From: Bacteroidota bacterium
Lineage (GTDB): Bacteria; Bacteroidota; Bacteroidia; Chitinophagales; Saprospiraceae
DNA: 64,000 bases
Direction: 5' to 3'
Assembly (NCBI GenBank): GCA_016124585.1
Contig: WGNL01000018.1
Location: forward strand, 248,001-312,000
The notes beneath the pieces are model-generated. The model saw only the letters and a list, made by a program, of their open reading frames with translations, was not told the DNA's origin and ran no database searches. Positions 1 to 64,000 of the stretch are shown one piece after another (the first letter of the stretch is position 1; the number at the start of each line of letters is the position of its first letter). Position numbers and translations under genes: made by a program.

Positions 1-194
1 ATCGCCCGTATTTGATTTGGGAACAGGGTACAAACAGCAACTGTTTCTCCGAGTAGTGTGGCAAATTCCACCTCGAAACCTTTGCCCTTGTCATATACAT
101 GCACCACGGTTCCAATATCGCCGACTTTCAAGCCAGCCTTTTCTATGTTTTCGGTCAGTATGACCCGGTCTAATTCTTTTATGGTTACTTTCAT
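1..194 (-). CDS. DUF4926-like small protein (partial at window edge)
   Basis: Not in ORF track because it runs off the edge. Reverse strand from CAT at 192-194 reads MKVTIKELDRVILTENIEKAGLKVGDIGTVVHVYDKGKGFEVEFATLLGETVAVCTLFPNQIRA..., resembling DUF4926. Start overlaps the stop of the upstream ORF (ATGA overlap). Confidence 0.75.
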   Translation of the reverse strand, partial: MKVTIKELDRVILTENIEKAGLKVGDIGTVVHVYDKGKGFEVEFATLLGETVAVCTLFPNQIRA

Positions 195-523
195 GACGGA
201 TACGCTGTTACAAGTTCAGGAATATCTTTTCCATTTTCAATTATCCAAATGGAGCACAGGTTAGGTTTTGTTCCATTTGGACATTTTAAGAATCCCTTTA
301 GGACATATTTCATTCCAAATGGATTTTGAATTTCTTCCACCACTTTCCCTTCTTTTGCATGCTCAAGCAAGGCAAGTCTTAAATTATTTGCGGATTCGGT
401 GGAAAAGCCCCTTTGCATGAAAAACCTTGCCTTGCTTGCCCCATCCGGATGGGAGATATTCAAGAGGTATTTTTCCAATTTCTCCTCTCGAATAGTCGCA
501 TGTTCAAAGTTAGGAAGTTTCAT
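191..523 (-). CDS. DUF6883-like protein
   Basis: 110 aa ORF (KLPNFEHATIREEKLEKYLLN...GFSTESANNLRLALLEHA...) resembling DUF6883; 4-nt overlap with the DUF4926-like gene. Confidence 0.65.
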   Translation of the reverse strand: MKLPNFEHATIREEKLEKYLLNISHPDGASKARFFMQRGFSTESANNLRLALLEHAKEGKVVEEIQNPFGMKYVLKGFLKCPNGTKPNLCSIWIIENGKDIPELVTAYPS

Positions 524-582
524 TTGGTAAATTTAGCCGATTTTTCAATTAGTCGTCATACCTCGGAAAACCCTTCCCCAAT

Positions 583-618
583 CTTTTTACTTTCGCCTTT
601 CCACTTTTTACTTTCACC
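583..618. repeat. Heptamer array CTTTTTA|CTTTCGC|CTTTCCA|CTTTTTA|CTTTCAC
   Basis: Exact 7-bp phase, ending 3 nt before the moxR ATG at 622. Confidence 0.8.
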
Positions 619-621
619 ATC

Positions 622-1704
622 ATGACCGACCAAATCCTACGCCCCCACGCCGAGCAAGTCTATGCCCACGAAATCCAGGCGCTCATCGCCACGGACGAGC
701 ACCTGCGCCCCACCAACTGGCAAATGTCGCCTTGGGCCGTGGTGACCTACCTGCTCGGCGGCAAGCTGCCGGATGGAACGGAAGTGGAGCCGAAGTATTT
801 CGGGCAACGCCGCCTCATCGAGATAGCCGTGGCTACGCTCGCCACCGACCGGGCACTGCTGCTCATCGGCATACCCGGCACGGCGAAGACTTGGGTAGCC
901 GAGCACCTCGCCGCTGCCATCTCCGGCGACAGTACCCGCTTGGTACAGGGTACGGCGGGCATGAGCGAGGAAGCACTGCGCTACGGCTGGAACTATGCCC
1001 GACTTTTGGCCGAAGGCCCCAGCGAAAATGCCCTTGTACCAAGCCCCATTTTGAATGCCATGCGGGAGGGCAAGCTCGCCCGCATCGAGGAGCTGACCCG
1101 CATACCCTCTGATGTACAGGACACGCTCATCACTCTGCTCAGCGAAAAGACCCTGCCCGTGCCGGAGCTGAACACGGAGGTGCAGGCCATCCGTGGCTTC
1201 AACGTCATCGCCACCGCCAACGACCGTGACCGGGGTATCAATGAGCTGTCGAGCGCCCTCCGCCGCCGCTTCAACACGGTGGTAATGCCGCTGCCTGCCA
1301 CGCTGGCCGAGGAGGTGAACATCGTTCAGACGAGGGTAGAAAAAATCGGCACGACACTGGAACTGCCTGCTGGCTCCGCTCCAGTGAAGGAAATCGAGCG
1401 ACTGGTGACCATCTTCCGGGAATTGCGAAGCGGAAAAACGGAGGATGGCCGCACGAAACTGAAATCGCCGGGTGCGACACTCAGCACCGCCGAGGCCATT
1501 TCGGTGGTACACAGCGGTCAGGCATTGGCCGTACATTTCGGCGACGGTACCCTGCGGGCGCATGACCTAGCGGCGGGCATCACCGGGGCCATCGTGAAAG
1601 ACCCTGTGCAGGACAAAAACATCTGGCTGGAATACCTCGAAACAGTTGTGAAGGAACGGAAGGAGTGGGGGGATATTTATCGGGCGTGTAAAGAGTTGGG
1701 TTGA
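622..1704 (+). CDS. MoxR-family AAA+ ATPase
   Basis: 360 aa; Walker A-like GIPGTAKTW, FNVIATANDRDRGINELSSALRRRF sensor region; MoxR type of MoxR/DUF5682/VWA modules. Confidence 0.85.
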   Translation: MTDQILRPHAEQVYAHEIQALIATDEHLRPTNWQMSPWAVVTYLLGGKLPDGTEVEPKYFGQRRLIEIAVATLATDRALLLIGIPGTAKTWVAEHLAAAISGDSTRLVQGTAGMSEEALRYGWNYARLLAEGPSENALVPSPILNAMREGKLARIEELTRIPSDVQDTLITLLSEKTLPVPELNTEVQAIRGFNVIATANDRDRGINELSSALRRRFNTVVMPLPATLAEEVNIVQTRVEKIGTTLELPAGSAPVKEIERLVTIFRELRSGKTEDGRTKLKSPGATLSTAEAISVVHSGQALAVHFGDGTLRAHDLAAGITGAIVKDPVQDKNIWLEYLETVVKERKEWGDIYRACKELG

Positions 1705-1775
1705 TGGCTGAATTGTTGAATTGTTAGGCATCACGAAAAAAATATAACAATTCAGCAATACAACAATTATTCAAC
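1705..1775. repeat. Inverted AATTGTTGA / AACAATTCA short-repeat element
   Basis: gaattgttgaattgtta GGCATCACGAAAA aaatataacaattcagcaatacaacaattattcaacaa. Confidence 0.75.
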
Positions 1776-2531
1776 AACCTCTTCCAAAAAAGTCTCCAAA
1801 TACTGATTGAACACCTCCGGATGCTCCATCATTGGGGCGTGGCCGCATTTATCCAACATAAAAAGCTGGGAGTTTTGGATGCGCTCGTGAAACTCTTCGC
1901 CGACAAAGGCGGGGGTCACTTGGTCGTCCTTGCCCCAAATGAGGAGGGTGGGGGCCGTGATGGTCTGTAGGCGTTCCCGAAGATTGTGGCGGATGGCAGA
2001 TTTGGCGGTAGCGACCACTCGAATGGCCTTGTTGCGGTCATTGACGGTATCGAAGATTTCGTCCACCAGTTCCTTGGTCGCTGTGGCGGGGTCGTAAAAC
2101 GTATCTTCTGCTTTCTTTTTGATGTAATCGTAGTCGCCCCGTTTTGGAAAGGTGGAACCCATCGCACTTTCGAAAAGACCCGAGCTGCCAGTGAGGGTGA
2201 TGGAAGCGATCCGTTCCGGGTGCGCCAGTGCGTAGAGCAAGGCAATATGTCCACCAAGGGAATTGCCGAGTACGTGTACCTTGGCGTAGCCTTTTTTCTT
2301 CACAAACGCCGTGACGTGATCCACCAGACCAGAGACGCCGAGTTTTCGGAACGGCATGTCGAAAATGGGGAGGATGGGCACGACCACATTGTACTGCTGG
2401 CCGAAGTGCTGGAGGATGGAAGCGAAATTGCTCAATGCGCCAAACAGACCGTGCAGTAGGAGCAGGTTTTGCTCCCCGCCCTTGGTTTCAATGTATTTGA
2501 AGCCGCCTTCCTCAGTGATAGGATAGTCCAT
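1767..2531 (-). CDS. alpha/beta fold hydrolase
   Basis: 254 aa; LLLHGLFG, GNSLGGHIAL nucleophile elbow, C-terminal GHAPMMEHPE. Confidence 0.9.
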   Translation of the reverse strand: MDYPITEEGGFKYIETKGGEQNLLLLHGLFGALSNFASILQHFGQQYNVVVPILPIFDMPFRKLGVSGLVDHVTAFVKKKGYAKVHVLGNSLGGHIALLYALAHPERIASITLTGSSGLFESAMGSTFPKRGDYDYIKKKAEDTFYDPATATKELVDEIFDTVNDRNKAIRVVATAKSAIRHNLRERLQTITAPTLLIWGKDDQVTPAFVGEEFHERIQNSQLFMLDKCGHAPMMEHPEVFNQYLETFLEEVVE

Positions 2532-2677
2532 CTAGCTTTTGAGTTGTTAGCTGATGCGGCAAAAATAGTTTTTTTAAACACTAAAGGATAATTTGTTTTC
2601 CGTGCCGAAACCTTGTCCTTTTGTCCACGTTAAATCCGTGAAACTGATATATATTTTAGACAGACACCAGAACATTC

Positions 2678-2969
2678 TTGTGGACCAGCAGTTCTCCACA
2701 GGCTTTTCCACAATTGTTGATACTCACAAGAGTTTTTATTTTAATCCGTAAATCTTATTCCAATCAATATTTTACCCACCTAAATAAAACATAAGGTAAA
2801 AAACAGGTTAAGAAACTGTAAACCGAGAAGGTTATCAACAAGTTTTTCAACAAAATCGCAATCTAGGTCGGCGACTCCATTACTCTCCAAGTAGCTGTTT
2901 TTCAACTTCTTACAGAATTATAAAAAAACACTATACTTTTAAAATCAGTTACCAACAGTTTTTTCAACA
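2678..2969. other. Cluster of DnaA-box-like 9-mers (candidate oriC, left part)
   Basis: TTCTCCACA 2692-2700, TTTTCCACA 2704-2712, TGTTGATAC 2715-2723, TTATCAACA 2832-2840, TTTTCAACA 2844-2852, TTTTCAACA 2961-2969, in an AT-rich 450 bp intergenic region. Confidence 0.5.
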
Positions 2970-2979
2970 GTTTTTTGGA

Positions 2980-4056
2980 TTAACTTTTTGAAAATTGGTA
3001 CTTGACGTGCAAAAGCACCGCCAGCAGCACCAAAGCACCCGCCTGATGAATCGCTCCCCAAGTGATGGGAACCCGCCCGATGCAGTTGATAATCGTCATG
3101 ACGCCAAGTAGAAATTGGACTACAAGCATGCCCATCAACATATTTCCCCCCATTTTGAGCTGGGCAGATGTTTCACGCTTTATGATTTTGATAAAAAGCA
3201 AAACGGTCAGCAAGGTGACCACCCAAGCCATGCCTCGGTGCAGCAATTGCACCACCGCTTTGATACTTTGCTGAGGCTCGTAATCCAGCATTTGTTCCGT
3301 GCCGACGGAACCCGCAGTGAGCACTTGCTGAAACCGCTCCCATTCCACGAAAACCGGAAAATGAGGGTGGATAAGTCCCGCCCGCATGCCAGCCATGAGT
3401 CCACCAAATACGATTTGAATGCAGAGTGCGACTGCAGTCCACCAACCCAATTTGCGAAGCGAAACAAAATGGCTGTCAGAAGTACCGGGCTGCGAAGCCC
3501 GCTTCCAAGTCCAAAAAAGATAGCCGAAAACGGCGGTGCCGATGCTCAAGTGAATGGCCAGTTTGTAAGCACTGACCCAAGTGCGGTTGTCGTTGTTCAG
3601 GCCGCTTTTCACCATAATCCAACCAAAGACCGCTTCTAACATCGCCAGTCCGACCACAATGCCAAGGCCCTTCACCAACCAACCTGGCAACTGCTTTTTC
3701 AACAAAAACCAAAGAAACGGAACGAGGAAAACAACGGCAATCAGCCTGGCCCAGAGGCGGTGGAAATATTCCCAGAAGAAGATGAACTTGAATTCCCCGA
3801 GCGTCATATCGGCGTGTAGCGCCTCAAACTGCTTTTTGGCGGCTACCTTGTACTTGTCGAAGGCTACTGTCCATTCGGCCTCGTTGAGCGGCGGTATGGC
3901 ACCTTGGATGGGCTTCCACTCGGTGATGGAAAGCCCCGAATCGGAAAGCCGGGTGACGCCGCCGATGACCACCTGGAGGAAAACCATGAGCACGCCTGCC
4001 AGCAGCCAAACTTGAACGGATTTTGAAACAGGGGTCGGTGTAGTGCTTGTATTCAT
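2980..4056 (-). CDS. ctaA: Heme A synthase, COX15/CtaA family
   Basis: 358 aa multi-TM; VIGGVTRLSDSGLSITEWKPIQGAIPP is the COX15/CtaA signature; FWEYFHRLWAR. Confidence 0.93.
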   Translation of the reverse strand: MNTSTTPTPVSKSVQVWLLAGVLMVFLQVVIGGVTRLSDSGLSITEWKPIQGAIPPLNEAEWTVAFDKYKVAAKKQFEALHADMTLGEFKFIFFWEYFHRLWARLIAVVFLVPFLWFLLKKQLPGWLVKGLGIVVGLAMLEAVFGWIMVKSGLNNDNRTWVSAYKLAIHLSIGTAVFGYLFWTWKRASQPGTSDSHFVSLRKLGWWTAVALCIQIVFGGLMAGMRAGLIHPHFPVFVEWERFQQVLTAGSVGTEQMLDYEPQQSIKAVVQLLHRGMAWVVTLLTVLLFIKIIKRETSAQLKMGGNMLMGMLVVQFLLGVMTIINCIGRVPITWGAIHQAGALVLLAVLLHVKYQFSKS

Positions 4057-4227
4057 CGATCTGAAAATTTTGGGTAAAACTAAATTGTTTTGTTTCCCCG
4101 AAAATCATCCGACTGTCACTTCCAATAGTATTGGTTAGTTTCTTTTTAAAAAATTCATTTGCCAGCTTATTATTAAGGGTGTTGGTACGTGGATAAAAAG
4201 GGGATATTTTTTTGTGAAAAATCCAAA

Positions 4228-4662
4228 TATGGATAACTGCGATTTACGTCCACAGTCCGCCAACATGGTTTGGTGTTCAGCATCAAGGTTTTGCGTCCTT
4301 TTTTCACAGGATGTTGGGAAGCGGCGTGCTGAAAAATTTACATTTCCCCACTTGGAATAACTTTCGGTTAACATTCCCGAAACATGGGATTCCCCACAGG
4401 AACAAGTACTCATGTGTACCTCAGAGAGCGTAAAGCTACACGCTTCAACTGGATGGATGTTGGCAATCTGCTTTGACATCCACAGCCTTCCCCACAAAAA
4501 CTGTGAACAACGCATTTTGCTAAAAGCCTGATTTTAATACCTTTATGAAGAGGGAAAATTAGTAGTGTTGAAAAGGAGAAATTGCGCTTCCCAACGATTT
4601 GTTTTTACGCTCAAAATCTTGTTGTGGAAAGCTCGGTTTGTGTTGTGAATTACTGTGGAAGG
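4228..4662. other. Cluster of DnaA-box-like 9-mers (candidate oriC, right part)
   Basis: TATGGATAA 4228-4236, TTTTTCACA 4300-4308, TTCCCCACA 4390-4398, ACATCCACA 4476-4484, TTCCCCACA 4488-4496, TGTGAACAA 4502-4510, TGTGGAAAG 4623-4631, TGTGGAAGG 4654-4662; about 780 bp without a credible gene. Confidence 0.45.
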
Positions 4663-4836
4663 AGGGGCCTTTTTTGTGAAGAAAAAATATGTCAAAACAG
4701 CCTGTTTGACCAACCTGAAAAGCGCTTGAATTGTTTCTTTTAATCCTCTAGAATGCCTGTAAATACTGGGCTTTCAAATAGAAAGCAATTGTGTTTGATT
4801 AGTTCATTGGCTTCGAAAAAATTATAAAACATACTT

Positions 4837-5517
4837 ATGTGCGGACGATTCTCATTGGCTACTTCCAAAGAAAAATTGCAGCAACAACTTCCCTTTGTGG
4901 AAGTGCCGGAAACGCTGCGACTCAGCTACAATATTGCCCCTACCCAACATGCCTACGTGGTGACCGACGATGACCCCGAGCGCCTGCAATACATCGCTTG
5001 GGGCCTTGTGCCGCATTGGTCTGAAGATGGCAAAAATGCAGGCCGGCTCATCAACGCACGTCGGGAGGGCATCGAAGCCAAACCTTCATTTCGGGTGCCC
5101 ATCCGCAAGCGCCGCTGCCTCGTGCCTGCCGATAGTTTTTATGAGTGGCGAAAAGAAGGGACGGGCAAAATTCCCTACCGTATTTTACTGAAGGACAATG
5201 AGTTGATGTTCTTTGCCGGAGTGTGGGACATCTGGTACAAAGGCGATTATGGCCTCAAGACTTTCTCCATCATCACCACCGATGCCAACGACGATATGTC
5301 CGACCTGCACAACAGGATGCCCGTGCTGCTCACCACGCCCGAACAACAGAAGCGCTGGTTGGAATCCGACGACCTCGACGAAATCCTGATGCTGCTCCAA
5401 ACGCCGCCAGACCATTTAATAAAGAAGTACCGGGTGTCGGAAAAAGTAAATGCCGTCACCAATGACTCGCCCGACATGCATTTGGAGGTGCCGGAGCCGC
5501 CTACCTTGTTTGGATAA
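4837..5517 (+). CDS. SOS response-associated peptidase (SRAP/YedK/HMCES family)
   Basis: 226 aa; MCGRFSLA with catalytic Cys2, NIAPTQ, INARREG, RCLVPADSFYEW, HNRMPVLL. Confidence 0.95.
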   Translation: MCGRFSLATSKEKLQQQLPFVEVPETLRLSYNIAPTQHAYVVTDDDPERLQYIAWGLVPHWSEDGKNAGRLINARREGIEAKPSFRVPIRKRRCLVPADSFYEWRKEGTGKIPYRILLKDNELMFFAGVWDIWYKGDYGLKTFSIITTDANDDMSDLHNRMPVLLTTPEQQKRWLESDDLDEILMLLQTPPDHLIKKYRVSEKVNAVTNDSPDMHLEVPEPPTLFG

Positions 5518-5705
5518 AAAGTCTTTGTGAATTTTAATGTTAGCGAGCTGTGCAATATCAGGTATTTGAAAGATATTTGGTGTTTCTGAAAAAGCCCATT
5601 TTTTGAAAGGAAAAACAAACAAACACTTTGGTTGATGGTATGGTGACGAGGTATTCAATCCTTCAATCCTTTTCTCCTTCAATCCTTAAAAAATGAGAAA
5701 ACCCA

Positions 5706-7262
5706 ATGCTCGTAAAAACCTACGCCAGCGCCGTCCATGGCGTTGATGCCCAAACCATCACCGTAGAAGTCAGTGCAGGCGGTCAGCCTCCCCCAACAGG
5801 GCCTTGGTACCACATGGTTGGTCTGCCCGACAACGTGGTGAAGGAAAGTTTTCCCCGCATCGAGACGGCCATCAAGAGCATCAAATACCAGATGATGCGC
5901 ATGAAAATGGTCATCAACCTCGCCCCTGCCGACATCCGAAAAGAGGGGTCTTCCTACGACCTGCCCATCGCCATTGGTATTCTTGCTGCGCAAGAGCAGA
6001 TCAGCCACGTCGAACTGGATAATTACATTATTATGGGCGAGCTGTCGCTCGATGGAAGCCTACGCCCCATCAAGGGAGCATTGCCCATTGCCATCCAAGC
6101 GAGGGCGGAGAAGTACCGGGGCATTATTTTACCAAAACAAAATGCAAGGGAGGCTGCCATCGTCAACAACCTAGAAGTGTATGGTGTGACCACGCTCCTC
6201 GAAGCAGTGGATTTTCTGAATGGCCGCATCCAATTAGAACCGACGGTGGTGGACACCCGTGAGGAATTCGCCGCGAATCAAGAAGTTTTTCTCGTCGATT
6301 TCTCCGATGTGAAAGGTCAGGACAATGTGAAACGTGCCCTCGAAATTGCCGCCGCAGGCGGGCACAATGCCATCCTCATTGGGCCACCAGGTGCGGGTAA
6401 AACGATGCTCGCCCGCCGAATGCCGACCATCCTGCCGCCACTCTCACTGATGGAAGCGCTCGAAACCACCAAGATTCACTCAGTTTCTGGGGTGCTGCCA
6501 GCAGAGTCCTCATTGATTTCCAATCGACCTTTCCGAGCGCCGCACCATACGATTAGCGATGTAGCGTTGGTGGGCGGTGGCTCCAATCCGATGCCTGGTG
6601 AGATTTCCTTGGCGCACAATGGTGTGTTGTTTTTGGATGAATTGCCGGAGTTCAAGCGCTCCGTGCTGGAAGTGATGCGGCAACCGATGGAGGAGCGGCG
6701 GGTCACCATTTCAAGGGCAAAAGTGAGCATTGACTACCCCGCCAATTTCATGCTGGTGGCTTCGATGAATCCCTGTCCTTGCGGTTTTTACAATCACCCA
6801 ACCAAGGAATGCGTCTGCGGCCCCGGCGTGGTGAAGCGGTATTTGAGTAAAATCAGCGGCCCGCTGCTCGACCGCATTGACCTACATGTAGAGGTGACGC
6901 CAGTTTCCTACGATGAACTGGCCAAGTACGATGCCCCCGCCCGCACCAGCAAGGAGATTGTCGCAGGCGTCATCAAGGCCCGGGAGATTCAGGCGGAGCG
7001 TTTCAAGGAATACAAAGGTGTTTTTTGCAATGCACAAATGCCTAGCCGCCTTGTGCGGGAAGTTTGCCAACTAAATGCCGCAGGCACGGCGCTGCTGAAA
7101 AAAGCGATGGAAGTGCAAAAACTCTCGGCCCGAGCCTACGACCGCATCCTGAAAGTAGCCCGCACCAGCGCCGACCTCGTGGCCAGTCCTGATATCAAGA
7201 TTGAGCATATTGCGGAAGCGATACAATACCGTAGCTTGGATAGGGAAGGATGGGCGGGTTAA
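5706..7262 (+). CDS. comM: YifB/ComM family Mg chelatase-like AAA ATPase
   Basis: 518 aa; GLPDNVVKES, GPPGAGKTMLARRMPTILPP, FRAPHHTISDVALVGGG, MNPCPCGF. Confidence 0.93.
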   Translation: MLVKTYASAVHGVDAQTITVEVSAGGQPPPTGPWYHMVGLPDNVVKESFPRIETAIKSIKYQMMRMKMVINLAPADIRKEGSSYDLPIAIGILAAQEQISHVELDNYIIMGELSLDGSLRPIKGALPIAIQARAEKYRGIILPKQNAREAAIVNNLEVYGVTTLLEAVDFLNGRIQLEPTVVDTREEFAANQEVFLVDFSDVKGQDNVKRALEIAAAGGHNAILIGPPGAGKTMLARRMPTILPPLSLMEALETTKIHSVSGVLPAESSLISNRPFRAPHHTISDVALVGGGSNPMPGEISLAHNGVLFLDELPEFKRSVLEVMRQPMEERRVTISRAKVSIDYPANFMLVASMNPCPCGFYNHPTKECVCGPGVVKRYLSKISGPLLDRIDLHVEVTPVSYDELAKYDAPARTSKEIVAGVIKAREIQAERFKEYKGVFCNAQMPSRLVREVCQLNAAGTALLKKAMEVQKLSARAYDRILKVARTSADLVASPDIKIEHIAEAIQYRSLDREGWAG

Positions 7263-7264
7263 TT

Positions 7265-7297
7265 AACGTCGGCGAGGTTCAAAACCTCGCCGACGTT
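7265..7297. repeat. Perfect 15-bp inverted repeat hairpin (AACGTCGGCGAGGTT caa AACCTCGCCGACGTT)
   Basis: Seen directly; lies between convergent genes just after the comM stop codon. Confidence 0.9.
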
Positions 7298-7314
7298 TGC
7301 CCATTTTTTAAAAT

Positions 7315-8019
7315 TCATTTCTCAAATTTTGTCAAAACCGTGGAGCTTTCCACATTTCCTTTCTCGTCCAGGTTCTCGGATTTCACCATGCCGACGCCGA
7401 TGGCAAACCACGAGACTGTTTTAAACTTCCTTTTGATGATGGCTTTCATCTCGGTTTCCTGACTGATTTTCACGCACTCGAAAGTACCCGCTGGGGTGGT
7501 CACTACCTCGGCAGCTTCCACTTTTCGGTTCGTCACTTCCAAGGTCATGGTCATAAGCGTCATGCCGCCGCTGCTGGCTTTCATGGTAATATTGCCATCG
7601 GGCAATGTCTGACCGGGAATGAGTTTGGCGGGAAACTCCAGCGCCGAACCTGCCATTTCCATTTCCATGTCCTTGAATCCTGCCATCGAACGAGGGTCGA
7701 ACATGCCGGACATATCCATATACAGCCCACCGTCCTTGCATTCAATCCCATAATTCCCTTCCGATAGGTTTTTGCCTTTTTCGTTGGTGACTTCTAGGCT
7801 CACATTGGCCTTGAAGCCATCACCGTCAGCCTCCACACTGTTGATTTTTTGGTGCTGGATGCTGGATACTTTTCCCTTTTTGTCGTAGTTGGTCAGCTCA
7901 AAACTGATGCCCTGCCGGAAGGCGGGGTAACCGGATTCACATACATTTTGCGCCCGTAGCCCAAAGCTGGCCACCAGCAAAAGCAGACTGCTCAGAAATA
8001 GATTTTTCATGATAATCAA
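7315..8019 (-). CDS. Secreted TapB/DUF3108-like protein
   Basis: 234 aa with signal peptide; LIPGQTLPDGNITMK ... TPAGTFECVKISQETE pattern typical of that family. Confidence 0.65.
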   Translation of the reverse strand: MIIMKNLFLSSLLLLVASFGLRAQNVCESGYPAFRQGISFELTNYDKKGKVSSIQHQKINSVEADGDGFKANVSLEVTNEKGKNLSEGNYGIECKDGGLYMDMSGMFDPRSMAGFKDMEMEMAGSALEFPAKLIPGQTLPDGNITMKASSGGMTLMTMTLEVTNRKVEAAEVVTTPAGTFECVKISQETEMKAIIKRKFKTVSWFAIGVGMVKSENLDEKGNVESSTVLTKFEK

Positions 8020-8158
8020 TTTGGTTGGAGATGATGGAATGAAACGGGGTCTCAGGTGAGTAGGTGAGCAAAGGTATTGAATAAATGTCTTGATAAAAAC
8101 TTGTGTTTTGAAAACTTGGACATTGCTTCCTCCTAATTTTACCCCAAATCAAGCTTTT

Positions 8159-9247
8159 ATGAAAATCAACGAGAACATTAAGGAAGCTTCCACCCTGCCC
8201 GCCAGCTTCTACCGTGAACGGGCGGTTTTTGATGAAGTCAAGGAGAAAATCTTTGCTGCCTCGTGGCTCTACGTGGCCGATGTTTCGGTGGTGAAAAATG
8301 CTGGCGAGGTCTATCCGTTCACGCTGCTGCCGGGGGTGCTGGATGAGCCGCTAGTGTTGGTTCGTGACCGGGAAGGGGTTCTGCGCTGCCTGTCCAATGT
8401 CTGTACGCACCGGGGCAAGGTCATCGTGGAGGAGGCGGGCACGGTGGGCACAATGCTGCGCTGCGGCTATCACGGTCGCTGCTTCCGGTTGGATGGTTCG
8501 TTCAAGTCTATGCCGGAGTTTGGGCAGGCGGAGGGCTTCCCCACGGCTGCCGATGACCTGCATCAAGTGCCTGTGCGGGAATGGCTGGGGATGGTGTTTG
8601 TGTCGCTGAGCCCTGCTTTTGATTTTGAGGAGGCGACCCAGCCGATTCGGGAGCGGGTCGGTTTTTTGCCAATGGATACGCTGGTTTTTGAAGAAGAAGG
8701 CACGAAGGACTATTTCGTGAATGCCAATTGGGCGCTTTACTGCGACAATTTTCTGGAGGGGTTTCATATCCCGTTTGTGCATCCTGCGCTGAATCAAGCC
8801 TTGGATTTTGGGCAGTATGACTACGAGCTTTTCCCTTATTGCAACCTCCAAATCGGCATTGCCGACGAGGGGCAACTGCATTTTGAGGTGCCAAAGGGTC
8901 ATCCTGATTTTGGAAAGAAAATCTACGCATGGTACTATTGGCTCTTCCCGAATCTGATGCTCAATTTTTACCCTTGGGGACTTTCGCTGAATGTCGTCGA
9001 ACCGCTCAGCCATGAGCGCACGAAGGTGCGTTTCCGAACCTATCGGTTTGAAAACCAGCCATTTAACCGCAGTGATAATCAGTTGGAAAAAACGGAATTC
9101 GAGGACGAGGCTGTGGTGGAGTCGGTGCAGCGGGGCATCCAGTCGAGGTTCTACCAGCAGGGCCGCTTTTCACCGACGATGGAGAAAGGGGTGCATCATT
9201 TTCATCGGTTGGTGGCCGACTTTCTTAATGAAAAACAACCCTGTTAG
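8159..9247 (+). CDS. Rieske 2Fe-2S aromatic ring-hydroxylating dioxygenase-like protein
   Basis: CTHRGKVIVEEAGTVGTMLRCGYHGRCFRLDG Rieske motif; DNFLEGFHIPFVHP catalytic domain. Start moved from 8090 to ATG 8159. Confidence 0.88.
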   Translation: MKINENIKEASTLPASFYRERAVFDEVKEKIFAASWLYVADVSVVKNAGEVYPFTLLPGVLDEPLVLVRDREGVLRCLSNVCTHRGKVIVEEAGTVGTMLRCGYHGRCFRLDGSFKSMPEFGQAEGFPTAADDLHQVPVREWLGMVFVSLSPAFDFEEATQPIRERVGFLPMDTLVFEEEGTKDYFVNANWALYCDNFLEGFHIPFVHPALNQALDFGQYDYELFPYCNLQIGIADEGQLHFEVPKGHPDFGKKIYAWYYWLFPNLMLNFYPWGLSLNVVEPLSHERTKVRFRTYRFENQPFNRSDNQLEKTEFEDEAVVESVQRGIQSRFYQQGRFSPTMEKGVHHFHRLVADFLNEKQPC

Positions 9248-9285
9248 GGTTCTGAACCCTAACAGGGTTGTTTTTCATTAAGAAA
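9221..9285. repeat. Perfect 32-bp inverted repeat with 1-nt spacer
   Basis: TTTCTTAATGAAAAACAACCCTGTTAGGGTTC t GAACCCTAACAGGGTTGTTTTTCATTAAGAAA, checked base by base around centre 9253; contains the Rieske stop codon and abuts the gcvT stop. Confidence 0.95.
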
Positions 9286-9287
9286 AG

Positions 9288-10394
9288 CTATGCTTTATAA
9301 AAAGGCAGCTTCACCACCTTCGCAGCCAGTTTTTTACTGCCCACTGCTATCTGAATGTCATTGCCTTCCTTCGCAAATGGTGTTGTCACGTATCCCATGC
9401 CGATGGGCTTGTCCAGCGAAGGAGACTGCGTGCCGGAGGTCACTTTGCCGATGGTGTTGCCGTCCATGTCCTCGATAAGGTAATCGTGGCGGGGCACCCG
9501 GCGGTCGAGTACTTCGAAAGCGACGAGCTTGCGGCTGAGGCCTTCGGCTTTTTGTTGGCGAAGAAAATCGGCGTCGTTGAAGTCGCCTTTGTTCAGTTTG
9601 GTAATCCAACCAAGGCCAGCTTCCAATGGGGAAGTGGTGTCGTCGATGTCGTTGCCGTAGAGCGCAAAGCCCATTTCGAGGCGGAGCGTGTCCCGTGCAC
9701 CGAGGCCGATGGGCTTGATGCCGTAGCTTTCGCCAGCGGCAAAAACGGCGTCCCACAGCTTTTCCAAATCTTCATTTTTTACGTAAATCTCAAATCCCCC
9801 GGAGCCAGTGTAGCCGGTGGCGCTTACCAGCACATTGTCAATGCCTGCGAATTTGCCCTTGGCGAACGTGTAATATTTCATGCTGTGCAGGTCAATGTCC
9901 GTGAGGGATTGCAGCGCATCGGCAGCTTTAGGGCCTTGCACGGCGAGGAGGCCGGTTTCGTCAGAAATGTTGATCATGCGGGCCTCGAAGTTGTTGTGCT
10001 TCGAAATCCAGTCCCAGTCTTTGTCAATATTGCTAGCATTGACGACGAGCATGAAAGCCTGTTCGCCTTCGGCGCACATATCCTGTGGCAAGCGGTACAC
10101 GAGCAGGTCGTCCACGATGCCGCCTTTGCCGTTGGGCAGGCAGGAGTACTGCACGTCGCCGATTTCGAGTTTGGAGGCGTCGTTGGAAGTCACTTTCTGA
10201 ACAAGGTCAAGCGCCTGTTTGCCCCGGACGATGAACTCGCCCATGTGGGACACGTCGAAAACTCCGACGCCCTTGCGCACGGTCTCATGCTCCTCTCGGA
10301 TGCCCGCATAGCTGATGGGCATGTTGTAGCCAGCGAACTCAGCCATTTTTGCGCCGAGGGCAGTGTGCTTGTCTGTTAGTGGTGTATTTTTCAT
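9288..10394 (-). CDS. gcvT: Glycine cleavage system aminomethyltransferase (T protein)
   Basis: 368 aa; [61 protein letters not shown]. Confidence 0.96.
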
Positions 10395-10427
10395 AATGCT
10401 TTGATTGTTAAATGGTTAGGTTTATAA

Positions 10428-10566
10428 AGTTGGCAGTTTGACAGTTGGCGGTAGGCAGTCAGTTTGCCAGATATTTAGTTCCTTAGTCAATAAAATGGCG
10501 TTTGACTAATAAACTAATGGACTTCAAGATTGACTGCCAACTGCTAACTGACGAACTGCCAACTAT
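10428..10566. repeat. Inverted pair of degenerate GTTGGCA / TGCCAAC heptamer arrays
   Basis: agttggcagtttgacagttggcggtaggcag ... gactgccaactgctaactgacgaactgccaact between gcvT and the PPIase gene. Confidence 0.8.
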
Positions 10567-12572
10567 GACTTTGGTTCCACGAGGTTCACTTCATCCATCA
10601 CGTCGCCGACTTCCAGTTTTGCTACTACATCCATGCCTTCCCGCACTTTTGCGAAGATGGTGTAGTTGCCGTCGAGGTGTGGCGTCGGACTGTAGGTGAT
10701 GAAAAATTGGGCTGATTCGGTGTTGTTTCCAGCGGAAGCCATACCTACGTAACCCTCTTGGTCGTAATGCAGGTAGGGCAGTTCGGAGCGGATGGCATAG
10801 CTGGGGCCACCGTAACCATCGCCACGGGAGCAGCCGCCTTGTGCCACGAAATTGGGCACGATGCGGTGGAAGTTTTTACCGTTGTAATATTTGTCCTTGA
10901 TGAGTTCCAAAAAATTGGAAACTGTACCTGGCGCTTGGTCAGCAAGCAGGTCGAGCGTGATATTTCCTTTGGCAGTTTTTATGAGTACAGTGGAACCCGG
11001 CTTGAGGTCAGTGATGATTTTCCAATCAATTTTATGGGTAAACTTGGGCTTCATGGGCACAAATGCCTCCCCTTTGAAATAATCAAGTGTGTGCTTTACC
11101 TCGTTGTAGGTTTCGATTTCTTGCGGCAAGCGCAGTTTTTTTAGTGCATTTTCCAGAACTGGCAAACTGTCAAAAACAGTCTTGAATTTGGCTGTAGAGT
11201 CCCGAAGCACATCTGCCGCTACGGCCATCATACCCACATCGCCAGTGGTGATAGCATCCTGAAAGCACTCTGCCAGTTCCCTTCGGGCCGTGATGCCACC
11301 CCCAAAAAAGGAACTGAAATTGGGCATTCTGGCAATGTTGGCCAATGCCTCCACACTGGCCGTGCGAACTACTACAAACTCTGATGGATAAGCGGCATCC
11401 CGAATGTACCGATAGTTCCAGCCGTATTGACCTAGTGCTTTCAATGCAGCTGCTTTCTCATAAGGTGAGTCAGCGTTTTCAAATCGGCGCTTGATTTCCC
11501 AGTTTAGGTATTTTCGGCTTTCCTCAAAACCATAGGGCAGGTACTTGGAGGCCGCTGCGTACATAGTCATCGCAATTTCCCATTTCCGGTTTGGCTGCTT
11601 CGCAATTTCCCAGTAAGTACTGGCTTCAGTTGGTACGCCGTGTTCCACAAAAAACTCGGCAGCCGTGATGGCGACTGGCAGGCTTTGGTCGGAAATAGCA
11701 CCGTAAACCGTGGCTTTCACCGTTTCATAATCGCAATTGCCAAATGCTCTCAGGATATTACATTTCACCCGATAGTCACGCTCCACGTTATACTGTAACA
11801 ATAGTGCGTTAGCAGCACGTTCGGTCTTGGTTTTGCCGAGGGCAATGGCAAGGCACATGCGGATGCGATAATCCTCTTCCCTTGCCAACGCTGGCGCCAG
11901 CAAGCTGTCGGCTTTTTCCCAATCTTTTATTTTTATCCTTGAAAGATAGTTGGCTCCGATAAAACGGACACTGTTCGGGTATTTAGAGCTGGTGGCAAAA
12001 TCCATCATTTTTGCCGTGCCAGCTGCCGTAGTAGAGTCTCGCAGTCCGAAACGGTAGATACCCCAGGCTTGGCCTTCCATCAGCGTAGTATCGGTAAGCT
12101 TGTAGGTGCCAATGCTGACGAGGTTGTCCAGCATTTTTTTGGTACCGCATTTTCCGATGGCCTCCATGATAGCAGCATTGATATTCTTTGAAATTCCTAC
12201 CGTATCACCCCTGTCGAAGCCCTTTATAAGCAGTGGTTCAGCTCTTTTATCCCCAATTTGGCCCAAGGCATAGGCTGCCGCTATGCGGATTTCCTCCTCT
12301 GGGTCACTAAGCATATAGGCTAGGCTGTCAATGGCGGCATTATCCTTAATGGAAGCAAAAGCGATGACTGCCATGTAGCGCAATGTGGCATCCTTGCTTT
12401 TGAAATAGGCGAGTAAGCTGTCAGTTTGGCCACGATCTTTCAGGTCGTAAACTTCCTGGTAGGTTGGGTTGGTAAAGTCAAGGTGTACACCCATTGCTTT
12501 TTCCTCCGACGGCGGCACGCATTGTGTGAAGAGGCCAATACAAACTATCAGTAAGGGTAAATATTTGCTCAT
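10563..12572 (-). CDS. HEAT-repeat / cyclophilin-type peptidyl-prolyl isomerase lipoprotein
   Basis: 669 aa; LFTQC lipobox; HEAT-like repeats (AAAYALGQIGDKRAEPLLIKG...); C-terminal cyclophilin (KNFHRIVPNFVAQGG, SAQFFI). Confidence 0.88.
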   Translation of the reverse strand: MSKYLPLLIVCIGLFTQCVPPSEEKAMGVHLDFTNPTYQEVYDLKDRGQTDSLLAYFKSKDATLRYMAVIAFASIKDNAAIDSLAYMLSDPEEEIRIAAAYALGQIGDKRAEPLLIKGFDRGDTVGISKNINAAIMEAIGKCGTKKMLDNLVSIGTYKLTDTTLMEGQAWGIYRFGLRDSTTAAGTAKMMDFATSSKYPNSVRFIGANYLSRIKIKDWEKADSLLAPALAREEDYRIRMCLAIALGKTKTERAANALLLQYNVERDYRVKCNILRAFGNCDYETVKATVYGAISDQSLPVAITAAEFFVEHGVPTEASTYWEIAKQPNRKWEIAMTMYAAASKYLPYGFEESRKYLNWEIKRRFENADSPYEKAAALKALGQYGWNYRYIRDAAYPSEFVVVRTASVEALANIARMPNFSSFFGGGITARRELAECFQDAITTGDVGMMAVAADVLRDSTAKFKTVFDSLPVLENALKKLRLPQEIETYNEVKHTLDYFKGEAFVPMKPKFTHKIDWKIITDLKPGSTVLIKTAKGNITLDLLADQAPGTVSNFLELIKDKYYNGKNFHRIVPNFVAQGGCSRGDGYGGPSYAIRSELPYLHYDQEGYVGMASAGNNTESAQFFITYSPTPHLDGNYTIFAKVREGMDVVAKLEVGDVMDEVNLVEPKS

Positions 12573-13363
12573 TTATCTTTGATTACTTCAATTTTTTTGT
12601 TGTTCAACCAACGCTTCAAAAATACTTTGTTGTTGGAAAGCTCCACGATGTAATAATGGCTGTAGGCGCAAAAAACTGGTGATTTTGAAGCTAGCTCCAC
12701 TGTCACAGTTCCAGGCGTAAAGTAACTGGAATGTATAAAGAAAAGCTCATTTTTTCTTTTCAATAAATAACCTACGTGGCTTTGACCTAAGCCTACAAAA
12801 TAAATTCCATCAGAGGTTTTGGATTTAATCTGTGCAATGTTCTCGGCACTATTGGCTCCTTCCATTTCGATAATTTTAGTGCCAACAGCTAAAGATTTAG
12901 CTTCATTTTCAGGTTTTTGCTGTGCAAGTTGAAAGCGGTTCACATTTAAACCCACTTGCTGCAAGGTTGTAGAAACGAAGTAGCCACAAGCGATTTCGCC
13001 CTGCTGTGGCTGGTCGGTGTGCCCATCGAAGCTCCAAGTAGTACCGTACCAATGCGGGATGATTTCGTCCACTAAAAGCTGTTCGAACTGCATTCCTATT
13101 TCGTTGAACTCCATTGAATTCAGCGATTTTTTAATGGCTTTTACCTTTGAGCATGTCTGTGTATAGTTGCTTCGTTGGGGCTTAAGTTTTATTCCAAAAT
13201 CAGCCCAATTGATTGTATCGTTTTCAAGTAGGCCTTCGGCTTCTTTGGCAACCACTTTGGCATAAAACGCTGGTTTAGAGGTCCAAAATTTATTTACCAA
13301 AATCAAATATGCAACAACGATGGCAAGCGTTACTAAGCTGAATAGGATAGCGGCCTTTTTCAT
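12569..13363 (-). CDS. Hypothetical exported/membrane-anchored protein
   Basis: 264 aa, N-terminal TM; overlaps the next gene by ATGA. No recognised family. Confidence 0.7.
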   Translation of the reverse strand: MKKAAILFSLVTLAIVVAYLILVNKFWTSKPAFYAKVVAKEAEGLLENDTINWADFGIKLKPQRSNYTQTCSKVKAIKKSLNSMEFNEIGMQFEQLLVDEIIPHWYGTTWSFDGHTDQPQQGEIACGYFVSTTLQQVGLNVNRFQLAQQKPENEAKSLAVGTKIIEMEGANSAENIAQIKSKTSDGIYFVGLGQSHVGYLLKRKNELFFIHSSYFTPGTVTVELASKSPVFCAYSHYYIVELSNNKVFLKRWLNNKKIEVIKDK

Positions 13364-13389
13364 GATTTTTGATTTTCAACACAAAAACA

Positions 13390-15978
13390 TCATCCACCAT
13401 TAAAGCCGTCATCTATTGGTTTTTTCTTTGTGGAGGTGTCCCGTTTCAACACCTTGCCGGTGCCGAATGGGTCTTCGTAAAAATCATCTCCACCTGCCGG
13501 AGGGGTTGATTCATCATCGGTGCCTGCACCTTCCTCGTCAGAGCCGCCTCGGTTATCATAGTCGTTACAATCAAGTCCTATGCTGAGATCGCCGCCGGGT
13601 TTTTGGAAGTGGGCTTTTGTATTATAACCAGTCGCCTTTGGGTCTTTTTCCAAACTCAAAATGAACTCCCTGCAAAAAGGTTTGGCCATTCTACTGCCTT
13701 GTCCTTCGCCTATGGAGAGGAAGCGTATCCAACGATCTTCGCCGCCCACCCAAGTGCCTACCACGAGGCTTGGCGTGATACCCATGAACCATCCGTCCAC
13801 ATAGTCATTGGTTGTACCCGTTTTGCCACCAATTTCGCTACTTGTAGCACCCATAGTGCCTCTCACAGCATACTTGAGCATTTCTACCATTACGTAGTTG
13901 GGTTCTTCCTGAAGTGCCTGTTTATCTTGTTCCTCCTGTGAATAAATGGTACGCCCGTTTTTATCTTCGATTCTGGTGATGTAAATCGGCTTGCTGTAAT
14001 AGCCATTATTGGCAAAAGTGGTGTATGCGCCGGTCATGTCCATCACGCTCATGTCGGCAGCACCGAGGCAAATGGAGGGCTGTTTTGGGATTTTTTTCGT
14101 GTCAACGCCCATGTTGTCCAGTAGTTCGATAACGGGTTCTGTACTTCCCAACTGTTGCATGAGAAAGACCGAGACCGAGTTCACAGATTTTTGAAGCGCC
14201 GTGCGCAAGCGCATTTTGCGATAACTGAACTTTCCCTCTGTGTTCTGTGGTGTCCAATCCTTCAGTAATTTAAAATTACCGGTATTGGCATAGATGGTGC
14301 GCGGCACATCGTCCACCTCCATGCAGGGTGAAACACCTTGCAGTGCAATTGCGGTAGCATAAATAAAAGGCTTGAAAGTAGAGCCGACCTGACGGTTGGA
14401 GCGGGTATGGTCGTAGGCAAAGTATTTATGGTTGATACCCCCAATCCATGCTTTCACATGTCCAGTTTTTGGTTCTATGGAAAGCGAACCGATTTGCAGC
14501 ATCATGTGGTGGTATTTCAGTGAATCGAGCGGTGACATCACAGTATCCTTTTCCATGTTTGGATTATAATCGAACACCGTCATCTTCACTTTTTTATTAA
14601 ACTCGACCTCTACGTTTTTCTGGAAAGCCTCCCATTTGCGTTTCAGTTCGTTCCATTTATCCAGTTCCATGGCTTTACGCTGGGGGCCACTCAAGTCTTT
14701 TCCCTTCAGCATTTTCTCAATCACAGCATCGTTGAGTCGCAAGCCTTCTACATCGGCTTCGAGGTCAGCCTCTAAGGAGCCAATGGCTTGGTCTCGCATG
14801 GTAATATAACGGTCGGAGGTGCGTACCATTTGCGAAAGCTTGCGCTTGCGATAAGCCAATTCAGCTTCCGTGGTTTTGGAGTCCTTGTAGTCCCAAGGTG
14901 ATTTTTTCATGCTTTTGTTCCACAGGTTCCAAAACTTGTTTTGCTCTTTGGCCATGTGTTTTATCATTTCCTCCTCGGCGTGCTGCTGGATGATGGGGTC
15001 GATGGTCGTATAAATTTTCAAGCCATCTTTCCAGATATTGTAAGGCGAGCCATCGGGTTTCTTTCGGGCCTCGTCGCTCACAAGTATTACCTTCATCAAT
15101 TCTTCGGCAAGGGAAGAGCGGAAGTAAGTGGCCAGGCCCTGCGTATGCGTCTTGCGGCGGAACCGGGATAAGTCAACGGGTAGCACTTTCAATGAATCGT
15201 ACGCTGCCTGTTTGATGATACCGTTTTTGCGCATTTGATCCAGCACCACCGAGCGTCGCTGCGTTGCTTTTTCCAGTTTTCTTTTCGGGTTAAACAGCGA
15301 AGGGTTTTTCAACATGCCCACCAGCATGGCTGCTTCTTGGATATTTAGGGAGTCTTGTCCTTTACCAAAGTAGGTCTCTGAGGCAGATTTAATACCATAG
15401 CTATCGTAAAGGAAGTCAAATTTATTGAGGTACATCGCCATGATTTCCTCCTTGGTGTACTTGCTTTCGAGGCGCACGGCAATGATCCACTCCTTTAGTT
15501 TTTGTGGGATGCGACCTATGAGGCTGGTAGCTCTTTGTCCCGTAAAAAGCAATTTTGCCAACTGCTGCGTGATGGTACTTGCCCCGCCACTGCTTTTGTC
15601 GCCGAGCATGAATGTCTTGACCATTGAACGCCCTAGTGCCCGGAAATCTATGCCGGAATGCTTGTAAAAACGTTCGTCTTCAGTGGCTACCAGTGCCTGC
15701 TCCACGTAAGGGGAAAGCTCGCTAAAATCAACGGGTACCCGATTTTCGATAAAATATCGGCCCATGACCGTTCCGTCGTCGGCAATTATTTGAGAGGCAA
15801 GTTCACTCTTCGGGTTTTCGAGTTCCTCCGTATCGGGCAGGTCGGAGAAGGAGAGGAGAAACATTGTCAGGAAGATGCCGACAATGCCCAAGACAAGCAG
15901 TCGCCACATCCAACGGATGATGCGGTGGTATACCGGAAGCCTCATTTCTCGTAGTCGTTGCGGGGTGATGTCGGACAT
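13390..15978 (-). CDS. Class A penicillin-binding protein (PBP1A-type transglycosylase/transpeptidase)
   Basis: 862 aa; VATEDERFYKHSGIDFRALGRS, GGASTITQQLAKLLF, RSNRQVGSTFKPFIYATA, GKTGTTNDYVDGWF. Confidence 0.95.
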   Translation of the reverse strand: MSDITPQRLREMRLPVYHRIIRWMWRLLVLGIVGIFLTMFLLSFSDLPDTEELENPKSELASQIIADDGTVMGRYFIENRVPVDFSELSPYVEQALVATEDERFYKHSGIDFRALGRSMVKTFMLGDKSSGGASTITQQLAKLLFTGQRATSLIGRIPQKLKEWIIAVRLESKYTKEEIMAMYLNKFDFLYDSYGIKSASETYFGKGQDSLNIQEAAMLVGMLKNPSLFNPKRKLEKATQRRSVVLDQMRKNGIIKQAAYDSLKVLPVDLSRFRRKTHTQGLATYFRSSLAEELMKVILVSDEARKKPDGSPYNIWKDGLKIYTTIDPIIQQHAEEEMIKHMAKEQNKFWNLWNKSMKKSPWDYKDSKTTEAELAYRKRKLSQMVRTSDRYITMRDQAIGSLEADLEADVEGLRLNDAVIEKMLKGKDLSGPQRKAMELDKWNELKRKWEAFQKNVEVEFNKKVKMTVFDYNPNMEKDTVMSPLDSLKYHHMMLQIGSLSIEPKTGHVKAWIGGINHKYFAYDHTRSNRQVGSTFKPFIYATAIALQGVSPCMEVDDVPRTIYANTGNFKLLKDWTPQNTEGKFSYRKMRLRTALQKSVNSVSVFLMQQLGSTEPVIELLDNMGVDTKKIPKQPSICLGAADMSVMDMTGAYTTFANNGYYSKPIYITRIEDKNGRTIYSQEEQDKQALQEEPNYVMVEMLKYAVRGTMGATSSEIGGKTGTTNDYVDGWFMGITPSLVVGTWVGGEDRWIRFLSIGEGQGSRMAKPFCREFILSLEKDPKATGYNTKAHFQKPGGDLSIGLDCNDYDNRGGSDEEGAGTDDESTPPAGGDDFYEDPFGTGKVLKRDTSTKKKPIDDGFNGG

Positions 15979-16169
15979 CTTTTAATTTTGGTTTTCCGGC
16001 TATAGACCGTTTTATTAGAACGGCCTCCCTCGCCGGTTTTGGCGCAAAACTACGAAAGGAAGTTGGGATGTTTTCAGTAAATGGGTTTCTTCCTTTTTAA
16101 GCATAAGCAGTGAAACTCACCGCCGCAATGCTTATGATTGCACCAATTTTTTAAAAAACATTTTGACCT

Positions 16170-16622
16170 ATGCGAGCAGTCATCCAAAGGGTTACCCAAG
16201 CTTCCGTCACGATTGAGGGTCATCTCAAATCCCAAATCGGTGCTGGCCTGCTTATCCTGCTCGGCGTAGAAGACGCCGATGGTGTGGAAGATATTGAGTG
16301 GCTCACTAAAAAAATTGCGCAGCTAAGGATTTTTGGTGACGCTGGAGGGTTGATGAACCTTTCGGTACAGGACATTGGGGGGCAAATTATTGTTGTCAGC
16401 CAGTTTACGCTACATGCAAGCACCAAAAAAGGCAACCGCCCTTCTTTTATTCGTGCGGCCAGGCCAGAAGTGGCCATTCCCATTTATGAAAAATTTGTCG
16501 CTACCCTTAGGGAAACCGCTGGGCTAGAGGTACTCACTGGCGAGTTTGGCGCTGATATGAAAGTTTCACTCCTCAATGATGGCCCAGTAACGATTGTAAT
16601 GGACACGAAGGCGAAGGAGTGA
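16170..16622 (+). CDS. dtd: D-aminoacyl-tRNA deacylase
   Basis: 150 aa; [41 protein letters not shown], [19 protein letters not shown]. Confidence 0.97.
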
Positions 16623-16624
16623 TA

Positions 16625-16702
16625 GCATTGTTGAATTGTTTCATTGCTGAACTGTTGCCCGCATCACGAAAACAATTCAACAATGAAACAATTCAACAAT
16701 AT
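16625..16702. repeat. Inverted pair of TTGTTGAA / AATTCAACA short-repeat arrays
   Basis: attgttgaattgtttcattg ... caattcaacaatgaaacaattcaacaat; shares spacer GCATCACGAAAA with the copy near 1728. Confidence 0.85.
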
Positions 16703-16705
16703 AAA

Positions 16706-17197
16706 TCACCTCCCAAAATCATCCTGCACCCGTACGATATCGTCTTCATCGGAAGGGTGGGCAGGGTCGGTATGTTGCCAGATTTCGGCAAGTACGCCCC
16801 AGTCGTCCAAGCCAATGAGGCGGTGGCGCTCGCCACATTCTAAATGCACAATTTCACCAAGCGCCAAGGATTTTGTGCCTTGTTGCTCATCAGTGAGGCT
16901 AGTGGCCACACCAGCTACTCCATCAATGAGCCTCCAGATTTCGGAACGGCGATGATGATATTGCCACGACAAGCGTTTGTCGGGGGCCACTACGAGGAAC
17001 TTTGGGCTTAACTTTTCGAAACCTTCAAAATCGGAAAGCGGAACTCCTGGAAAATAGGTTTGGATAAAGCGGTGCGCCTGCGCCTCGTCAATGACAAAAA
17101 AACCGCCCCAAGGTCTTGAATCATCTTTTTTTACAATGGTAAAACCCTCGCTTTCAAGGCGTTGGGCCACTTTTTTGAGGAACTCGTTTTTTGTCAT
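16706..17197 (-). CDS. Cupin / type II mannose-6-phosphate isomerase-like protein
   Basis: 163 aa; FLVVAPDKRLSWQYHHRRSEIWRLIDG, HLECGERHRL cupin motifs. Confidence 0.8.
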   Translation of the reverse strand: MTKNEFLKKVAQRLESEGFTIVKKDDSRPWGGFFVIDEAQAHRFIQTYFPGVPLSDFEGFEKLSPKFLVVAPDKRLSWQYHHRRSEIWRLIDGVAGVATSLTDEQQGTKSLALGEIVHLECGERHRLIGLDDWGVLAEIWQHTDPAHPSDEDDIVRVQDDFGR

Positions 17198-17333
17198 AAA
17201 TCGCTGATTTTAAGATTTTTCGAAAGCAGGGAGCAAAAATAAGGCTTCTTTCGATTGGTCAAAACGACCTAGTGGGCACTTTCGTTTGATTAACTTTGCC
17301 GGAGGCGAGCAAAAAATTACCGCCAGTTAGGCC

Positions 17334-18473
17334 ATGCTTGAATCCATTTTGCTTTTCGGTTTCGTGGCCGCCACGGCGGTACAGCTTTTTTTCTGGATTT
17401 TCATCTTTGGGAAACTGGCGAGGCACCCAGTGGAAAAAATTTCAAAAAGCCCAGCCCAATCCCCAGTTCTTCCTACTTCCACATCCGCCCCAAGTGTATC
17501 CCTCATTATCTGTGCGCACAACGAAGAAGAAAATTTATCGCGCTTTTTCGACCGTTTCGTAAATCAAACCTACCGTTCCCTCGAAATTCTGGTCGTCTTA
17601 CACAATTCATGTGACAATTCTTTAAATGTATTATCATCTTTGCAACGCAGATTCAGCCACTTACGCATTATCGTTTGCGATGATGGAAAGATAGGGAAAA
17701 AATTTGCCCTTGCGAAGGGGATTGAGCAGGCTAAACACCAAGTTCTTTTACTTACGGATGCCGACTGCGTGCCAGCAAGCCAAGATTGGGTTCAGGGAAT
17801 GGTAGCTGGCATGGATGAAAATACCCACATCGTGCTCGGCGTGGCGCCTTACGACGAGGCTCCTGGTCCCCTGAACAAATTTGTCAGGTACGAGGCATGC
17901 TACACTGCGATGCAGTATTTGTCCCTCGCACTGGCCGGGCATCCCTACATGGGGGTCGGTCGGAACCTGGCTTACCGAAGGGAGCTTTACGAGCGTACGG
18001 GCGGCTTTCGCAGTCACGAGCACCTTGCGTCAGGCGATGACGACTTGTTCGTTAACGCAGCGGCTCGGCGTGGGAAAGTTGGCATCCGGCTCAACCCCCG
18101 AACCTTTGTTTACTCTAAACCCAAATTGACCTGGCGGGCTTATTATCGCCAAAAGACAAGGCATTTTTCGACCGGTTCAGAATATAAATTTAAAGATAAA
18201 TTTATCCTTAGTTTGCTCACTATGAGCCACTTACTACACTTTTTTTTGGGAGGCTTGTTACTGATATTCAAAATTAGCATAATGTTTGCTCTATTGGGAT
18301 ATGCGGTGAGAATGGGTGTAGTAATGGCCGTAGGCAGCGTTATCTTGAGCAAGTTGCAGCACCGTTCGTTGCGGATTTGGCTCCCAGTTTTAGATACCTT
18401 GCTGATACTTTACTATCTCGTGTTCGCACCGTCAGTTCTCATGAACAACGACGACACCCAGCGATGGAATTAA
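17334..18473 (+). CDS. Family 2 glycosyltransferase (membrane)
   Basis: 379 aa; SLIICAHNEEENL, LLLTDADCVPAS, GVGRNLAYRRELY, C-terminal TMs. Confidence 0.9.
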   Translation: MLESILLFGFVAATAVQLFFWIFIFGKLARHPVEKISKSPAQSPVLPTSTSAPSVSLIICAHNEEENLSRFFDRFVNQTYRSLEILVVLHNSCDNSLNVLSSLQRRFSHLRIIVCDDGKIGKKFALAKGIEQAKHQVLLLTDADCVPASQDWVQGMVAGMDENTHIVLGVAPYDEAPGPLNKFVRYEACYTAMQYLSLALAGHPYMGVGRNLAYRRELYERTGGFRSHEHLASGDDDLFVNAAARRGKVGIRLNPRTFVYSKPKLTWRAYYRQKTRHFSTGSEYKFKDKFILSLLTMSHLLHFFLGGLLLIFKISIMFALLGYAVRMGVVMAVGSVILSKLQHRSLRIWLPVLDTLLILYYLVFAPSVLMNNDDTQRWN

Positions 18474-19135
18474 CACTAACGAAGCACCCAGTAAGCGCAA
18501 CAACTGCGACCTCCACAAGGCTTTCACCCAAGGCATCCGAAGACTACCAACTTGTCAAGGCAGCCATCACCGGTAATCAGCAAGCCTACTCCACACTATT
18601 AGACCGTTACCGTGCCAGCGTGTACAACCACCTTTTCAAGATGGTTCGCAACCACGACGATGCGGAAGACCTGACCCTCGAAGCATTTGGCAAGGCCTTC
18701 AACAAGCTTTCGACCTATGCACCGCACTACGCATTTTCTACATGGCTTTTCAAAATTGCCGTAAACAACTGCATTGATCATATCCGGAAAAAAAGGTTGA
18801 ACTTCCTGTCCATCGACCAGCCTATGGAGGTAAATGGCGACAAGGATTTCACCGGCACCCTCCGCAACTACGCCCGCAACCCAGAGGAAGAGTTTATTCG
18901 CCAGCAGCGTCTTCAGATGGTGCGCTCGGTGCTAGGCCAACTCAGCAGCAAGTACCGGCTCATGATTGAGCTGCGCTACTACGAGGAACTGAGCTACGAG
19001 GAAATCGCTACCGAATTGGAAATCCCACTCGGCACCGTGAAGGCACAGCTCTTCCGGGCTAAGGAAATGCTCTACACGATGATGCAGAATCCCGGAGCGA
19101 TGGCATACCTAGATAGCAACCACCGGGCGAATTGA
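18464..19135 (+). CDS. RNA polymerase sigma-70 family (ECF-like) factor
   Basis: Region 2 (DAEDLTLEAFGKAFNKL...FSTWLFKIAVNNCIDHIRK) and region 4 (ELSYEEIATELEIPLGTVKAQLFRAKEML). Start chosen at 18464, overlapping the GT gene end by 10 nt. Confidence 0.93.
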   Translation: MELTLTKHPVSATTATSTRLSPKASEDYQLVKAAITGNQQAYSTLLDRYRASVYNHLFKMVRNHDDAEDLTLEAFGKAFNKLSTYAPHYAFSTWLFKIAVNNCIDHIRKKRLNFLSIDQPMEVNGDKDFTGTLRNYARNPEEEFIRQQRLQMVRSVLGQLSSKYRLMIELRYYEELSYEEIATELEIPLGTVKAQLFRAKEMLYTMMQNPGAMAYLDSNHRAN

Positions 19136-19183
19136 CTTTGCCCAAGCATTTTTAGAAAAAGGTATTGGAAAATTATGATGGAT

Positions 19184-19214
19184 AAAAAGGCTTCGGCAGT
19201 ACCGAGGCCTTTTT
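19184..19214 (+). terminator. Intrinsic terminator
   Basis: AAAAAGGCTTCGGcagtacCGAGGCCTTTTT after the sigma factor. Confidence 0.75.
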
Positions 19215-19336
19215 CGTTGAAACCAATTTTACAGTACTTGCGTTTTTTCCAATTCTTATCCCCAACTCCATTCCACGCCAGTTTTTTGGCTTACTTTCGC
19301 ACCCCAATTTCCCATAAATTTTGAATCAAACCGAAC

Positions 19337-20779
19337 ATGAAAAGAACTGAAATTGCTGAAATATTGCGCCAGCCCCAGATTGGCGAAGAAGTGAAAGTCT
19401 CCGGTTGGGTACGCTCCTTCCGCTCCAACCGCTTCATCGCACTCTACGATGGCTCTTCCTTCAACACGCTGCAAGTCGTGGTTGATTTTGAAAAATTCGA
19501 TGAAGAGTTTTTAAAAAAAATCCAGTTCCATGCCTGTATTTCCGCCACGGGCAAGTTGGTCGAGTCGCAAGGCGCTGGCCAAGCCGTGGAGTTGATAGCC
19601 GAAAACATCGAACTGCTCGGCGAGTGCATCCCAGAAGATTACCACCTCCAGCCGAAGAACATGACGATGGAGTACCTTCGGGAAAAAGCGCATTTTCGGA
19701 TGCGCACGCAGACGTTCAGCGCCGTGTTCCGCATCCGCCATGCGGTGGCCTACGCTGTCCACAAATATTTCAACGACCGTGGCTACTACTACATGCACAC
19801 GCCCATCGTGACGGGCAGCGATGCAGAGGGCGCTGGCGAAATGTTCCGGGTGACGACGCTCGACTTCGACAACCCACCCCGCACCGAGTCTGGTGAGGTG
19901 GATTTCAAGCAGGATTTCTTCGGGAAAAGCACGAACCTGACCGTGTCCGGCCAGTTGCAGGGCGAGATAGCGGCTTTGGCCTTGGGCAAGATTTACACTT
20001 TCGGCCCCACGTTCCGGGCAGAGCAGTCATTCACGACCCGCCACTTGGCCGAGTTCTGGATGATTGAGCCAGAGGTTGCCTTCAACGATATTTTCGACAA
20101 CATGGACTTGGCCGAGGACTTTGTGAAATTCCTCATCCGCCACATCCTCGACAACTACGCCGACGACCTCACTTTCCTTGATAAGCGCATCAAGGACGAG
20201 GAGAAAAACATGAAGCAGGACGACCGCCGCCCGATGGGCCTCGTCGACATGCTCCGCTTCGTGGTGGACAACGATTTCGAGCGCATCACCTACACCGAGG
20301 CGATTGACATCCTGCGCAATTCCAACACCTACAAAAAAGGCAAATTCAAGTTCAACGTGCAGTGGGGCAAAGACCTCCAGAGCGAGCACGAGCGCTACCT
20401 CGTTGAGAAGCATTTTCAAAAACCCGTCTTCGTGCGGGATTATCCGAAGGCCATCAAGGCATTTTATATGCGGGAAAACGATGGCACTGAGCCGGGCAAA
20501 GAGACCGTTGCTGCGATGGATTGCCTATTCCCTTACATCGGAGAAGTCATCGGCGGCTCACAGCGGGAGGAACGTCACGGCAAACTGCTTGACCGCATCC
20601 ATGCTCAAGGTATTCACGAGGAGGAGCTTTGGTGGTACTTGGAGCTTCGCAAATTTGGCGGCTGCCCTCACGCTGGCTTCGGCCTTGGCTTCGAAAGAAT
20701 GGTGCAGTTCATCACAGGCATGGGCAATATCCGTGACGTGATTGCCTTCCCACGGGCAGCTGGGCAGGCGGAGTTTTAA
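19337..20779 (+). CDS. asnS: Asparaginyl-tRNA synthetase
   Basis: 480 aa; VSGWVRSFR, FRAEQSFTTRHLAEFWMIEPE, GFGLGFERMVQFITGMGNIRDVIAFPR. Confidence 0.97.
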   Translation: MKRTEIAEILRQPQIGEEVKVSGWVRSFRSNRFIALYDGSSFNTLQVVVDFEKFDEEFLKKIQFHACISATGKLVESQGAGQAVELIAENIELLGECIPEDYHLQPKNMTMEYLREKAHFRMRTQTFSAVFRIRHAVAYAVHKYFNDRGYYYMHTPIVTGSDAEGAGEMFRVTTLDFDNPPRTESGEVDFKQDFFGKSTNLTVSGQLQGEIAALALGKIYTFGPTFRAEQSFTTRHLAEFWMIEPEVAFNDIFDNMDLAEDFVKFLIRHILDNYADDLTFLDKRIKDEEKNMKQDDRRPMGLVDMLRFVVDNDFERITYTEAIDILRNSNTYKKGKFKFNVQWGKDLQSEHERYLVEKHFQKPVFVRDYPKAIKAFYMRENDGTEPGKETVAAMDCLFPYIGEVIGGSQREERHGKLLDRIHAQGIHEEELWWYLELRKFGGCPHAGFGLGFERMVQFITGMGNIRDVIAFPRAAGQAEF

Positions 20780-20872
20780 GAGAAGTTTCGAGCTACGAGC
20801 CATGTGTTTCGAGTCAGTTCGTAGCTTTGGAAAGTGTGAAACTTTGCGCAGCAAATACTCCCAAAGGGGCTT

Positions 20873-20910
20873 CGAGCAGTTTGAACAAAAGCACTCGAAG
20901 CCCCTTTTTT
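20873..20910 (+). terminator. Intrinsic terminator
   Basis: AAAGGGGCTTCGAG...CTCGAAGCCCCTTTTTT downstream of asnS. Confidence 0.8.
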
Positions 20911-20978
20911 ATTTGCCAAGCCTTATTTTCATCAAAAAATAGCAACACGAAATGCAAAACATTGACATTCAAAGCCTT

Positions 20979-22313
20979 ATGCGCTCCAAATTCATCATTC
21001 ATCATTTACCATTCATCATTTTACTATTCTTCGTTTCGCAAATAAGTGCCCAACAGGAACTTGGCTTGCATTTCATGCCCCATGTTTGGCAGTCGAATAC
21101 GACCAATCCTGCCTTCGTTCAAGATAAAAAACTGACCATCGGCTTGCCTGGCATCTACAGCGCCATTGCCTTTGATGGACCAACTTACAACCAGACCGTT
21201 TCAAAGCAGGATGGCAAAACCGTGGTAGACATTGACAAACTCATTGGGCATTTGGACAACGAAAACACTATTCGGAACGAACTGGGAATTCCCTCCCTAA
21301 GCCTGAGTTACAAGATGAACAACCTGCACTTGAGCATTGGCCACACTGTCAAGTACACTTCCTTTTTGAAATACCCGAAAACGCTGCCACAGCTCGTTTG
21401 GCAGGGTAATGTGCAGTTTATTGACCAAACTATACAACTGGGTAATGAGTTGGAACTGGCTGGTTATCATGAACTTATGACAGGTGTCGCCTACGAGCTT
21501 GGCCCGGTAACGCTCGGCGCAAACTTCAAATTCCTAAGCGGTATCGCAGGGGCAGCTACAGATAAAAACCACCACGATGCCAGTCTCTACACCGACCCCG
21601 ATGTTTACCAAATCACTTTGAACGGCGACTATATTTTGCACTCTGCCAATACGATTGACTACCAAGAATTTGAAGATGTGAACGTGAATTTTAAATATGC
21701 AAAACTCACTGCCAAAAAGTTTTTCAGCAAAAACACGGGTATGGCGCTTGACTTCGGCCTTCGTGCCGAACTCGGTAAGCTTGACCTTGCAGCCAGCGTA
21801 CTCGACCTTGGTAAAATCAATTGGGATGACAACGTAACCAATTACGAAGCCACCCAATCTTACCAATATGATGGCCTTGATTTCTCGGGTGCGTTGACGG
21901 GTGATTCCATCAGTTTTGGTGATGCATTGGACACGTTGAAAGCAATTTTCAAAGTGAAAGAGACAAGCGGCAGCTACACAACTACCCTGACCCGCAAGAT
22001 TTATCTGAGCGCCCGATACAAACTGAATGAAAAATGGACTGTGAGCGGCCTTTATTACAATGAAAATTATCGTGATAAACCCTATTCCTCCTTCGCTGCT
22101 GGTGTCAATTTTAGCCCAGTGGAACAGTTGAATGTTGGACTCAGCTATGCATTTAAGCAACCGGACAGTTACAATAACATTGGTTTAAACTTGGTGTTGA
22201 ACCTTGGCCCAGTGCAAATTTTTGGCGTGACGGATAATTTGTTTTCATTGATAAATCCAGGGGACTCCCAGAGTTTTTCTGCACGGGCAGGGGCGTCTGT
22301 ATTTATCAAATAA
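20979..22313 (+). CDS. PorP/SprF family type IX secretion-associated membrane protein
   Basis: Start at ATG 20979 (in frame with 20952); signal peptide ...SAQQELGLHFMPHVWQSNTTNPAFV, typical PorP/SprF start; C-terminal beta barrel. Confidence 0.85.
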   Translation: MRSKFIIHHLPFIILLFFVSQISAQQELGLHFMPHVWQSNTTNPAFVQDKKLTIGLPGIYSAIAFDGPTYNQTVSKQDGKTVVDIDKLIGHLDNENTIRNELGIPSLSLSYKMNNLHLSIGHTVKYTSFLKYPKTLPQLVWQGNVQFIDQTIQLGNELELAGYHELMTGVAYELGPVTLGANFKFLSGIAGAATDKNHHDASLYTDPDVYQITLNGDYILHSANTIDYQEFEDVNVNFKYAKLTAKKFFSKNTGMALDFGLRAELGKLDLAASVLDLGKINWDDNVTNYEATQSYQYDGLDFSGALTGDSISFGDALDTLKAIFKVKETSGSYTTTLTRKIYLSARYKLNEKWTVSGLYYNENYRDKPYSSFAAGVNFSPVEQLNVGLSYAFKQPDSYNNIGLNLVLNLGPVQIFGVTDNLFSLINPGDSQSFSARAGASVFIK

Positions 22314-22334
22314 TTCTTTTTGAAACAAGAAAAT

Positions 22335-22374
22335 AACAGCCTCGGCGGACATCCAAAACCCGTCGGGGCTGTTT
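22335..22374 (+). terminator. Intrinsic terminator-like hairpin
   Basis: AACAGCCtcggcggac...GTCGGGGCTGTTT. Confidence 0.6.
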
Positions 22375-22431
22375 CGTTGGTGCAAATCTGGATTGTCAAA
22401 GTTTAAAACTACTTTTGCTCCCAATTTCACT

Positions 22432-23403
22432 ATGTCAAGTATAGATACGATAAAACGGCCCATTGAGAAGGAACTCGACCGGTTCGAGCAACACTTCCGG
22501 GGAGCCATGCGAAGCCACGTGCCGCTGCTGGATCGTATCATGTACTATATCGTACGGCGTAAGGGCAAACAGGTGCGGCCGATGTTCGTCTTCCTCAGTG
22601 CTCAAATTTGTGGCGGGGTGACGGATGCGACCTACACCGCTGCTTCAATGGTAGAGTTGTTGCACACCGCCACGCTCGTTCATGACGACGTGGTAGACGA
22701 GTCCGAGGAGCGTCGAGGTTTTTTCTCCATCAATGCACTTTGGAAAAACAAAGTTGCGGTACTGGTGGGCGATTATCTTTTCGCACAAGGTCTTTTGTTG
22801 GCGCTGAAAAACAAGGAATTCCGGCTGCTGGAAATCATTTCTGAAGCCGTTAAGGCAATGAGCGAGGGCGAGTTGCTCCAGCTTGAAAAAGCCCGTCGGC
22901 TGGACATAAAGGAGTCGGTTTATTACGAAGTTATTCGTCAGAAAACGGCGTCGCTCATTGCGGCGGCGTGTAGTGTTGGTGCAGCCTCCACCACCAAAGA
23001 CGAAGTGGTGATTGAACAGATGCGGTTGTTTGGCGAGAACCTTGGCATTGCCTTCCAAATTAAAGATGACCTGTTTGACTTTGGTACCGATGATGTGGGT
23101 AAGCCACTAGGCATTGACATTCAAGAAAAAAAACTGACACTTCCCTTAATTTATGCCCTTGAAAATGCTTCCCGCAGCGATAAAAGCCGTGTCATAAATC
23201 TGATAAAACGACATGGTGATAAACCTGAAAAGGTGAAAGAGGTCATCAGTTTTGTACAAGCGAGCGGCGGCTTGAACTATGCGAAAGCGGCTATGGAGCG
23301 ATACAGTGCCGCCGCTTTTGATATTCTCGACAAAATGCCCGACTCACCCGCACGCTCAGCGATGCGGGAACTGGTGGTATATGTTACTGAGCGAAAAAAA
23401 TGA
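22432..23403 (+). CDS. Polyprenyl synthetase (octaprenyl-diphosphate synthase-like)
   Basis: Two Asp-rich motifs: LVHDDVVDES and FQIKDDLFDF; GKQVRP. Start at 22432. Confidence 0.95.
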   Translation: MSSIDTIKRPIEKELDRFEQHFRGAMRSHVPLLDRIMYYIVRRKGKQVRPMFVFLSAQICGGVTDATYTAASMVELLHTATLVHDDVVDESEERRGFFSINALWKNKVAVLVGDYLFAQGLLLALKNKEFRLLEIISEAVKAMSEGELLQLEKARRLDIKESVYYEVIRQKTASLIAAACSVGAASTTKDEVVIEQMRLFGENLGIAFQIKDDLFDFGTDDVGKPLGIDIQEKKLTLPLIYALENASRSDKSRVINLIKRHGDKPEKVKEVISFVQASGGLNYAKAAMERYSAAAFDILDKMPDSPARSAMRELVVYVTERKK

Positions 23404-23439
23404 AATACAGTGGCAATAGCTGTGAAAATGTCATTAAAA

Positions 23440-23473
23440 TAAAAAGCCCCGTGTGATGGCACAGGGCTTTTTT
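23440..23473. terminator. Bidirectional intrinsic terminator
   Basis: AAAAAGCCCcGTGtgatggCACaGGGCTTTTTT between convergent genes. Confidence 0.8.
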
Positions 23474-23496
23474 ATGTAAATAAGGGCGAAGCCGAC

Positions 23497-24957
23497 TTAT
23501 TCTTCTTCGTCTGATTTTATAGTTGTTGAAGCTTCTGCAACTGTTTCAGTAGTAGCTTCAGCTTCGGTAGGTGCTTCCGAATCGGGGGTAGTGGCCTCGT
23601 GAACGCTTTCTTTCACTTCATCAATGGCGTCTTCAATTTTATCGCCAATGACGGAAGCTACAGCCTTCACGGTATCAACTACATCTTCCAACGACTCACT
23701 TACTAAAGTGCCAACTGCGCCCAAAATGGATTCCTTCGAGGCAGCCGCCTTGGGTTCAGCTTTTGGCTTAGTCTTGGCAGTACTGATTTCCTCAGCAGCT
23801 TTATCCAGTTTTTCGGCTACATCCTCACGGGCTTCCGCAGCCGCTTTCATCTCCTCCACAATTTTCTCCTTCACTGCATCCTGTGCTGCACGGCGAGCTT
23901 CTTTTTCTTTCAAAGAGGCAAGGCGCTTTTCGAGGTCCAGTTTAGTGGCGTTCATCTCTGTGAGCTTTTCCTCCTTGGAGTGTATCCGCTCTTCAATCAT
24001 TTTCAGTTTAGCTTGGCGAAGCTGCGCCTCCAATTGACCTTCAGTAGTGTTTATTTTATGATTTTGGAAATCAAGGTCGTTGCGGTCGCGCCGAATCGAT
24101 TGCTCCATTTTGTCAATGGCCGTAAGCAGACCATCGTAACGACGTTGAGTGCCTTGAAGCATTGAGCCACCTTCGCCACCTCCACCTGGCTTTGAGCCAA
24201 AGCGTTTTTCCTTTACAGCTTTGAAAGTGCCATCCAGTTTTTCCCAAATCTTATTGCGGTGATCACGGGTAAGTGTTTTTGACTCCCGGAACATACTTTG
24301 CAGTTTTTTCAATTCATCGAAGAGAACGGGCACACGTGCGCCACTTTCCATTTTGCGTTCAACTTCTGCAAGAGCTGCGAAGAACTTGTCATGTGCTTCT
24401 TTGGAAAGTTTTTCAAACTCCTCATCCAACTTTGAGCGCAGGGTTTTCATTTGCCCGAAAAGCTCGTTGGTATGTGCCCGGAGGCGGTCGGCATGGTCGC
24501 GGAATAGGTTGCGTTCCCGTACCTGCTCCTGTACTTTGTCCCAAAACTCCTTGAGACTGTCCCAAGTAGATTGGTCAAAGGCTTCGAGCTTGCCTACTCG
24601 TTCTTTCAGTTCAGCCAATTGATTTTCATAGGCTTGGTGCAGCTTGGAGGAAAGCACCACGAATTGCCATTCGGTTTGTGCCCGTAGCACCACATCGGTG
24701 CGCTCAACCTTCAAGTCATCGGGAAGGAGACTGTCAGTGACAGATAGGTCGCGCTCTAAGTGAGTTTTAGGGTCGGGCAATTCCATGCCTTCACCGTCGC
24801 GCCAGTCCTTCATCATTTGCTGGTAAAAATCTTCAGTGGCCACCGATTCCGGGAAAGTCCAGATGTCAACTTTGTTGTCTGCTGCTCTCAATGAAACGGC
24901 AATCAAGCATTTTTCGTCCTGGGCGTTGCTGCCCCAAAGTACAAGTTTCGACTTCAT
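23497..24957 (-). CDS. Large coiled-coil protein of unknown function (weakly DUF349-like)
   Basis: 486 aa; unique N-terminal domain, long coiled coil, acidic/Ala/Thr-rich tail. Confidence 0.7.
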   Translation of the reverse strand: MKSKLVLWGSNAQDEKCLIAVSLRAADNKVDIWTFPESVATEDFYQQMMKDWRDGEGMELPDPKTHLERDLSVTDSLLPDDLKVERTDVVLRAQTEWQFVVLSSKLHQAYENQLAELKERVGKLEAFDQSTWDSLKEFWDKVQEQVRERNLFRDHADRLRAHTNELFGQMKTLRSKLDEEFEKLSKEAHDKFFAALAEVERKMESGARVPVLFDELKKLQSMFRESKTLTRDHRNKIWEKLDGTFKAVKEKRFGSKPGGGGEGGSMLQGTQRRYDGLLTAIDKMEQSIRRDRNDLDFQNHKINTTEGQLEAQLRQAKLKMIEERIHSKEEKLTEMNATKLDLEKRLASLKEKEARRAAQDAVKEKIVEEMKAAAEAREDVAEKLDKAAEEISTAKTKPKAEPKAAASKESILGAVGTLVSESLEDVVDTVKAVASVIGDKIEDAIDEVKESVHEATTPDSEAPTEAEATTETVAEASTTIKSDEEE

Positions 24958-25149
24958 GTTTCAGTTGCGTTTAAGTTGTTGTCAGTAAAAAATCAGTCAG
25001 TGTAAATCGTTCGTGTTCAACAATTTGAATGGTAGATTTGTAGATTCGTTCGTTAAGCCAAGTTCAGGCCAAAAGCGCTGAACAGATTATAATTTTTTCA
25101 AAATTACAGTAAAGTTGGTTTTACCAACAAATTTTGTTCAAAACTAATA

Positions 25150-25851
25150 TCAAACTGCGACTTCAATGGCTTGCACCAGCGAGTCGAATAGCACCCTTCC
25201 ATCGTCGTTACCCAGTACTGTTTCTGAAGCCCGTTCTGGATGGGGCATCATCCCAAACACATTCCGCCCCTTGTTGCAAATCCCAGCAATGTTCAGAAGT
25301 GCACCATTAGGGTTGGCATCCTGAGTGATAGCACCAGCGGGCGTACAGTATTTGAAAAGTATCTGGTCGTTTGCTTCTAGTTCCGCCAAAGTAGCCTCAT
25401 CGGCATAATAACGGCCCTCAGCATGGGCAATCGGGATTTTCAAAACTGCTTGAAAATCAATGCGCGACGTGATAGCCGAATTGCGGGTAGTCGGACGGAG
25501 CCAGATATTTTTGCAGATGAATTTTTGACCCATGTTGCGAAGTAAAACACCTGGTAGTAGGCCAGCTTCACAAAGTATTTGGAAGCCGTTACAAACGCCG
25601 AACACGTAGCCACCGTTGTTTGCGAAGTCAACCACCGCTTCCATCAGCGGAGAAAATCGGGCAATGGCACCGCACCGCAAGTAGTCTCCATATGAAAAGC
25701 CGCCTGGCAATATCAGGCAGTCCAGATTATCAGGCAGTTGACTGTCCTTGTGCCAGAGTGTCACCACTTCTTGCTGCATCACGTTGCCAAGTACATGGAG
25801 CATGTCGTGATCACAGTTTGAGCCAGGAAAAACTACAACACCAAATTTCAT
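25150..25851 (-). CDS. purQ: Phosphoribosylformylglycinamidine synthase subunit PurQ
   Basis: [47 protein letters not shown] glutaminase Cys, MMPHPERA. Start corrected to 25851. Confidence 0.96.
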
Positions 25852-26088
25852 GTAGTTGCTTTTGAGACTGTAGATGATAAATTTTAGACAATAGAAATTT
25901 CCAGAAACGGTCAACCTAATGCCTAAAACCTCTTGTCTAGCGGCTTTTCGAGGCGCAAAAATAGGTAAAAACAAGGCGCAATGAGCGCAAACTTTGCCGC
26001 TAAATACTTGAGTTTATAATGATTTTTGGCATAATTGCCGCCAAAACTGTTGCTAACTTTGCCCAACGACCCAATTTCGCCAGATTTT

Positions 26089-26571
26089 ATGTCAAAAAAT
26101 TTTACCCATCTCGATGCCGCTGGCAACCCTTCCATGGTGGATGTTGGGGAAAAAATACCCACCCGACGTACCGCCAAAGCTCGTAGCATCGTAGTGCTGG
26201 ACGAAGCAATTTTGCAGCATTTTACCTCTGATGATATTCATACAAAGAAGGGCCCAGTGTTCCAAACTGCAATCATCGCAGGGGTGATGGCTGCCAAACG
26301 CACAGGCGAACTTATTCCGCTTTGCCACCCACTTGGCTTGGAAAACTGCCAGGTTCGCATCGCCTTGAACGAACAGCGGGAGGTCGTCATTGAGTGCGAG
26401 GCCAGCCTGACGGGGAAGACGGGTGTGGAAATGGAAGCCCTCACTGGAGCCACCGTCGCGGCACTTACTATTTACGATATGTGCAAGGCGATGTCGCACA
26501 ACATTGTCATTCGGGAAACGATGCTGATGGAAAAAACGGGCGGGAAAAAGGATTTCAAACGGACAAACTGA
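26089..26571 (+). CDS. moaC: Cyclic pyranopterin monophosphate synthase MoaC
   Basis: THLDAAGNPSMVDVGEK, ARSIVVL, IPLCHPL, GKTGVEMEALTGATVAALTIYDMCKA. Start corrected to 26089. Confidence 0.96.
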   Translation: MSKNFTHLDAAGNPSMVDVGEKIPTRRTAKARSIVVLDEAILQHFTSDDIHTKKGPVFQTAIIAGVMAAKRTGELIPLCHPLGLENCQVRIALNEQREVVIECEASLTGKTGVEMEALTGATVAALTIYDMCKAMSHNIVIRETMLMEKTGGKKDFKRTN

Positions 26572-26577
26572 GAAAAG

Positions 26578-27735
26578 ATGAAGCACAAAAAGCACGACGA
26601 TATTGCAAGGCCCTCGCTGGGTCAATTTGGCCGGAACGAATGGGCCATACTCGGCACGAACTGTGGTGAAATAAAGCAATTGGCCGGAAAACTGAATGCC
26701 GCTTTTTCATCAAAATACAAAATCGGCTACGTGGATGCTGACCATCAGGAAGTTGGCAGTTCGACAGTTGGCAGTTTGCAGTTGGAGAAAGGAACTACAA
26801 TCGAATTCACGGACAAAATCGCCTACAACCGCCTCGATTTCATGGGCAAACCGACCCAGTGGCAGTTCCGCCCTTTGTTCAACGAAATGGACCTGGTGCT
26901 GGTAAATGGCAACCATTTTACAGCTAAAAAACAAGTCGTCGTCATTGACCCGAAAAAACAGGATTCCTTAAAGCGTAAACTCGACCGTTTGACGGACGTT
27001 CATTTGATTTTACTCACCGACCCAGCCATGCAACCGTTTGATTTTTTGAAAGAAAATTTGCCAGATTTTAAAAAAATACCTGTGTTGCAACTCGCTGATT
27101 TTCAGAAAATTAAGTCATTTTTTGAAGAAAAATTAACCGACGCCTTGCCGCCACTGAATGGCCTCGTGCTGGTAGGAGGTAAGAGCCGCCGCATGGGTAC
27201 GGACAAGAGCATTCTGCAATACCACGACAAGCCACAGCGGGATGTGATGATTGAAGTTTTGGATAAATTTTGCCAAAAAACGAAAGTCTCCTGCCGCCCT
27301 GAACAGGCCGGTGAATTGGTGTACACGCACGATGTGCTGCCCGATACTTTTCTAGGTCTCGGCCCCATGGGTGCCATCCTTTCCGCCTTCCGGCAGGAGC
27401 CGGATACTGCTTGGCTGGTAGTGGCCTGCGACCTGCCACTGCTGGATGAAGCTGCGATTCGTTTTTTGGTGGAAAACCGTAATCCATCGGCCATTGCGAC
27501 GGCATTTCGAAGCCCAGTAAGCGGTTTCCCGGAACCACTGGTGGCTATTTGGGAACCGAAGAGCTATCCCGTGCTGCTGCAATTTTTGGCGCAAGGCTAC
27601 TCCTGTCCTCGTAAGGTTTTGATTAATTCCCCGGTGGAAGTGTTGGAAGCTCCAAACCCGGATGTGCTTATGAATGTCAACACACCAGACGAGGTGGATG
27701 TGGTGCTGAAAAAATTGGGAGTGGAAGGTTTTTGA
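26578..27735 (+). CDS. mobA: MobA-type molybdenum cofactor nucleotidyltransferase with MobB-like N-terminal domain
   Basis: 385 aa; LVGGKSRRMGTDKS (NTP transferase), LVVACDLPLLD, C-terminal NVNTPDE; N-terminal domain YKIGYVDADH...DLVLVNGNHF resembles MobB but lacks a P-loop. Confidence 0.85.
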   Translation: MKHKKHDDIARPSLGQFGRNEWAILGTNCGEIKQLAGKLNAAFSSKYKIGYVDADHQEVGSSTVGSLQLEKGTTIEFTDKIAYNRLDFMGKPTQWQFRPLFNEMDLVLVNGNHFTAKKQVVVIDPKKQDSLKRKLDRLTDVHLILLTDPAMQPFDFLKENLPDFKKIPVLQLADFQKIKSFFEEKLTDALPPLNGLVLVGGKSRRMGTDKSILQYHDKPQRDVMIEVLDKFCQKTKVSCRPEQAGELVYTHDVLPDTFLGLGPMGAILSAFRQEPDTAWLVVACDLPLLDEAAIRFLVENRNPSAIATAFRSPVSGFPEPLVAIWEPKSYPVLLQFLAQGYSCPRKVLINSPVEVLEAPNPDVLMNVNTPDEVDVVLKKLGVEGF

Positions 27736-27743
27736 GGTGAAAA

Positions 27744-28190
27744 TCAACGAACCATCGGCAGGTGCGGAATATCGTCCTCCAAATACTCATCTCCACTGAC
27801 GACAAAACCGAAGCTTTCGTAAAAATTCCGCAGGTAGCTCTGTCCACTTATTTTGATGCTTTCGCCCGGGAATATTAAGTCCATGCTACTTAAACATTCC
27901 TTCATTAGCTGCTGACCAGCACCTGTGCCACGAATGGCAGGTGAGGTGGCAATTCTTCCAATGGACACAAAATTTTCATAGGAGACTCCTTTTGGTAAAA
28001 GCCTTGCGTAGGCCACCAGCTTACCATCGTCATCATAGCCAGTGAGGTGGTAGCCTTTGAGGTCTTTCCCATCGGCGTCGAGGTAGGCGCAGTTTTGCTC
28101 CACCACGAAAACCTCTTGGCGAAGCGCCATGATGCTGTAAAGTTGTGGGGCAGTTAGCTCGTAAAAAGGCTTGCAGCGAAAGGAAATCAT
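27744..28190 (-). CDS. GNAT acetyltransferase, ElaA-like
   Basis: 148 aa; LYSIMALRQEVFVVEQNCAYLDADGKD, IGRIATSPAIRGTGAGQQLMKECL. Confidence 0.9.
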   Translation of the reverse strand: MISFRCKPFYELTAPQLYSIMALRQEVFVVEQNCAYLDADGKDLKGYHLTGYDDDGKLVAYARLLPKGVSYENFVSIGRIATSPAIRGTGAGQQLMKECLSSMDLIFPGESIKISGQSYLRNFYESFGFVVSGDEYLEDDIPHLPMVR

Positions 28191-28435
28191 GGATTTTTCT
28201 GTTTGAAAATCAAAATTACGCCAGTTGTAAGTGAGTACGGGTAGGTGCTCGAATAAACTTTGGAGGATGTTACGGGCATTGAGCTGAGGAGTTCGAATCC
28301 GTCCAAATCATTTTCTAAAATGGTAGCTTGAATGTCCCGGGCGAGCTGATCACCGTTCGCTTCTTCCAAGGTCATTCCAAAGGTAGCCTTGAGTTTGGAC
28401 GTGGCAGAATCCACGAAAATCGTTTTGTATTTCAT
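28187..28435 (-). CDS. Small hypothetical protein
   Basis: 82 aa; ATGA overlap with the acetyltransferase gene suggests translational coupling. Confidence 0.65.
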   Translation of the reverse strand: MKYKTIFVDSATSKLKATFGMTLEEANGDQLARDIQATILENDLDGFELLSSMPVTSSKVYSSTYPYSLTTGVILIFKQKNP

Positions 28436-28441
28436 TGATTA

Positions 28442-29455
28442 TTAAAGTTTTACAACAACCTTCCCCATTGTTTTGCCAGACTGTAAAAGCCGAACCGCAT
28501 CGGGTAAGTTTTCAAAAGTCAGCACATGGCCCACCTTTGGCTTGCCGATATTCAGTTCCTTAATTTCCTGCACGAATTGATGTAGCAGTTGCGATTTTTC
28601 ATACAAATAAATAAGGTTGAAACCCAACATGCCCCGGTTGCCGTCCGTAAGTTTAAGCGGGTCAATCATCGGTCGGCGCAGGAATTTCCAAATGATTTTG
28701 AAAAGATTCGGGCGGTTGCCGTGGGTGATGAAATCGGCGGCGCTGTACACAATGCTCCTTCCCATCGGAGACAGTCGCTTGAAATCCTCCATCAGCATTT
28801 TGCCATTGTTTGTTTCCAAAATCAAGTTTAACTCTCTGTCTTTCAGTACCTTATCGAGATTTTGGAAAAAAAGCTCATCTCGCACGATGGGGAAATCCAC
28901 GCCTTCCTGGCGGAGCAAATCGAGCTTGGCCGTACTACCTACCGTACCGATGGTGGTGGCGCCCATTTTCTTCGCAAGTCTGTTTGCAAAAATGCCCGTA
29001 CCTCCAGCAGCGCTGTGGATGAGTACCGTTTGACCAGCCTGCAAGTTGCCGAGTGGACGTAGGGCGTAGTAGGCTGTGAGCACCTGCACCAAATAAGCTG
29101 CTCCCTCCTCAAACGACCAGTCGTCAGGCATAGGAATTGCGTACTGCTCGCCCATGTTCAGGTGGGTGGAATAACCACCGAAGCGGCTGACAGCCATCAC
29201 CCGTTCGCCGAGTTTCACATTTTCCACGTCCTTGCCCACTCTTACTACCACCCCTGAAACCTCTAATCCAGGCGTGAATTGACCCTTCGGCGTGGCGCTG
29301 TACAGGCCTAAAATAACGGATACATCAGCGAAGTTGAGGCCGATAGCTTTTACTTCCACTGTCACTTCGGAAGGGCCGGGTTCGGCGAGTTCCTCGGTGA
29401 TGAGTTTCAAGTTGTTGATGTTGCCGGCCTTGAGACGGTAGGCTTTTCGTTGCAT
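28442..29455 (-). CDS. Zinc-binding dehydrogenase / quinone oxidoreductase-like MDR protein
   Basis: 337 aa; IGLNFADVSVILGLY, PGLEVSGVVVRVG, VLIHSAAGGTGIFANRLAKKMGA. Confidence 0.9.
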   Translation of the reverse strand: MQRKAYRLKAGNINNLKLITEELAEPGPSEVTVEVKAIGLNFADVSVILGLYSATPKGQFTPGLEVSGVVVRVGKDVENVKLGERVMAVSRFGGYSTHLNMGEQYAIPMPDDWSFEEGAAYLVQVLTAYYALRPLGNLQAGQTVLIHSAAGGTGIFANRLAKKMGATTIGTVGSTAKLDLLRQEGVDFPIVRDELFFQNLDKVLKDRELNLILETNNGKMLMEDFKRLSPMGRSIVYSAADFITHGNRPNLFKIIWKFLRRPMIDPLKLTDGNRGMLGFNLIYLYEKSQLLHQFVQEIKELNIGKPKVGHVLTFENLPDAVRLLQSGKTMGKVVVKL

Positions 29456-29531
29456 TTTTTTAATATTGAAAAGCGTTTGAGCTAAAGTGATTTTGCCAAA
29501 AAAGCAAAAGTAGTAGAACCCGCCAGACTTT

Positions 29532-29539
29532 TACCTTTG
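29532..29539 (+). promoter_or_regulatory. Putative Bacteroidetes -7 element TACCTTTG
   Basis: Matches TANNTTTG, 20 nt upstream of ATG 29560. Confidence 0.4.
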
Positions 29540-29559
29540 CTTTTTTCAGTTTTTGTTCC

Positions 29560-30477
29560 ATGCAAAACTATCCCGCCAAACTTCTGCTTTTCGGTGAGCA
29601 TACCGTCAACCTCGGTTCGCAAGCGCTGGCCGTGCCGCTGCCTTTGTTTTCGGGGAAATGGACTTTTGTGGAGCACCTAAGTCCCAGTGAACTTGCGGCG
29701 AAGCAGATGCAATTGCCGCAATTGGCCGATTTCCTCGACCGCCTACAGCAGCAGGGTGAACTGCTCGCTGAACTTGATGTGGCAGCATTCCGACAGTCAC
29801 TCTACGAAGGGTTGGTTTTTGAGTCGAATATCCCAACTGGGTACGGGGCTGGGAGTTCGGGGGCGCTCGTGGCGGGGATACTTGGAAATTGGAAATTGGA
29901 AATTGGGAAATTGGGAGACAGGCCGCTTTCAGAACTGAAAAAGGCGCTGGCCCAGATGGAGGCATTTTTTCATGGCACGAGCAGCGGCACGGATCCGCTG
30001 GTTTGTTTTTTGCGAAAACCAGTGCTGCTTGGTGGCGTTGCTGGCGCAAAAATCGTGGAACTGCCAAGCCATTTTCCCACCCATCAAATCTTTCTGTTGG
30101 ATACTGGAATGCCGAGACAAGCCACGCCGTACATTTCATATTTTTTGGAGAAAATGCAGGACGAAGCTTTTGCTGCGTTTTGCAAACAAGCGTTTTTACC
30201 CTCCGTCGATGCTGCGATTAGGGCGTTTCTGGATGGTAATGGACAGTCGGTTTTTGAAGAAATACATCGCATTGGCGAATTTCAGCTTCGCAATTTGGAA
30301 CTGCTCATTCCGGAAAAATTTCGTCCCATCTGGCAGCAAGGCTTGGATGGCGATTTATTTAAGCTAAAAGTCTGCGGAGCGGGCGGCGGTGGGTTTTTGC
30401 TGGGTATTACCACAGACTTTGAAAGGACAAAGACTGTTTTAGCTACCCACCAACTTTTGCCTGTGATGAAAGTCTGA
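29560..30477 (+). CDS. GHMP kinase, mevalonate kinase-like
   Basis: 305 aa; AKLLLFGEHTV, NIPTGYGAGSSGALVAG, HGTSSGTDP, KVCGAGGGGFLLG. Confidence 0.9.
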   Translation: MQNYPAKLLLFGEHTVNLGSQALAVPLPLFSGKWTFVEHLSPSELAAKQMQLPQLADFLDRLQQQGELLAELDVAAFRQSLYEGLVFESNIPTGYGAGSSGALVAGILGNWKLEIGKLGDRPLSELKKALAQMEAFFHGTSSGTDPLVCFLRKPVLLGGVAGAKIVELPSHFPTHQIFLLDTGMPRQATPYISYFLEKMQDEAFAAFCKQAFLPSVDAAIRAFLDGNGQSVFEEIHRIGEFQLRNLELLIPEKFRPIWQQGLDGDLFKLKVCGAGGGGFLLGITTDFERTKTVLATHQLLPVMKV

Positions 30478-30521
30478 TGCTCATGATTTGTGGAAATGGT
30501 ATTTTCGCATCAAAAATATCC

Positions 30522-31040
30522 ATGAAAAAATTAGGCATCTGTGTACTAGCCTCCCTCCTTTTTTTCGCATGCCAGCCGGGACAAGACCCAACTCAGGTCA
30601 AAATGCGCAGTGAAATAAAAATGCTGGAATCGCAATTGATGAAAGTAAAAGATGTTACAAAAGACAAAGCCACTGCCCAGCAACTTATAGAAAAAACGAC
30701 TGAATATGCCAAGCAATATCCGCAGGACACGCTTACCCCAACTTTGCTGTTTCAGGCAGGTGATGTGGCCAAAGAAGTGAAGAATTATAGCAAGGCAATG
30801 GAGCTTTGGGAGCAGGTTTGGCGAGGTTACAAAACCCATCGAAGTGCATCGATGGCCTTGTTCTTGCAGGGTTTCACCTTTGACAGTGAGCTACACGACC
30901 CAACAATGGCGACTAAATACTACAAAAAATTCTTGACTACTTTCCCCCACGATTCAGTACTAGTGCCTCAAGTCAAGCAATTGCTCAGCGTCATCAACGT
31001 TAAACCTGAGGAATTGATAAAAAAATACGAGACCGAGTAA
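30522..31040 (+). CDS. TPR-like lipoprotein
   Basis: Start corrected to 30522: MKKLGICVLASLLFFAC lipobox; TPR-like helical repeats. Confidence 0.75.
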   Translation: MKKLGICVLASLLFFACQPGQDPTQVKMRSEIKMLESQLMKVKDVTKDKATAQQLIEKTTEYAKQYPQDTLTPTLLFQAGDVAKEVKNYSKAMELWEQVWRGYKTHRSASMALFLQGFTFDSELHDPTMATKYYKKFLTTFPHDSVLVPQVKQLLSVINVKPEELIKKYETE

Positions 31041-31139
31041 GTTAAAAAAATGTTGAAATACGGCAGGATAGCCTGTCTTTTGGGCATCTCAGTTGTTAAA
31101 CCTGTTAATTTGCACTTCCAAAATCAAATCCATTTTCAT

Positions 31140-32312
31140 ATGAAATCTGTACTTTCATTGTTTATAGCCATTACTGTGTCGCTACAATTAAGTGCGCAGG
31201 GTATTGAGTTCTTCCACGGCAGTTTCAAGGAAGCACTGGAGGAATCCCACAAATTGGGCAAGCCTATTTTCATGGATGCCTATGCAAAATGGTGTGGCCC
31301 ATGTAAGCATATGGCTGCCACCACCTTTAAGGATCAGTCTGTGGGAGAATATTTCAACCAAAATTTTATCAACCTTAAGGTTGATTGGGAGGAAAGCGAG
31401 GGTATTTCGCTGCGGAGCAAATATGCCGTTAGTGCCTTTCCAACCTTGTTTTTTATTGGAAGCGATGGGGAAGTTATTCAGAAAGTAGTAGGCGGACAAG
31501 ACGTGAAAGGCCTGCTCCGGCAAGGAGAAATGGCGCTTGGCAAGGTGGACTACAGCCGTGAATACGCCGCATTGTATGAAAAAGGCGACCGCAGTCCTGA
31601 ATTGATTTACAACTACGTAAAAGCGCTAAATAAATCCAACAAGTCTAGTCTAGGTATCTCCAATGAGTACCTACGCTCACAGGAGGACCTTTCCACAGAA
31701 TTCAACAAGAAATTCATTCTAGAGGCTGCCGTGGAGGCCGATTCCCGCATTTTCGATTTGTTGGTGAAAAATCAAAAAGAAATCGGCATGCAGGAAGGGT
31801 TGCAACCACTTCGTGACCGGATTGAATTGGCGTGTACGAACACCTTGAAAAAGGCCATTGAGTTCCAATCGCCAGAACTATTGGAAGAAGCAAAGGCCAA
31901 GATGAAGGCCAATTATGCCGAGAAATCGGACGAGTTTTCTGCCATGGCTGACTACGATTACCATAAAGCAGCGAAAGACCCAAAAAAATTTGGTAAGTCT
32001 TGCGCTGCATATGCCAAGAACGTGGCCAAAGATCCAAAAGGACTTGCCAAGCTAGCTACTGACATTGCCAACAGTTTCAATTCGGACAAAGATTGCATGA
32101 AGCTCGCCGAAAAATACGCCAAGGAAGCTGCTGAAAAAGGAAACGATTTCCATTTTTATACTTCTTACGCCGAGATTCTGCATGCCAACGGTAAGAAAAA
32201 GCAAGCCCTCGAAGCAGCTAACAAAGCCTTGGAAATGGTCAAAAAAGGAGAGACCATTGACAGCGGTGATGTACGCTCGGTGGAAGGCTTGATTAAAATA
32301 ATCGAAAGCTGA
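31140..32312 (+). CDS. Secreted thioredoxin-fold protein with C-terminal helical repeats
   Basis: Signal peptide ...LSAQ, IFMDAYAKWCGPCKHMAATTF; start corrected to 31140. Confidence 0.88.
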   Translation: MKSVLSLFIAITVSLQLSAQGIEFFHGSFKEALEESHKLGKPIFMDAYAKWCGPCKHMAATTFKDQSVGEYFNQNFINLKVDWEESEGISLRSKYAVSAFPTLFFIGSDGEVIQKVVGGQDVKGLLRQGEMALGKVDYSREYAALYEKGDRSPELIYNYVKALNKSNKSSLGISNEYLRSQEDLSTEFNKKFILEAAVEADSRIFDLLVKNQKEIGMQEGLQPLRDRIELACTNTLKKAIEFQSPELLEEAKAKMKANYAEKSDEFSAMADYDYHKAAKDPKKFGKSCAAYAKNVAKDPKGLAKLATDIANSFNSDKDCMKLAEKYAKEAAEKGNDFHFYTSYAEILHANGKKKQALEAANKALEMVKKGETIDSGDVRSVEGLIKIIES

Positions 32313-32387
32313 ACTGATGTTTGAATGCTGGTACGATATTTTAACAACCTAGTAATTCAACAATCTAGCAATCACAGTCATTTTACC

Positions 32388-33545
32388 ATGAAAAAATACC
32401 TGATTTTGCTCGCATTTGCGCTGTTTATTGGAAGCAACAGTTACGCACAGGGCATTGAGTTTACGCACGGTACTTGGAAAGAAATCAAGGCAAAAGCTGC
32501 CAAGGAAGATAAGCTTATTTTTATGGATGCCTACGCTGAATGGTGCGGGCCTTGCAAGAAAATGGCCCGTGACGTTTTTTCCCAAAAAGAAGTTGGGGAT
32601 TATTTCAACGCCCATTTTGTCAATGTGAAAATGGACATGGAAAAAGGTGAAGGCATTGGTCTTTCCAGTGATTTTGGCATCCAAGCTTACCCAACCTTGC
32701 TGTTCATCAATTCAGACGGTAAAGTGGTTCACCGAGCGGTTGGCTACCACACAACCGATCTGCTTATTGATCTGGCAGGTGCTGCTAAAGATCCCAACAG
32801 AAACGAAGGCTCTATCACGGCTCGTTATGACGCTGGTGACCGCTCGCCAGAGTTGCTTCGCAATCTTGCAACTGCCCGTTATGATGCAATGGACGGCACT
32901 TATGTGAGGGTTGCCGATGAATATTTGGCTACACAGGCGGATTGGAGTACGCCGGACAACCTTTCTTTCATAATGAAGATGACGGATGACCTCAATTCTA
33001 AAATGGCCGATTACTTACTGAACAATCGTCAATTGTTTGAGGATAAATTTGGCAAAGAAACCGTGATTGGCAAGGTGGACGAGCTGGTGCAAAATACCAT
33101 CTCACATGCCGAATCGGAGGCTGATTTGACAAAAGTAGAGGCACTTTATGCTAAAACTTATCCAGAGCGGGCTGAAGAAATGTCTGGCCAATTGAAGATG
33201 GGCTTTTATGCTCAACGGGAAGATTGGAAGAATTTTGCAAAAGTTGCTGACAAGCATTTCAAGAAATTCCCACCCGAAGATTGGACGGTGCTGAACGATA
33301 TAGCTTGGTTATACTATGATGCCGTAGATAGCAAAAAGGAACTGAAATGTGCGCTTGGGTGGGCCAAGCAGTCCGTTAAATTGGATAAGAACTACGCCAA
33401 TACTGATACGGTGGCATCACTGTATTACAAACTTGGGAAAAAAGGCAAGGCACTTAAATCTGCCAATGAAGCAATTGCTTTGGCTAAAGCCAGTGAAGAG
33501 GATTATTCTGAAACTGAGCTGCTCATCCAGAAGATAAAAGGCTAG
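32388..33545 (+). CDS. Secreted thioredoxin-fold protein (paralogue of preceding gene)
   Basis: Signal peptide ...SYAQ, IFMDAYAEWCGPCKKMARDVF; start corrected to 32388. Confidence 0.88.
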   Translation: MKKYLILLAFALFIGSNSYAQGIEFTHGTWKEIKAKAAKEDKLIFMDAYAEWCGPCKKMARDVFSQKEVGDYFNAHFVNVKMDMEKGEGIGLSSDFGIQAYPTLLFINSDGKVVHRAVGYHTTDLLIDLAGAAKDPNRNEGSITARYDAGDRSPELLRNLATARYDAMDGTYVRVADEYLATQADWSTPDNLSFIMKMTDDLNSKMADYLLNNRQLFEDKFGKETVIGKVDELVQNTISHAESEADLTKVEALYAKTYPERAEEMSGQLKMGFYAQREDWKNFAKVADKHFKKFPPEDWTVLNDIAWLYYDAVDSKKELKCALGWAKQSVKLDKNYANTDTVASLYYKLGKKGKALKSANEAIALAKASEEDYSETELLIQKIKG

Positions 33546-33587
33546 AGTTTACAGACACGTGTTGTGTAGGGGCTACACGGTCAAAAC

Positions 33588-33625
33588 AAAAGCGCAACCA
33601 CAGGCATTTCCGTGGTTGCGCTTTT
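33588..33625. terminator. Bidirectional intrinsic terminator
   Basis: AAAAGCGCAACCACaggcatttccGTGGTTGCGCTTTT between convergent genes. Confidence 0.85.
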
Positions 33626-33658
33626 TCGTTAGCAGTTTAGCAGTTGGCCGTCTCAAAC

Positions 33659-34180
33659 TTATTCAACACTCCCTTTCTGCTTTTCGTAGCGCTTGATGTA
33701 TTCTTCTACAATATCGCCTAAAATATCCTTCAGGTAAGCCTTCTCCATCCGGGCTATGACCTTTAGCTTGTTCAATTTAGCTTTGTCAAAGCTTACAGTT
33801 AGGCGGCGTGTGCCGGTCACTTGGTCTTCCTCCACATCACCCCGCTCTACAGTACGGCGGATGAGCATGTCGAGACCGCTGAGTGGTTTGCGGCGATGTG
33901 TTTGTTGGTGAAAAGGCTGTGCCTTGCTTCCAGCTGCGTTTGCCTCTTTTTCTTGAATTTGTTCTTCAAAGGACTCCTGCATGGCTTCTTGCAGCAAAGA
34001 ATCGAGATCGGTAGTGAAATTTTTGCGGGAAGGACTTTTGTTCACAGCGGGTTTGCCAACACCGGGCTTCATCTCGTCGGGGTTGGATCCCTCCAGGAAG
34101 GTAGTTCCCTGACCGCTCTCCTTGTTGTGGTCAATGGAAAAGAGGCTTTCAAGTCCGTCTGTGAATTTCTTTTTGCTCAA
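33659..34180 (-). CDS. Small protein downstream of ParA; disordered N-terminus, RHH-like C-terminus
   Basis: 173 aa; C-terminal TRRLTVSFDKAKLNKLKVIARMEKAYLKDILGDIVEEYIKRYEKQ resembles a ribbon-helix-helix/ParG-like fold. Confidence 0.65.
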   Translation of the reverse strand: MSKKKFTDGLESLFSIDHNKESGQGTTFLEGSNPDEMKPGVGKPAVNKSPSRKNFTTDLDSLLQEAMQESFEEQIQEKEANAAGSKAQPFHQQTHRRKPLSGLDMLIRRTVERGDVEEDQVTGTRRLTVSFDKAKLNKLKVIARMEKAYLKDILGDIVEEYIKRYEKQKGSVE

Positions 34181-34255
34181 AATACTGCATCAAATTAATG
34201 GTCGTTGGAATGGGAATTTGTTTTAAACACAAATTGCAACGAATGCCAATGACCG

Positions 34256-35017
34256 TTATTTTTCGTCTGCGTCTATCCTTGCCAAAATCTCAGTGCATAG
34301 GCTCATATAATCCTGTGCGCCAATACTGTTCCGGTTGTAGTTGAAAATATCAGTGCGCTGTGAAGGTGCCTCGGCCAGCGAAACGTTATCGCGGATGAGG
34401 GTTTCAAAGACTTTTTCACCAAAATATTTCTTGATGGTTTCCACCACATCCCGGTTCAAAATCTTACGGGAGTCATACATAGTGGCAATGACCCCGCCAA
34501 TTTCGAGGTTTTTGTTCAATCGAAACTTCACCTTGTCAATTACCTGCTTGATTTTCGCTAATCCCTGCAAGGCCAAAAACTGTGTTTGCAATGGAATATA
34601 CACATAGTCGCTTGCTCCAAGTGCGTTCAAGGTGAGCAGCCCAAGTGAGGGCGGGCAGTCAATGATGATGAAATCGTATTCATCCTTGATAGGCTCAAAA
34701 AGTTCCTTCAGAATGTATTCCCTGCCAGCTTCGTTGATGAGTTCCATCTCCGCACCGGAGAGGTCAAGGGTGGACATTACCACGTCAAAATTTTCCCGAA
34801 CTGAATATGGTTCCAACTCTGACTCACCACGGAGGGCCTCATAAATAGTGTTGGGTTGCCGGGGTATGCCTAAGGATAGGGATAGGTTAGCTTGAGGGTC
34901 AAGGTCAATAAGCAACACCTTTTTGCCCAATTCGACCAACCCAGCGCCAATATTAATGGTACTTGTAGTCTTTCCAACGCCACCTTTATGGTTTAATAGC
35001 GAGATGATTTTTCCCAT
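34256..35017 (-). CDS. parA: ParA/Soj family ATPase
   Basis: 253 aa; deviant Walker A HKGGVGKTTSTINIG, LLIDLDPQANLS, DFIIIDCPPSLGLLT. Confidence 0.93.
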   Translation of the reverse strand: MGKIISLLNHKGGVGKTTSTINIGAGLVELGKKVLLIDLDPQANLSLSLGIPRQPNTIYEALRGESELEPYSVRENFDVVMSTLDLSGAEMELINEAGREYILKELFEPIKDEYDFIIIDCPPSLGLLTLNALGASDYVYIPLQTQFLALQGLAKIKQVIDKVKFRLNKNLEIGGVIATMYDSRKILNRDVVETIKKYFGEKVFETLIRDNVSLAEAPSQRTDIFNYNRNSIGAQDYMSLCTEILARIDADEK

Positions 35018-35285
35018 ATTGCTCGTTTACCAGTTAGCTCCTCCTTTTTTGTTTTGTGAGTGGAGGTCGGGCAAAAATAGACAAATAATCCTAGCGGAGA
35101 ACCTGATTTTTCAACACTTGTTCTGCTCGACAAATATTTTTAGGCCAAAAACCGGACAAATCATTTTCGAAAGATTGTATTTCCGATTTTTACAAACCAA
35201 ACCCGAATTACATCGTTTTACTTTGTTCTGGTTCTGAGTTTTGATATTCGAACAAAGCGATTTTACCATAAAAATTAATTGCAAC

Positions 35286-35819
35286 ATGATGATTTCTAAA
35301 AAAATGGAAGCGGCCCTAAACCAACAAATCGAGTTTGAAGGTTATGCTTCGTTCCTCTACCTTAGCATGGCCACTTGGTGCGATAGCCAGGGTCTTAACG
35401 GTTGTGCCGAATTTCTCAAACGCCAATCGGAAGAAGAGCGGATGCACATGCTCAAGATTTTCGAGTACCTCTCCGACGTGGATGGCTTCGCCCTAACGCC
35501 GGGCATCAAAGAGCCACCTCGCCAGTTCGAAAAGGTACAGTCTCTTTTCAAGGAAGTGTACGAACATGAGCAAAAAGTGACGCAGAGCATCAACAAGCTC
35601 ATCACCCTTGCAAACAAGGAAGATGACTATGCCACACTGACTTTCCTGCAATGGTATGTCAATGAGCAGCGGGAGGAAGAGGCACTCATGCGTACGGTGC
35701 TCGACCGCATCCGTCTCATTGGCGATGGGCCACAAAGCCTTTATTTTATCGACAAAGAAATGGAAGCCCTCAATCAAGCTGCCATCGCTGCCGAGGGAGC
35801 TGGAGGTGAAGTCGCCTAA
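35286..35819 (+). CDS. Ferritin
   Basis: MISKKMEAALNQQIEFEGYASFLYLSMATWCDSQGLNG..., EEERMHMLKI, QWYVNEQREEE. Start corrected. Confidence 0.95.
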   Translation: MMISKKMEAALNQQIEFEGYASFLYLSMATWCDSQGLNGCAEFLKRQSEEERMHMLKIFEYLSDVDGFALTPGIKEPPRQFEKVQSLFKEVYEHEQKVTQSINKLITLANKEDDYATLTFLQWYVNEQREEEALMRTVLDRIRLIGDGPQSLYFIDKEMEALNQAAIAAEGAGGEVA

Positions 35820-35821
35820 AC

Positions 35822-36418
35822 ATGACCAACATCTGGGATTATTTTAAAAACTTTTTCCGGGAAGCGGAGCAGAGCTCTGCCTCCCGCCCAATTTTCAGGG
35901 AACAATTGGTGCGCAGTCCTGAAGAAAAAAAAGCTTTTGAAAACTGGGAGGGTAATTTGGCCAATCGGCGCATCATTGGATTTTTGGCGGAAGGGTATGC
36001 CACTTACCAGTCTTCACCAGCCGAAGTTGATAGAGCCTTGACCTTTCTAGATACCCCTTCCTCCAAAGGTTTTGCCATCCATTTTTCCCAAACGGACTAT
36101 TCCCTCCAAGATGCCCGCCACCTTCTTGACTTGCTCAAGCTAAAAGTGCAAACGCTCAACTACCGCTTACAACATTCTGATACCCGGACTTGGTCTGAAA
36201 AAGACTGGGCGCAAACCGTGGAACGCTACTACCTCAAGCCCCGCCAAACTTGGGCCGAAGGCCAAAAAATTGACCAGCGCTATGGCAATATCACCATTGA
36301 ATTGACGCTCCGTAACGATCAACCTTACTTGTTAACCTTCAGAGCTACAAGCTACTCCGACCGGCTTTATGCCGAGGCTGCCAATTTCTACGAATTGATG
36401 CAGGCAATTTTGAATTGA
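35822..36418 (+). CDS. Hypothetical protein
   Basis: 198 aa ORF immediately downstream of ferritin; no recognised family. Confidence 0.65.
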   Translation: MTNIWDYFKNFFREAEQSSASRPIFREQLVRSPEEKKAFENWEGNLANRRIIGFLAEGYATYQSSPAEVDRALTFLDTPSSKGFAIHFSQTDYSLQDARHLLDLLKLKVQTLNYRLQHSDTRTWSEKDWAQTVERYYLKPRQTWAEGQKIDQRYGNITIELTLRNDQPYLLTFRATSYSDRLYAEAANFYELMQAILN

Positions 36419-36462
36419 ATTTTTGGGAAAAACTCAAAATTTTAAACTCCCGTCCCACTGCC

Positions 36463-36470
36463 TATCTTTG
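36463..36470 (+). promoter_or_regulatory. Putative Bacteroidetes -7 element TATCTTTG
   Basis: Matches TANNTTTG, 39 nt upstream of the proposed lgt start at 36510. Confidence 0.4.
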
Positions 36471-36509
36471 CCCCAACCCGTTGCCGTATGGCAACCAAAA
36501 CAAGCCTTT

Positions 36510-37664
36510 ATGTACCCGGACCTTTCTTATCTTTTTCATGACATCTTCGGCACGCAGCCCGATAATTGGACTTCTGTCTTCAAAACATTCGGGGTCATGC
36601 TCGTAATTTCCATACTTGCCGCAGCCCTGTTTTTTTACCTTGAATTGAAGCGAAAGGCAGCGGAAGGTGTATACCAACCTACCGTGGTAAAAACCACTAT
36701 CGGTGAGCCAGCAACCATCTGGGATATTGCCTCCAATGCATTGTTCGGCTTTCTCATTGGCTTCAAGTTCGTGTACATCTTCCAAAACTTCCCAACGTTT
36801 CAGAAAGATGCCGCTGCCGTTCTGCTCTCCCTGAAAGGCAACTGGTTGGCTGGCATTGGACTAGCTGCTGTGTTCGGTGTACTCCGCTGGTGGGAGCGCA
36901 AAAAACAAGCACTGCCCAAGCCCCAAGAAGTTACTAGCAACTTGTATCCACATGACCGCATTGGTGACATGACCATCATTGCTGCCGTGACCGGCATACT
37001 TGGAGCCAAGATTTTTGCCATCTTGGAAGCTCCGGCTGGCTTTTTCAACGACCCTATCGGCATTTTCTTTTCTGGCAGCGGCCTTGCGATTTATGGGGGC
37101 CTAATTTGTGGTTACCTCGGTGTTACTTGGTACCTGCGTAAGCACAAAATCCCGTTCTGGCCTACGGCCGATGCCATTGCGCCAGCGCTTATCATCGCCT
37201 ACGGCGTGGGTCGTATCGGCTGCCAACTTGCTGGTGATGGTGATTGGGGGATTGATGCCGCCGCCCAACCCGACTGGTGGTTTCTGCCCGATTGGTTTTG
37301 GGCCTACGATTACCCACACAACGTCAACAAGGCGGGCATCGCAATCGAGGGTTGCCAATGGCTTCATTGCACACATTTAGCAAACCCTGTTTATCCAACA
37401 CCCCTTTACGAACTGATTGCTTCCCTTAGCATCGGTGCCTTCCTCTGGGCTATTCGCAAACGGGTGAAAATTCCAGGCATGTTATTTTTCATTTATCTGA
37501 TACTCAATGGGTTCGAGCGTTTTTGGATTGAAAAAATTAGGGTAAACGAAGTGTACCACATCGCTGGTTTTCAACCAACACAAGCTGAAATCATTTCAAC
37601 AATTTTCTTTTTGGTAGGCGTTGCAGGCGTTATTTGGCGAAAAAAGACCTACACCACTACCTAA
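36510..37664 (+). CDS. lgt: Prolipoprotein diacylglyceryl transferase
   Basis: AIYGGLICGYLGVTWYLRKHKIPFWPTADAIAPALIIAYGVGRIGCQLAGDGDWG, PTPLYE; start corrected. Confidence 0.92.
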   Translation: MYPDLSYLFHDIFGTQPDNWTSVFKTFGVMLVISILAAALFFYLELKRKAAEGVYQPTVVKTTIGEPATIWDIASNALFGFLIGFKFVYIFQNFPTFQKDAAAVLLSLKGNWLAGIGLAAVFGVLRWWERKKQALPKPQEVTSNLYPHDRIGDMTIIAAVTGILGAKIFAILEAPAGFFNDPIGIFFSGSGLAIYGGLICGYLGVTWYLRKHKIPFWPTADAIAPALIIAYGVGRIGCQLAGDGDWGIDAAAQPDWWFLPDWFWAYDYPHNVNKAGIAIEGCQWLHCTHLANPVYPTPLYELIASLSIGAFLWAIRKRVKIPGMLFFIYLILNGFERFWIEKIRVNEVYHIAGFQPTQAEIISTIFFLVGVAGVIWRKKTYTTT

Positions 37665-37752
37665 TTTTTCCTTCGGCAAATAGGGGAGTGGAATGAATTC
37701 AAGCATCATGTTTAGGCAATACTTCCACTATTAAAAAAACTCCTTTGTTTCG

Positions 37753-38187
37753 ATGAAAATCAACTTGCTAATTTCATTATTCACGGCACTGCTTTTTGCC
37801 GTTTCCATGCCTACCCTTTCGGCTGCTTCCAGTGTTACGAATGCTACCGCCCACCCTGTTTCGGCCACGCAAGCTGAAAGCAAAAACACTGTTTCAAAAC
37901 ACATTAAAAAACAAAAGCACCAAAGCAAACTGCGAAAATGGTGGGGAAAGCAAACGGCTAAATTTAATCGGTTGGTTCAACGAATCAGCCTCGGGTTCGT
38001 CGGGTTCATCGTCACATTGATAGGAGCCATGTTCATCGTGTTAGGGTTGGTGATTCCGGCGGTAGGCATCGTATTTTTGGTACTTGGCATCATCATCGCC
38101 TTTGTAGGCTTGCTGCTTTGGGTTTTGCTCAGCAAAATCGGGGTTCGGGTTTCGACGAGCAATGGGCGGGATCCTCGGGCGAATTGA
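37753..38187 (+). CDS. Small secreted/membrane protein of unknown function
   Basis: 144 aa, signal peptide, two hydrophobic Gly/Val/Ile-rich helices. Confidence 0.65.
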   Translation: MKINLLISLFTALLFAVSMPTLSAASSVTNATAHPVSATQAESKNTVSKHIKKQKHQSKLRKWWGKQTAKFNRLVQRISLGFVGFIVTLIGAMFIVLGLVIPAVGIVFLVLGIIIAFVGLLLWVLLSKIGVRVSTSNGRDPRAN

Positions 38188-38192
38188 TTAGC

Positions 38193-41100
38193 CTAAAACA
38201 CCGCCCCCACCTGCGCCCTCCCCACATGCACCAAGTTCGCCTCCCCTGTTTCCCGGCCTTCGTAGGTGATGCCGATGCGGATGTTTTTCGCTACTTGCCG
38301 ATCCAGCGTGAGACTCCAGATGAAGTTCTTTCCGTTTTGCAGACCCTGCAAAAAAGCGAAGCCCACTGGGGAATTTGGCTGCCCCGTGAAGTCAATTTTT
38401 ACAAAGGAAAACTCCGACCGGATGCTCGTCGTGGCGCTTTGGTTGTAGGTCATTTCCCATTTCAGGTCGTTGGTTTTAGCGTTTTCGCCCAGTGTGTCGA
38501 GGCGGTTTTCGGCAAATTTATGCCGCCAAGTAGCGCCCATCCTGAAGCTGTTCGATGGCTGCCAAGTCAGTTGCGGCTTCGTTTCCCACGACTCGATCCG
38601 GTAGCGCTTGCTCTCAAATTGCTCCGAGCCTTGCGCATCTGTCCCAAGGTTGAATTCCGTCTGAAAACTGATGGATTTCGATATATTCCACCGGGTTTTC
38701 ACAAATTGCGTTTGCTGCCTCCGGCTCTCGAATCCCGTCGTTTGCACCAGCTTGTTCTGGTTATCGGACATGCCGAGCTGGATGTCGTACTTCGGGTCGG
38801 CTCGGTTGAAAAACAGCGTGTTGTAAATTGAGGAACGGGTGCTCACCAGCGCTGTGTCTGCCACATTCAACTGAAACGGATTCCAAGCGCTCACCCCATC
38901 CAATTGGCGCACCTTGCGGGTGATTTGCAGACTGCTTTGCGTCGAAAATTTGCTCAAAAACTTCTTGCCGCCCTTCGCATTGAACCAAATGCCCTTCGGC
39001 TCCAGCCGCAGGCTTTGGTTGAAAGTCACATTGTTCGTTCGGATAAAATCATCCGTGAAAACCGTCACCCGCACCGCATTGGCCACATCCTGAAACGGGG
39101 CAATTTCCACTTCGTCAAGCTGAACTTTTCCGTCGCCGTTGCGGTCAGTCCATTGGTGGGTGCCTTCCCCGGCGGGCACTTGCAAGTAGGTAAATTCCAA
39201 TTTTCGCTCCTGGCCAGAGCCGATTTCGTAGCTCGTGTTGCTTTGGGCAACGCCTTTTAAAATATTCAGCGAATAGTCGAGCCGACCGAGGTAGGTATCC
39301 GAAGGGTCAAGTTTTGATAGGGTCGTGTCCTGAATGAGAAGTTGCCGCCAAGTGAAATTCCAGCCGAGTTGGGAGTTGCGGCTTTGTTGCCAGTTACCGT
39401 TCAGGTTCAGTTCGTTGGCGAGGGTAGAGGCGCCGAACTCCTTGCTAGCCGGGGCATAATCGTAGCGGCGGGTGTAATTGGTGTTGAAGCTAATCTTCTC
39501 ATTTTCAGGGCTTTCCATGTATATTTTAAACAAATCATAGTAAAAGCTGGCCGCATTCAGCGTGTCCTGTCCCACCCCTATTTGGCTTTTGGTGAAGCGG
39601 CTGTTCCGTTCCCGCTCACCATAAATTCCCGCTTTCCAAAATTTGGTACCCGTACTGTCCCGCAGAAACGGCATGGCAAAATTGGCTTTTGGCCTAAAAA
39701 ATTCACTCCGTTCCGTCGTGCTTTTGGTGGTCAAAAAATCGCCCTGCGCCCAAAGATCCCAGCCATTTTTCTGGTAGGCATACCTGCCGAAATGCTTTAA
39801 GCCCGTGTAAATCGTGTCCCGTAGAAAGCCACCGATAGTGTACTGCAAGCTGCCCAACTTGGGTGTTTTCAGCGTCGCACCACCGTTGAACAGGTGCTCA
39901 TCACTCGGCCTCACCACAATCCCCACGTCATTCACCGTGCGGTTCACGTTCCAGTCCCTGGTAAATTCGGCAGGTCGGTACGGGTTCAGTTCCTTGAATT
40001 TTTGCTGCGCAAATTCGTAGTTGACCTCCAGTTCGATTTCGGATTTCGGATTTCGGATTTCGGATTGGCTCCCTGGTTGCGGACTGCCAACTGCCAACTG
40101 CCGACTGCCAACTTCAATAACCTGTTTCACCCCTACCGTCCCAGCCAAGCCCACATTGTCGCCGTCATCAAAACCAGACAGGCGGTTTTGATCAAAATTG
40201 CTCAGCGCTACTTCCGCCCGCACCTTCGTCTTTGCCGAAGGCGAAAATTCCCCACCAGCCGTATAGAGCTGCTGCCGATTCGGTGCCACCAGCCGTCGGA
40301 TGGGTTCGTACTGCCCCTGTGGTTGCCCAGTGATGGAATCGGGCGCCACCCAGCGATAGACCCGACCGTTGGCGGCAGTTTCGGTATCGAGGATGTAATT
40401 TCCATTGCCTTGCCCGACGAGCGAGAAGCCCGCAGCGTACTTCGCCAATTGCTGGTTTGTACTGAAAATCAACACGTTAGGGAAGGTTTCGCCGTACACG
40501 ATAGTATCCCGCAGTTCGTACAGCACTCGAAATGCACTGTACTCCTCTACCGTGTCAATCGCACTGACGACGGCATTGAGGGAGCTATCGCCAGCATTGC
40601 GCAGCACCTCCAATTCGGATTGGGAGAAATCTCCATCAATGGGTTGCCGACCGTCCTGTTCGGAGTAGGTGTTCAGATAAAGGCGGTAGTTTTTGCCCTG
40701 CCACTCCGAATTGAAAGCGTACAAGGAGCGCTGATAATCCTGTGTGTTGTAGTCAAATTCGACGACGATGCGGCTATCTTTCGTAATCAATCGGCGATTG
40801 GTGAAGGTGACATGCCCAGCGTTGTAGTCAATCACGTAGTCGGCGTCGAGGCCCCGCTGTTGCAGTTTTCCATCCACAAAAACCTTCTCCGTACCACTCA
40901 AAACGATGATGAAGCGTTCGCCTTCCGCACCTTCGAGGCGGTAGGGACCTTGGTTTCCCTCCTGTGCAGCGATGGTGTTTCTGGCAAATTTTCCCCGTGC
41001 AATGGCGGCACTGGCCTTGGTTTCAAGTGTTGAGTTTCGAGTTTCGAGTTTTGAGCCGCCTGCCTTCCGTCCGCCGTCCATTGTCCACCGTTTCGACACC

Positions 41101-41798
41101 GTCGCTCCCTGCAATTTTTTAAAATAATTCATGAAATAGCTGTTCGGTCGGGCCAGTTCGTAGTCGCCAGCGATGAGTTTAGTTCGGTCTTTCGAAACTT
41201 GAATGAAAATCTTATCGAACTCCCGCAGCTGTTGGGTATTGCCCTCAGGCTGGAGCGGGATATTATTGTCGGTTATGGCAGCAAGGATTTCGAGGTCGCC
41301 GAGCGTGCCCGCCATTTGCAGGTTGAACTGGGAATTGAGCACCAGGTTCTGGTTGTTGCCGAAAGAAAGCCCACGGGTGTAATTGCCGTTGTAATCAAGC
41401 CCACGTTGCGGCAGCAAAGGCCGTTGCTCATCGGCGTAGGGATCGTAGGCATAGCCGATGAGGCGGTCGCCGGGTTTTTTCAAAACCGAAGTATCCAAGC
41501 GGACGACGGGAGCGGTGAGGTTGAAGGGCAACACTCGGTATTTTACAATTGATAATTGATAATTGATAATTGAAGTGTCGAAGCTGATTTGGTTGTTTTT
41601 CAGAGTAAAAAACTGGGGAGAAATGCGCTCGCCAGTGGCGGCGTCGGCTACTTCGACCGAGTTGGGAACGACCGTCAGCGTATCGAGCAATTGGGGAACA
41701 ACCAGCACAGGCAAGACCTTGCTACGCAAATTCGAGATTTGCGCAACGGCGAGCGTAGGCAGCATTGCCAACAGGAAAATGTAGAAGATTCTGCTCAT
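38193..41798 (-). CDS. Large outer-membrane beta-barrel-like protein
   Basis: 1201 aa; signal peptide LLAMLPTLAVAQ, alternating beta strand pattern, C-terminal aromatic residue (AQVGAVF). Contains in-frame short-repeat arrays. Confidence 0.75.
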   Translation of the reverse strand: MSRIFYIFLLAMLPTLAVAQISNLRSKVLPVLVVPQLLDTLTVVPNSVEVADAATGERISPQFFTLKNNQISFDTSIINYQLSIVKYRVLPFNLTAPVVRLDTSVLKKPGDRLIGYAYDPYADEQRPLLPQRGLDYNGNYTRGLSFGNNQNLVLNSQFNLQMAGTLGDLEILAAITDNNIPLQPEGNTQQLREFDKIFIQVSKDRTKLIAGDYELARPNSYFMNYFKKLQGATVSKRWTMDGGRKAGGSKLETRNSTLETKASAAIARGKFARNTIAAQEGNQGPYRLEGAEGERFIIVLSGTEKVFVDGKLQQRGLDADYVIDYNAGHVTFTNRRLITKDSRIVVEFDYNTQDYQRSLYAFNSEWQGKNYRLYLNTYSEQDGRQPIDGDFSQSELEVLRNAGDSSLNAVVSAIDTVEEYSAFRVLYELRDTIVYGETFPNVLIFSTNQQLAKYAAGFSLVGQGNGNYILDTETAANGRVYRWVAPDSITGQPQGQYEPIRRLVAPNRQQLYTAGGEFSPSAKTKVRAEVALSNFDQNRLSGFDDGDNVGLAGTVGVKQVIEVGSRQLAVGSPQPGSQSEIRNPKSEIELEVNYEFAQQKFKELNPYRPAEFTRDWNVNRTVNDVGIVVRPSDEHLFNGGATLKTPKLGSLQYTIGGFLRDTIYTGLKHFGRYAYQKNGWDLWAQGDFLTTKSTTERSEFFRPKANFAMPFLRDSTGTKFWKAGIYGERERNSRFTKSQIGVGQDTLNAASFYYDLFKIYMESPENEKISFNTNYTRRYDYAPASKEFGASTLANELNLNGNWQQSRNSQLGWNFTWRQLLIQDTTLSKLDPSDTYLGRLDYSLNILKGVAQSNTSYEIGSGQERKLEFTYLQVPAGEGTHQWTDRNGDGKVQLDEVEIAPFQDVANAVRVTVFTDDFIRTNNVTFNQSLRLEPKGIWFNAKGGKKFLSKFSTQSSLQITRKVRQLDGVSAWNPFQLNVADTALVSTRSSIYNTLFFNRADPKYDIQLGMSDNQNKLVQTTGFESRRQQTQFVKTRWNISKSISFQTEFNLGTDAQGSEQFESKRYRIESWETKPQLTWQPSNSFRMGATWRHKFAENRLDTLGENAKTNDLKWEMTYNQSATTSIRSEFSFVKIDFTGQPNSPVGFAFLQGLQNGKNFIWSLTLDRQVAKNIRIGITYEGRETGEANLVHVGRAQVGAVF
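40033..40114. repeat. Two adjacent heptamer arrays, (GGATTTC)n and (AACTGCC)n, inside a CDS
   Basis: gatttcggatttcggatttcggatttcggatt followed by ggactgccaactgccaactgccgactgccaact. Confidence 0.93.
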
Positions 41799-41924
41799 TC
41801 AGCCGATGGTCGGGTTTGGGTAACAAACGTAATTTAACTTACTTTATGGCCTTGTAAAAGTTTCTATGCTGACCATTTTTGAAACCCAATACTTCACTGG
41901 ATGAATATTTGTGGTAAAATTTTA

Positions 41925-42749
41925 CTACCACTCAAACACCACCGGATTGATAGCCGTGTCAATCTGCTCACCAATCACAGCGCCGGGACACCAAGTATTC
42001 CAATCATTCTGCTGGTTTGGGTTCTCCGGTGCCTTCAATTTCATATCCTTGTCCATGTAGATGACGGTCATCACCTGCCGCATCTGGTCGGTTTGATTGG
42101 CGCCTGCCCGATGGAAAATCCAGCCGCTGTGGAAGCTCACCTCACCCAATTCGAACGGCTCTACGACATGCGGAAAATCATTGATTCTCAAGGCTTTGGA
42201 AATATAGGCTTCGCTGTCGTCGCTGATTTTTAGGTTGCGGCCAAGGGGGATGTGCTGGCTGCCAGCGCTGAATTCCAATGGCCCCATCTCCAGCGGAACA
42301 GGCTGCATGGGAACCCAAGCAGTCACGGTATTGTCATTGGCGAGCGGCCAGTAGTATTGGTCGGCATGCCAAGGGGTGAAGCCGCCGCCCGGTTCCTTAA
42401 ACAGCGCTTGGTCGTGGTACATACGTACACCCCGTACCCCCATTAGCTCGGTGGCGATGCGGGCCAGCCGTTTTCCAAAAACGAATTGGCGAACGGCTTC
42501 GCTTTTTGTCCAGATGTTCATGATTTGGAGGAAAGCCTTTCCGTAGGTGTCACGTTCGGCCATGGGCAGGTGTTGGGTGTTGAGTTCCTGCACGCTTTCG
42601 GAAATGACTTGGCCAAAATGTTCAAGCAAATTAGGTGGGAATACCTGCTTTAATTTGATGAAATTATGTTCCCGGTAAAAATCAATTTGCTCAGGGTTGA
42701 GTATGAATGGTTCATCAAGGATGGCAAGGTCAATTGCTGTTTCCGTCAT
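41925..42749 (-). CDS. Phytanoyl-CoA dioxygenase family protein
   Basis: 274 aa; TPWHADQYYWPL (HxD), FHSGWIFHRAGANQTDQMR. Confidence 0.9.
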   Translation of the reverse strand: MTETAIDLAILDEPFILNPEQIDFYREHNFIKLKQVFPPNLLEHFGQVISESVQELNTQHLPMAERDTYGKAFLQIMNIWTKSEAVRQFVFGKRLARIATELMGVRGVRMYHDQALFKEPGGGFTPWHADQYYWPLANDNTVTAWVPMQPVPLEMGPLEFSAGSQHIPLGRNLKISDDSEAYISKALRINDFPHVVEPFELGEVSFHSGWIFHRAGANQTDQMRQVMTVIYMDKDMKLKAPENPNQQNDWNTWCPGAVIGEQIDTAINPVVFEW

Positions 42750-42832
42750 AGTATTTTGTTTTAATTCAGGCGAAAGATAAAGTTTTGGTACTGAGGTTTT
42801 AGTTTAGCAAGCCCATTTTTTACTTAATACCT

Positions 42833-43636
42833 ATGTTTGCCAATAAAATGAAACCTATGCCGACCACTATCATATCCTACAATGTCAATGGCTTTCGAGC
42901 TGCCGTAAAAAAAGGCCTTTTCGATTGGCTCAAGCAGGAAAACCCTGACATCGTCTGTTTTCAGGAAACAAAAATGCAGCCTGACCAGGTAGAGGCTGAG
43001 CCATTTGAAGCGCTGGGTTATAAATTTCATTTTTGGCATTCTGCCGAAAAAAAGGGGTATAGTAGTGTAGCCACGTTTTCCAAAAAAGAACCAGACAAAG
43101 TGGTGGTGGGTTGTGGCATGGAAAGATATGATAGGGAGGGCCGCATCCTCCGCACCGATTTTGGCAACGTGACTTTGCTCAATTGTTATTTCCCTTCGGG
43201 AACGAGCGGGGAGGAGCGCCAGGGTTTCAAGTATGAATTTCTGGATGATTTCTTCAACTACATTGCGGAGCTGAAAAAAGAACGCCCCAAGCTCATCATC
43301 GTCGGCGACTACAATATTGCTCACACCGATATTGACATCCACAGCCCAAAGACCAACCAGAAATCCTCCGGCTTCCTGCCCGAAGAGCGGGCTTGGATGA
43401 CGAAGTGGTTAGAAAGTGGCTTCACGGATGCTTTCCGTCACATCAATCCCAATAAAAAAGACGACTACACTTGGTGGAGCGTCCGCTTCAATTCACGGGC
43501 TTCCAACAAAGGCTGGCGCATTGATTATCAATCTGTTAGCAACAATATGAAGGATAAGATATTGGAGGCCCGCAACCTGCAAGATGCCGTCCACAGCGAC
43601 CACTGCCCCGTTTACATGAAAATCGAACTTCAATAA
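42833..43636 (+). CDS. xth: Exodeoxyribonuclease III (true start possibly 42848 or 42857)
   Basis: TIISYNVNGFRAAVKKGLFDWLKQENPDIVCFQETK, GDYNIAHTDIDIHSPK, RIDYQSVS, SDHCPVYM. Confidence 0.95.
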   Translation: MFANKMKPMPTTIISYNVNGFRAAVKKGLFDWLKQENPDIVCFQETKMQPDQVEAEPFEALGYKFHFWHSAEKKGYSSVATFSKKEPDKVVVGCGMERYDREGRILRTDFGNVTLLNCYFPSGTSGEERQGFKYEFLDDFFNYIAELKKERPKLIIVGDYNIAHTDIDIHSPKTNQKSSGFLPEERAWMTKWLESGFTDAFRHINPNKKDDYTWWSVRFNSRASNKGWRIDYQSVSNNMKDKILEARNLQDAVHSDHCPVYMKIELQ

Positions 43637-43700
43637 TTGAAAGTTGAAAATGGAGAATTGATAATTAGCAAGGGACACATTTTCAATTTTTAATTTTCAA

Positions 43701-44282
43701 TTATCGCAACAGGTGTCCCATCAGTTCCCGCTTCGTTCGGAGGTAGGCGGCGTTTTCCTTTTTGGGTTCAATGATGATGGGTTCCCGGCTAACTACTTCG
43801 ATACCCAACCTTTCCAATTCATTGATTTTCAGTGGGTTATTGGTGAGAAGTCTAATTTGTTGGATGCCTAAATCCTGTAGGATTTCCACGGCAAGGTCGT
43901 AGTGACGGGAATCCACCTCGAATCCGAGGTGGGTATTGGCGGAGGCGGTATCGAAACCTTTGTCCTGGAGATTGTAAGCTTTGAGTTTGTTAATGAGGCC
44001 AATGCCACGGCCTTCTTGCCGAAGGTAAATCACAACGCCGCCCTGCTCGGCAGCGAGGTCGAGCGCACGGTCGAGCTGCTCGCCACAGTCGCAGCGGCGG
44101 GAGTGGAACACATCGCCGGTCATGCACTCGGAGTGGATGCGGACGAGGACGGGCTGGCTGGTATCCATTTTTTCATGCACCAAAACTAGGTGCGGCGTCA
44201 GTTCGTCCGGTGAATTGGCGTAGGCGAGAATGTTAAAATTTCCCCAATCAGTTGGCAAAAAAGCCTGTACTTGTCGTTGCAT
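43701..44282 (-). CDS. ribA: GTP cyclohydrolase II
   Basis: VRIHSECMTGDVFHSRRCDCGEQL, YLRQEGRGIGLINKLKAYNLQDKG, LTNNPLK; start corrected to 44282. Confidence 0.94.
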   Translation of the reverse strand: MQRQVQAFLPTDWGNFNILAYANSPDELTPHLVLVHEKMDTSQPVLVRIHSECMTGDVFHSRRCDCGEQLDRALDLAAEQGGVVIYLRQEGRGIGLINKLKAYNLQDKGFDTASANTHLGFEVDSRHYDLAVEILQDLGIQQIRLLTNNPLKINELERLGIEVVSREPIIIEPKKENAAYLRTKRELMGHLLR

Positions 44283-44400
44283 AAAAAGCCAGTTGGCGCT
44301 TTGAGCATTTCGCCTTCGGCAAATTTTCAAAAGCGCTCAATGAACACCCACTTGGGGTTTAAGTTCGCAAAAGTACGCACCACAGTTCAACCCATTGCCA

Positions 44401-45108
44401 ATGACACCTAAAATACTCTTGGTCGAAGACGATGAAACACTGGGATTCCTGCTCGGTGAATTTCTGCGCAGCCGTGATTTTGAAATCACTTGGGCGAAAG
44501 ATGGCGTGGAGGGTCTTCGCCAATTCAATGCCGAGCATTTCGACCTTTGTCTCTTGGATGTGATGATGCCCGCCCTCGACGGCTTCACGGTGGCGGAACT
44601 TTTGCGCCAGCGAAGGCAAGATTTGCCCATCATTTTCCTCACCGCCAAATCATTACATGCCGATGTGGTGCGGGGCTTCAAGGTTGGCGCCGATGATTAC
44701 ATCAAAAAACCGGTGAATGAGGAGGAACTGGTGGTGAGGATTCAAGCAGTGCTGAAACGAACAGCGCCGGGGCAGGAGGGTGCATCCGAGCAAGAAACTC
44801 GCACGGTTTTTCAACTTGGCGAGTATATTTTTGACAGTGAAAAATACCGACTGCAACTCGGTGGCCAAGTGCAAAACCTGACGGAAATGGAGGCCCGCCT
44901 GCTCAAAATGCTTTGCGAAAAAACTGGCCAACTTGTGCAGCGGGAATGGGTATTGGAAAAAATATGGGGCCGCAACGACTTCCTCGCCCGCAAAAGCATG
45001 GACGTTTTTATTTCACGGCTTCGCAAATATTTGGCAGAAGACCCCAAGGTGAGCATCACGAATCTGCATGGGAGCGGGTTCGTGCTGGAAGTTTCAAGCA
45101 GCTTGTAG
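44401..45108 (+). CDS. OmpR-type response regulator
   Basis: ILLVEDDETLGFLL, LCLLDVMMPALDG, PIIFLTAK, GADDYIKKPV; C-terminal winged helix LTEMEARLLKML. Confidence 0.94.
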   Translation: MTPKILLVEDDETLGFLLGEFLRSRDFEITWAKDGVEGLRQFNAEHFDLCLLDVMMPALDGFTVAELLRQRRQDLPIIFLTAKSLHADVVRGFKVGADDYIKKPVNEEELVVRIQAVLKRTAPGQEGASEQETRTVFQLGEYIFDSEKYRLQLGGQVQNLTEMEARLLKMLCEKTGQLVQREWVLEKIWGRNDFLARKSMDVFISRLRKYLAEDPKVSITNLHGSGFVLEVSSSL

Positions 45109-45121
45109 CCGTGTATAAACT

Positions 45122-45724
45122 TCACTCAAGAACTCCACTCCGTTTCTTTTTCACATAGTGAACGCCTGCACCATACACCCAGCCTACCGTACCACGCTTC
45201 GTTTTCACCTTCACGTAAGGCTCATTTGCTTTTTCCTTTCCAAGATTTACCTCATAGGTCGAGTCTGTGACTTCATTCATGTAGTACACCTCATCGAATA
45301 GTTTGAGTTCGCCGAGGAGTTCGCCTTTTAGGCCAGGAGTTTTACGTAGTTTCAGTTTGTCAATGGTGACGTAGAGTCTGGAGCCACTACTGCTGGATTC
45401 TTTCGGAGTGGTCGTTTCTGCAGAAGTTGCAGGTTGTGCAGATGTGTTTTGCGAACTGGGAGTTGTGGCAGGTTCGCCATTGATGGGCGTGTAAGTGCCA
45501 GGATTAGAAGCCACTGCTGGCTGCGGGGTTTGTTGCACAATAGGAGGGGGCGCATTCTTGGCTTTATCAGCAGCTTGCGTAAGGCTGTCCTCCTGTGCTT
45601 CAATGGCTTCGGTGCTCTGGGCCTGCTCCTTGTGGGCATTGCATTTGGAGGCAGTCCACATTAGGAAAATGAGTGCTAGTACACCAATGACGATATATTC
45701 AACTTTAGATAAAAGTCCTTTCAT
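45122..45724 (-). CDS. Membrane-anchored SH3-domain-like protein
   Basis: N-terminal TM, Pro/Thr/Ser/Gln-rich linker, C-terminal SH3b-like LYVTIDKLKLRKTPGLKGELLGEL...VGWVYGAGV. Start corrected to 45724. Confidence 0.75.
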   Translation of the reverse strand: MKGLLSKVEYIVIGVLALIFLMWTASKCNAHKEQAQSTEAIEAQEDSLTQAADKAKNAPPPIVQQTPQPAVASNPGTYTPINGEPATTPSSQNTSAQPATSAETTTPKESSSSGSRLYVTIDKLKLRKTPGLKGELLGELKLFDEVYYMNEVTDSTYEVNLGKEKANEPYVKVKTKRGTVGWVYGAGVHYVKKKRSGVLE

Positions 45725-45840
45725 TTTAATTTGAGGGTTTGAATTAAGTTTGCAGTCCGTCGTTAGCGTTGCTTTTTGCTTTTTTTGCTTTGCAAAAAAG
45801 TAACCAAAACTATGATAAACACAAATTCCTCGCAAAAGTA

Positions 45841-46944
45841 ATGAATGACCTGCTTTACAAAGTAGCATTGACCAAAATCCCAATGGTGGGCGCAGTGACG
45901 GCCAAGCTGCTGGTTAGTTATTGTGGTGGGGCAAGGGAAGTGTTTGAGGCAAAAAAGTCAGAACTGCTCAAAATCCCAAATATCGGCGAGGTCATTGCCA
46001 GCAATATTGCCGATAAAATGGTCTTGGTAGCGGCCGAAAAAGAATTGGCATTCATCGAATCACAAAGCATCACACCACTTTTTTATCTACATAAAAATTT
46101 CCCGCAACGGCTCCGTAATCTTCACGACTCACCAGTCATGCTTTACTACCGAGGCAATGCAGACCTTAACCATTACCGAACAGTGGGCATCGTTGGTACA
46201 CGCACCCCAACACCTAATGGGCTTGGCATTTGCGAAGAACTGGTAGACGGTCTTAAAGCTTTCAAACCATTGATAATCAGTGGTCTGGCATATGGAATTG
46301 ATATTACTGCACATAAAAAAAGCCTAGACTTTGGGCTTGAAACAGTAGCCGTTTTGGGACATGGCCTCGCCAATATTTATCCTGCACAGCATCGAAAAAT
46401 TGCTACGGACATGGCCGAAAACGGTGGCTTGCTTACAGAGTTTGCTAGCCATGTAGGACCTGACCGGGAGAATTTCCCGATGCGAAATCGTATTGTTGCT
46501 GGCTTGTGCGATGCACTCGTGGTTGTTGAATCAGCGCAGCGGGGTGGCTCCATCATCACTGTGCAACAAGCAATTGGGTATGGCAGAGATGTATTTGCTG
46601 TGCCTGGCAGGGTGAAGGACAAGTTTTCGCAAGGGTGCAATTTTTTGATTAAAAAGAACATGGCTAACCTTCTTGAATCTGCGGAAGACTTGGCGGCCAC
46701 CTTGCGTTGGGCGGCAGAAGGTGATAGCATTGTGCCCCAAGCAACTCAAGGCCGACTTTTTGAAGAACTGACTGACCAAGAGAAAATGGTGGTTGACTTA
46801 ATTCAAAAAGAAGAGGAAGCTGGTGTTGACCAATTGAGCTATGCTTCCAAAATTGCGCAAGGTGATTTGGCTTCACTGCTGCTGAACTTAGAGTTCAAAG
46901 GTTTGGTCAGGTCACTGCCCGGCAAGCGATATGTGCTTTGTTAG
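45841..46944 (+). CDS. dprA: DNA-processing protein DprA
   Basis: VGIVGTRTPTPNGLGICEELVDGL, ISGLAYGIDITAHK, NRIVAGLCDALVVVESAQRGGSIITVQQA; start corrected to 45841. Confidence 0.95.
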   Translation: MNDLLYKVALTKIPMVGAVTAKLLVSYCGGAREVFEAKKSELLKIPNIGEVIASNIADKMVLVAAEKELAFIESQSITPLFYLHKNFPQRLRNLHDSPVMLYYRGNADLNHYRTVGIVGTRTPTPNGLGICEELVDGLKAFKPLIISGLAYGIDITAHKKSLDFGLETVAVLGHGLANIYPAQHRKIATDMAENGGLLTEFASHVGPDRENFPMRNRIVAGLCDALVVVESAQRGGSIITVQQAIGYGRDVFAVPGRVKDKFSQGCNFLIKKNMANLLESAEDLAATLRWAAEGDSIVPQATQGRLFEELTDQEKMVVDLIQKEEEAGVDQLSYASKIAQGDLASLLLNLEFKGLVRSLPGKRYVLC

Positions 46945-47024
46945 ACTTTGAGTTCATCCAAGCTATGAAACCAAGTTGAAGTATGAGGTCTTTTTATGAA
47001 TTCTATTGTTTCAATAAAATATGC

Positions 47025-48164
47025 ATGAAAAAAATTATCTTTTTTTCACTTTTCTTATTGGTGATTTCCTGCAATCCTAAAACAACAGGGGTTGGGACAC
47101 AGAAACCAGATACGATTACAGCGGATGATACCATCAAGTTTACGCCACCCAAGAATATCATTTTGATGATAGGCGATGGGATGGGCATCACACAAATTAC
47201 GGCTGGCATGTACCTCAACGGCAACAAGCTGAACCTAGAACAGTTCGAGTATATCGGCCTTCACAAGTCTTATTCAGCAAGCAACCTTGTGACGGATTCA
47301 GGTGCTGCGGCCACTGCTTTTGCATGCGGAAAAAAAACATATAACGGTGCTATTGGTGTTGACAGGAAAGGGCGTGCACTGACAAATATTTTTGAAGAGG
47401 CAAAGCAGAATGGACTATCCATTGGTTTCGTTGTCACATCTTCCGTAACTCACGCTACGCCAGCTAGTTTTTATGCCCATCAGAAAAGCAGGGAAATGCT
47501 AGAAGATATCGCATTGGATTTGTCGAATGCTGGCGTTGATTATTTTGTAGGAGGCGGGAAAAAATATTTTGACCACCGGGAAGACCAGCAAAATCTTTTG
47601 GAGCTTTTAACCCAAAAAGGCTACTTCGTTTCGAGTTATCTTGACAAAGACTTCAAAACGCTATCAAACATTGAACTTGGTAAAAAATTTGGCTATTTCA
47701 CTGCTGATGCTGAACCTTTGCCTTTTTCTCAAGGACGTGATTACCTAGTGCCAGCTAGTCGCTCAGCAGTTGATTATTTGTCTGAGCAACAAGACAAGGG
47801 CTTTTTCCTTATGATAGAAGGTTCACAAATTGACTGGGGGGGGCATGCCAATGATTCGAAATATATAACCAGTGAAATGATTGAGTTTGACAATGCAATC
47901 GGTGCTGTACTTGACTTTGCGAAACAAGATGGTCAAACACTTGTCATCGTCACAGCCGATCATGAGACTGGGGGGTATGCTATCAATCCAACGTCAACGA
48001 TGGATACCATTGTAGCTGCCTTCACGACGAAAGACCATACGGCTTCTCTTATCCCAGTCTTTGCTTGGGGCCCTGGGGAGGAGCTTTTTGCTGGCGTTTA
48101 TGAAAACACTGCCATTTATGATAAAATGCGAAGAGCCTTAGGTTTTGAAAAAAAGTTACCCTAG
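47025..48164 (+). CDS. Alkaline phosphatase (lipoprotein)
   Basis: LVISC lipobox; NIILMIGDGMG, VTDSGAAATAFACGKKTYNGAIG, TADHETGGYA. Confidence 0.95.
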   Translation: MKKIIFFSLFLLVISCNPKTTGVGTQKPDTITADDTIKFTPPKNIILMIGDGMGITQITAGMYLNGNKLNLEQFEYIGLHKSYSASNLVTDSGAAATAFACGKKTYNGAIGVDRKGRALTNIFEEAKQNGLSIGFVVTSSVTHATPASFYAHQKSREMLEDIALDLSNAGVDYFVGGGKKYFDHREDQQNLLELLTQKGYFVSSYLDKDFKTLSNIELGKKFGYFTADAEPLPFSQGRDYLVPASRSAVDYLSEQQDKGFFLMIEGSQIDWGGHANDSKYITSEMIEFDNAIGAVLDFAKQDGQTLVIVTADHETGGYAINPTSTMDTIVAAFTTKDHTASLIPVFAWGPGEELFAGVYENTAIYDKMRRALGFEKKLP

Positions 48165-48170
48165 AAATTA

Positions 48171-48207
48171 AAAAAGAAAGGCGGCCATTTTGGCCGCCTT
48201 TCTTTTT
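48171..48207. terminator. Bidirectional intrinsic terminator (17-bp perfect stem)
   Basis: AAAAAGAAAGGCGGCCA ttt TGGCCGCCTTTCTTTTT. Confidence 0.93.
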
Positions 48208-48227
48208 ATAAAAATTTTTAAGTGAAT

Positions 48228-48617
48228 TTATTCTTTGTCAAATCTCAGTTCTTGAATGACTTGTTTGGCACTGCTTACTTTCATGTAAATATACACCCGA
48301 TACGTGCCAGATGTGGCAACCATATTTCCGATGCAATATTGAGAGTCTTGGCCCTTAGACGCACCTTGGTGTACTTGCTTGAAAGAAGATGGCTTGTTCT
48401 TGGAGAAAAAATCTTTTACCACTTGTATGGCCTGAGCCTTGGCATAAGTCTCCTCCTTGTCCATGACAGCAATTTCTACGGTTGTATCGAAGTACTGACC
48501 GAGAGCGTCGGCGTTGCCGCTGCTAATGGCCTTCGAGATAGCGTCGAGGTTCAGCTCCTCCGAATCAACAAAAGCAATGGAAGGAACTAGGAGAAGGACA
48601 AACAAGAAATTTTTCAT
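48228..48617 (-). CDS. DUF4783-like secreted protein
   Basis: 129 aa, signal peptide; ISSGNADALGQYFDTTVEIAVMDKEETYAKAQAIQVVKDFFSKNKPSSFKQVHQG. Confidence 0.8.
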   Translation of the reverse strand: MKNFLFVLLLVPSIAFVDSEELNLDAISKAISSGNADALGQYFDTTVEIAVMDKEETYAKAQAIQVVKDFFSKNKPSSFKQVHQGASKGQDSQYCIGNMVATSGTYRVYIYMKVSSAKQVIQELRFDKE

Positions 48618-48965
48618 GGTTTAAAAATTTATGAACGCAATTTTTCAAAATTGAAAGAAATGCATTCTGTTTAATGAGCTTGCAAATTTTCTTATTTCAT
48701 ACTTAAACGAACAAATGTTTTTATATGTTCGTATGGTCGGGATTTTTGACGTGGATGTCGAGGAGAGGGTAACAATTTGGAAAGTTAAAATTCTCAAAAT
48801 TATTTCAGTAAATTAAGTGCCAACTTTAACGCTGAAAACATTACCATTCGTACTTTCCGATTTGATATTCTTCTTTTTAATCAAAAGTTATAATGACTGA
48901 CTTTTCAAAAGTGACATCTAAGTGGTTTTTATTTTTGCTTTAAAAGTCAATTTACAATTAAAATA

Positions 48966-50495
48966 TTGAACGTGAAAACAAAACATGTAATGCTCATCAT
49001 CCTTGATGGGTGGGGCAAAGGGCAAAAGCTATCCGCCGATGCCATCGCTCAAGCTAACACTCCAGTGATGGATGAACTTCTCAAAACCTGCCCTAATTCA
49101 GAGTTAGTAACTTTCGGCGAAAAGGTTGGATTGCCTGAAGGGCAAATGGGTAACTCTGAGGTTGGGCATCTTAACATCGGAGCTGGCCGTATCGTCTACC
49201 AAGAACTCGCTCGTATAAACAAGTCTATTCGAGATGGGGAATTGCAGCAGCACCCAGTTCTTCTAAAAGCACTGAAATATGCGAAAGATAACAGTAAAGC
49301 GGTCCATTTTATTGGTCTACTTTCAGATGGTGGCGTGCATTCACATACCAGCCACCTACGTGCGCTTTGCGATGCAACTGAACAACAGGGCCTAAATAGG
49401 GTATTTGTACATGCTTTCATGGATGGGAGAGACACAGACCCAAAATCTGGTTACGGATATTTGGAGAAATTGATGCAAGGGATTGAAAATCAGCAAGTTA
49501 GGTTGGCTTCTGTGATTGGCCGTTACTATGCGATGGATCGTGATAAGCGCTGGGAGCGGGTAAAACTTGCTTATGACTTATTGGTGAACGGAATTGGTGA
49601 AAAAACAACAAATCCATTAGCTGTGGTTGAAAAAAGCTATGAAGCAGGGGTGACCGACGAGTTTTTGAAACCTATTGTTTGTATAGATAATGATGGCCGG
49701 CCTGTGGCTACAATTCAACAAGATGATGTTGTTGTTTGCTTTAACTTCCGAACCGACCGCCCCCGGGAAATTACAACTGTGCTTTCGCAAAAAGACATGC
49801 CAGAATTTGGCATGGAAAAGAGAAGTCTGTACTACGTCACTATGACCCGTTACGATGAGAGTTTTCAAGGCATACACGTAATTTTTGAAAAAGACAACTT
49901 GAATAATACGCTTGGAGAAGTATTGGCTGATGCGGGGTTGACTCAAGTGCGTATTGCTGAGACGGAAAAATACCCTCACGTTACATTCTTTTTCTCAGGT
50001 GGCCGTGAAGCTACTTTTAATGGCGAACGTCGCTTGATGATACCTTCTCCCAAAGTTGCGACCTATGACCTGCAACCTGAAATGAGCGCCGTCGAGATAA
50101 CAGAAACAATAATTAAGGATATTGAAAAAAACAAGCCCAATTTCATTTGCCTAAATTTTGCAAATACTGATATGGTCGGCCACACAGGTGACTTTAAGGC
50201 TGCCATGAAAGCTGCAGAAACGGTTGATAGTTGTCTTGGAAAGTTACTGCAATGTGGCAAACAATATGGTTATGATGCCATTGTGATTGCTGATCACGGT
50301 AATTCAGATTATATGATTAACGAAGACGGCACACCGAATACAGCTCATACCATGAATCCTGTACCATGTGTTTATGTTGGTTCGGAAGGCGTTAAAATTG
50401 CTGATGGGAAGTTAGCTGATGTTGCTCCAACAATTCTTAACTTATTAGGTGTTGATTTACCAAGTGAAATGAATGGCAAAAACTTGCTTTCTTGA
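48966..50495 (+). CDS. gpmI: 2,3-bisphosphoglycerate-independent phosphoglycerate mutase
   Basis: MLIILDGWGKG, GNSEVGHLNIGAGRIVYQELARIN, LLSDGGVHSH, NFANTDMVGHTGD, IADHGNSDYM. Exact start uncertain (TTG 48966 or GTG 48972). Confidence 0.97.
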   Translation: MNVKTKHVMLIILDGWGKGQKLSADAIAQANTPVMDELLKTCPNSELVTFGEKVGLPEGQMGNSEVGHLNIGAGRIVYQELARINKSIRDGELQQHPVLLKALKYAKDNSKAVHFIGLLSDGGVHSHTSHLRALCDATEQQGLNRVFVHAFMDGRDTDPKSGYGYLEKLMQGIENQQVRLASVIGRYYAMDRDKRWERVKLAYDLLVNGIGEKTTNPLAVVEKSYEAGVTDEFLKPIVCIDNDGRPVATIQQDDVVVCFNFRTDRPREITTVLSQKDMPEFGMEKRSLYYVTMTRYDESFQGIHVIFEKDNLNNTLGEVLADAGLTQVRIAETEKYPHVTFFFSGGREATFNGERRLMIPSPKVATYDLQPEMSAVEITETIIKDIEKNKPNFICLNFANTDMVGHTGDFKAAMKAAETVDSCLGKLLQCGKQYGYDAIVIADHGNSDYMINEDGTPNTAHTMNPVPCVYVGSEGVKIADGKLADVAPTILNLLGVDLPSEMNGKNLLS

Positions 50496-51067
50496 TGAAT
50501 AAAATAATGCTAAAATTAAGCTTCCTAGTTATTGTAGTGCTATTTGTAGTATCAGTTTTCGCTTGCAAACAAGTAGCATCAGGTAATACCCCAAATACTA
50601 CCGCTGTATTACAGTTTTTCGATTTAAAGGGCTACTTTACTGATGAGGCTCATCGGCTGAACGTACGCCCTAATGCCACTAAAATTGTAACAGTCAATGG
50701 AAAGGTTGAGGAGAAGTTTATTGAAGACGTTGATTTTACTAAAGAGTTAAGTTTTTTTCTAGATTCTGATATCAATCGTCCAGCCTGGTCAGACAAATAT
50801 GCGATTGATACTACATTCAACGAACAGCATGGTGTCAAGCAAATGGCTTATAAATGTCTAGATGACAAACTTGAGACTCGCAGGATTATTCTTGATTTTG
50901 AAAAAGGGGTAGTAACCAATGTGTTAATTGAAAGCAGCACTTTCAATTCAATCGCTACTTTCAATCAAATTTTATCTTACAAGCCCGATATTGGTTATAG
51001 TATAGAAAGCCTCCAGAAGATGACCTTTGGTGAGGATAGTTATTTCAAAATTGAAGTAAGAATTTGA
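50492..51067 (+). CDS. Hypothetical lipoprotein-like protein
   Basis: 191 aa; LFVVSVFAC lipobox; overlaps the gpmI stop. Confidence 0.7.
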   Translation: MMNKIMLKLSFLVIVVLFVVSVFACKQVASGNTPNTTAVLQFFDLKGYFTDEAHRLNVRPNATKIVTVNGKVEEKFIEDVDFTKELSFFLDSDINRPAWSDKYAIDTTFNEQHGVKQMAYKCLDDKLETRRIILDFEKGVVTNVLIESSTFNSIATFNQILSYKPDIGYSIESLQKMTFGEDSYFKIEVRI

Positions 51068-51079
51068 TTCAATCATATC

Positions 51080-51120
51080 AAAAAAAGCAGGTCATAAAAT
51101 CATCATGGCCTGCTTTTTTT
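51080..51120. terminator. Bidirectional intrinsic terminator
   Basis: AAAAAAGCAGGtcataaaatcatcatggCCTGCTTTTTT between convergent genes. Confidence 0.8.
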
Positions 51121-51123
51121 ACT

Positions 51124-51139
51124 TGTTCCACGTGGAACA
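51124..51139. promoter_or_regulatory. parS-like palindrome TGTTCCACGTGGAACA
   Basis: Perfect 16-bp palindrome (18 bp with flanking T/A) matching TGTTNCACGTGNAACA; intergenic. Confidence 0.85.
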
Positions 51140-51147
51140 AATAAAAA

Positions 51148-52452
51148 TTAGTATAAGCGTAAAAGCCAATCCTTGAATTGGTCGAATTGAGCACTCATTT
51201 TTACTGTATGCTTTTGCCGCCCAGAAAGTGTGGCAAGTCTTTCAGGCACTTCAATTTTTTTATTTAAGATGCGCTCTACGTCAGGTAGGAATTTTGACGG
51301 ATGTGCAGTTTCGAGTACTATGCCCTTGGTTCTAAAGTTAGTTTTTTGGTATTCTGAAAGTGCAAGGTATCCAACTGCGCCATGTGGGTCAATTAAATAC
51401 CCATACCTGTCAAATACTTTGCGCATAACTGTTTCTGTCTCGGTGTCTGTAAATGAGTAGCCTTTAATGTCTTTTTGGATGGTGTTCCACGTGGAACAAT
51501 ACAGGTCCATCATTCTCGCAAAATTAGAAGGGTTGCCCACATCCATAGCGTTGGACAATGTTGGCACAGATGAGAGAGGGGTATATACCCCTGAGTCAAG
51601 ATAGGATGGCACCACGTTATTTGCATTAGTCGCTGCGATGAACTGCTGAATTGGTAGTCCCATTCTTTTTGCAAACAACCCTGCTGTTAAATTGCCAAAG
51701 TTTCCGCTAGGGACACTGAAGACCACTGACTCTCCATTTAAAAAAAGTTGCTTGTAGGCTTCGAAATAGTAGAAGGATTGTGGTATCAGGCGTGCTATAT
51801 TGATAGAATTGGCAGAGCTCAATCGAATGCTTGAGGTCAAATCTTTGTCTAAGAATGCCTGTTTTACTAGAGCTTGACAATCATCAAAAGTGCCTTCCAC
51901 TTCAATAGCTGCCACATTCTCGCCGAGCGTTGTCAACTGCTTTTCCTGTAAAAAGCTGACCTTCCCTGAAGGGTAGAGTATCACTACCTGAATCCCAGGG
52001 GTTTTATAAAAGCCAGCGGCAACTGCTCCGCCTGTGTCGCCTGAAGTGGCGACTAAGATGACCAATTCGCTATCATTTCCACGGTTAAAATAACTCATTA
52101 GTTGTGCCATGAATCTTGCCCCAAAATCTTTAAAGGCTAATGATGGCCCATGGAATAGTTCTAATATATACTTCTCATCATCAAGCCTCACAATTGGGGC
52201 TGGGAAGGTGATTGCCTTTTCAATGATGGTTCGGATATCTGGCTCTGGTATAGTAGCCCCTTTGAAAAGCTGTTTGCAAATCTCGAACCCAATCTCCTGA
52301 AAAGAATAGTCTTTTAAATTTTTGATAAATATCTCAGACAATTGGGGTATAAATTCTGGCATAAAAAGCCCGTTGTCATCGGGTAAGCCCTTAAATACAG
52401 CCTCTTGTAGAGTAGTAAAATTAGTGGTATTTTTTGTGCTGTAAAGACGCAT
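51148..52452 (-). CDS. thrC: Threonine synthase
   Basis: 434 aa; LFHGPSLAFKDFGARFMAQL (PLP Lys), VATSGDTGGAVAAGF, VPSGNFGNLTAGLFAKRMGLP. Confidence 0.95.
   Translation of the reverse strand: MRLYSTKNTTNFTTLQEAVFKGLPDDNGLFMPEFIPQLSEIFIKNLKDYSFQEIGFEICKQLFKGATIPEPDIRTIIEKAITFPAPIVRLDDEKYILELFHGPSLAFKDFGARFMAQLMSYFNRGNDSELVILVATSGDTGGAVAAGFYKTPGIQVVILYPSGKVSFLQEKQLTTLGENVAAIEVEGTFDDCQALVKQAFLDKDLTSSIRLSSANSINIARLIPQSFYYFEAYKQLFLNGESVVFSVPSGNFGNLTAGLFAKRMGLPIQQFIAATNANNVVPSYLDSGVYTPLSSVPTLSNAMDVGNPSNFARMMDLYCSTWNTIQKDIKGYSFTDTETETVMRKVFDRYGYLIDPHGAVGYLALSEYQKTNFRTKGIVLETAHPSKFLPDVERILNKKIEVPERLATLSGRQKHTVKMSAQFDQFKDWLLRLY
51483..51498. promoter_or_regulatory. Second parS-like palindrome TGTTCCACGTGGAACA within thrC
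   Basis: Identical 16-bp sequence; read through in thrC as C-S-T-W-N (LYCSTWNTIQK). Confidence 0.85.
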
Positions 52453-52524
52453 TTCAGATTGACTTTTTAATGATATTCAATAGCCCAAACATTAAAATGG
52501 CAATAGTTAAAGACTATTTGGTCA

Positions 52525-53466
52525 TTATAGTTTTATCGCTCCTTCTTGGTTGATAGGTGAAGTGTATAAATCATGTTCGATACCAACTTGAGTATAAACC
52601 CGCTTCATGGCTTCACCTACTTCTTCAGCTATCAAACTGTTAGCGCTCAAGGCAAAGATAGAAGGGCCTGCACCTGAAATACTACAACCCAATGCACCTG
52701 TTTTTAATACAGCCTCTTTTACTTCATAAAAATGAGGAATCAACTTGGCACGCTGTGGCTCAATGATTACATCTTGCAAAGCACGCCCAATTAGCGCTAT
52801 ATCGGAATTGTAAAGACCAATAATGAAAGCACCCAAATTAGCATTTTGTTGTATGAATTTCTTCAATGGAACTGCGTCGCTTAAAATACTTCTAGCATCC
52901 TTTGTTAAAACTTCAACATGTGGGTAAATAACTGTAGCGTAAATGCCTCTTGGTATAGGTAAGCGATGAAAATCCATCATTTCATTGTCACGAATGAGTA
53001 GTAGCCCACCCATTAGCGAAGGAGCTACATTATCAGCATGCCAGCCACCGGAAGCAAGATATTCGCCTTGGAGTGCGAAAGGTAGCAGGTCTTTTTTCTC
53101 AAGTGGGCGCTTCAATAATTCATTTATGGCCATGACTCCTGCTACTGCGCTTGCTGCGCTACTACCAAGTCCACTCCCTATGGGCATTTTTTTGTGCAAT
53201 TCCATCTCGATGCCCCGGCCAGTTTCGCCAAGGTGTTCGAGGAGTTTATGTGCGGCAAATCCAGCTGTATTTTTCAACGGGTCATAAGGAAGTCTGCCTT
53301 TCGCTCCTGAAATGAGCGTAATTCGTATTCCTGGTGTATCACTGAATCTAACAATGACTTCGTCGCCGGGGTGTTCCAATGCGAAGCCCATTACATCAAA
53401 TCCAACAGCTGCATTTCCAACTGAAGCTGGGGCAAAAACTTTTATTCCAGGTTGCATTAACTTCAT
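52525..53466 (-). CDS. thrB: Homoserine kinase
   Basis: 313 aa; APASVGNAAVGFDVMGFAL, KKMPIGSGLGSSAASAVAG, GALGCSISGAGPSIFAL. Confidence 0.94.
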   Translation of the reverse strand: MKLMQPGIKVFAPASVGNAAVGFDVMGFALEHPGDEVIVRFSDTPGIRITLISGAKGRLPYDPLKNTAGFAAHKLLEHLGETGRGIEMELHKKMPIGSGLGSSAASAVAGVMAINELLKRPLEKKDLLPFALQGEYLASGGWHADNVAPSLMGGLLLIRDNEMMDFHRLPIPRGIYATVIYPHVEVLTKDARSILSDAVPLKKFIQQNANLGAFIIGLYNSDIALIGRALQDVIIEPQRAKLIPHFYEVKEAVLKTGALGCSISGAGPSIFALSANSLIAEEVGEAMKRVYTQVGIEHDLYTSPINQEGAIKL

Positions 53467-53631
53467 CTGTTTTCAAAACAAACGCCAAAAGCAAAATTTG
53501 TGGAAAAATAGTTGCTATTGCTACTTGCTGTGAAGTGATTAAAATTATATTCAAAATAATTTTAATTAAATATTTTTATCAGTGCAAAGCTACACTTCGC
53601 AGGCGCAATGAAGTTTGTTTAACTTTACCTT

Positions 53632-54753
53632 ATGGAGGATTTTCGCTTAAAAAAATGGCGGCTCATACTAGGCAAGCAGTCCGATCCGAAGGTAGGGATT
53701 GGCCTCGAAGGTGAAGTCGCTGGCATGGATGACGTATTGGAAGCACTTTATAATAATGAACGAAAGGGAGGGCTTGGAGCCTCTTCGCCAAAATTAAACC
53801 GTTGGCTCGGAGACATAAGGCTTTATTTTCCAACTTCTGTGGTACAGGTAATGCAAAAAGACGCCGTAGAGCGACTAGAGCTTCATCGCTTATTGCTGGA
53901 ACCAGAATTGCTGGAAATGGTAGAACCTGACGTTAGCTTGGTAGCGACCATGATTTCACTGAACAAAGTGATGCCCAGTAAGACTCGAGAGACTGCTCGG
54001 GTGGTCATTAAGAAAGTGGTTGAGGAACTGGAGAAAAAACTCAGTAGTCCACTTCGGCAATCGATTGAAGGCGCACTTAATCGGTCGATTCGTAATCGGC
54101 GACCAAAGTTGAATGAAGTGGACTGGAATCGAACAATTCGGCTCAATTTAAAACATTATCAAGCTGATTATCAAATAGTTATACCAGAAAATATTGTTGG
54201 GCATGGTCGTAAGGGGCACTCTCTTCGATATGTAATTCTACTTGTAGACCAAAGTGGTTCCATGGCTTCATCAGTCGTATATGCCAGTATAATAGGTGCT
54301 ATCATGGCTTCCCTCAAATCGATTCGGACGCATTTCGTTGCCTTCGATACAACAGTAGCTGATTTTACTAATGTGATGAAAGACCCAGTGGATTTATTGT
54401 TCGGCATCCAACTGGGCGGAGGGACAGACATCAACAAAGCGTTGGGCTATGCACAATCGCTCATCAAAATCCCAACGGATACAATTTTGGTACTAATTAG
54501 TGATATGTTTGAAGGAGGCAACCAAAGTGAAATGCTCAAAAAGGTTGCCGCAGTTAAAGCTGCGGGTGTGAACTTCATCGTATTGCTGGCCTTGGATGAC
54601 AAGGGTGCTCCATCTTATGACAAAACTTTAACAACATCACTTGCATCTTTGAAAGTCCCTTGTTTTGCCTGTACACCTGATAAATTTCCAAAGTTAATGG
54701 AAGCGGCCATAGCTAAAAAAGATTTAATGAATTGGAATTCTCTACGAGAATAA
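53632..54753 (+). CDS. VWA domain protein of the MoxR/DUF5682/VWA type
   Basis: 373 aa; KWRLILGKQSDP...LGASSPKLNRWLGDIRLYFPTSVVQVMQKDA; MIDAS-like LLVDQSGSMASSVVYASIIGAIMASL; LGGGTDINKAL; VLISDMFEGG. Confidence 0.88.
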   Translation: MEDFRLKKWRLILGKQSDPKVGIGLEGEVAGMDDVLEALYNNERKGGLGASSPKLNRWLGDIRLYFPTSVVQVMQKDAVERLELHRLLLEPELLEMVEPDVSLVATMISLNKVMPSKTRETARVVIKKVVEELEKKLSSPLRQSIEGALNRSIRNRRPKLNEVDWNRTIRLNLKHYQADYQIVIPENIVGHGRKGHSLRYVILLVDQSGSMASSVVYASIIGAIMASLKSIRTHFVAFDTTVADFTNVMKDPVDLLFGIQLGGGTDINKALGYAQSLIKIPTDTILVLISDMFEGGNQSEMLKKVAAVKAAGVNFIVLLALDDKGAPSYDKTLTTSLASLKVPCFACTPDKFPKLMEAAIAKKDLMNWNSLRE

Positions 54754-54970
54754 AGTATGCTTATTCACTTTCTGGAAAAAACTACAGCCAAAAGCTGTGA
54801 TGCTTTGCGCAAAGAATTTCTACTTTTGCCTCACAAATAGACTTTGGTCGGACAGCAATTTAATTACTACATGAAGAAAACTATTCCATCAATTTAGGTG
54901 GTTCGGGGTTGATTTTTTTCAAAATTATTTTGCTGAACAACTATGATCCGAACCCCTTCCAAATTTCATT

Positions 54971-55921
54971 ATGACAAATGCTATGGTCGAAGTAAAGATT
55001 TTTTCTGGAACCAATTCTAATTACTTGGCCGATAAAATAGCCGATTATTATGGGCAGCCACTCGGTGATATTTCGGTCAATCGATTCAGCGATGGTGAAA
55101 TGCAGCCAGTCATCAATGAGTCGGTAAGGGGGGCGTATGTTTTTCTAGTCCAGTCCACCTTTGCTCCTGCCGAAAACCTAATGGAACTTCTCTTAGTGAT
55201 AGACGCTGCCAAACGTGCTTCCGCTGGTTATATTACTGCTGTTATCCCCTACTTTGGCTATGCTCGTCAAGACCGTAAGGACAAGCCGCGTGTACCCATT
55301 TCAGCAAAACTTATCGCTGAGCTATTGCAAGCCGCTGGTGCCGATAGGGTAATGACCATGGATCTTCACGCTGACCAGATTCAGGGCTTTTTTGATATTC
55401 CGGTCGATCACCTCAAGAGCGAAGCCATCTATATGCCTCATTTAGAAAAATTGGATTTGACTAACGCACTTTTTGCTTCGCCGGATGTTGGTGGTGTAAA
55501 GCGGGCGAGAACATACGCTAAGCATTTTGGTAAAAACCTAGTCATTTGTGACAAGTATCGCAAAAAGGCAAATGAAATTGCTGAAATGACTGTAATTGGG
55601 GATGTAAAAGGTGCGGATGTAATACTAGTCGACGATCTCGTAGATACTGCTGGCACACTTTGCCGGGCAGCCGATATTATAATGAAAGAAGGTGCAAACA
55701 GTGTTCGGGCCATTTGTACACACCCTGTCCTTTCAGGAAAGGCGTTTGAAAATATTGAAAAGTCAGCATTATTGGAACTGATAGTTTGTGATACCATACC
55801 AATATCACAGACTAAGCGTCCAGATAAAATTAAAGTACTATCCACTGCGAAACTTTTCGCTAGGGCAATACGCAATACGCACGAGCATCGCTCGATTTCA
55901 GCCTTATTCATCGAAGGGTAG
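54971..55921 (+). CDS. prs: Ribose-phosphate pyrophosphokinase
   Basis: 316 aa; KIFSGTNSNYLADKIADYYGQPLGDISVNRFSDGE, PYFGYARQDRKDKPRVPISAKL, VILVDDLVDTAGTL. Confidence 0.96.
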   Translation: MTNAMVEVKIFSGTNSNYLADKIADYYGQPLGDISVNRFSDGEMQPVINESVRGAYVFLVQSTFAPAENLMELLLVIDAAKRASAGYITAVIPYFGYARQDRKDKPRVPISAKLIAELLQAAGADRVMTMDLHADQIQGFFDIPVDHLKSEAIYMPHLEKLDLTNALFASPDVGGVKRARTYAKHFGKNLVICDKYRKKANEIAEMTVIGDVKGADVILVDDLVDTAGTLCRAADIIMKEGANSVRAICTHPVLSGKAFENIEKSALLELIVCDTIPISQTKRPDKIKVLSTAKLFARAIRNTHEHRSISALFIEG

Positions 55922-55981
55922 GGTAAAGTGTAATTGCAATTTTATAAACAATATCTACTTTCCCAATTTCCTTGTTACTTT

Positions 55982-56296
55982 CTACCTTTTAGAAATGCTC
56001 AAGAATGCGCCTATGGCTTTAACCGCATTAGCCAGCCTATCATAGTCAACTTTGTAATGGATGAATTTGCCGTCTCGCACTGTTTCTACTAATCCTGCGG
56101 ACCGAAGTATACGGAGGTGTTGTGAAGTGATAGACTGCTCCAACTTTAAAGTGTTGTAGATTTTGTTGACGTTAATCGTCTCGTGTTCGTCAATGAACTC
56201 TAAGATTTTCATGCGCAGTGGATGCGCTAACGCCCTGAGTATCTCCGATGACACCTGTAGCTTGTCATCATTGATGATTACCTTAGCCTTTCTCAT
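55982..56296 (-). CDS. ArsR-type winged-helix regulator (cysteine-less)
   Basis: ILRALAHPLRMKILEFIDEHETINVNKIYNTLKLEQSITSQHLRILRSAGLVETVRDGKFIHY; start corrected to 56296. Confidence 0.88.
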   Translation of the reverse strand: MRKAKVIINDDKLQVSSEILRALAHPLRMKILEFIDEHETINVNKIYNTLKLEQSITSQHLRILRSAGLVETVRDGKFIHYKVDYDRLANAVKAIGAFLSISKR

Positions 56297-56376
56297 AGAA
56301 GTCAAAATTTTTTGGCGAAAAAGAAGTTGTAGAGGCAAATATGCGCTATTTATTTATCTTTTCAAAAAAGTTATAA

Positions 56377-56415
56377 AAAAAATGCTGTAAGCCCGGAAAG
56401 GTTTACAGCATTTTT
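56377..56415. terminator. Intrinsic terminator
   Basis: AAAAATGCTGTAAgcccggaaaggtTTACAGCATTTTT. Confidence 0.7.
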
Positions 56416-56584
56416 GAAAAGCCTTAAAATAGAAATTTAAGCAAATTAAAAGTTGGCACATCCTGTGTGCAAATAAGCTTTGCCTTGGCTTAAGTCAAGC
56501 TTTTTTCATCAAGGGATTATAATTTGAGTTAGTAATTAAGAATGTGAGAACATTCCGCAAATTAATTGCAAAATCATTACTGAT

Positions 56585-56923
56585 TTAGGCAGCTAAATCT
56601 TCTACCAATTTGGAAATTTGGCCTAAACGATCCTTGTCCAATCCGTAAAAAATGAATTTGCCCTGACGTTCGGTGGCTACAACGCCAGCTCTACGTAAGA
56701 TAGCCAAGTGTTGTGAAGCTACACTTTGCTCAAGCCGCAATTTGATGTAGATGTCGGTGACGGTCATCTTTTCATTCTCCTCCAACAAGTCAATGACACG
56801 TTGGCGCAGCTTATGGTTGATGGCCCGAAGAACCAACACGGCTTTGCGCAATTCTGCGTAGTCGAGCTGGATCTCTTCTTTTCCCTTCTTGAGCACAATT
56901 GTCTCGCTCTTTTGCTTTCTCAT
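56585..56923 (-). CDS. ArsR-type winged-helix regulator (cysteine-less paralogue)
   Basis: LRAINHKLRQRVIDLLEENEKMTVTDIYIKLRLEQSVASQHLAILRRAGVVATERQGKFIFYGL. Confidence 0.88.
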   Translation of the reverse strand: MRKQKSETIVLKKGKEEIQLDYAELRKAVLVLRAINHKLRQRVIDLLEENEKMTVTDIYIKLRLEQSVASQHLAILRRAGVVATERQGKFIFYGLDKDRLGQISKLVEDLAA

Positions 56924-57164
56924 ATTATGTTTCTTTTTAAACTGGTTAAAAAATTGTTGAAATCAACATTTTAGTTTTCTCAAATTAATAAAATCTTCAT
57001 ACCTGCAAACCAAGAACTATACCAATCGAAGTGATAATAGTCCATCGTAATGCTTAAAGTGTGCAAAATCAATGCGAAAATAAAAGCGTATTTTTAAAAT
57101 TCAAAGAAAATAAAAAGTAATTTTTTTTCTTATATGAAATCATTTATGCCTAATAATCAGCCAA

Positions 57165-57863
57165 TTAACTAGGTTTTTTCCGTGATTTAGTGATGTTAGG
57201 AGCTTTAAGGTAGAGAGGAGATGCGTACGCAATATTTGAAAAATTCTTATTCATAAATGCTTTCATGACAAGAGGAATTAATTGCGTTGATTTACAAATT
57301 TCTACTGGACTAAAGCTTGAAAATTGATTGTTAACAATGGCTTTACACTTTTCGGCGCCATTTCCGCAGAAGATAATGTGTTGTTTTGATGAAAAATAGA
57401 CTTCAAAGCTCTCTTTTTCAACGACCATCGCTTGGGGAGGCAGTGCGAGTTCGCCTTTTGCTGTATATAATGCAGTGTAAACCTCCATTCGGCGGGCATC
57501 TATCATTGGACAGTAGAGTGCATCGGGGTTTTGTGCTTCATGATGGGCGGCTGTAGCCAAAGCAGCCAATGTATTAACAGTAATAAGTGGTTTGTCCAAT
57601 GCGTAACAAATACCTTTAGCTGTAGAAAAACCTACCCTAAGTGATGTATAGGAACCTGGGCCCTCACTTACTGCAACAGCGTCAATATCTTGCAAGCTAA
57701 GCTTTGCCTCATCCATGCACTGTTGAATTAGCAATGTGATGATGCTTGAATGCTTGTTCTCTTCGAAAGACTCATGAACAGATAAAACCTCTAAACCACT
57801 GCTCAGGCACACACTACAAATACCTGTAGCTGCTTCGATATTCAAAATGAGTGGAACTGTCAA
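57165..57863 (-). CDS. tsaB: tRNA threonylcarbamoyladenosine biosynthesis protein TsaB
   Basis: ILNIEAATGICSVCLS, IDAVAVSEGPGSYTSLRVGFSTAKGICYALDKPL, DARRMEVYTALY. Confidence 0.93.
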   Translation of the reverse strand: MTVPLILNIEAATGICSVCLSSGLEVLSVHESFEENKHSSIITLLIQQCMDEAKLSLQDIDAVAVSEGPGSYTSLRVGFSTAKGICYALDKPLITVNTLAALATAAHHEAQNPDALYCPMIDARRMEVYTALYTAKGELALPPQAMVVEKESFEVYFSSKQHIIFCGNGAEKCKAIVNNQFSSFSPVEICKSTQLIPLVMKAFMNKNFSNIAYASPLYLKAPNITKSRKKPS

Positions 57864-57894
57864 TTATAGCTTTATTTTCGGTCGTTAATTTTCC

Positions 57895-57902
57895 TATTTT
57901 TG
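57895..57902 (+). promoter_or_regulatory. Putative Bacteroidetes -7 element TATTTTTG
   Basis: TANNTTTG match in the divergent tsaB/prfA interval. Confidence 0.35.
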
Positions 57903-58058
57903 CACCTGCAAATCCGTAAGAATATTATGAACTCCTTCCAGCTTCGCCGCTTTTTGTAGCTACACAAATTCTGACTCCCTTTGGCGAGGGGTAACAGCCT
58001 TTCCTTATTCCAACACTTGCTGGGCAATATTTCCGGCACAAAATTCAAAAAAAATCGC

Positions 58059-59129
58059 ATGCTAGATAAACTCGAATCCATTCGCAGCAATTTCATCAAT
58101 TTGGAAGAGCAGATGTCTGACCCAGAAATCGTTGGCGATCAGGCTCGTTATACCAAGGTCAGCAAGGAATACTTCAAGCTGAAGGAAGTTGTGGACGCCT
58201 ACCTCGATTACAAAAAAGTGCTCGAAAATATTGATGGCGCAAAAGAACTATTAAAAGAAAAAGACGAGGAAATGCGTGAAATGGCCAAGATTGAATTACA
58301 AGAATTGGAACCACGCCGTGATGAACTGGAGGAACAAATCAGAACCTTGCTCATTCCCCGTGACCCTGAAGATGCCCGTGATATTATCTTCGAAATCAGA
58401 GCAGGTACGGGTGGCGATGAGGCAAGCCTATTTGCTGGCGACCTTTATCGGATGTACATTAAATATTTCGAAACACAAGGTTGGAAAACTGAACCCCTCT
58501 ACGAAAATGAAGGAACCGTTGGCGGTTACAAAGAAGTCTCCGTTGAGGTGCGTGGCACCGATGTTTATGGTAAAATGAAGTTTGAGTCGGGCGTACACCG
58601 TGTACAAAGGGTGCCTACCACCGAAACCAAGGGCCGGGTACACACCAGTGCTGCTACTGTGGCCGTTATGCCAAAAATGGAAATGGAGGACGTAAACATC
58701 AATCGTTCCGATCTGAAAATTGACACCTTCCGCTCCAGTGGCGCAGGTGGCCAGCACGTGAACAAGACCGAATCGGGAGTTCGTCTCACACATATCCCAA
58801 CGGGCGTAGTGGTGGAATGTACCGAGGGACGCTCGCAGCACTCGAATAAGGAAATTGCAGAGCAGCGGCTCTACTCCAAGATTTATGAAATGCAGAAGGA
58901 GAAGATGAACGCTACCATTGCTGCGCAACGAAAATCACTCGTTGGTTCAGGTGACCGTTCCGAGAAAATCCGCACCTACAACTTTCCACAGAACCGCATC
59001 ACAGATCATCGCATCGAACTGACGCTCTACAACCTTGACCAAGTGCTGGAAGGTGAACTTACCAAATTTATCGAAGGACTTCAAATTGCTGAAAATGCAG
59101 AAAAGATGAAGGCAATGGAGGAGGCCTAG
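58059..59129 (+). CDS. prfA: Peptide chain release factor 1
   Basis: GVHRVQRVPTTETKGRVHTSAATVAVMP, SSGAGGQHVNKTESGVRLTHIPTG; start corrected to 58059. Confidence 0.96.
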   Translation: MLDKLESIRSNFINLEEQMSDPEIVGDQARYTKVSKEYFKLKEVVDAYLDYKKVLENIDGAKELLKEKDEEMREMAKIELQELEPRRDELEEQIRTLLIPRDPEDARDIIFEIRAGTGGDEASLFAGDLYRMYIKYFETQGWKTEPLYENEGTVGGYKEVSVEVRGTDVYGKMKFESGVHRVQRVPTTETKGRVHTSAATVAVMPKMEMEDVNINRSDLKIDTFRSSGAGGQHVNKTESGVRLTHIPTGVVVECTEGRSQHSNKEIAEQRLYSKIYEMQKEKMNATIAAQRKSLVGSGDRSEKIRTYNFPQNRITDHRIELTLYNLDQVLEGELTKFIEGLQIAENAEKMKAMEEA

Positions 59130-59242
59130 CGTCTCCAACTGCCCTATTTTCATTTTTTGTTTAAATATTTAGCTAAAAAACCTAAACAAAAAAAATGAAT
59201 TCCTGTTAGGCTTTGGTTTTCACCAAAACTTAAAACAGGATA

Positions 59243-60718
59243 GTGGCAAGAAAGGTCATCGTCATCGGTTCAGGTTTCTCAGGTCTTGCAACTGCCAGTT
59301 GCTTGGCGAAGCAGGGTTTTGATGTGACCATTTTGGAGAAAAACACCGAGCCCGGTGGCCGAGCCCGCAAATTCGAAGCCGAGGGCTTCACTTTCGACAT
59401 GGGCCCAAGTTGGTATTGGATGCCCGAAGTGTTTGAAGAATATTTCAACCTGTTCGGGAAAAAGACCAGCGACTACTACCAGCTTACCCGCCTCGATCCT
59501 TCCTATCGTATTTTTTTTGGGGAAAACGACGAACTCAATGTGCCTGCCGGCGTGGAAGCTCTCTGCGAGATGTTCGAGCTGGAAGAGCCGGGTAGCAGTG
59601 TGAAGCTACGTCAATTTTTGGCAGAAGCAAAGTACAAATACGAAGTGGGCATGGGTGAGTTCGTGCGGAAGCCGAGCCTCTCCATCATGGAGTTTGCCGA
59701 CCGGCGCATACTGGCAAGCATGTTCCGGCTACAGATGTTCAGTTCGCTGTCGGCGCATGTGCGGTCGCTTTTTACCAATAAAAAACTCATCGAACTGCTC
59801 GAATTCCCAGTGCTGTTCCTCGGCGCAACACCCGAAAACACCCCCGCCATGTACAGCCTGATGAACTATGCTGACATGGCCCTAGGCACTTGGTACCCGA
59901 TGGGCGGCATGGCGAAAATCATCGAAGGAATGGTGTCCTTGGCTCAGGAACTGGGCGTGAAAATCCAACTCGGTGAGGAAGTGAAACAGATTTACGTGCC
60001 GAACGGCCATGCTACGAAAGTCATCACAACGAAAGGTGAATACGCAGCAGATGTGGTGGTAGGTGGTGCTGACTACCACCACGTCGAGCAAAACCTGTTG
60101 GACGAACGGGTGCGCCAGTATTCCAAAAAATATTGGGACAAGCGGGTTATGGCCCCGTCAAGTCTGCTTTTTTATTTAGGTGTAAACAAGCGGCTAAAGG
60201 GCTTGCTCCACCACAACCTTTTCTTCGACAAGGATTTCAAAAAACATGCGGTGGAAATCTATGACCAGCCTGCTTGGCCGACCGAGCCACTGTTCTACGT
60301 CTGTGCACCAAGCGTGACCGACCCCTCAGTAGCACCTGAGGGTTGCGAAAACCTCTTCGTGCTCATCCCGCTCGCTCCCAATTTAAAGGACACGGAAGCA
60401 TTGCGGGAGCAATATTTCAATGTCGTGATGGAGCGGCTCGAAAACCTTACTGGGCAAAACATTCGTAATTCCATAGTGTACAAGCGCTCATTTGCGCACA
60501 ATGATTTCAAGGCGGACTACCATGCCTTCAAGGGCAATGCCTATGGCTTGGCAAACACCTTGCTTCAAACGGCTTTCCTAAAACCCCGAATCAAAAGCAA
60601 AAAAGTTAATAATCTGTACTATACTGGCCAACTGACTGCCCCCGGCCCCGGCGTTCCGCCGTCGCTGATATCGGGGCAAGTGGTGGCAGAACTTATAATC
60701 AAAGAGCAGAAAAATTAG
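59243..60718 (+). CDS. crtI: Phytoene desaturase (CrtI family)
   Basis: KVIVIGSGFSGLATASCLAKQGFDVTILEKNTEPGGRARKFEAEGFTFDMGPSWYWMP; C-terminal YYTGQLTAPGPGVPPSLISGQVVAEL. GTG start. Confidence 0.95.
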   Translation: MARKVIVIGSGFSGLATASCLAKQGFDVTILEKNTEPGGRARKFEAEGFTFDMGPSWYWMPEVFEEYFNLFGKKTSDYYQLTRLDPSYRIFFGENDELNVPAGVEALCEMFELEEPGSSVKLRQFLAEAKYKYEVGMGEFVRKPSLSIMEFADRRILASMFRLQMFSSLSAHVRSLFTNKKLIELLEFPVLFLGATPENTPAMYSLMNYADMALGTWYPMGGMAKIIEGMVSLAQELGVKIQLGEEVKQIYVPNGHATKVITTKGEYAADVVVGGADYHHVEQNLLDERVRQYSKKYWDKRVMAPSSLLFYLGVNKRLKGLLHHNLFFDKDFKKHAVEIYDQPAWPTEPLFYVCAPSVTDPSVAPEGCENLFVLIPLAPNLKDTEALREQYFNVVMERLENLTGQNIRNSIVYKRSFAHNDFKADYHAFKGNAYGLANTLLQTAFLKPRIKSKKVNNLYYTGQLTAPGPGVPPSLISGQVVAELIIKEQKN

Positions 60719-60779
60719 TTATGAGTTATGAGTTATGAGAGAAAATTGCTCATAACTCATAACTCATAACCCATAACTA
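60716..60779. repeat. Inverted pair of AGTTATG / CATAACT heptamer arrays
   Basis: agttatgagttatgagttatgag ... ctcataactcataactcataacccataact between crtI and crtB. Confidence 0.93.
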
Positions 60780-60786
60780 ACCAATT

Positions 60787-61623
60787 ATGCTTGACCTGTT
60801 TAACACAACCTGCCAAGAGTGCAGCCGCCTCATCACCAGGCGGTACAGCACCTCTTTTTCAATGGGCATCCGAGCATTCGACCCAAAAATCAGGATGCCG
60901 ATTTATGCCATCTATGGATTTGTGCGTTTCGCCGACGAGATTGTGGATACCTTCCACGGCTTCCCGAAGGCTGAACTGCTGGAACGGTTCCGGCAGGACA
61001 CGTACACTGCCATTGCGGAGCGCATCAGCCTGAATCCTGTGCTGCACGCTTTTCAGGAAGTGGTACATCGCTACGGCATTGAACAAGAATTAATTGATGC
61101 CTTTTTGGATAGTATGGAAATGGATTTGCACCATAATTTTTACGGCAGCGATTTGTACGAAAAATACATCTACGGTTCGGCGGAGGTGGTGGGTCTAATG
61201 TGCTTGAGGGTGTTCACCGATGGCAACCGGGAGCAGTTTGAGTATCTGAAAGCACCTGCCCGCAGCCTCGGGGCAGCTTTCCAGAAAATCAATTTCCTGC
61301 GTGACCTCAAAAGTGATTTTGATGACCGTGGCCGGGTGTATTTCCCAGGCGTGGATTTTTCGAATTTCACGCCGCAGGACAAACAGCGCATTGAGCTTGA
61401 AATCAAAAAAGACTTTGACGATGCCTATCTTGGCATTGTGCAATTGCCGAAGAGCGTCCGTTTTGGCGTTTACTTGGCTTATGTTTATTATTTAAATTTG
61501 TTCAAAAAAATCCGCCGGACTGCCGCTGCCAAAGTCAAGGAGCAGCGCATCCGGGTACATGATGGCAAGAAGATTTTCCTGCTGTTCAGCTCGGCAGTGC
61601 GGATGCATTTGAACTTAATGTAG
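60787..61623 (+). CDS. crtB: Phytoene/squalene synthase (CrtB family)
   Basis: RYSTSFSMGI, IYAIYGFVRFADEIVDTF, AEVVGLMCLRVF, FQKINFLRDLKSDFDDRGRVYFP. Confidence 0.95.
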   Translation: MLDLFNTTCQECSRLITRRYSTSFSMGIRAFDPKIRMPIYAIYGFVRFADEIVDTFHGFPKAELLERFRQDTYTAIAERISLNPVLHAFQEVVHRYGIEQELIDAFLDSMEMDLHHNFYGSDLYEKYIYGSAEVVGLMCLRVFTDGNREQFEYLKAPARSLGAAFQKINFLRDLKSDFDDRGRVYFPGVDFSNFTPQDKQRIELEIKKDFDDAYLGIVQLPKSVRFGVYLAYVYYLNLFKKIRRTAAAKVKEQRIRVHDGKKIFLLFSSAVRMHLNLM

Positions 61624-61707
61624 GATTGAAGGATTGAATGAGAGAAGGATTGAAGGTTGTGCCGGATTCCTTCAATCCTTCAATCCTTCAATCCTCCAAT
61701 CCTTCAA
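61621..61707. repeat. Inverted pair of GGATTGAA / TTCAATCC octamer arrays
   Basis: taggattgaaggattgaatgagagaaggattgaagg ... ttcaatccttcaatccttcaatcctccaatccttc between crtB and crtZ. Confidence 0.93.
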
Positions 61708-61709
61708 AA

Positions 61710-62216
61710 ATGAATTTGCTCATCACACTCGCCGCCGTGGGCGGCATGGAATTCGTGGCGTGGTTCGCCCATAAGTTCATCATGCACGGCTTTGGCTGGA
61801 AATGGCACGAAGACCACCATCGGCCTGACTTCAAGGAGGGGCGCTGGTTCGAGAAGAACGACCTGTTTTTCCTCGTCTTCGCAACGCCGGGCATCACCTG
61901 CATCATGCTGGGCACTTTCACGCCGCATACTTGGCTGTTCTTCGTGGGATTGGGCATCACGATTTACGGGGCTATATATTTCCTCATTCATGATGTGTAT
62001 ATCCATCAGCGGTTTTCGTGGTTCCGGCAATTGGATTCAAAATACAGCCGGGCCATCCTGCGGGCGCACGGGGCGCACCATGCCAACCAGGGTAAACACG
62101 ACTGCGAGTCGTTTGGTCTGTTGGTAGTGAACCCAAAATATTTTAAGAAAAGGAGTGAGTGGGGAAAGAAAGGTGAAAGTGCAAAGCCTGCGATGGAAGT
62201 TACTGCTTCGAAGTGA
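61710..62216 (+). CDS. crtZ: Beta-carotene hydroxylase-like (CrtZ / fatty acid hydroxylase superfamily)
   Basis: HKFIMHGFGWKWHEDHHRP, HDVYIHQRF, RAHGAHHANQGKHDCESFG histidine motifs; start corrected to 61710. Confidence 0.9.
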   Translation: MNLLITLAAVGGMEFVAWFAHKFIMHGFGWKWHEDHHRPDFKEGRWFEKNDLFFLVFATPGITCIMLGTFTPHTWLFFVGLGITIYGAIYFLIHDVYIHQRFSWFRQLDSKYSRAILRAHGAHHANQGKHDCESFGLLVVNPKYFKKRSEWGKKGESAKPAMEVTASK

Positions 62217-62277
62217 CCAACTTCACCATAGAATAATAGGTGTGTGAGAAGCACCTTTTTTCACTATAAATGTCGTC

Positions 62278-62395
62278 ATGGTCGCCGCTGCTTTTGTCGC
62301 CGCCGAAGGCGATCCGTCCACGCCTAGCTTCACGTCATGACTACCTGTATTACTAGGACGGATTGTTTCACGATGACAAAAGCAGCGACAACCAT
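62278..62395. repeat. Imperfect long inverted repeat (21-bp outer arms, 9-bp inner arms)
   Basis: ATGGTCGCCGCTGCTTTTGTC (62278-62298) vs GACAAAAGCAGCGACAACCAT (62375-62395); inner GATCCGTCC (62311-62319) vs GGACGGATT (62356-62364). Confidence 0.8.
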
Positions 62396-62696
62396 AGCGT
62401 GTAAAGGCAAAAAACTAAGAAGTTTAGGATAAAAATATTTCAATAGTGTAAATATTTGTTTCTATAAAGCCGATATTAAAACAAATATGCTTCCTATGCT
62501 TTCCAATATTGACAATATCAAAGATGATATTGCCAATATTTGTTTTAATAACCTTGGTGTTTGTTTTAATATCATCAATAATAATAACAATATTGGCATC
62601 ATTCTCAACAATGTACACTCACCTATTGACAAATTCATTCCAGTAGTAATATATTTGTTTGGTAAACCAATCTTTTAACCTTAAACATTTCTCAAA

Positions 62697-63077
62697 ATGA
62701 CAAGAACTGCAAAAGGGAGGGTCAAACTCCCGCAATGGGGCGGTGGTTTCCTCAACATCACCAAAAAAATCGCTGCAAAGCACACGGAACTCGGGGCAAA
62801 CTCCCCGCTCAAGATGCTGGAAGATTACGACTTTGATGAGATTGCTCCATTGGCCGATGCCGCACTCGTGCAGCACGACGCTGCTGAGGACTTTGCCGGA
62901 AAGGCAGAAACTGCCTACCGGGAGCGTGACAAGAACAAGCCGCTCATCAACGACGGAACCCGTGCAGCCGTGAACCTCCTCAAAGCAAAGTACGCCAAGA
63001 ACCCCAAGATGCTCATCGAATGGGGCGTGGAGGTGGACGACACCAAGATGGCAGCGCCCAAAACGCCGGGCACATAA
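62697..63077 (+). CDS. Hypothetical protein
   Basis: 126 aa with good codon usage and its own terminator; no recognised family. Confidence 0.7.
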   Translation: MTRTAKGRVKLPQWGGGFLNITKKIAAKHTELGANSPLKMLEDYDFDEIAPLADAALVQHDAAEDFAGKAETAYRERDKNKPLINDGTRAAVNLLKAKYAKNPKMLIEWGVEVDDTKMAAPKTPGT

Positions 63078-63103
63078 GGGATAGCGCCTTTAAGTTTAGT
63101 GGA

Positions 63104-63137
63104 AAACGCCAACCGTGTATGCGGTTGGCGTTTTTTT
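63104..63137. terminator. Bidirectional intrinsic terminator
   Basis: AAAACGCCAACCGtgtatgCGGTTGGCGTTTTTTT. Confidence 0.88.
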
Positions 63138-63143
63138 GTGCGG

Positions 63144-63542
63144 CTAATCTGTTTTTTTGATAAGGCTTTGAAGGAATTGAATTTGCTCGTCTTTATTGGC
63201 TAGTTGCTTGTCTTTATCTGCTAATTGCAATTTATAAGGTTCGGTCAGTATTTTAGCCAATTCTTCCAAAGAGGAATTGTAAATGCTTACATAGCCAGCT
63301 TGACCGCCCTGTTGGTGACTGATATTGAAGATAGCACGGTCGTCGAAGTTTTCAATGGCTTGTGGAGTTGTGTCGAGCAATTCTGCAATTTTCTTTAGCC
63401 TGTCCACAGACAATTTCGTTTTGCCCGATTCCACATGGCCATAGCTGGTGGGGTCTATGCCGAGACCATCTGCCATGTACTTCTGGTCGTAGCCTCTCAG
63501 TTCTCTCATTTTCCTGATGTTGTACCCGATATTCTTGCCCAT
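63144..63542 (-). CDS. XRE-family helix-turn-helix regulator
   Basis: IRKMRELRGYDQKYMADGLGIDPTSYGHVESGKTKLSVDRLKKIAELLDTTPQAI. Confidence 0.9.
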   Translation of the reverse strand: MGKNIGYNIRKMRELRGYDQKYMADGLGIDPTSYGHVESGKTKLSVDRLKKIAELLDTTPQAIENFDDRAIFNISHQQGGQAGYVSIYNSSLEELAKILTEPYKLQLADKDKQLANKDEQIQFLQSLIKKTD

Positions 63543-64000
63543 ATTTTATGTATTTTTTGCAGGTGAAGGCAAATGTAGTGCATATTTTAAGGGTAGGCAA
63601 ATTGAATATTGGCTGTTAGTTTTGCCCCATGTAGTAGCACCTCATATTTGCGAGGTGACTTTTGTTTGCCCACCTGTATGATTTAAATAAACTCCTACCC
63701 CATGATAGATGTGAGGTAGCATTGTATCTAGTTTCTACCAAAGTTGAAGTAAATCTTGGCGTCCAATAAAACCGCACTTGCATTCGTGCGAGTGCTATAG
63801 AGCTTTGGTTGTTAATGGCAGCCCAAGTTGATGGTTTCATGGGCAAATAACCAAGTATAATTATGGATATGAAATGGACTAAGCACCCACGTCTTAAACC
63901 ACAAGTAAGCGATCCGGCTGACGGAAATACTTATATTTGACTTGTGTGCGATTTGAAAAGGAACTTGGTCCTAGACCCATATTGGCGGAAAACCCGGCCG

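What the first reader, a model, noticed from the sequence alone, without database searches (positions are those of the whole stretch)
2640..4700. Candidate bipartite oriC flanking ctaA
Two gene-free, AT-rich gaps on both sides of ctaA are loaded with DnaA-box-like 9-mers (TTCTCCACA, TTTTCCACA, TTATCAACA, TTTTCAACA x2; then TATGGATAA, TTCCCCACA x2, ACATCCACA, TGTGGAAAG, TGTGGAAGG). AT-rich stretches (2911-2945) could be the unwinding element. dnaA is absent, but dnaA-unlinked origins are common. The parS pair about 47 kb away agrees with this.
Basis: partly seen in the sequence, partly recalled or inferred. Interest (0 to 1): 0.7.

Follow-up and report, generated by a model that had tools for sequence, protein, structure and literature searches.

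The report
Chromosome replication origin flanking ctaA
Two clusters of binding sites for the replication-starter protein DnaA, on either side of the heme gene ctaA, are very probably where this bacterium and most of its family start copying their chromosome, millions of bases from the dnaA gene at which most complete genome records of the family begin.

Summary
In detail: the gaps on both sides of ctaA are the two densest DnaA-box clusters of the 370-kb contig, far above composition-matched controls. (1) Within one family (probably Saprospiraceae), 37 of 45 distinct loci have at least 3 boxes within 1 kb upstream of ctaA, against 0 of 8 outside it. (2) parS lies 5-63 kb from ctaA in 27 of 27 family genomes where both share a contig, including all 12 near-complete ones. 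(3) In a complete 4.25-Mb relative, sampled GC skew is negative in 20/21 pieces left of ctaA and positive in 16/18 right of it; the interpolated minimum is about 5 kb from ctaA, and dnaA lies near the skew maximum. Two larger chromosomes agree more weakly. That both lobes act together is inferred. It is a DnaA-type origin at an unusual, family-specific address.

The parts
2532..2979 (.). Left lobe of the predicted oriC (downstream of ctaA): DnaA-box cluster, AT 67%
   Evidence: 10 boxes (<=2 mismatches) against 1.8 in shuffles; 2-5 boxes (<=1 mismatch) within 700 bp downstream of ctaA in all ten own-genus loci; 42 of 49 distinct family loci have >=1
2692..2712 (+). Tandem DnaA-box pair with 12-bp period, TTCTCCACAggcTTTTCCACA
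   Evidence: Pair aligned in all ten genus members, first box weaker in one; the pattern TTNTCMACANNNTTNTCMACA occurs 3 times in the whole 6.63-Mb genome, twice here
2832..2852 (+). Second tandem DnaA-box pair, TTATCAACAagtTTTTCAACA
2949..2969 (+). Third, weaker tandem pair with 12-bp period, TTACCAACAgttTTTTCAACA
2911..2945 (.).
   Evidence: 99.9th percentile; variable in the genus
2980..4056 (-). ctaA, heme A synthase; lies between the two lobes
   Evidence: Pfam COX15-CtaA E=1.7e-77
4057..4836 (.). Right lobe of the predicted oriC (upstream of ctaA): DnaA-box cluster plus predicted unwinding element
   Evidence: 13 boxes (<=2 mismatches) against 3.1 in shuffles; >=3 boxes (<=1 mismatch) within 1 kb upstream of ctaA in 37 of 45 distinct family loci and 0 of 8 non-family loci
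4117..4176 (+). Predicted duplex unwinding element: AT-rich tract ending in TTATTATTA (4167-4175); E. coli-type TTATT / DnaA-trio-like TAT-TAT-TAA
   Evidence: Least stable 50-mer of the right gap abuts TTATTATTA or a close variant in the 8 genus members with a comparable gap
4177..4196 (-). GGG spacer, weak DnaA box TGTTGGTAC (4180-4188) and R1-like DnaA box CGTGGATAA = TTATCCACG (4188-4196)
   Evidence: Conserved next to TTATTATTA in the genus alignment; single occurrence of the composite motif on the contig
4228..4236 (-). DnaA box TTATCCATA
51124..51139 (.). parS TGTTCCACGTGGAACA, copy 1
   Evidence: only two in the genome
51483..51498 (.). parS TGTTCCACGTGGAACA, copy 2

Best explanation
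This is the chromosomal replication origin (oriC) of this bacterium, at a location conserved across its family: two DnaA-box clusters flanking ctaA. Proposed mechanism: ATP-DnaA binds the R1-like box TTATCCACG and its weak neighbour (4180-4196). From there it melts the adjacent AT-rich tract (4117-4176) and holds one strand through the TTATTATTA / trio-like motif, so that the helicase can be loaded. Boxes further into the right lobe, and the tandem 12-bp-spaced boxes of the left lobe, nucleate further DnaA; they may pair across ctaA by looping, as oriC1 and oriC2 do across dnaA in Helicobacter pylori and Bacillus subtilis. The ParB/parS segregation centre lies 47 kb away, and dnaA itself is remote. 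Shown here: the box clusters, their conservation and family specificity, parS linkage, and the skew minimum in complete relatives. Inferred: DnaA binding, melting site, helicase loading, looping.
For: Top two DnaA-box clusters of the 370-kb contig and far above AT-matched controls. Clusters flank ctaA through the family: >=3 upstream boxes in 37 of 45 distinct loci against 0 of 8 outside. parS within 5-63 kb of ctaA in 27/27 family genomes with both on one contig, including 12/12 near-complete genomes; on different contigs in the four out-of-family genomes that have this parS (ctaA places). Sampled GC skew: in G237 20/21 negative left and 16/18 positive right of ctaA (Fisher P=6e-8), interpolated minimum 1.995 Mb against ctaA at 1.990 Mb; G088 7/9 negative and 9/10 positive (P=0.005); G159 minimum 2.38 Mb against ctaA at 2.35 Mb, weak (P=0.07). 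Box density peaks at ctaA in all three: 15, 7 and 7 per 600 bp against at most 3, 4 and 3 elsewhere in the sample. Conserved unwinding-type core TTATTATTA-[AG]GG-TGTTGG-GTGGA in the genus, abutting the least stable DNA of the right gap. The genome's DnaA carries the domain IV signature GGRDHSTV, consistent with recognition of TTATCCACA-type boxes (established knowledge).
Against: The window's own contig has weak skew: its minimum is 120 kb from ctaA, ctaA ranks 35th of 62 possible breakpoints, and the net skew merely has the right sign on each side. No box is a perfect TTATCCACA. A few family loci have few boxes (L150, L157: none upstream), and 22 of 227 family genomes had no ctaA match, so the link to ctaA is not absolute. 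Six family genomes have parS and ctaA on different contigs of fragmented assemblies. Skew in the relatives was sampled in 20-kb pieces, not read over whole chromosomes. No DnaA-binding or replication data were available.
Confidence: 0.9

Rival explanations
1. The origin is here, but only the right lobe (upstream of ctaA, with the unwinding core) is the origin proper. The left lobe is an accessory DnaA-titration or regulatory site, so the origin is functionally monopartite. (A refinement of the best explanation, not exclusive of it.)
For: The right lobe is the more consistently conserved and carries the unwinding-type core. Some members have no boxes within 700 bp downstream, for example G237 with 15 upstream and 0 downstream (L190).
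Against: In the window's own genus the left tandem pair is conserved in all ten members. B. subtilis and H. pylori origins also have an essential lobe and an auxiliary lobe (PMC8235120).
Confidence: 0.4
2. The true origin lies elsewhere near parS, within some tens of kb, and the ctaA clusters are a DnaA reservoir (like datA) or DnaA-regulated promoter sites.
For: parS in this genome is 47 kb away and the contig's own skew does not pinpoint ctaA. DnaA-box clusters outside origins exist (established knowledge: datA, DARS).
Against: In G237, with contiguous 20-kb pieces from about -130 to +130 kb, skew is negative up to the piece holding ctaA and positive from the next piece on, and no other box cluster there exceeds 2 per 600 bp. 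The window itself has no comparable second cluster. Reservoirs are not expected to sit at skew minima.
Confidence: 0.06
3. The origin is next to dnaA, as in many bacteria, and the ctaA locus only mimics one.
For: One tandem box pair lies 9.5 kb from dnaA on C30 and a few boxes lie just before dnaA. Most complete family records start at dnaA.
Against: In G237 dnaA lies near the skew maximum, and the half-circle contrast has the wrong sign at dnaA in all three chromosomes. Box density near dnaA is at most 3 per 600 bp. parS is near ctaA, not near dnaA.
Confidence: 0.02
4. Chance or AT-rich composition makes box-like 9-mers.
For: Most boxes carry 1-2 mismatches.
Against: Shuffle and AT-matched controls, and conservation over the family with absence outside it.
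Confidence: 0.01

Closest known systems
Bipartite oriC of Helicobacter pylori and Bacillus subtilis (oriC1-dnaA-oriC2)
   Same: Two DnaA-box clusters separated by one gene; one lobe carries box, GC-rich spacer, trio-like repeats and AT-rich unwinding element (PMC8235120, PMC5043019, PMC10316083)
   Different: The gene in the middle is ctaA, not dnaA; dnaA is about 2.0, 3.8 and 2.3 Mb away in three complete relatives (G237, G088, G159); cooperation of the lobes untested; boxes are TTATCCACA-like rather than the H. pylori type
Escherichia coli oriC
   Same: TTATT-type unwinding sequence next to an R1-like box; dnaA not adjacent to the origin
   Different: E. coli has one compact origin with R1-R5, tau, I and C boxes and IHF/Fis sites; those sites were not tested here
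Ori-Finder / DoriC predicted origins with lineage-specific indicator genes (PMC10225481)
   Same: Same kinds of evidence: skew minimum, DnaA-box cluster, conserved neighbouring gene
   Different: No held paper found names ctaA as an origin marker or describes the Saprospiraceae origin; the DoriC database itself could not be searched

Membership tests
DnaA-dependent bacterial chromosomal origin (oriC) | Cluster of DnaA boxes in a gene-free region | tested here: met
DnaA-dependent bacterial chromosomal origin (oriC) | Located at the minimum of cumulative GC skew | tested here: met
   Sampled skew at the homologous locus: G237 clearly, G088 and G159 weakly; the window's own contig is uninformative
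DnaA-dependent bacterial chromosomal origin (oriC) | Adjacent AT-rich unwinding element with TTATT or DnaA-trio type motif | tested here: met
   4117-4176 conserved in the genus; the trio match is relaxed (TAT-TAT-TAA/G); melting itself not tested
DnaA-dependent bacterial chromosomal origin (oriC) | Genome encodes a DnaA able to read the boxes | tested here: met
   dnaA on C30 with GGRDHSTV signature; binding itself not tested
DnaA-dependent bacterial chromosomal origin (oriC) | Origin-proximal parS | tested here: met
   47 kb here; 5-63 kb in 27/27 family genomes
DnaA-dependent bacterial chromosomal origin (oriC) | Replication starts here in vivo; supports autonomous replication | not testable with these tools
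   no reads or experiments
Bipartite oriC (H. pylori / B. subtilis type) | Two DnaA-box clusters separated by a gene | tested here: met
   the downstream cluster is absent in some relatives
Bipartite oriC (H. pylori / B. subtilis type) | The intervening gene is dnaA | tested here: not met
   It is ctaA; dnaA is on another contig
Bipartite oriC (H. pylori / B. subtilis type) | DnaA bridges the two lobes by looping | not testable with these tools
   none

The most novel reading that the evidence does not exclude
A whole bacterial family uses a two-lobed oriC whose lobes are wrapped around a respiratory heme gene, ctaA, with DnaA looping across that gene, while dnaA sits near the replication terminus in at least one member. 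Initiation would then be uncoupled from early dnaA gene dosage and possibly coupled to ctaA transcription.
Probability: 0.35. Interest if true: 0.7.

Novelty: new variant of a known kind. Interest (0 to 1): 0.55.

Why it matters
It gives a testable origin for a large, environmentally important and little-studied family (activated-sludge and marine Saprospiraceae-like bacteria). It gives a simple marker, ctaA plus parS, for orienting hundreds of draft genomes and for coverage-based growth-rate estimates. It shows that complete records of this family which begin at dnaA begin far from the origin. dnaA near the skew maximum of one complete member raises a direct question about how DnaA supply is tuned when its gene is copied late.

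Tried and rejected
GC skew of the window's own 370-kb contig: too weak to place the origin. Strict DnaA-trio: only a relaxed TAT-TAT-TAA/TAG match. A first alignment of the gaps used wrongly oriented loci and was replaced; a first skew script failed on file names.

Full report
WHAT IS THERE. The window is bases 248001-312000 of contig C23 (370,046 bp) of a 6.63-Mb, 45-contig genome. ctaA (heme A synthase, Pfam COX15-CtaA) occupies 2980-4056 on the minus strand. None is a perfect TTATCCACA. Left gap: 10 boxes with at most two mismatches against 1.8 in shuffles; right gap: 13 against 3.1; 0 of 300 shuffles reach either. Across the contig these are the first and second densest places. Among AT-rich stretches of similar length the mean is 1.6 or 2.8, and none outside this locus exceeds 4 or 6.

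PARS AND DNAA. The genome has exactly two parS palindromes, both in this window at about 51.1 and 51.5 kb. dnaA lies on another contig (C30:55934), with a single tandem box pair 9.5 kb from it. The DnaA protein has the usual domain IV signature GGRDHSTV.

CONSERVATION. ctaA was located in 60 of 61 genomes of the first set and then in 205 of 227 family genomes. Among loci of the family (f1), the listing gives 41 of 51 with at least three boxes (at most one mismatch) within 1 kb upstream of ctaA. That listing holds six genomes twice, so the count over distinct loci is 37 of 45. None of 8 loci from other families of the order has any. Within 700 bp downstream, 42 of 49 distinct family loci have at least one box and 30 at least two (48 and 32 of 55 in the listing), against 3 of 9 and 0 of 9 outside. 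Named public loci agree less sharply: Saprospiraceae and Phaeodactylibacter loci carry 1-10 upstream boxes, flavobacterial ones 0-1. That f1 corresponds to Saprospiraceae is an inference from those names, since the genome handles bear none.

PARS LINKAGE. In 27 of 27 family genomes in which ctaA and parS share a contig they are 5-63 kb apart, including all 12 near-complete genomes. In six fragmented assemblies they are on different contigs, which is uninformative. In the four out-of-family genomes with this parS they are on different contigs. The genomes are related, so these are not independent events, but a chance placement within 63 kb has only about a 2% probability per genome.

GC SKEW. 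The own contig has almost no skew; its minimum is 120 kb from ctaA, though net skew is negative left of ctaA and positive right of it. Complete relatives were therefore sampled in 20-kb pieces. G237 (4,250,550-bp chromosome): 20 of 21 pieces left of ctaA are negative and 16 of 18 right are positive (Fisher P=6e-8). The interpolated cumulative minimum is 1.995 Mb, ctaA 1.990 Mb; the maximum is 4.22 Mb, close to dnaA at base 481. G088 (8,371,686 bp): 7 of 9 negative, 9 of 10 positive (P=0.005), coarse minimum 4.09 Mb against ctaA 3.80 Mb. G159 (7,507,556 bp): minimum 2.38 Mb against ctaA 2.35 Mb, weak contrast (P=0.07). In each the densest box cluster of the sampled DNA is at ctaA: 15, 7 and 7 boxes per 600 bp against at most 3, 4 and 3 elsewhere. 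Six of the seven genomes of one to four contigs have dnaA at the start of their chromosome record, so their position 1 is not the origin.

ANATOMY. In the genus alignment the left lobe shows a tandem pair of boxes 12 bp apart (2692/2704) in all ten members (first box weaker in one), followed in several by further pairs (2832/2844, 2949/2961 here). The right lobe shows, reading away from ctaA: an AT-rich tract, TTATTATTA or a close variant (4167-4175), a G-rich triplet, TGTTGG (a weak box), and GTGGATAA or a variant (an R1-like box, 4188-4196). The least stable 50 bp of the right gap abuts this motif in the 8 genus members with a comparable gap. It resembles the E. coli order (TTATT beside R1; the orientation is from my own knowledge) and the box / GC-rich / trio / AT-rich module of B. 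subtilis and H. pylori (PMC10316083, PMC8235120), with trios only in relaxed form (TAT-TAT-TAA or TAT-TAT-TAG).

MECHANISM. Most likely DnaA loads on the R1-like box, melts the conserved tract, and the other boxes of both lobes help assemble the DnaA complex, possibly by looping out ctaA. Location of the origin: supported by convergent sequence evidence (confidence 0.9). Melting site at 4117-4176: inferred (about 0.7). Looping between lobes: inferred (about 0.35).

NOVELTY. Bipartite origins are known around dnaA (PMC5043019, PMC8235120), and origins remote from dnaA are known (PMC10225481). I found no held paper that places an origin at ctaA or describes this family's origin. The library is partial and DoriC was not at hand, so it could already be listed there as a prediction. 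I therefore call it a new variant of a known kind.

Noticed in passing
window 4837-5517 (+): A SRAP-domain gene (HMCES/YedK family, which crosslinks to abasic sites in single-stranded DNA) borders the right lobe; in many family loci a SRAP homologue also lies within about 1.5 kb upstream of ctaA, so a single-strand DNA guard gene next to the origin may be meaningful.
   Followed up: partly
G237 C1:481-966 (L245): dnaA lies close to the GC-skew maximum, that is near the probable replication terminus, in this complete 4.25-Mb family chromosome.
   Followed up: partly
G000 C30:46409-46429 (L128 6409-6429): A tandem DnaA-box pair TTTTCCACAtagTTTTCCACA lies 9.5 kb from dnaA; possible DnaA titration or regulatory site.
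   Followed up: no
G135, G136, G128, G127: Family genomes without a detectable ctaA still carry a parS pair; where their origin lies is unknown.
   Followed up: no
window 4135-4515 (-): A 126-aa ORF in the right lobe has no Pfam match and is probably not a gene.
   Followed up: yes
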